Below, in pieces: positions 1 through 12,221 of a stretch of DNA of 12,221 bases. This DNA is from Butyrivibrio sp. GTDB taxonomy: Bacteria; Bacillota_A; Clostridia; Lachnospirales; Lachnospiraceae. Positions within the stretch are counted from its first letter, which is position 1; each line of letters begins with the position of its first letter. The stretch is from positions 1-12,221 of the forward strand of contig JAILOW010000201.1 of the NCBI GenBank assembly GCA_024690635.1. Direction: 5' to 3'. Both the position numbers and the translations under genes were made by a program. Below the pieces are notes generated by a model, which had not been told where the DNA came from, did not search any database, and saw nothing but the letters and a program-made list of their open reading frames with translations.

Positions 1-1248
1 CTCCATAGGAGCAGTATCTATGGAATATCCGCTGTCCAAAAGGAATTTGTTGGACCTTGTGGTCATAACAAGTCTTACTTCTTCAAGCTGTATTCTTGCC
101 TTTATAAGCCTTTCGTCGCTTTCTGCGATCTCCTGACTTCCTGCAGAATAATAGGAAGCAGACATGTTTCTGATAGTCAGCTCTTTTCCGGAGATGATGG
201 TTCCATTCAGGTTGTCATCTGTTATGGCATTGGTCTCTTCCACAAGCTTCGCTGCCCTGTACAGATTGGATACAGGATCGGAAAGATCGCCGTCGATAGC
301 TCTTTTGCCATCTGAAACAGCAGCTGCAACCGACTTGGCTGCAAGCTCCTCGGAGATAGGGAACTTTATGTTCTTGATGGTATTTGCTGCAGTCAGGTTC
401 TCTGCTGTAAGAGGGATCCCCTGTTCAACCATCCACTTTGCATTGTCTTTAACGGCTGTATCCGAAACGCTGCAACCGGCTTCTTCAATTACCTTGTTTA
501 TCTGGGGATCAAGCTGCTCCCAGTCATAGCTGTCAGCCTTCTGGGCATAGTAGCCGCCTGTCTCCTGGGCATAAAAGCCACGCCCTGAAAGATCCCTGCC
601 ATTGGTGGAATGCGCTGCAAAATAGACATTCTCAATAGTAGGAGACATGTTGTTTAAAACCATATACTTTACCGAACTGTCCCCAAGACTTGTAATGTCT
701 GCGATCTGCTCATAGGCAGTCTTTGCGCTTCTTACATTTTCAGGAGTCACCGGTACGTCGTTTTCATGGAAAGAATTTGCGATAGCGCGGCCAAGGGTGT
801 CTGAACCTGTGATCTTTTGAAGCTTTTCGGCGCTGAGATCATCATTAAAGCCTGCAATCTCCACACCTGCAGTCAAAAGAGCACCCTTGATCTTATCAAC
901 GATGTTCACAGTGTCTTCGCTATTTAGATCCTTGAGATCAAACCCATTCTCCATGGCCTTGGAATAATCCTCCTCGGAGAGTGTGTTTGATAAAAGAGCC
1001 ATAAAATTATGTCTGGCTGCCACATCCGTGTTCTGTGCCAGATTATTTATATCTTCCGCACTTCTTGCGTGCTTTGCGTATGTATTGTCGGAAAAAAGAC
1101 TTCCGTTCAAGGTGGCAACCACCTGCTCGCTCTCTTTTCCGGCGCCCTTAGAGGGGCTTGCCATTATCCTTCCATCGGCCTCCATGCCTGAAAGAATCAC
1201 GTCGCGGTCAGCTTTCTGACCGGCTACAGCCTGAAAGTTAATGCTCAT
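1..1248 (-). CDS. DUF6240-like protein, 3' end beyond window
   Basis: The reading frame is open from an ATG at 1248-1246 to the window edge (416 codons visible), so the C-terminus is missing. A GAGGTG ribosome binding site lies 5 bases before the ATG. The N-terminus MSINFQAVAGQ has no signal peptide, and no membrane segment is seen. Three copies of a short motif of the form P-x-T-x-E-N-(V/L)-x-x-A occur at residues 163-175, 200-212 and 277-288, each after a hydrophobic helix. The last visible part (residues about 360-416) is a helical segment ending in the phrase SGYSIDTAPME. From memory this resembles DUF6240 proteins of Lachnospiraceae, which have no assigned function. A sigma-28-like promoter lies upstream (1309-1336) and, if real, would suggest expression with flagellar genes. 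Family assignment is moderately sure; function is unknown. Confidence 0.8.
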   Translation of the reverse strand, partial: MSINFQAVAGQKADRDVILSGMEADGRIMASPSKGAGKESEQVVATLNGSLFSDNTYAKHARSAEDINNLAQNTDVAARHNFMALLSNTLSEEDYSKAMENGFDLKDLNSEDTVNIVDKIKGALLTAGVEIAGFNDDLSAEKLQKITGSDTLGRAIANSFHENDVPVTPENVRSAKTAYEQIADITSLGDSSVKYMVLNNMSPTIENVYFAAHSTNGRDLSGRGFYAQETGGYYAQKADSYDWEQLDPQINKVIEEAGCSVSDTAVKDNAKWMVEQGIPLTAENLTAANTIKNIKFPISEELAAKSVAAAVSDGKRAIDGDLSDPVSNLYRAAKLVEETNAITDDNLNGTIISGKELTIRNMSASYYSAGSQEIAESDERLIKARIQLEEVRLVMTTRSNKFLLDSGYSIDTAPME

Positions 1249-1275
1249 AAATGCACCTCATTGTATAAGTAAACG

Positions 1276-1306
1276 AAAAAAAGGTGACGGTTTTTTCCGT
1301 CACCTT
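1276..1306 (-). terminator. Intrinsic terminator of the tatD-glgB unit
   Basis: A perfect 10-bp inverted repeat (arms 1281-1290 and 1297-1306, AAGGTGACGG/CCGTCACCTT) has a 6-base loop. On the minus strand it is followed by a run of seven T (complement of 1276-1282). It lies 22 bases past the glgB stop codon. The plus-strand tail is not T-rich, so the direction is clear. Confidence 0.93.
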
Positions 1307-1308
1307 CT

Positions 1309-1336
1309 ATTTCGGCTATAGCCGCCTATTACTTTA
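1309..1336 (-). promoter_or_regulatory. Candidate sigma-28 (SigD/FliA) promoter
   Basis: On the minus strand TAAAGTAA (TAAA at 1336-1333) is followed, 16 bases after TAAA, by GCCGAAAT (1316-1309). The flagellar sigma factor consensus is TAAA, 14-16 bases, GCCGATAT/A. The -35 part overlaps the last codons and stop of glgB. The predicted start near 1302 is inside the first arm of the glgB terminator, so a transcript starting there would lose part of the stem and could read into the DUF6240-like gene at 1248. GCCG is also half of the 12-bp palindrome at 1314-1325, so chance cannot be excluded. Confidence 0.5.
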
Positions 1337-3260
1337 GTTTTCCTTTTTTTGCGCCCGGGCTCTGGAATACAAACACCTCTGCTCCGTAGGCCGGAAGATC
1401 AAAGGTAAGGCTGTAATCCCTGTAATCGCAAAGACCCTTGACCGCTGTGATCTTGTCCTCAATATTGCTGCCCTGTCCGCCAAAACACTCTTTCGCACTG
1501 TCAAGAATGTGAGTATAGGTTCCTTCGAAGGGAACACCGATCTTGAAGCCCTTACGCTCCACGGGTGTCATGTTAAGGACAAAGAGAATATTGTCTTTGC
1601 CATTCTCGGCTCTTCTGTAGAAGCTGTAGATACTGCGCTCTTTATCGTCGGCGTTTATCCACTCAAATCCGCCCCAGTCGGAATCAACCTCGTACATGGC
1701 GGGATATTTGCGATAGATCTCAAGGAGCTTGCCAACATAGGCTTTCATGCCTCTGTTAAGCTCATCTCCAAGAAGGAACCAGTCAAGCTCTCTTTTCTCG
1801 CTCCATTCCCTCTCCTGACCAAAATCCTGTCCCATAAAGAGCAGCTTTTTGCCGGAATGTCCGAACATGTATGTATAGCCCACACGAAGGTTGGCGTATT
1901 TATCAACCTTGTAGCCGGGCATCTTCTCAACCATTGAGCACTTAAGGTGCACCACCTCATCATGTGAAAGAGGCAGGATGTAGCTCTCGGAGCTGTTGTA
2001 GCTCATGGCAAAGGTCATCATGTAGTGGGCGCCCTGTCTGAAGTAAGGGTCCAGCTTCATGTATTCGCAAAAATCATGCATCCATCCCATATTCCACTTG
2101 AAGGTAAATCCAAGGCCGTCCTCTTCCGCGGGAGCTGTTACCTTGGGCCATGCCGTGGACTCCTCTGCGATCATAAGGACATTGGGATGTTCTTTTTTGA
2201 TAATGCTGTTTAAGTGCTTGAAAAACTCAATGGCATCAAGGTTTTTGTTGTCACCGTATTTATTGGGAACCCACTGTCCGTCCTTTTTGCCGTAGTCAAG
2301 ATAAAGCATGGATGCAACAGCGTCCACTCTCAGTCCGTCCACATGGAACTTGCGGATCCAGTAAAAAGCATTGGCGATGAGGAAGTCTTTTACCTCATTC
2401 TTTTCAAGGTTAAAGATCTTGGTGCCCCAGTCGGGGTGCTCGCCCTTCCTTGGATCGGGATGCTCGTAAATGCACTGTCCGTCAAAGCAGGAAAGTCCGA
2501 ATTCGTCGGGACAAAAATGCGCGGGAACCCAGTCAAGGATAACTCCGATGCCGTTTCTGTGAAGCTTGTTTACAAGGTACATAAAGTCTGTGGGCTCGCC
2601 GTAGCGGGAGGTGGGAGCATAGTAGCCCGTAACCTGATATCCCCAGGATCCGTCAAAGGGATGCTCTGCGATTCCGATGAGCTCCACATGGGTATATTTC
2701 ATCTCTTTGAGATATTCAACGATTCTGTCGGCAAACTGCCTGTAGGTGTAAAAACCGTCCTCTGTTCCGTCAGGATGTTTCATCCAGGAACCGATATGGC
2801 ACTCATAAATGGCAAGAGGCTGTTTCTTTACATCTTTTCCCTTCTGATTCTCATACCACTTGGTATCCGACCACTTAAATCCGGAAATGTCCGCAGTCCT
2901 TGAAGCATTGCCGGGACGAAGCTCCGCAAAGTTGGCATAGGGATCAGCCTTGTAAAGCTTGCGGCCGTCCTGGGTGGTAATGAGGAATTTATAGAGTTCA
3001 CCTACTCCCACGCCGGGAATAAACAGTGTCCAGATGCTGCCGGTTTTGGCTTTCTGCATTCTGTGGGCATTTTCATCCCAGTTGTTAAAGCCACCCACAA
3101 CGCACACGTCCGCTGCGTTTGGTGCCCACACCGCAAAAAAGTAGCCCTTCTTGCCCTTTTCCTCAGAAGGGTGCGCTCCGAGCTTTTCATAGATCTCATA
3201 ATGAGTTCCCTGCCCGAAGAGATATTCGTCGTCTTCTGAAATAAAAACTCTTTGACTCAT
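1329..3260 (-). CDS. glgB: 1,4-alpha-glucan (glycogen) branching enzyme
   Basis: A cytoplasmic family GH13 enzyme that cuts an alpha-1,4-glucan chain and rejoins the piece through an alpha-1,6 bond, making the branches of glycogen. The 643-residue length fits bacterial GlgB. Residues about 20-125 form the N-terminal CBM48-type beta domain (FAVWAPNAADVCVVGGFNNW at 42-61). The catalytic barrel follows with all four conserved regions: DWVPAHF (243-249), GLRVDAVASML with nucleophile D313, AEEST (365-369) with the acid/base glutamate, and LSHDE with D434. A C-terminal beta domain ends the protein. The ATG has an AGGGGG site about 6 bases upstream. It lies 22 bases after the TPR protein gene and is the last gene before the terminator. 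No glgA, glgC or glgP is next to it, so its genes for chain synthesis must be elsewhere. Confidence 0.97.
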   Translation of the reverse strand: MSQRVFISEDDEYLFGQGTHYEIYEKLGAHPSEEKGKKGYFFAVWAPNAADVCVVGGFNNWDENAHRMQKAKTGSIWTLFIPGVGVGELYKFLITTQDGRKLYKADPYANFAELRPGNASRTADISGFKWSDTKWYENQKGKDVKKQPLAIYECHIGSWMKHPDGTEDGFYTYRQFADRIVEYLKEMKYTHVELIGIAEHPFDGSWGYQVTGYYAPTSRYGEPTDFMYLVNKLHRNGIGVILDWVPAHFCPDEFGLSCFDGQCIYEHPDPRKGEHPDWGTKIFNLEKNEVKDFLIANAFYWIRKFHVDGLRVDAVASMLYLDYGKKDGQWVPNKYGDNKNLDAIEFFKHLNSIIKKEHPNVLMIAEESTAWPKVTAPAEEDGLGFTFKWNMGWMHDFCEYMKLDPYFRQGAHYMMTFAMSYNSSESYILPLSHDEVVHLKCSMVEKMPGYKVDKYANLRVGYTYMFGHSGKKLLFMGQDFGQEREWSEKRELDWFLLGDELNRGMKAYVGKLLEIYRKYPAMYEVDSDWGGFEWINADDKERSIYSFYRRAENGKDNILFVLNMTPVERKGFKIGVPFEGTYTHILDSAKECFGGQGSNIEDKITAVKGLCDYRDYSLTFDLPAYGAEVFVFQSPGAKKGKLK

Positions 3261-3282
3261 ATTTTTCCCCCTGCAAATAATA

Positions 3283-6200
3283 TCAGTGCATGAAATCTTT
3301 TTCTCTCAGAATTACCATATCATTTTCATCAAAACGCTTATTTACGATTACATCCATCAGATGCCCAACGCTCTTTTTCTCTGCATAGTAAATGGCATCA
3401 TCCACAATGTCTTTTACCTCGGATACCGTTACATCGTGGTCCAGAGTCTGCCTCTCGGAAATTCTGGTGTGAAGCGCCAGAATACCAAGATTGTCGATGG
3501 TGTATTCCTTTTCAAGAGCGTACTGCCTTGCGTATGCCACAAGTGAATCGTCATCCAGAGCCTCAATATCAACTCTTACGTTAAAGCTCTGTTTCAGAGA
3601 AGGATTCTTGTCAAGGAATCTGTCCATGTCCTCTTTGTTATCTTCCATGACGATGACAAGGCCCTTGTTCTCCTGCTGAAGAATCTTAAGTAGCTCGCTC
3701 ACCGTCTCGGATTCAAGATCTGCTGCCCTCTGAATGATCAAAGCTCCGTTTGCAAGCTTGTCAAAGATGCTTGCGGTGCTCTTTTTGTTAAGAGTGTTGG
3801 CCGTGATCTTGGCAACCTTGCCGCTGAAGTTGGAATCGGATGCCTGCATTGCCTTGATAAGGCCCTTTGCAAGATTCACGGTGCCTGCGCCCTCTTCGCC
3901 TGTTACGATGGCATTGCCTGAGAAGGCATCCATGCTAAGGTTGTCGATGGCGTTGATGATCTGTCTTCTTGATTTTTTGTGATGTATGTAAGGTCCAAAG
4001 AGCTCTTTTTCCTCAGGAGTCATGGTGCGGACTCTCTCTTCAAGCTCTCTGTTTCCGATATGCTTTTTGCCGCCATGCTTTTTGCGTGCAGCCTTGGCAT
4101 CGGCGCTGTCAGGTGCTTTTTCAGGCTCCTCAGCCCCGGATTCTTCTTTGGCTTCGCCGGATTTTTTTGTTTCCTCTGCATCTTCGGAATCTGTTTCGTC
4201 TTCTGAAGATTCCTCGTCATCGGATTCTTCTGCTGCGTTTTCTTCCTCAGCAGATTTTTCTGCTGTACCTTCTTCAGGAGCCGCATTCTCAGGCTTCTCA
4301 GCAGCCTCTTCATCGGCAGAAGCTTCTTCAGCTGTTTCCTCAGCTTCAGAAGTCTCCTCTTCCTCAGGAAGGATCTCCTCGCTGACTACATCTGTAGCAG
4401 CCTCTTCTGCAGGTGCAGCCTCGGTCTCGGGCTCTTCATCCTCTTCAGGCAAAAGAGCGTCGGGGTCGTCGTACTCAGGAGCTTCCTCCCCGACTACGCC
4501 GGCTACTGCCTCGTTTATCACATCTTCATTGGTTCTTGACCAGTCGCCTCTTCCTGATGCCTTGTCGTGTCTTTCCTGCTTCATGGCATCTTCTATGGCT
4601 TTTTCTATCTTTTCCTGAAGTCCGGCCTTGGTCTTTTCGTCAAAGTCGGCAAACATGTCGCCTGTTTCCTGGGCAACAAGCTTTTTAACTCTCTCAAGCT
4701 GCTTTTCCTGCTGGGTCTTTTTGAAATCCTCCCAGTTCTGCATATATTCATCGATGCTGATCTGGCCTGTGATCTGTTTTTCAACCATAGGCTCAGGCTC
4801 TACAGCCATACTGATCTGGCCGTCGTACTCCTGAGACAGCATGCTCTCGAAATGATTATGCATCTTGTAATTGGCGTTGGGATGGATTACCGCTCCCGGA
4901 ACCTCATCCTCAAGAGGAATTGCCTGAGGAGTGATCACTTGAGTCACAGGAGCCTGCACAGCTTCCTCTACAGGCTCAGTCTCATTCTCAGTCTCAAGCT
5001 CTTTTTCCGGCTCATTCTCAGTATCAAATTTAGCCTCTCCGAGAATAGGGCCGTTTCCGCCATACTTTATCTCTATACCCATCTTGGGCGAAGTGTTAAA
5101 GAACACTTCCTGCATACCTTCGGGGGCAGGGGCTTCCTCCGGGAGGTCCTCGTCATCTTCGAAGATCTCCTCAGTAATGGGCTGAACGCCCTGCTGAAGT
5201 TCGGGCTGCTGCTCTTCTGCCGCCTCTTCTTCGCCCTCCATGGGCTTGTAATCGTCTCCGATCACCTGTCTGAGGCTCTCTGCAATAGTCTCCTGCAGGT
5301 TCATGGTGTTGAATGCACTTACATCCACAGAAGGCTCTTTTATCTCAGTAATATGAGGATATACGATCTCATCGAGATCTCTGTCGGGCTGCTCTACCGG
5401 CGCAGGTTCCTCTGCCACAGGTGCTGTATCGGTCACGGGTGTCGTATCAGCCACAGGGGCAAACACTGTCGTATCCCCGCCCTCAATAAATCCGGTATCG
5501 TCGGCAGGCTCTTCCTCTACAATAGGACCAAAGCCCTCCTCTCCGGGCACGAATTCTCTGGTTTCGCCAAAATCCTCCTCAGCTTCAGGCTGCAGCTCTC
5601 CGTTGTTGTAGGCTGCAATAACCTCATCGGTGATGGGAGGCATCTCTTTTGTGGGCTGCTTGATCTCGATGGTTCTGGTCTCGTCCTTACCCACCTCATC
5701 TTTTTCCGACACAATAGAAGCATCCACCATGCCGCCATGGTTCTGCTTGTATCTCATGTATCTGTCCTGTTGTTCAGGGGAAAGAGGCTCATGAAGCGCC
5801 TTCAGCTCAAGGGCCTTCATAACATATCTGCCCTCGCCGAACCAGAGGAACATCTCGTCGCATTCCTCTATGCACTCTGTTGTAAGGCCCACGCGGTGAT
5901 AGAGATAAGCAAGCTCGTACGCCCACCTCTCTCTGTAATCGTGTTTTTTGAACTCCTCAAGGACGGCAATGCGCTCCTCAAGGCTGACCTCCTGAGCTTC
6001 GTAGATCTTGTACTGAAGAATATATCGCCCTGTATCTCTGGGAGCGATCCTGACAAATTCCTTGTAATACTCAACTGCCTGCACGAACTCGCCCATCTTT
6101 ATTGCAAGTTCACAGAGAGAATAAACTATGGCACGTCCCGTAGGGTGCCTGTCGTAGGCCATCAAAAGAACATCTCTGCTCTCCTCATAGCGTCTGTTTA

Positions 6201-6354
6201 TTTTATACAGGTCGCTGATGGTACACAACATGGATACGCTCTTTACACGCTTCCAGTCGATAGTGTCCGCGATCCTGACAGCTTCGGCAAATCTGCCTTC
6301 CCCAATCAAAGCCTTTATTTCATCGGCTCGAATTTTGTATTCGACTTTATCCAA
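3283..6354 (-). CDS. Large TPR / acidic linker / degenerate AAA-like protein
   Basis: Not a named protein. Start: the longest frame begins with GTG at 6363, but the ribosome binding sequence AGAGGTGG overlaps that codon and is 5 bases before an in-frame TTG at 6354; I choose the TTG (1023 residues). Residues about 12-102 and 144-172 are helical TPR-like repeats. Residues about 215-620 are a long, low-complexity Glu/Pro-rich stretch, with a conserved-looking motif GQISIDEYM at 530-538. Residues about 624-754 are extremely acidic (Glu/Ala/Asp/Ser), followed by a basic patch (756-768). Residues about 784-1023 resemble a AAA+ ATPase fold: GEEGAGTV at 819-826 sits where a Walker A loop would be but lacks its Lys and Ser/Thr, and GALIIQRA (870-877) replaces the Walker B acids. 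It is therefore probably not an ATPase. No signal peptide or membrane segment. Between rsmA and glgB, 22 bases before glgB. A scaffold or adaptor role is inference. Confidence 0.88.
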
Positions 6355-6395
6355 AATATCCACCTCTTTGGTGCCAAAAATACTATATCTAGTAG

Positions 6396-7274
6396 TTAGT
6401 TTAACATAGCGTCACTTCTTTGTAAAATATCCGCAAGCTGTGCAAACTGAGAAAGACTAAGGGTTTCGCCCCTTGCTCTCTCATCGATCCCCATCTGTGA
6501 GAGAGCTTTTTGAACATCATCTCTTGAAACCCGCAAAGCAGGATTGTTTGAAAGAGAGTTGGACAATGTCTTTCGCCTCTGGTTAAAAGACGTCCTGATG
6601 ATCTCAAACATGTATTTCTCGTCAGATACGCTGACTTTTGGCTTGTCATATTTACTAAGCCTTACCACAGCAGAGCCGACACCCGGTTGCGGGATAAAAG
6701 AGCTGGGCGGCACATCGCAGACAGCCTCAGTCTCCGCATAATAGCCAACCGCCAGGGACAGTGAACCGTAGTCTTTGCTGCCGGGCCCCTCCACCATTCG
6801 ATCAGCCACCTCTTTCTGAACCATGACCGTGATACTCTCAATGGGCGCGCCGCTTTCAAAGAGCTTCATGATAATGGGAGTGGTGATGTAGTAGGGCAGG
6901 TTCGCCACAACCTTCATGGGCTTGCCCTGGTTATACTCCTGCGCAAGTGCGGCTATGTCCACCTTCAGAACGTCCTCATTTATAACGGTTACGTTGTCGT
7001 ACTCCGAAAGAGTGTCTGCCAGCACCGGCATCAGAGACTTGTCTATCTCCACTGCGATGACTCTTTTTGCAGAATCTGCCAGATACTGGGTCAGGGTTCC
7101 GATTCCGGGACCAATCTCAAGCACACAGCTCTTACTGTTAACGCCTGCTGCCTCAACTATATTTTCCAGAACATTTCCGTCGATCAGGAAATTCTGTCCG
7201 AACTTTTTCTTTGCGCTCATATTGTACTTTTGAAGAACCTCTCTGGTACGGGCGCTGTTTCCCAAATATGCCAT
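6396..7274 (-). CDS. rsmA: 16S rRNA (adenine1518/1519-N6)-dimethyltransferase
   Basis: RsmA/KsgA uses S-adenosylmethionine to dimethylate two adjacent adenines in the 3'-terminal hairpin of 16S rRNA during 30S maturation; loss is known to give kasugamycin resistance. The 292 residues match the usual length. Visible motifs are the N-terminal KKFGQNFL (23-30), the SAM-binding [10 protein letters not shown] (53-62), the acidic VEID (75-78), the catalytic NLPYYIT (125-131), and the C-terminal [10 protein letters not shown] (230-239). The ATG at 7274 is preceded by AGAGGAAGG. It lies 13 bases after tatD and before the TPR protein gene, so it is almost surely co-transcribed. In many Firmicutes rnmV (ribonuclease M5) stands between tatD and this gene; there is no room for it here. 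Confidence 0.97.
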
Positions 7275-7287
7275 AAACCTTCCTCTT

Positions 7288-8070
7288 TCAGGCTTCCTCT
7301 ATGTTGTACATACGTCTTGCGTTTTTCGCGGTGATGTCTATAACCTCATCCTCGCTGATCCCCTTAATATTCGCCATCTCTTTTACCACATGGGGCAGGT
7401 ATAAAGAGCTGTTTCTGCGGCCTCTGTTAGGCTCGGGCGCAAGGTACGGGCAATCCGTTTCAATAAGTACTCTGTCCATGGGGGTTATCTCCAGAACCTC
7501 CCGGAGCTTACGGCCGTTCTTAAAAGTGAGAACTCCGCCCATTCCTATGTAAAATCCCATGTCCAGGCACTGCTTTGCGACCTCTTTGGAATAAGAAAAG
7601 CAGTGGACCACTCCGCCAATCTCCTCAGCATGCTGCTCCCGCATTATGCGGATTGTGTCCTCGGCTGCATCCCTTGAATGAATGATAACCGGAAGCCTTT
7701 GCTGCCTGGCAAGATCCAGCTGCCTCACAAACCATTTCTGCTGCAGTTCCCTGCCCGGCTCAGGCCAGTGATAGTCAAGGCCTATCTCTCCGATAGCAAC
7801 GCACCTGCTGTCCTCGCTCCACTCACGTAAAAGCTCGATCTTGTCCTCGTCAAGCTCCTCCACCTCGCTGGGATGTACACCCACCGCAGCGTAGATAAAG
7901 TCATGTGTATGAGCCAGCTCCAGGGAACTTCTCGATGTAGCTATGCTCGCTCCAACGTTTACTATAGTTCCGATCCCGCCGGCCATCATGGATGCCAGGA
8001 GCTGCTCTCTGTCCTCATCAAACTGCTCATCATCATAATGAGCATGTGTATCAAAAATCAAACGATCCAT
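7288..8070 (-). CDS. tatD: TatD-family metal-dependent hydrolase
   Basis: A TIM-barrel amidohydrolase-type enzyme, with 3'-5' exonuclease/DNase activity in characterised members; the cellular substrate here is not known. The 260 residues cover the whole family fold. Metal-ligand motifs are all present: THAH (8-11), GEIGLDY with E95 (94-100), HSRD with H131, VHCF with H156, and TDCPYLAP with D206 (205-212). The ATG at 8070 must be the start or close to it because the metal-binding THAH begins at residue 8. The ribosome binding site is weak (AAAGAA-like). It is the first gene of the minus-strand unit, next to rsmA as in many Firmicutes, with a candidate promoter at 8096-8124. Confidence 0.96.
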   Translation of the reverse strand: MDRLIFDTHAHYDDEQFDEDREQLLASMMAGGIGTIVNVGASIATSRSSLELAHTHDFIYAAVGVHPSEVEELDEDKIELLREWSEDSRCVAIGEIGLDYHWPEPGRELQQKWFVRQLDLARQQRLPVIIHSRDAAEDTIRIMREQHAEEIGGVVHCFSYSKEVAKQCLDMGFYIGMGGVLTFKNGRKLREVLEITPMDRVLIETDCPYLAPEPNRGRRNSSLYLPHVVKEMANIKGISEDEVIDITAKNARRMYNIEEA

Positions 8071-8095
8071 ATTTGTAAATTGAGTTCTTTCTTAT

Positions 8096-8124
8096 ATTAT
8101 ATTGATTTATTCCATAACATAATT
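8096..8124 (-). promoter_or_regulatory. Candidate promoter of the tatD-rsmA unit
   Basis: A perfect TATAAT lies on the minus strand at 8101-8096, giving a predicted start near 8089 and a leader of about 19 bases before the tatD ATG. The -35 position (about 8119-8124) reads AATTAT, a poor match, so the call rests on the -10 box and position. Confidence 0.45.
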
Positions 8125-8184
8125 TACCATAAATGAAGTACGATGAAAACGCAGATTTATCCGCTTTTCCAACTTTTTTGTAAG

Positions 8185-8240
8185 TTTTTTAAAAAAATTT
8201 TAAAAAAGTGCTTGCATTTCTTTTCAACCCGTAGTAAGAT
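8185..8240 (+). promoter_or_regulatory. tRNA promoter with A/T-rich upstream element
   Basis: TTGCAT (8212-8217), 17 bases, then TAAGAT (8235-8240) places a start near 8247, about 33 bases before the tRNA. Upstream, 8185-8207 is almost all A and T (runs of T6 and A7), like the UP elements that boost stable-RNA promoters. A small perfect hairpin (CGTCAA/TTGACG, 8250-8264) lies in the leader that would be removed from the tRNA precursor. Confidence 0.65.
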
Positions 8241-8279
8241 ATTTTTTGTCGTCAAGAATTGACGTTGAGATATATAAAC

Positions 8280-8352
8280 GCACCGCTAGCTCAGTTGGTA
8301 GAGCACCTGACTCTTAATCAGGTTGTCCAGGGTTCGAGACCCTGGCGGTGCA
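8280..8352 (+). tRNA. tRNA-Lys (anticodon CTT)
   Basis: The 73 bases fold as a full cloverleaf: acceptor arms GCACCGC and GCGGTGC, D stem GCTC/GAGC, anticodon stem CCTGA/TCAGG with loop CTCTTAA at 8311-8317 (anticodon CTT at 8313-8315), and T stem CAGGG/CCCTG with loop TTCGAGA. The discriminator base is A at 8352. CCA is not encoded and would be added by the CCA enzyme. It decodes AAG. It stands alone, divergent from tatD. Confidence 0.97.
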
Positions 8353-8357
8353 CGCCG

Positions 8358-8404
8358 AGTACTGTTTTCGTAGGTATATCCTACGGGGATGGTACTTTCT
8401 TTTT
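8358..8404 (+). terminator. Hairpin with T-rich tail after the tRNA
   Basis: AGTAC (8358-8362) pairs with GTACT (8392-8396), enclosing a 6-bp hairpin CGTAGG/CCTACG (8369-8385). The tail is TTCTTTTT. The outer stem is short with unpaired bases between the helices, so termination here is possible but not certain; the hairpin at 8438-8484 could serve instead or in addition. Confidence 0.45.
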
Positions 8405-8556
8405 GCGCGAAAGCAATGAGCTGTGCATAAATAAAAAGGAAACACAATGTGGGAGCTCGCTCACACTAAAGTGTTTCCTTTTTTATTTATATAGGGCGAA
8501 TGCCCGCGAACGAGAAACGGCGTTGCCGTTTCTCTTGCGCAGCTCATTGTCTCTCG
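8405..8556. repeat. Multi-branched inverted-repeat element
   Basis: Outer arms 8414-8427 and 8536-8549 (CAATGAGCTGTGCA with TGCGCAGCTCATTG) pair over 14 positions with one G-T pair, and weaker pairing continues outward to about 8405 and 8556. Inside, three hairpins follow almost without gaps: 8427-8445 with 8471-8490 (about 19 bp, one extra T) holding a smaller hairpin; GGGC-GAAT-GCCC at 8494-8505; and a perfect 10-bp stem with 3-base loop at 8512-8534. No coding frame is convincing. It could be a structured RNA read through from the tRNA promoter, or a small non-coding mobile repeat; the sequence alone does not decide. Confidence 0.75.
8438..8484 (+). terminator. Probable bidirectional terminator inside the element
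   Basis: GGAAACAC (8438-8445) pairs with GTGTTTCC (8471-8478), with an inner imperfect hairpin GTGGGAGC/GCTCACAC, and is followed by six T (8479-8484). The five A before the left arm give a T run on the opposite strand too. It would stop the tRNA transcript before the gene at 8627. Confidence 0.6.
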
Positions 8557-8566
8557 CCCCATCTCA

Positions 8567-8595
8567 TTGCCACCCCTTTCCCCAGATGCTATAAT
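8567..8595 (+). promoter_or_regulatory. Strong sigma-A promoter for the membrane protein gene
   Basis: TTGCCA (8567-8572), exactly 17 bases, then TATAAT (8590-8595), with the extended -10 TG at 8587-8588. The predicted start is near 8602, which rules out the in-frame ATG at 8594 as the translation start and supports the ATG at 8627. Confidence 0.8.
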
Positions 8596-8626
8596 GTCTA
8601 CAAAAGCGACCAAAGGAGTTCCATCG

Positions 8627-8953
8627 ATGCCCGCCACTCATAACGTCATAAAAGGTATGCTGACAGCAAGCGCTCTAATTATTTTCGTGGGACTATCTAT
8701 GCTCGTCTATGGCTATCTTCACAGAGACGGCACCACCGTTCAACAGGCTCACATTCCAGCCGGCATTGCCGTTATCCTGATGGGCGCCCTGATCGGAATA
8801 ACTCCTTTTCTATCTGTTGATGTTCTTTGCGGCGCGCTTGTGGTTGGATTCATCTTTATGGTGGGCATATACCACATTTCCAAAAACATTCAGATCAAAC
8901 GCAGAATGGATGCCGCAAGACAACGACAACGCGAAAACGCTAGGAAAGACTGA
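8627..8953 (+). CDS. Small three-helix membrane protein, unknown function
   Basis: I do not recognise this 108-residue protein. Start: ATG at 8627 has AAAGGAG 8 bases upstream and lies downstream of the predicted transcription start; longer in-frame starts overlap the promoter. Hydrophobic helices are at residues about 11-32, 43-64 and 66-84. The loop between the first two is short and polar (RDGTTVQQAH). The C-terminal 24 residues are strongly basic and charged (KRRMDAARQRQRENARKD), so by the positive-inside rule the tail is probably cytoplasmic. No conserved catalytic motif is visible. It has its own promoter and terminator, so it is a one-gene unit. Its last 14 bases overlap the 3' end of the convergent metallopeptidase gene. 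Confidence 0.8.
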   Translation: MPATHNVIKGMLTASALIIFVGLSMLVYGYLHRDGTTVQQAHIPAGIAVILMGALIGITPFLSVDVLCGALVVGFIFMVGIYHISKNIQIKRRMDAARQRQRENARKD

Positions 8954-9512
8954 TCTCCTTCAGTCTTTTTCTTTTGTCCTTATAATCCGGTATCACCTTC
9001 TCCACCTCCGCCCAGAATCTCGGCGAATGATTCATCTCTTTTCTATGGCATAACTCATGTACCACCACATAATCAATGATCTCATCAGGCATCTTCATAA
9101 GCAGACAGTTAAAGTTCAGATTTCCCTTTGCAGAACAGCTTCCCCACCTGCTTTTTTGCATTCTGATGGTGATCCTTCCGTAGGTAACCCCCATCTGCGC
9201 AGCATATCTGTGAACCTTTGCGGGAATGACGCTTCTGGCCTTGTCCATAAGAAGGCTCACTTCCTGTTTGGACAGTGATCCCACATCCATGCCTTTCCCG
9301 TCACCCGCATTGTCTCCACCTGCGTCTGTACTTGCTTTTTTCCTGGCTTCCATCTTCTTAAGGCTTCTGTCTATCCAATCTGCCTTTTCTCCGATGAACC
9401 TGTTTATCTCTTTGACACTAAGGCGCTTTGGCGCTCTTACGATCACCCGCATGTCACTTGTGACCTCTATCGACAACGACCTCCTGTCGCTTCGTATCAG
9501 CTCTATATTCAT
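8940..9512 (-). CDS. YgjP-like (DUF45) zinc metallopeptidase
   Basis: A 190-residue protein of the YgjP-like/DUF45 family, often annotated as SprT- or M48-like. The N-terminal half carries the usual IRSDRRSLSIEV and RVIVRAPKRL strands (6-31). Residues about 57-78 are a Gly/Asp-rich flexible stretch. SRWGSCS (121-127) is the family signature before the active site. The zinc site is VVHELCH (150-156, H152, E153, H156) with H162 in the following MNHSPRFW. No signal peptide, so cytoplasmic. Substrate unknown in this organism. The ATG at 9512 has only a distant AAGGG, so translation may be weak. It is convergent with the membrane protein gene (14-base overlap) and divergent from the Rpn gene. Confidence 0.93.
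   Translation of the reverse strand: MNIELIRSDRRSLSIEVTSDMRVIVRAPKRLSVKEINRFIGEKADWIDRSLKKMEARKKASTDAGGDNAGDGKGMDVGSLSKQEVSLLMDKARSVIPAKVHRYAAQMGVTYGRITIRMQKSRWGSCSAKGNLNFNCLLMKMPDEIIDYVVVHELCHRKEMNHSPRFWAEVEKVIPDYKDKRKRLKEISLS
8945..8975 (+). terminator. Intrinsic terminator of the membrane protein gene
   Basis: AAAGACTGA (8945-8953) pairs perfectly with TCAGTCTTT (8960-8968) across a 6-base loop and is followed by TTCTTTT. The left arm contains the stop codon of the membrane protein gene, and the whole hairpin lies in the final codons of the opposing metallopeptidase gene. Confidence 0.82.
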
Positions 9513-9548
9513 AGCATTTCAGCCCTTTCCGCTTTCATATCTTTTCCC

Positions 9549-9554
9549 ATTATA
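9549..9554 (-). promoter_or_regulatory. -10 box for the metallopeptidase gene
   Basis: A perfect TATAAT on the minus strand, 37 bases before the ATG at 9512. No good -35 box is seen at 17 bases (TTGGAA occurs at about 19), so the promoter may be weak or activator-dependent. The CTTAAG repeats lie directly upstream. Confidence 0.5.
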
Positions 9555-9583
9555 ACCCATCGCCGCACGATATTTCCAAACTG

Positions 9584-9631
9584 AATTTCTTAAGAAAACT
9601 TAAGAAATTTCGACGGTAAATCTTAAGATTT
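9584..9631. promoter_or_regulatory. Triple CTTAAG palindrome array, possible operator
   Basis: An 11-bp perfect inverted repeat (AATTTCTTAAG 9584-9594, CTTAAGAAATT 9599-9609, loop AAAA) is followed by a 14-base perfect palindrome AAATCTTAAGATTT (9618-9631). The three CTTAAG cores start at 9589, 9599 and 9622. The array sits between two divergent -10 boxes (9549-9554 minus, 9638-9643 plus), where a regulator could affect both genes. No candidate regulator gene is in the window. Confidence 0.55.
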
Positions 9632-9634
9632 GGC

Positions 9635-9643
9635 TGGTATAAT
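9635..9643 (+). promoter_or_regulatory. Extended -10 promoter of the Rpn gene
   Basis: TGGTATAAT gives a full extended -10 (TATAAT at 9638-9643). The -35 region is poor (GGTAAA-like). The start would be near 9650, giving an unusually long leader of about 93 bases. Confidence 0.6.
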
Positions 9644-9650
9644 CATTTTT

Positions 9651-9690
9651 CGTGGAGTTCTTCCACGTTCAAGAAACGGCCCGGCGTTCT
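9651..9690 (+). other. Hairpins in the Rpn mRNA leader
   Basis: CGTGGA (9651-9656) pairs with TCCACG (9662-9667) directly at the predicted 5' end of the transcript. A weaker bulged hairpin (AGAA-CG with CG-TTCT) covers 9672-9690. The ribosome binding site at 9728-9735 is outside both, so a riboswitch is not indicated; a 5'-end stability role is possible. Confidence 0.35.
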
Positions 9691-9742
9691 GCCATGGGCT
9701 GGATTTCAACATATTTTATCAAACAACAAGGAGGTATTTTGT

Positions 9743-10543
9743 TTGTACAATGAAAAACTAAATTATGAGAATGCCACCGGCCCCATCGAGTACGGCATGA
9801 CGGTAGACTACATGTTCCGCGTGGTACTTCAAAAGAGTAAGCCTGCGCTTAAGGGCCTGGTCATGAGCATCCTTCGTCTTCAGGAGGAAGAGATTGATGA
9901 TGTCGTCGTCCTCAATCCCATCAATCCGGGAGAACACATCTCGGATAAAGAGATCCGAATGGATGTAAGAGTACTGTTAAACGATGACACAAAACTAGAT
10001 CTTGAGATGCAGGTTAAGAACAACAAGGACTGGCCGGAAAGATCGGTAGTCTATCTCTGCAGGGAATTTGATTCACTGTCTGTGGGAGAAGATTATGAAC
10101 AAGTCAAAAGCATTTATCAGATAGGATTTCTTGATTTTAATCTCTTCGATGATCATCCGGAATTCTGCGGAAGATATCAGCTAAGGAACGAAAAAGACGG
10201 CTATCTCTACTCTAGTAAGCTAAATCTCTGCGTGGTACAATTAAATCACACAGAACTGGCAACAGATGAAGACAGAGCCTATGGTATCGATAAATGGGCC
10301 AAGGTCTTTAAAGCATCTACATGGGAGGAACTGAAGATGGTAGCACAGAATAACGAATTCATGTCTGCAACTGCTGAATCTATATTTCTTGCCAATCAGG
10401 ACTACAATGTCCGTAAAGTCATCAGAGAACGCCAGGAACATGAGATGTATGTTGAACGATTGAAGGAGAAGGTAGATACACTCGAAGATGAGAACGCCTC
10501 TCTCCGCAAACTCCTGGAAGAGCACGGTATTAAGGCACCGTAA
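9743..10543 (+). CDS. Rpn-family PD-(D/E)XK nuclease / putative transposase
   Basis: A 266-residue protein of the Rpn/PDDEXK_2 family, in which E. coli members (RpnA-E) are DNA endonucleases that promote RecA-independent recombination. The start is TTG at 9743, 7 bases after a perfect AAGGAGGT; the nearby ATG at 9750 is out of frame and stops at once. The N-terminus GPIEYGMTVDYMFRVVLQ is the usual entry to the domain. Candidate metal-site residues are D74 in RMDVRV and E88/Q90 in LDLEMQV, the D...E-x-Q/K pattern of the fold. Residues about 184-215 (KWAKVFKASTWEELKM onward) are the helical second domain. Residues about 226-261 form a charged coiled coil. An internal ribosome binding site and in-frame ATG at 10337 could produce a short C-terminal form. 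The IS starts about 65 bases downstream. Confidence 0.92.
   Translation: MYNEKLNYENATGPIEYGMTVDYMFRVVLQKSKPALKGLVMSILRLQEEEIDDVVVLNPINPGEHISDKEIRMDVRVLLNDDTKLDLEMQVKNNKDWPERSVVYLCREFDSLSVGEDYEQVKSIYQIGFLDFNLFDDHPEFCGRYQLRNEKDGYLYSSKLNLCVVQLNHTELATDEDRAYGIDKWAKVFKASTWEELKMVAQNNEFMSATAESIFLANQDYNVRKVIRERQEHEMYVERLKEKVDTLEDENASLRKLLEEHGIKAP
10337..10543 (+). CDS. Possible internal in-frame short Rpn product
   Basis: ATG at 10337 (Met199 of the Rpn protein) is in frame and has GGAGGAA at 10324-10330, about 6 bases upstream, which is a proper ribosome binding geometry. Translation would give 68 residues: the end of the helical domain plus the coiled coil, without the nuclease core. In E. coli, short C-terminal Rpn forms from internal starts have been reported to inhibit the full-length nuclease. 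Caution: GGGAGGAA is also simply the codons for Trp-Glu-Glu in a conserved motif. Confidence 0.4.
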   Translation: MVAQNNEFMSATAESIFLANQDYNVRKVIRERQEHEMYVERLKEKVDTLEDENASLRKLLEEHGIKAP

Positions 10544-10608
10544 GCGCAAATGAAAATTTTACACCAAATAGTATTCCCCTTGTTGATTGTCAAGTAAAAT
10601 TGATCCAC
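10544..10608. other. Short spacer between the Rpn gene and the IS
   Basis: This 65-base stretch holds no reading frame and no clear terminator for the Rpn gene. Read-through into the IS (antisense to its transposase) is therefore possible, unless the subterminal hairpin at 10619-10658 stops it. Confidence 0.5.
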
Positions 10609-10609
10609 T

Positions 10610-10633
10610 GAGGGTGCGGACGTTTTCTTGGAC
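10610..10633 (+). repeat. Left terminal inverted repeat of the IS
   Basis: Read inward, GAGGGTGCGGAC, six unmatched bases, then TTGGAC. The first 12 and last 6 bases match the right repeat exactly. Confidence 0.88.
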
Positions 10634-10658
10634 TAAGCAATTAATCCAAGAAAACGTC
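10619..10658. repeat. Subterminal 14-bp hairpin over the transposase stop codon
   Basis: GACGTTTTCTTGGA (10619-10632) and TCCAAGAAAACGTC (10645-10658) are perfectly complementary with a 12-base loop that contains the transposase stop codon (10633-10635). The outer arm is the inner half of the terminal repeat. No T run follows on either strand, so it is not a classical terminator. Confidence 0.75.
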
Positions 10659-12177
10659 TATACTCAATTGGGCTCATGGCTCCAAGTGACATTTTTATTC
10701 TACTCGTTGAATACCAACGTATGTAGTTATCTAATATATCAATAAATTCATCGATAGATGTATATGTCCATGAATGATTGTAAAACATTTCATTCTTAAG
10801 GCGACCAAAGAATGCTTCACAAGCTGCATTGTCAGGAGAACAACCTTTTTTAGACATTGATCGAGTGAGCCCCGCATTCTCCATCCGGTCAATCCAACCC
10901 GGCCATCTGTAATGAGCTCCGCGATCTGTGTGAATGATTGGATGAACACCTTCAGGCATGTTTTCAATAGCTATATCAAGCATTGTATTTACAAGCTCTG
11001 CATTCGGCGCTGTTCCAATAGTCCATGCAACTGGCAGGCCATCAAAGCAATCAATAATTGGTGATAAATATACTTTTCCGGCAGGGATGTGAAACTCAGT
11101 AATATCTGTTAGCCATTTTTCATTAGGTGCTGAAGCTCTGAAATTACGATTGATAATGTTAGGGACAGCCTCTGAGATTTCACCTTGATATGAACTGTAT
11201 TTTCTTATTCTTACCTTTTTGATAGTAAGCCTTTCTTCCCTCATTAGTCTTCGAATTACTTTTTCGGAAACAGTTATAGTTCTTCTCTTTAATACTGCAT
11301 GAACACGACGGTATCCATATGTTTCTCCAGATTCAGAAAAAATACTAGTTATAAGTTCTCTTATAACAGCATATTTTTCAGGCTTTTTTTGTATGCTATG
11401 TTGATAAAAATAACTACTTTTAGAGATATTCATAAGTTCTAAAAGTTCTTTTAGGCAATAATCATTTCTGAGGGCATCAATTATTATTGCCTTTTCGCAA
11501 TTTGGTAATGTTTGTAATTTGATGCCCTTTGCTTTTTTTATTAGCTCAGTTGCCTTTTCGAGAGCGTCTTTTTCAAGCTGTAATCTATGAACCTGTTGTT
11601 TCAATAGCATTGCTTGATGTTCAAGATCGGATACTTGAGTGGATAAATCTTCGTAAGTAGAAAGCTTGGTGTCCATTTTGAAACGTTCTCCCATTGGAAT
11701 TAGTTGGTTTTTCCACTTATAGAGAGAACTAGCACTTACACCTATATCTTGAGCAACTTCCAAGGCTGTTCCTTCTCTGCAAGTAAGTCGTATTGAGGCA
11801 ACCACCTTATCATTATACGAATATTTTCTAAGAGTTGAACCCTTTAGTGCTGATTGGGCTCTGGTTGGAATATGCTCATCAAGCCATTTTGTTAAAACAC
11901 TATGGCTTGGATAGCCTAGTTCTCTACAAGTAAAGGCTACATTCATACCATTATTTAACCAATGGTCAACTGCTTTTTTTATTTGTTCATTAGAGAATTT
12001 TGGTACCCTGCTTTTGTATTGTGGTTCATTAAGCTTTCCATTATCTTCAAACTCTCTTATCCATTGTCTTAGTGTGTTACGAGATCCTGGATAACCAAGT
12101 AGTCTGATTGTTTTTCTGTGACTTCTGAGTTTTAGAAAGGTATCGATAGCCATCTGTTTCTGGTCTAGTGTGTACAT
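10633..12177 (-). CDS. IS3-family transposase, single fused ORF
   Basis: A 514-residue DDE transposase. Three helix-turn-helix-like units (about 21-40, 79-99 and 137-159) and a leucine-zipper helix (178-215) form the OrfA-like half. An HTH_21-like segment (about 233-285) leads to the integrase core, with D358 (WLTDITEF), D418 (IIHTDRGAHY) and E454 (NAACEAFFGRLKNE). D418 and E454 are separated by 35 residues, the IS3 D(35)E spacing. The ATG at 12177 has AAGGAG 8 bases upstream. Most IS3 elements split this protein into two frames joined by -1 frameshifting at an A-run; here both halves are in one frame through an A7 run (11533-11539). All catalytic residues are present, so it may be active. 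Confidence 0.96.
   Translation of the reverse strand: MYTLDQKQMAIDTFLKLRSHRKTIRLLGYPGSRNTLRQWIREFEDNGKLNEPQYKSRVPKFSNEQIKKAVDHWLNNGMNVAFTCRELGYPSHSVLTKWLDEHIPTRAQSALKGSTLRKYSYNDKVVASIRLTCREGTALEVAQDIGVSASSLYKWKNQLIPMGERFKMDTKLSTYEDLSTQVSDLEHQAMLLKQQVHRLQLEKDALEKATELIKKAKGIKLQTLPNCEKAIIIDALRNDYCLKELLELMNISKSSYFYQHSIQKKPEKYAVIRELITSIFSESGETYGYRRVHAVLKRRTITVSEKVIRRLMREERLTIKKVRIRKYSSYQGEISEAVPNIINRNFRASAPNEKWLTDITEFHIPAGKVYLSPIIDCFDGLPVAWTIGTAPNAELVNTMLDIAIENMPEGVHPIIHTDRGAHYRWPGWIDRMENAGLTRSMSKKGCSPDNAACEAFFGRLKNEMFYNHSWTYTSIDEFIDILDNYIRWYSTSRIKMSLGAMSPIEYRRFLGLIA
11533..11539 (-). other. A7 slippery run at the OrfA/OrfB-like junction
   Basis: On the coding strand seven A followed by G (codons ATA AAA AAA GCA, residues 213-216) sit just where IS150-type elements carry their A6G frameshift site. 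Frame 0 stays open; slippage by one base either way meets a stop within about 20 codons, giving an OrfA-like protein of roughly 235 residues. Confidence 0.6.
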
Positions 12178-12197
12178 GATGCGAACTCCTTCATTTT

Positions 12198-12221
12198 GTC
12201 CAAATTTTTGTCCGCACCCTC
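12198..12221 (-). repeat. Right terminal inverted repeat of the IS
   Basis: Read inward from the window edge on the minus strand it gives GAGGGTGCGGAC, six bases, TTGGAC, matching the left repeat at the same 18 positions. It lies 20 bases upstream of the transposase ATG. Confidence 0.88.

What the first reader, a model, noticed from the sequence alone, without database searches (positions are those of the whole stretch)
8405..8556. Compact multi-branch nucleic-acid structure after tRNA-Lys
An outer 14-bp stem closes three successive hairpins (about 19 bp with bulge, 4 bp, 10 bp), and few bases between 8414 and 8549 remain unpaired. This is far more order than a terminator needs. It may be a new structured RNA co-transcribed with the tRNA, or a small non-coding mobile repeat. 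I know of no named family that fits.
Basis: partly seen in the sequence, partly recalled or inferred. Interest (0 to 1): 0.75.

Follow-up and report, generated by a model that had tools for sequence, protein, structure and literature searches.

The report
Mobile structured RNA of gut bacteria
The folded stretch behind this tRNA gene is one copy of an apparently undescribed, scattered element of about 150 bases found widely in one large family of gut and rumen bacteria; its fold rather than its sequence is kept by evolution, which suggests that it acts on the transcripts whose ends it sits beside.

Summary
The structure is real: window 8405-8556 folds at -74 kcal/mol, z -9.5, 0 of 200 shuffles as good; an 18-pair outer stem closes hairpins of 19, 4 and 10 pairs. 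A terminator-like hairpin separates it from tRNA-Lys.

It belongs to a dispersed family. A covariance model finds it in 77 of 79 Butyrivibrio genomes, 168 of 299 Lachnospiraceae and 5 of 398 of the phylum, those 5 also being in the family sample. Nine genomes scored deeply hold 2-17 copies. No Rfam 15 family fits.

46 of 48 pairs show two-sided compensatory change. G-U outnumbers A-C 116 to 18 in the long hairpin, so one strand's fold, most simply RNA, is selected. Copies at the same site in related genomes keep pairing: 51 of 61 changed pairs.

Most copies start beside a stop codon, tRNA end, terminator T-run or -10 box, usually in sense; 23 of 109 have none recognised. Empty sites in relatives show insertion.

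Best reading: a non-autonomous mobile RNA element acting in cis at transcript ends. Function is inferred; the enzyme is unknown.

The parts
8280..8353 (+). tRNA-Lys(CTT), the gene behind which the element lies
   Evidence: ARAGORN, Rfam tRNA 68.8 bits
8357..8404 (+). 18-pair hairpin (8357-8397) followed by a T-run; probable intrinsic terminator of the tRNA gene, separate from the element
   Evidence: fold; a hairpin with a T-run also follows the tRNA in the relatives shown
8405..8556 (+). the structured mobile element; the model match itself covers 8416-8546
   Evidence: fold z -9.46; R1 model match 92.3 bits, but the window copy was part of the model
8408..8426 (+). outer stem, 5' arm (pairs with 8537-8556)
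8427..8490 (+). H1, the long hairpin; hypervariable in sequence between copies but almost perfectly paired
8494..8505 (+). H2, short hairpin GGGC-GAAT-GCCC; the most sequence-conserved part of the family
8512..8534 (+). H3, third hairpin; most other copies have CGAG/CGAG-like bases at its foot, the window copy has Watson-Crick pairs instead
8537..8556 (+). outer stem, 3' arm

Best explanation
Shown: the element is one copy of a Lachnospiraceae family of dispersed elements of about 150 nt whose + strand folds into an outer stem enclosing a long hypervariable hairpin (H1), a short conserved hairpin (H2) and a third hairpin (H3). It has inserted at new sites, preferentially beside transcript boundaries and mostly in sense, and copies that sit at the same site in related genomes keep their pairing in a strand-specific way, which is most simply selection on RNA. 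Inferred: it is a non-autonomous mobile element moved by an unidentified enzyme, and the resident RNA works in cis as a transcript-end structure, shielding a 5' end (promoter-proximal copies) or a 3' end (copies after stop codons and tRNAs) from exonucleases, or offering the long perfect duplex H1 to an RNase III-like activity; that would explain why pairing but not sequence is kept. My split: undescribed dispersed family with strand-specific structural selection 0.93; insertion targeted to transcript boundaries rather than only filtered by selection 0.6; cis end-protection or processing as its role 0.35.
For: Covariation: 25 of 53 pairs with two-sided change on 7 sequences, 0 of 500 shuffles; 46 of 48 pairs on 96 distinct copies, 94.7% of cells paired. 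Strand: G-U 116 against A-C 18 in H1 of 107 distinct copies, 59 copies leaning to G-U and 9 to A-C; 21 against 3 in the 18 copies found by a regular expression without any model, 10 copies to 0; 32 against 7 in 39 copies used neither for the model nor in the first count, 19 to 5. In-place selection: 18 same-site pairs, 945 base pairs, 61 changed: 27 two-sided still paired (3.8 expected), 24 one-sided still paired, 6 one-sided broken, 4 two-sided broken. Spread: 77 of 79 genus, 168 of 299 family. Mobility: two empty sites in a sister species, element absent at two sites in four relatives, 156 identical nt with different flanks. Placement: 14 of 40 copies from 40 genomes lie -4 to +14 nt from a same-strand stop against 5.5% of random intergenic position-orientations; 12 of 14 G375 copies begin 12-13 nt behind TATAAT.
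Against: No RNA data. Copies behind terminators, including the window's, would be transcribed mainly by readthrough. 8 of 103 copies instead have their right end within 15 nt of the stop of an opposite-strand gene, against 31 of 103 in sense. 23 of 109 copies have no recognised feature at their left end. Terminators are not enriched behind the element (3 sense against 5 antisense of 31; 5 against 3 of 40), so a place inside 3' UTRs is not shown. Most copies were collected with a model of the + strand, which could favour G-U, though the model-free subset agrees. G-T pairs also exist in single-stranded DNA. The same-site pairs overlap in part and are not independent.
Confidence: 0.6

Rival explanations
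1. A purely selfish MITE-, REP- or IS200/IS605-like DNA repeat: the hairpins are recognised as single-stranded DNA by a transposase (for example Y1/RAYT), and nothing happens at the RNA level.
For: Dispersed copies, inverted ends, 3' tandem part-units as in repeat arrays; at the L157 site a clean join behind TATAAT without evident target duplication; single-stranded DNA also tolerates G-T pairs.
Against: Selection on pairing at fixed sites. Y1_Tnp (PF01797) occurs in 9 of 12 element-bearing and 7 of 12 genomes without a detected element, and is not found in element-bearing G228, G291 and G305 (assemblies may be incomplete).
Confidence: 0.22
2. A trans-acting small RNA gene family: each copy is expressed and acts elsewhere.
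For: In G375 12 of 14 copies begin 12-13 nt behind TATAAT.
Against: At the two such sites examined, relatives lacking the element have TATAAT or TATGAT there, so the -10 box is the host's; H1 shows no conserved sequence that could address common targets; many copies abut genes and tRNAs.
Confidence: 0.1
3. A complex intrinsic or bidirectional transcription terminator.
For: H1 of the window copy and many Butyrivibrio copies has A-rich 5' and T-rich 3' arms.
Against: At the tRNA-Lys site the tRNA already has a terminator-like hairpin; one copy lies between what I read as fabG and fabF, many G375 copies lie between a -10 box and the next gene, and many H1 stems lack a T-run (e.g. L006, L100, L136, L137, L160).
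Confidence: 0.06
4. A retron-like or other reverse-transcribed RNA spread by a reverse transcriptase in trans.
For: Outer stem, short hairpins and one long variable hairpin resemble retron RNA, best on the reverse strand (resemblance recalled, not tested).
Against: The G-U bias points to the other strand; no recurring partner gene noticed among the immediate neighbours inspected; no search for reverse transcriptases was run.
Confidence: 0.04

Closest known systems
bcr1 (and bcr2-bcr18) intergenic repeats of the Bacillus cereus group (PMC3446304, passages read; primary bcr1 paper not held)
   Same: Short (bcr1 147-167 bp in the table of PMC2267715), dispersed, MITE-like, often inside UTRs or operons; some bcr families have conserved secondary structure
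   Different: Other bacterial group; no sequence comparison was made; target duplication TTTAT of bcr1 (recalled) not seen here; here the fold is a three-hairpin junction with a hypervariable H1
REP/BIME repeats with RAYT (Y1) transposases (PMC2817692 and PMC3733652, search listings only)
   Same: Extragenic palindromic repeats discussed in relation to mRNA stability
   Different: REPs are 20-40 bp and usually over 100 copies per genome; here about 150 nt and 2-17 copies detected; Y1 genes do not track the element
Enterobacterial ERIC/IRU (127 bp) and YPAL/RU-2 (168 bp) small mobile sequences (PMC2229807, abstract and outline; sizes from the PMC2759123 listing)
   Same: Size class, intergenic, small mobile sequences with transcribed RNA motifs
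   Different: Different bacteria and, as far as recalled, a different fold; no sequence comparison was made
Mobile/repeat sequence candidates such as MRSC-65-2 (PMC11109978, passages)
   Same: Multicopy motif supported by covariation and judged likely mobile
   Different: MRSC-65-2 is a single long stem found in diverse phyla; this one is multi-branched and detected only in one family; the main text does not contain the words Butyrivibrio, Lachno-, Roseburia or Clostridium (supplements not seen)

Membership tests
Any Rfam 15 family | match at or above the family's gathering score | tested here: not met
   window: only tRNA; window 8340-8640 and five other element-bearing loci at loose thresholds gave no match above a gathering score
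REP/RAYT repeats | 20-40 bp palindromes in high copy number | tested here: not met
   about 150 nt, 2-17 copies detected per deeply scored genome
REP/RAYT repeats | dependence on a Y1 (RAYT) transposase | tested here: inconclusive
   Y1_Tnp in 9 of 12 element genomes and 7 of 12 others; not found in three element-bearing genomes, whose assemblies may be incomplete
MITE-like small mobile repeats (the kind bcr1 belongs to) | dispersed copies with insertions shown against empty sites | tested here: met
MITE-like small mobile repeats (the kind bcr1 belongs to) | terminal inverted repeats | tested here: met
   outer stems in the folds; e.g. 16 nt in L014 (read)
MITE-like small mobile repeats (the kind bcr1 belongs to) | target-site duplication | tested here: inconclusive
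   L182 site shows a possible ATGTAA repeat, L178 is ambiguous, L157 shows none
MITE-like small mobile repeats (the kind bcr1 belongs to) | full-length relative that encodes the transposase | tested here: inconclusive
   one closely spaced pair examined held ribosomal protein genes, not a transposase; no systematic search
Intrinsic terminator | GC-rich hairpin followed by a T-run | tested here: not met
   met by some copies including the window's H1, but not a family feature
Retron RNA | reverse transcriptase encoded beside or acting on the RNA | not tested
   no reverse-transcriptase search was run

The most novel reading that the evidence does not exclude
A mobile RNA element whose insertion is coupled to transcription: it enters DNA that RNA polymerase holds open (just behind the -10 box, terminator T-runs, gene and tRNA ends), so oriented that it becomes the 5' or 3' end of a transcript. 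There its fold is kept by selection as a cap on the transcript end, while the long hairpin drifts freely in sequence as long as it pairs.
Probability: 0.22. Interest if true: 0.88.

Novelty: new variant of a known kind. Interest (0 to 1): 0.72.

Why it matters
Lachnospiraceae are major gut and rumen bacteria, and at least 168 of 299 sampled genomes of the family carry this element, often beside core genes that I read as EF-Tu, GroEL, ribosomal proteins S9 and L17, LeuRS, FabG/FabF and tRNAs, with no name found for it. If it controls transcript ends, it is a layer of gene expression that annotation misses, spread at least partly by mobility. The constant 12-13 nt spacing behind host -10 boxes makes transcription-coupled insertion directly testable, and the hypervariable but paired hairpin is a clean natural test of what a bacterial nuclease or binding protein reads in an RNA.

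Tried and rejected
Own-genome copy count: no genome held for the window, so counts come from relatives. Blastn of the window copy in one relative found nothing, as expected for a hypervariable sequence; a covariance model replaced it. Rfam at loose thresholds: no meaningful family. Terminator reading set aside. Y1/RAYT association not found. Autonomous version: two copies 1.3 kb apart in G053 flank what I read as rplJ-rplL, not a transposase; only that pair was examined closely. Phage or plasmid carriage: no match, by one exact pattern and by blastn with the window copy only. Terminators behind the element: no enrichment. A promoter carried by the element: rejected for the two G375 sites examined, because four relatives lacking the element have TATAAT (one site) or TATGAT (other site) there; at the first site two of the four, G773 and G781, carry a different short insertion with a second TATAAT. 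Literature: searches listed no paper on such an element in this family; that covers only the open-licence PMC library, by listing. Of the papers cited I saw passages (PMC11109978, PMC8632094, PMC3446304, PMC2267715), abstract and outline (PMC2229807) or listings.

Full report
WHAT IS THERE. The window comes from a Butyrivibrio-like member of Lachnospiraceae (TatD best match 77%, Butyrivibrio sp. INlla18). Behind tRNA-Lys(CTT) at 8280-8353 lies an 18-pair hairpin, 8357-8397, with a T-run, and directly after it the reported structure. RNA folding of 8405-8556 gives -74.0 kcal/mol, z -9.46, 0 of 200 shuffles as good. The helices are an outer stem of 18 pairs, H1 with 19 pairs plus a 6-pair cap, H2 with 4 pairs and H3 with 10 pairs.

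THE SAME SITE IN RELATIVES. Of 21 Butyrivibrio TatD loci (L001-L021), 20 hold the tRNA-Lys (L011 shows none). In L002 and L017 the contig ends too soon, leaving 18 that can be judged. 14 of these 18 carry the element in the same place and direction, L015 carries one only in the opposite direction, and L003, L016 and L019 lack a full copy (L019 has what looks like a remnant). Two subtypes with different H2/H3 surroundings occupy the same site in different species, and the window is a third. On MAFFT alignments, 28 of 48 pairs (11 sequences: subtype A, the window and L075) and 25 of 53 pairs (subtype B, 7 sequences) show two-sided change that keeps the pair. For subtype B, 0 of 500 shuffles reach the observed covariation and slid controls collapse.

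THE FAMILY. A covariance model built from the 11-sequence alignment (R1) matches 9 of 9 genomes with 2-17 matches each at E 0.001, 77 of 79 genomes of the genus and 168 of 299 of the family at E 1e-4, with only 10 candidates per genome scored. A sample of 398 genomes of the phylum, 8 candidates scored per genome, gave 5; all 5 also appear in the family sample, so no genome outside the family is known to match. Eight further genomes hold 4-14 matches at E 1e-6. On 96 distinct aligned copies 94.7% of cells pair and 46 of 48 pairs change on both sides (that alignment is fitted to the model). No Rfam 15 family fits. One exact pattern against viral contigs and blastn of the window copy against plasmids and phages found nothing.

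WHICH STRAND, AND IS IT SELECTED? In a palindrome kept as double-stranded DNA, G-U and A-C mismatches should be equally common. With a scoring that treats both alike, H1 stems of 107 distinct copies hold 116 G-U against 18 A-C; 59 copies lean to G-U and 9 to A-C. Most copies were found with a model of the + strand, which might favour G-U. The 18 copies first found by a plain regular expression give 21 against 3 (10 copies to 0), and 39 copies from other genomes, none used in the model or in the first count, give 32 against 7 (19 copies to 5) (with the one overlapping copy 33 against 8). So the strand named + here is the one that folds. For selection in place I compared 18 pairs of copies at the same site in related genomes (some copies are used twice). 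Of 945 base pairs 61 changed: 27 on both sides and still paired (3.8 expected if sides were independent), 24 on one side and still paired, 6 on one side and broken, 4 on both sides and broken; 25 pairs with gaps were set aside. Template-switch repair of palindromes could make two-sided changes without selection, but not the excess of wobble over broken one-sided changes (inference). Resident copies are therefore maintained as a folded single strand, most simply RNA.

WHERE IT SITS. An automatic sort of 109 copies gave 36 next to a same-strand stop codon, 31 behind a terminator (23 of them with a tRNA-Lys detected), 8 behind a tRNA, 11 behind a -10 box only, and 23 with nothing recognised; a few 'stop' calls rest on short, doubtful frames. 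In the one-per-genome set 14 of 40 lie -4 to +14 nt from a same-strand stop against 5.5% of random intergenic position-orientation combinations. Counting by neighbouring frames, 31 of 103 copies have their left end within 15 nt of a same-strand stop, and 8 of 103 have their right end within 15 nt of an opposite-strand stop, so sense placement is a preference, not a rule. In several copies the element's own TGA appears to serve as the stop codon. Neighbouring genes, as I read their translations, include S9, L17, EF-Tu, GroEL, LeuRS, GMP synthase, rubrerythrin, FabG and AccC. At rubrerythrin, four genomes carry copies three nt behind the stop with unrelated H1 but, in three of them, a similar remainder: H1 seems to turn over fast while the rest stays. 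Terminators are not enriched behind the element.

INSERTION. The L182 copy lies between what I read as fabG and fabF. In G375, 12 of 14 copies start 12-13 nt after TATAAT; three of the 40 one-per-genome copies show the same 13-nt spacing. Two G375 sites were examined in relatives: four relatives lack the element at each, and all four have TATAAT at one site and TATGAT at the other, so the -10 box is the host's and the element would begin close to the transcript start; at the first site two of the four carry another short insertion. At the L157 site the join is clean, with no evident target duplication; the L182 site shows a possible ATGTAA repeat. G157 has two copies identical over 156 nt with different flanks.

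HOW IT MAY WORK. Shown: past mobility, preferred sense placement at transcript boundaries, strand-specific structural selection. Inferred: the RNA acts in cis on the end it occupies, as a barrier to exonucleases or as a duplex for an RNase III-like enzyme; that would explain why H1 pairs almost perfectly with no conserved sequence. Copies behind terminators, the window's among them, fit less well, since they would be transcribed mainly by readthrough; two of them (L137, L160) follow what look like T-box leader terminators and would be made only on antitermination (my reading). Bases CGAG/CGAG around H3 (83 of 109 copies by a loose pattern without a control) would form tandem sheared G-A pairs in RNA (recalled knowledge), which suggests a protein contact; the window copy has Watson-Crick pairs instead. 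The enzyme is unknown; Y1 transposases do not track the element.

COMPARISON. It resembles the transcribed MITE-like repeats of other bacteria (bcr1, ERIC/IRU, REP), and meets the general features of that kind (dispersed, inverted ends, empty sites), but size, copy number or partner gene keep it out of REP, and no membership in any named family is claimed. Searches of the held library listed no description; papers were seen as listings, abstract, outline or passages only.

Noticed in passing
L010, L012, L013, L014, L139, L146, L154, L160, L164, L171 (3' of the element): Many copies are followed by one or more 3' part-units (H2-H3-outer 3' arm) that lack the outer 5' arm and H1; in L010, L012, L013 and L014 the part-unit is of a different subtype from the full copy before it.
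   Followed up: partly
window 8590-8608: TATAATGTCTACAAAAGC, presumably the promoter of the small frame 8627-8953, resembles the left end of promoter-type copies in other genomes (e.g. TATAATGTCCGCAAAAGC in L307); it may be a remnant of another copy or chance.
   Followed up: no
L003:5436-5748: Butyrivibrio sp. YAB3001 has two tandem tRNA-Lys(CTT) genes at this locus and no full element.
   Followed up: no
L277 (G053:C93:36500-40000): Two copies bracket what I read as the rplJ-rplL genes, one before the first start codon and one directly behind the last stop codon.
   Followed up: partly
G291:C24:10449-10846 (L135): Three full copies in tandem, largely identical to one another.
   Followed up: no
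window 3283-6363 (-): A 1026-residue frame with a long acidic, Glu/Ala-rich middle lies beside rsmA (ksgA, my reading); no family search was run.
   Followed up: no
window 9743-10543 (+) and 10633-12177 (-): Frames that look like a PD-(D/E)XK/Rpn-type protein and an IS3-type transposase (my reading); no link to the element was seen or tested.
   Followed up: no
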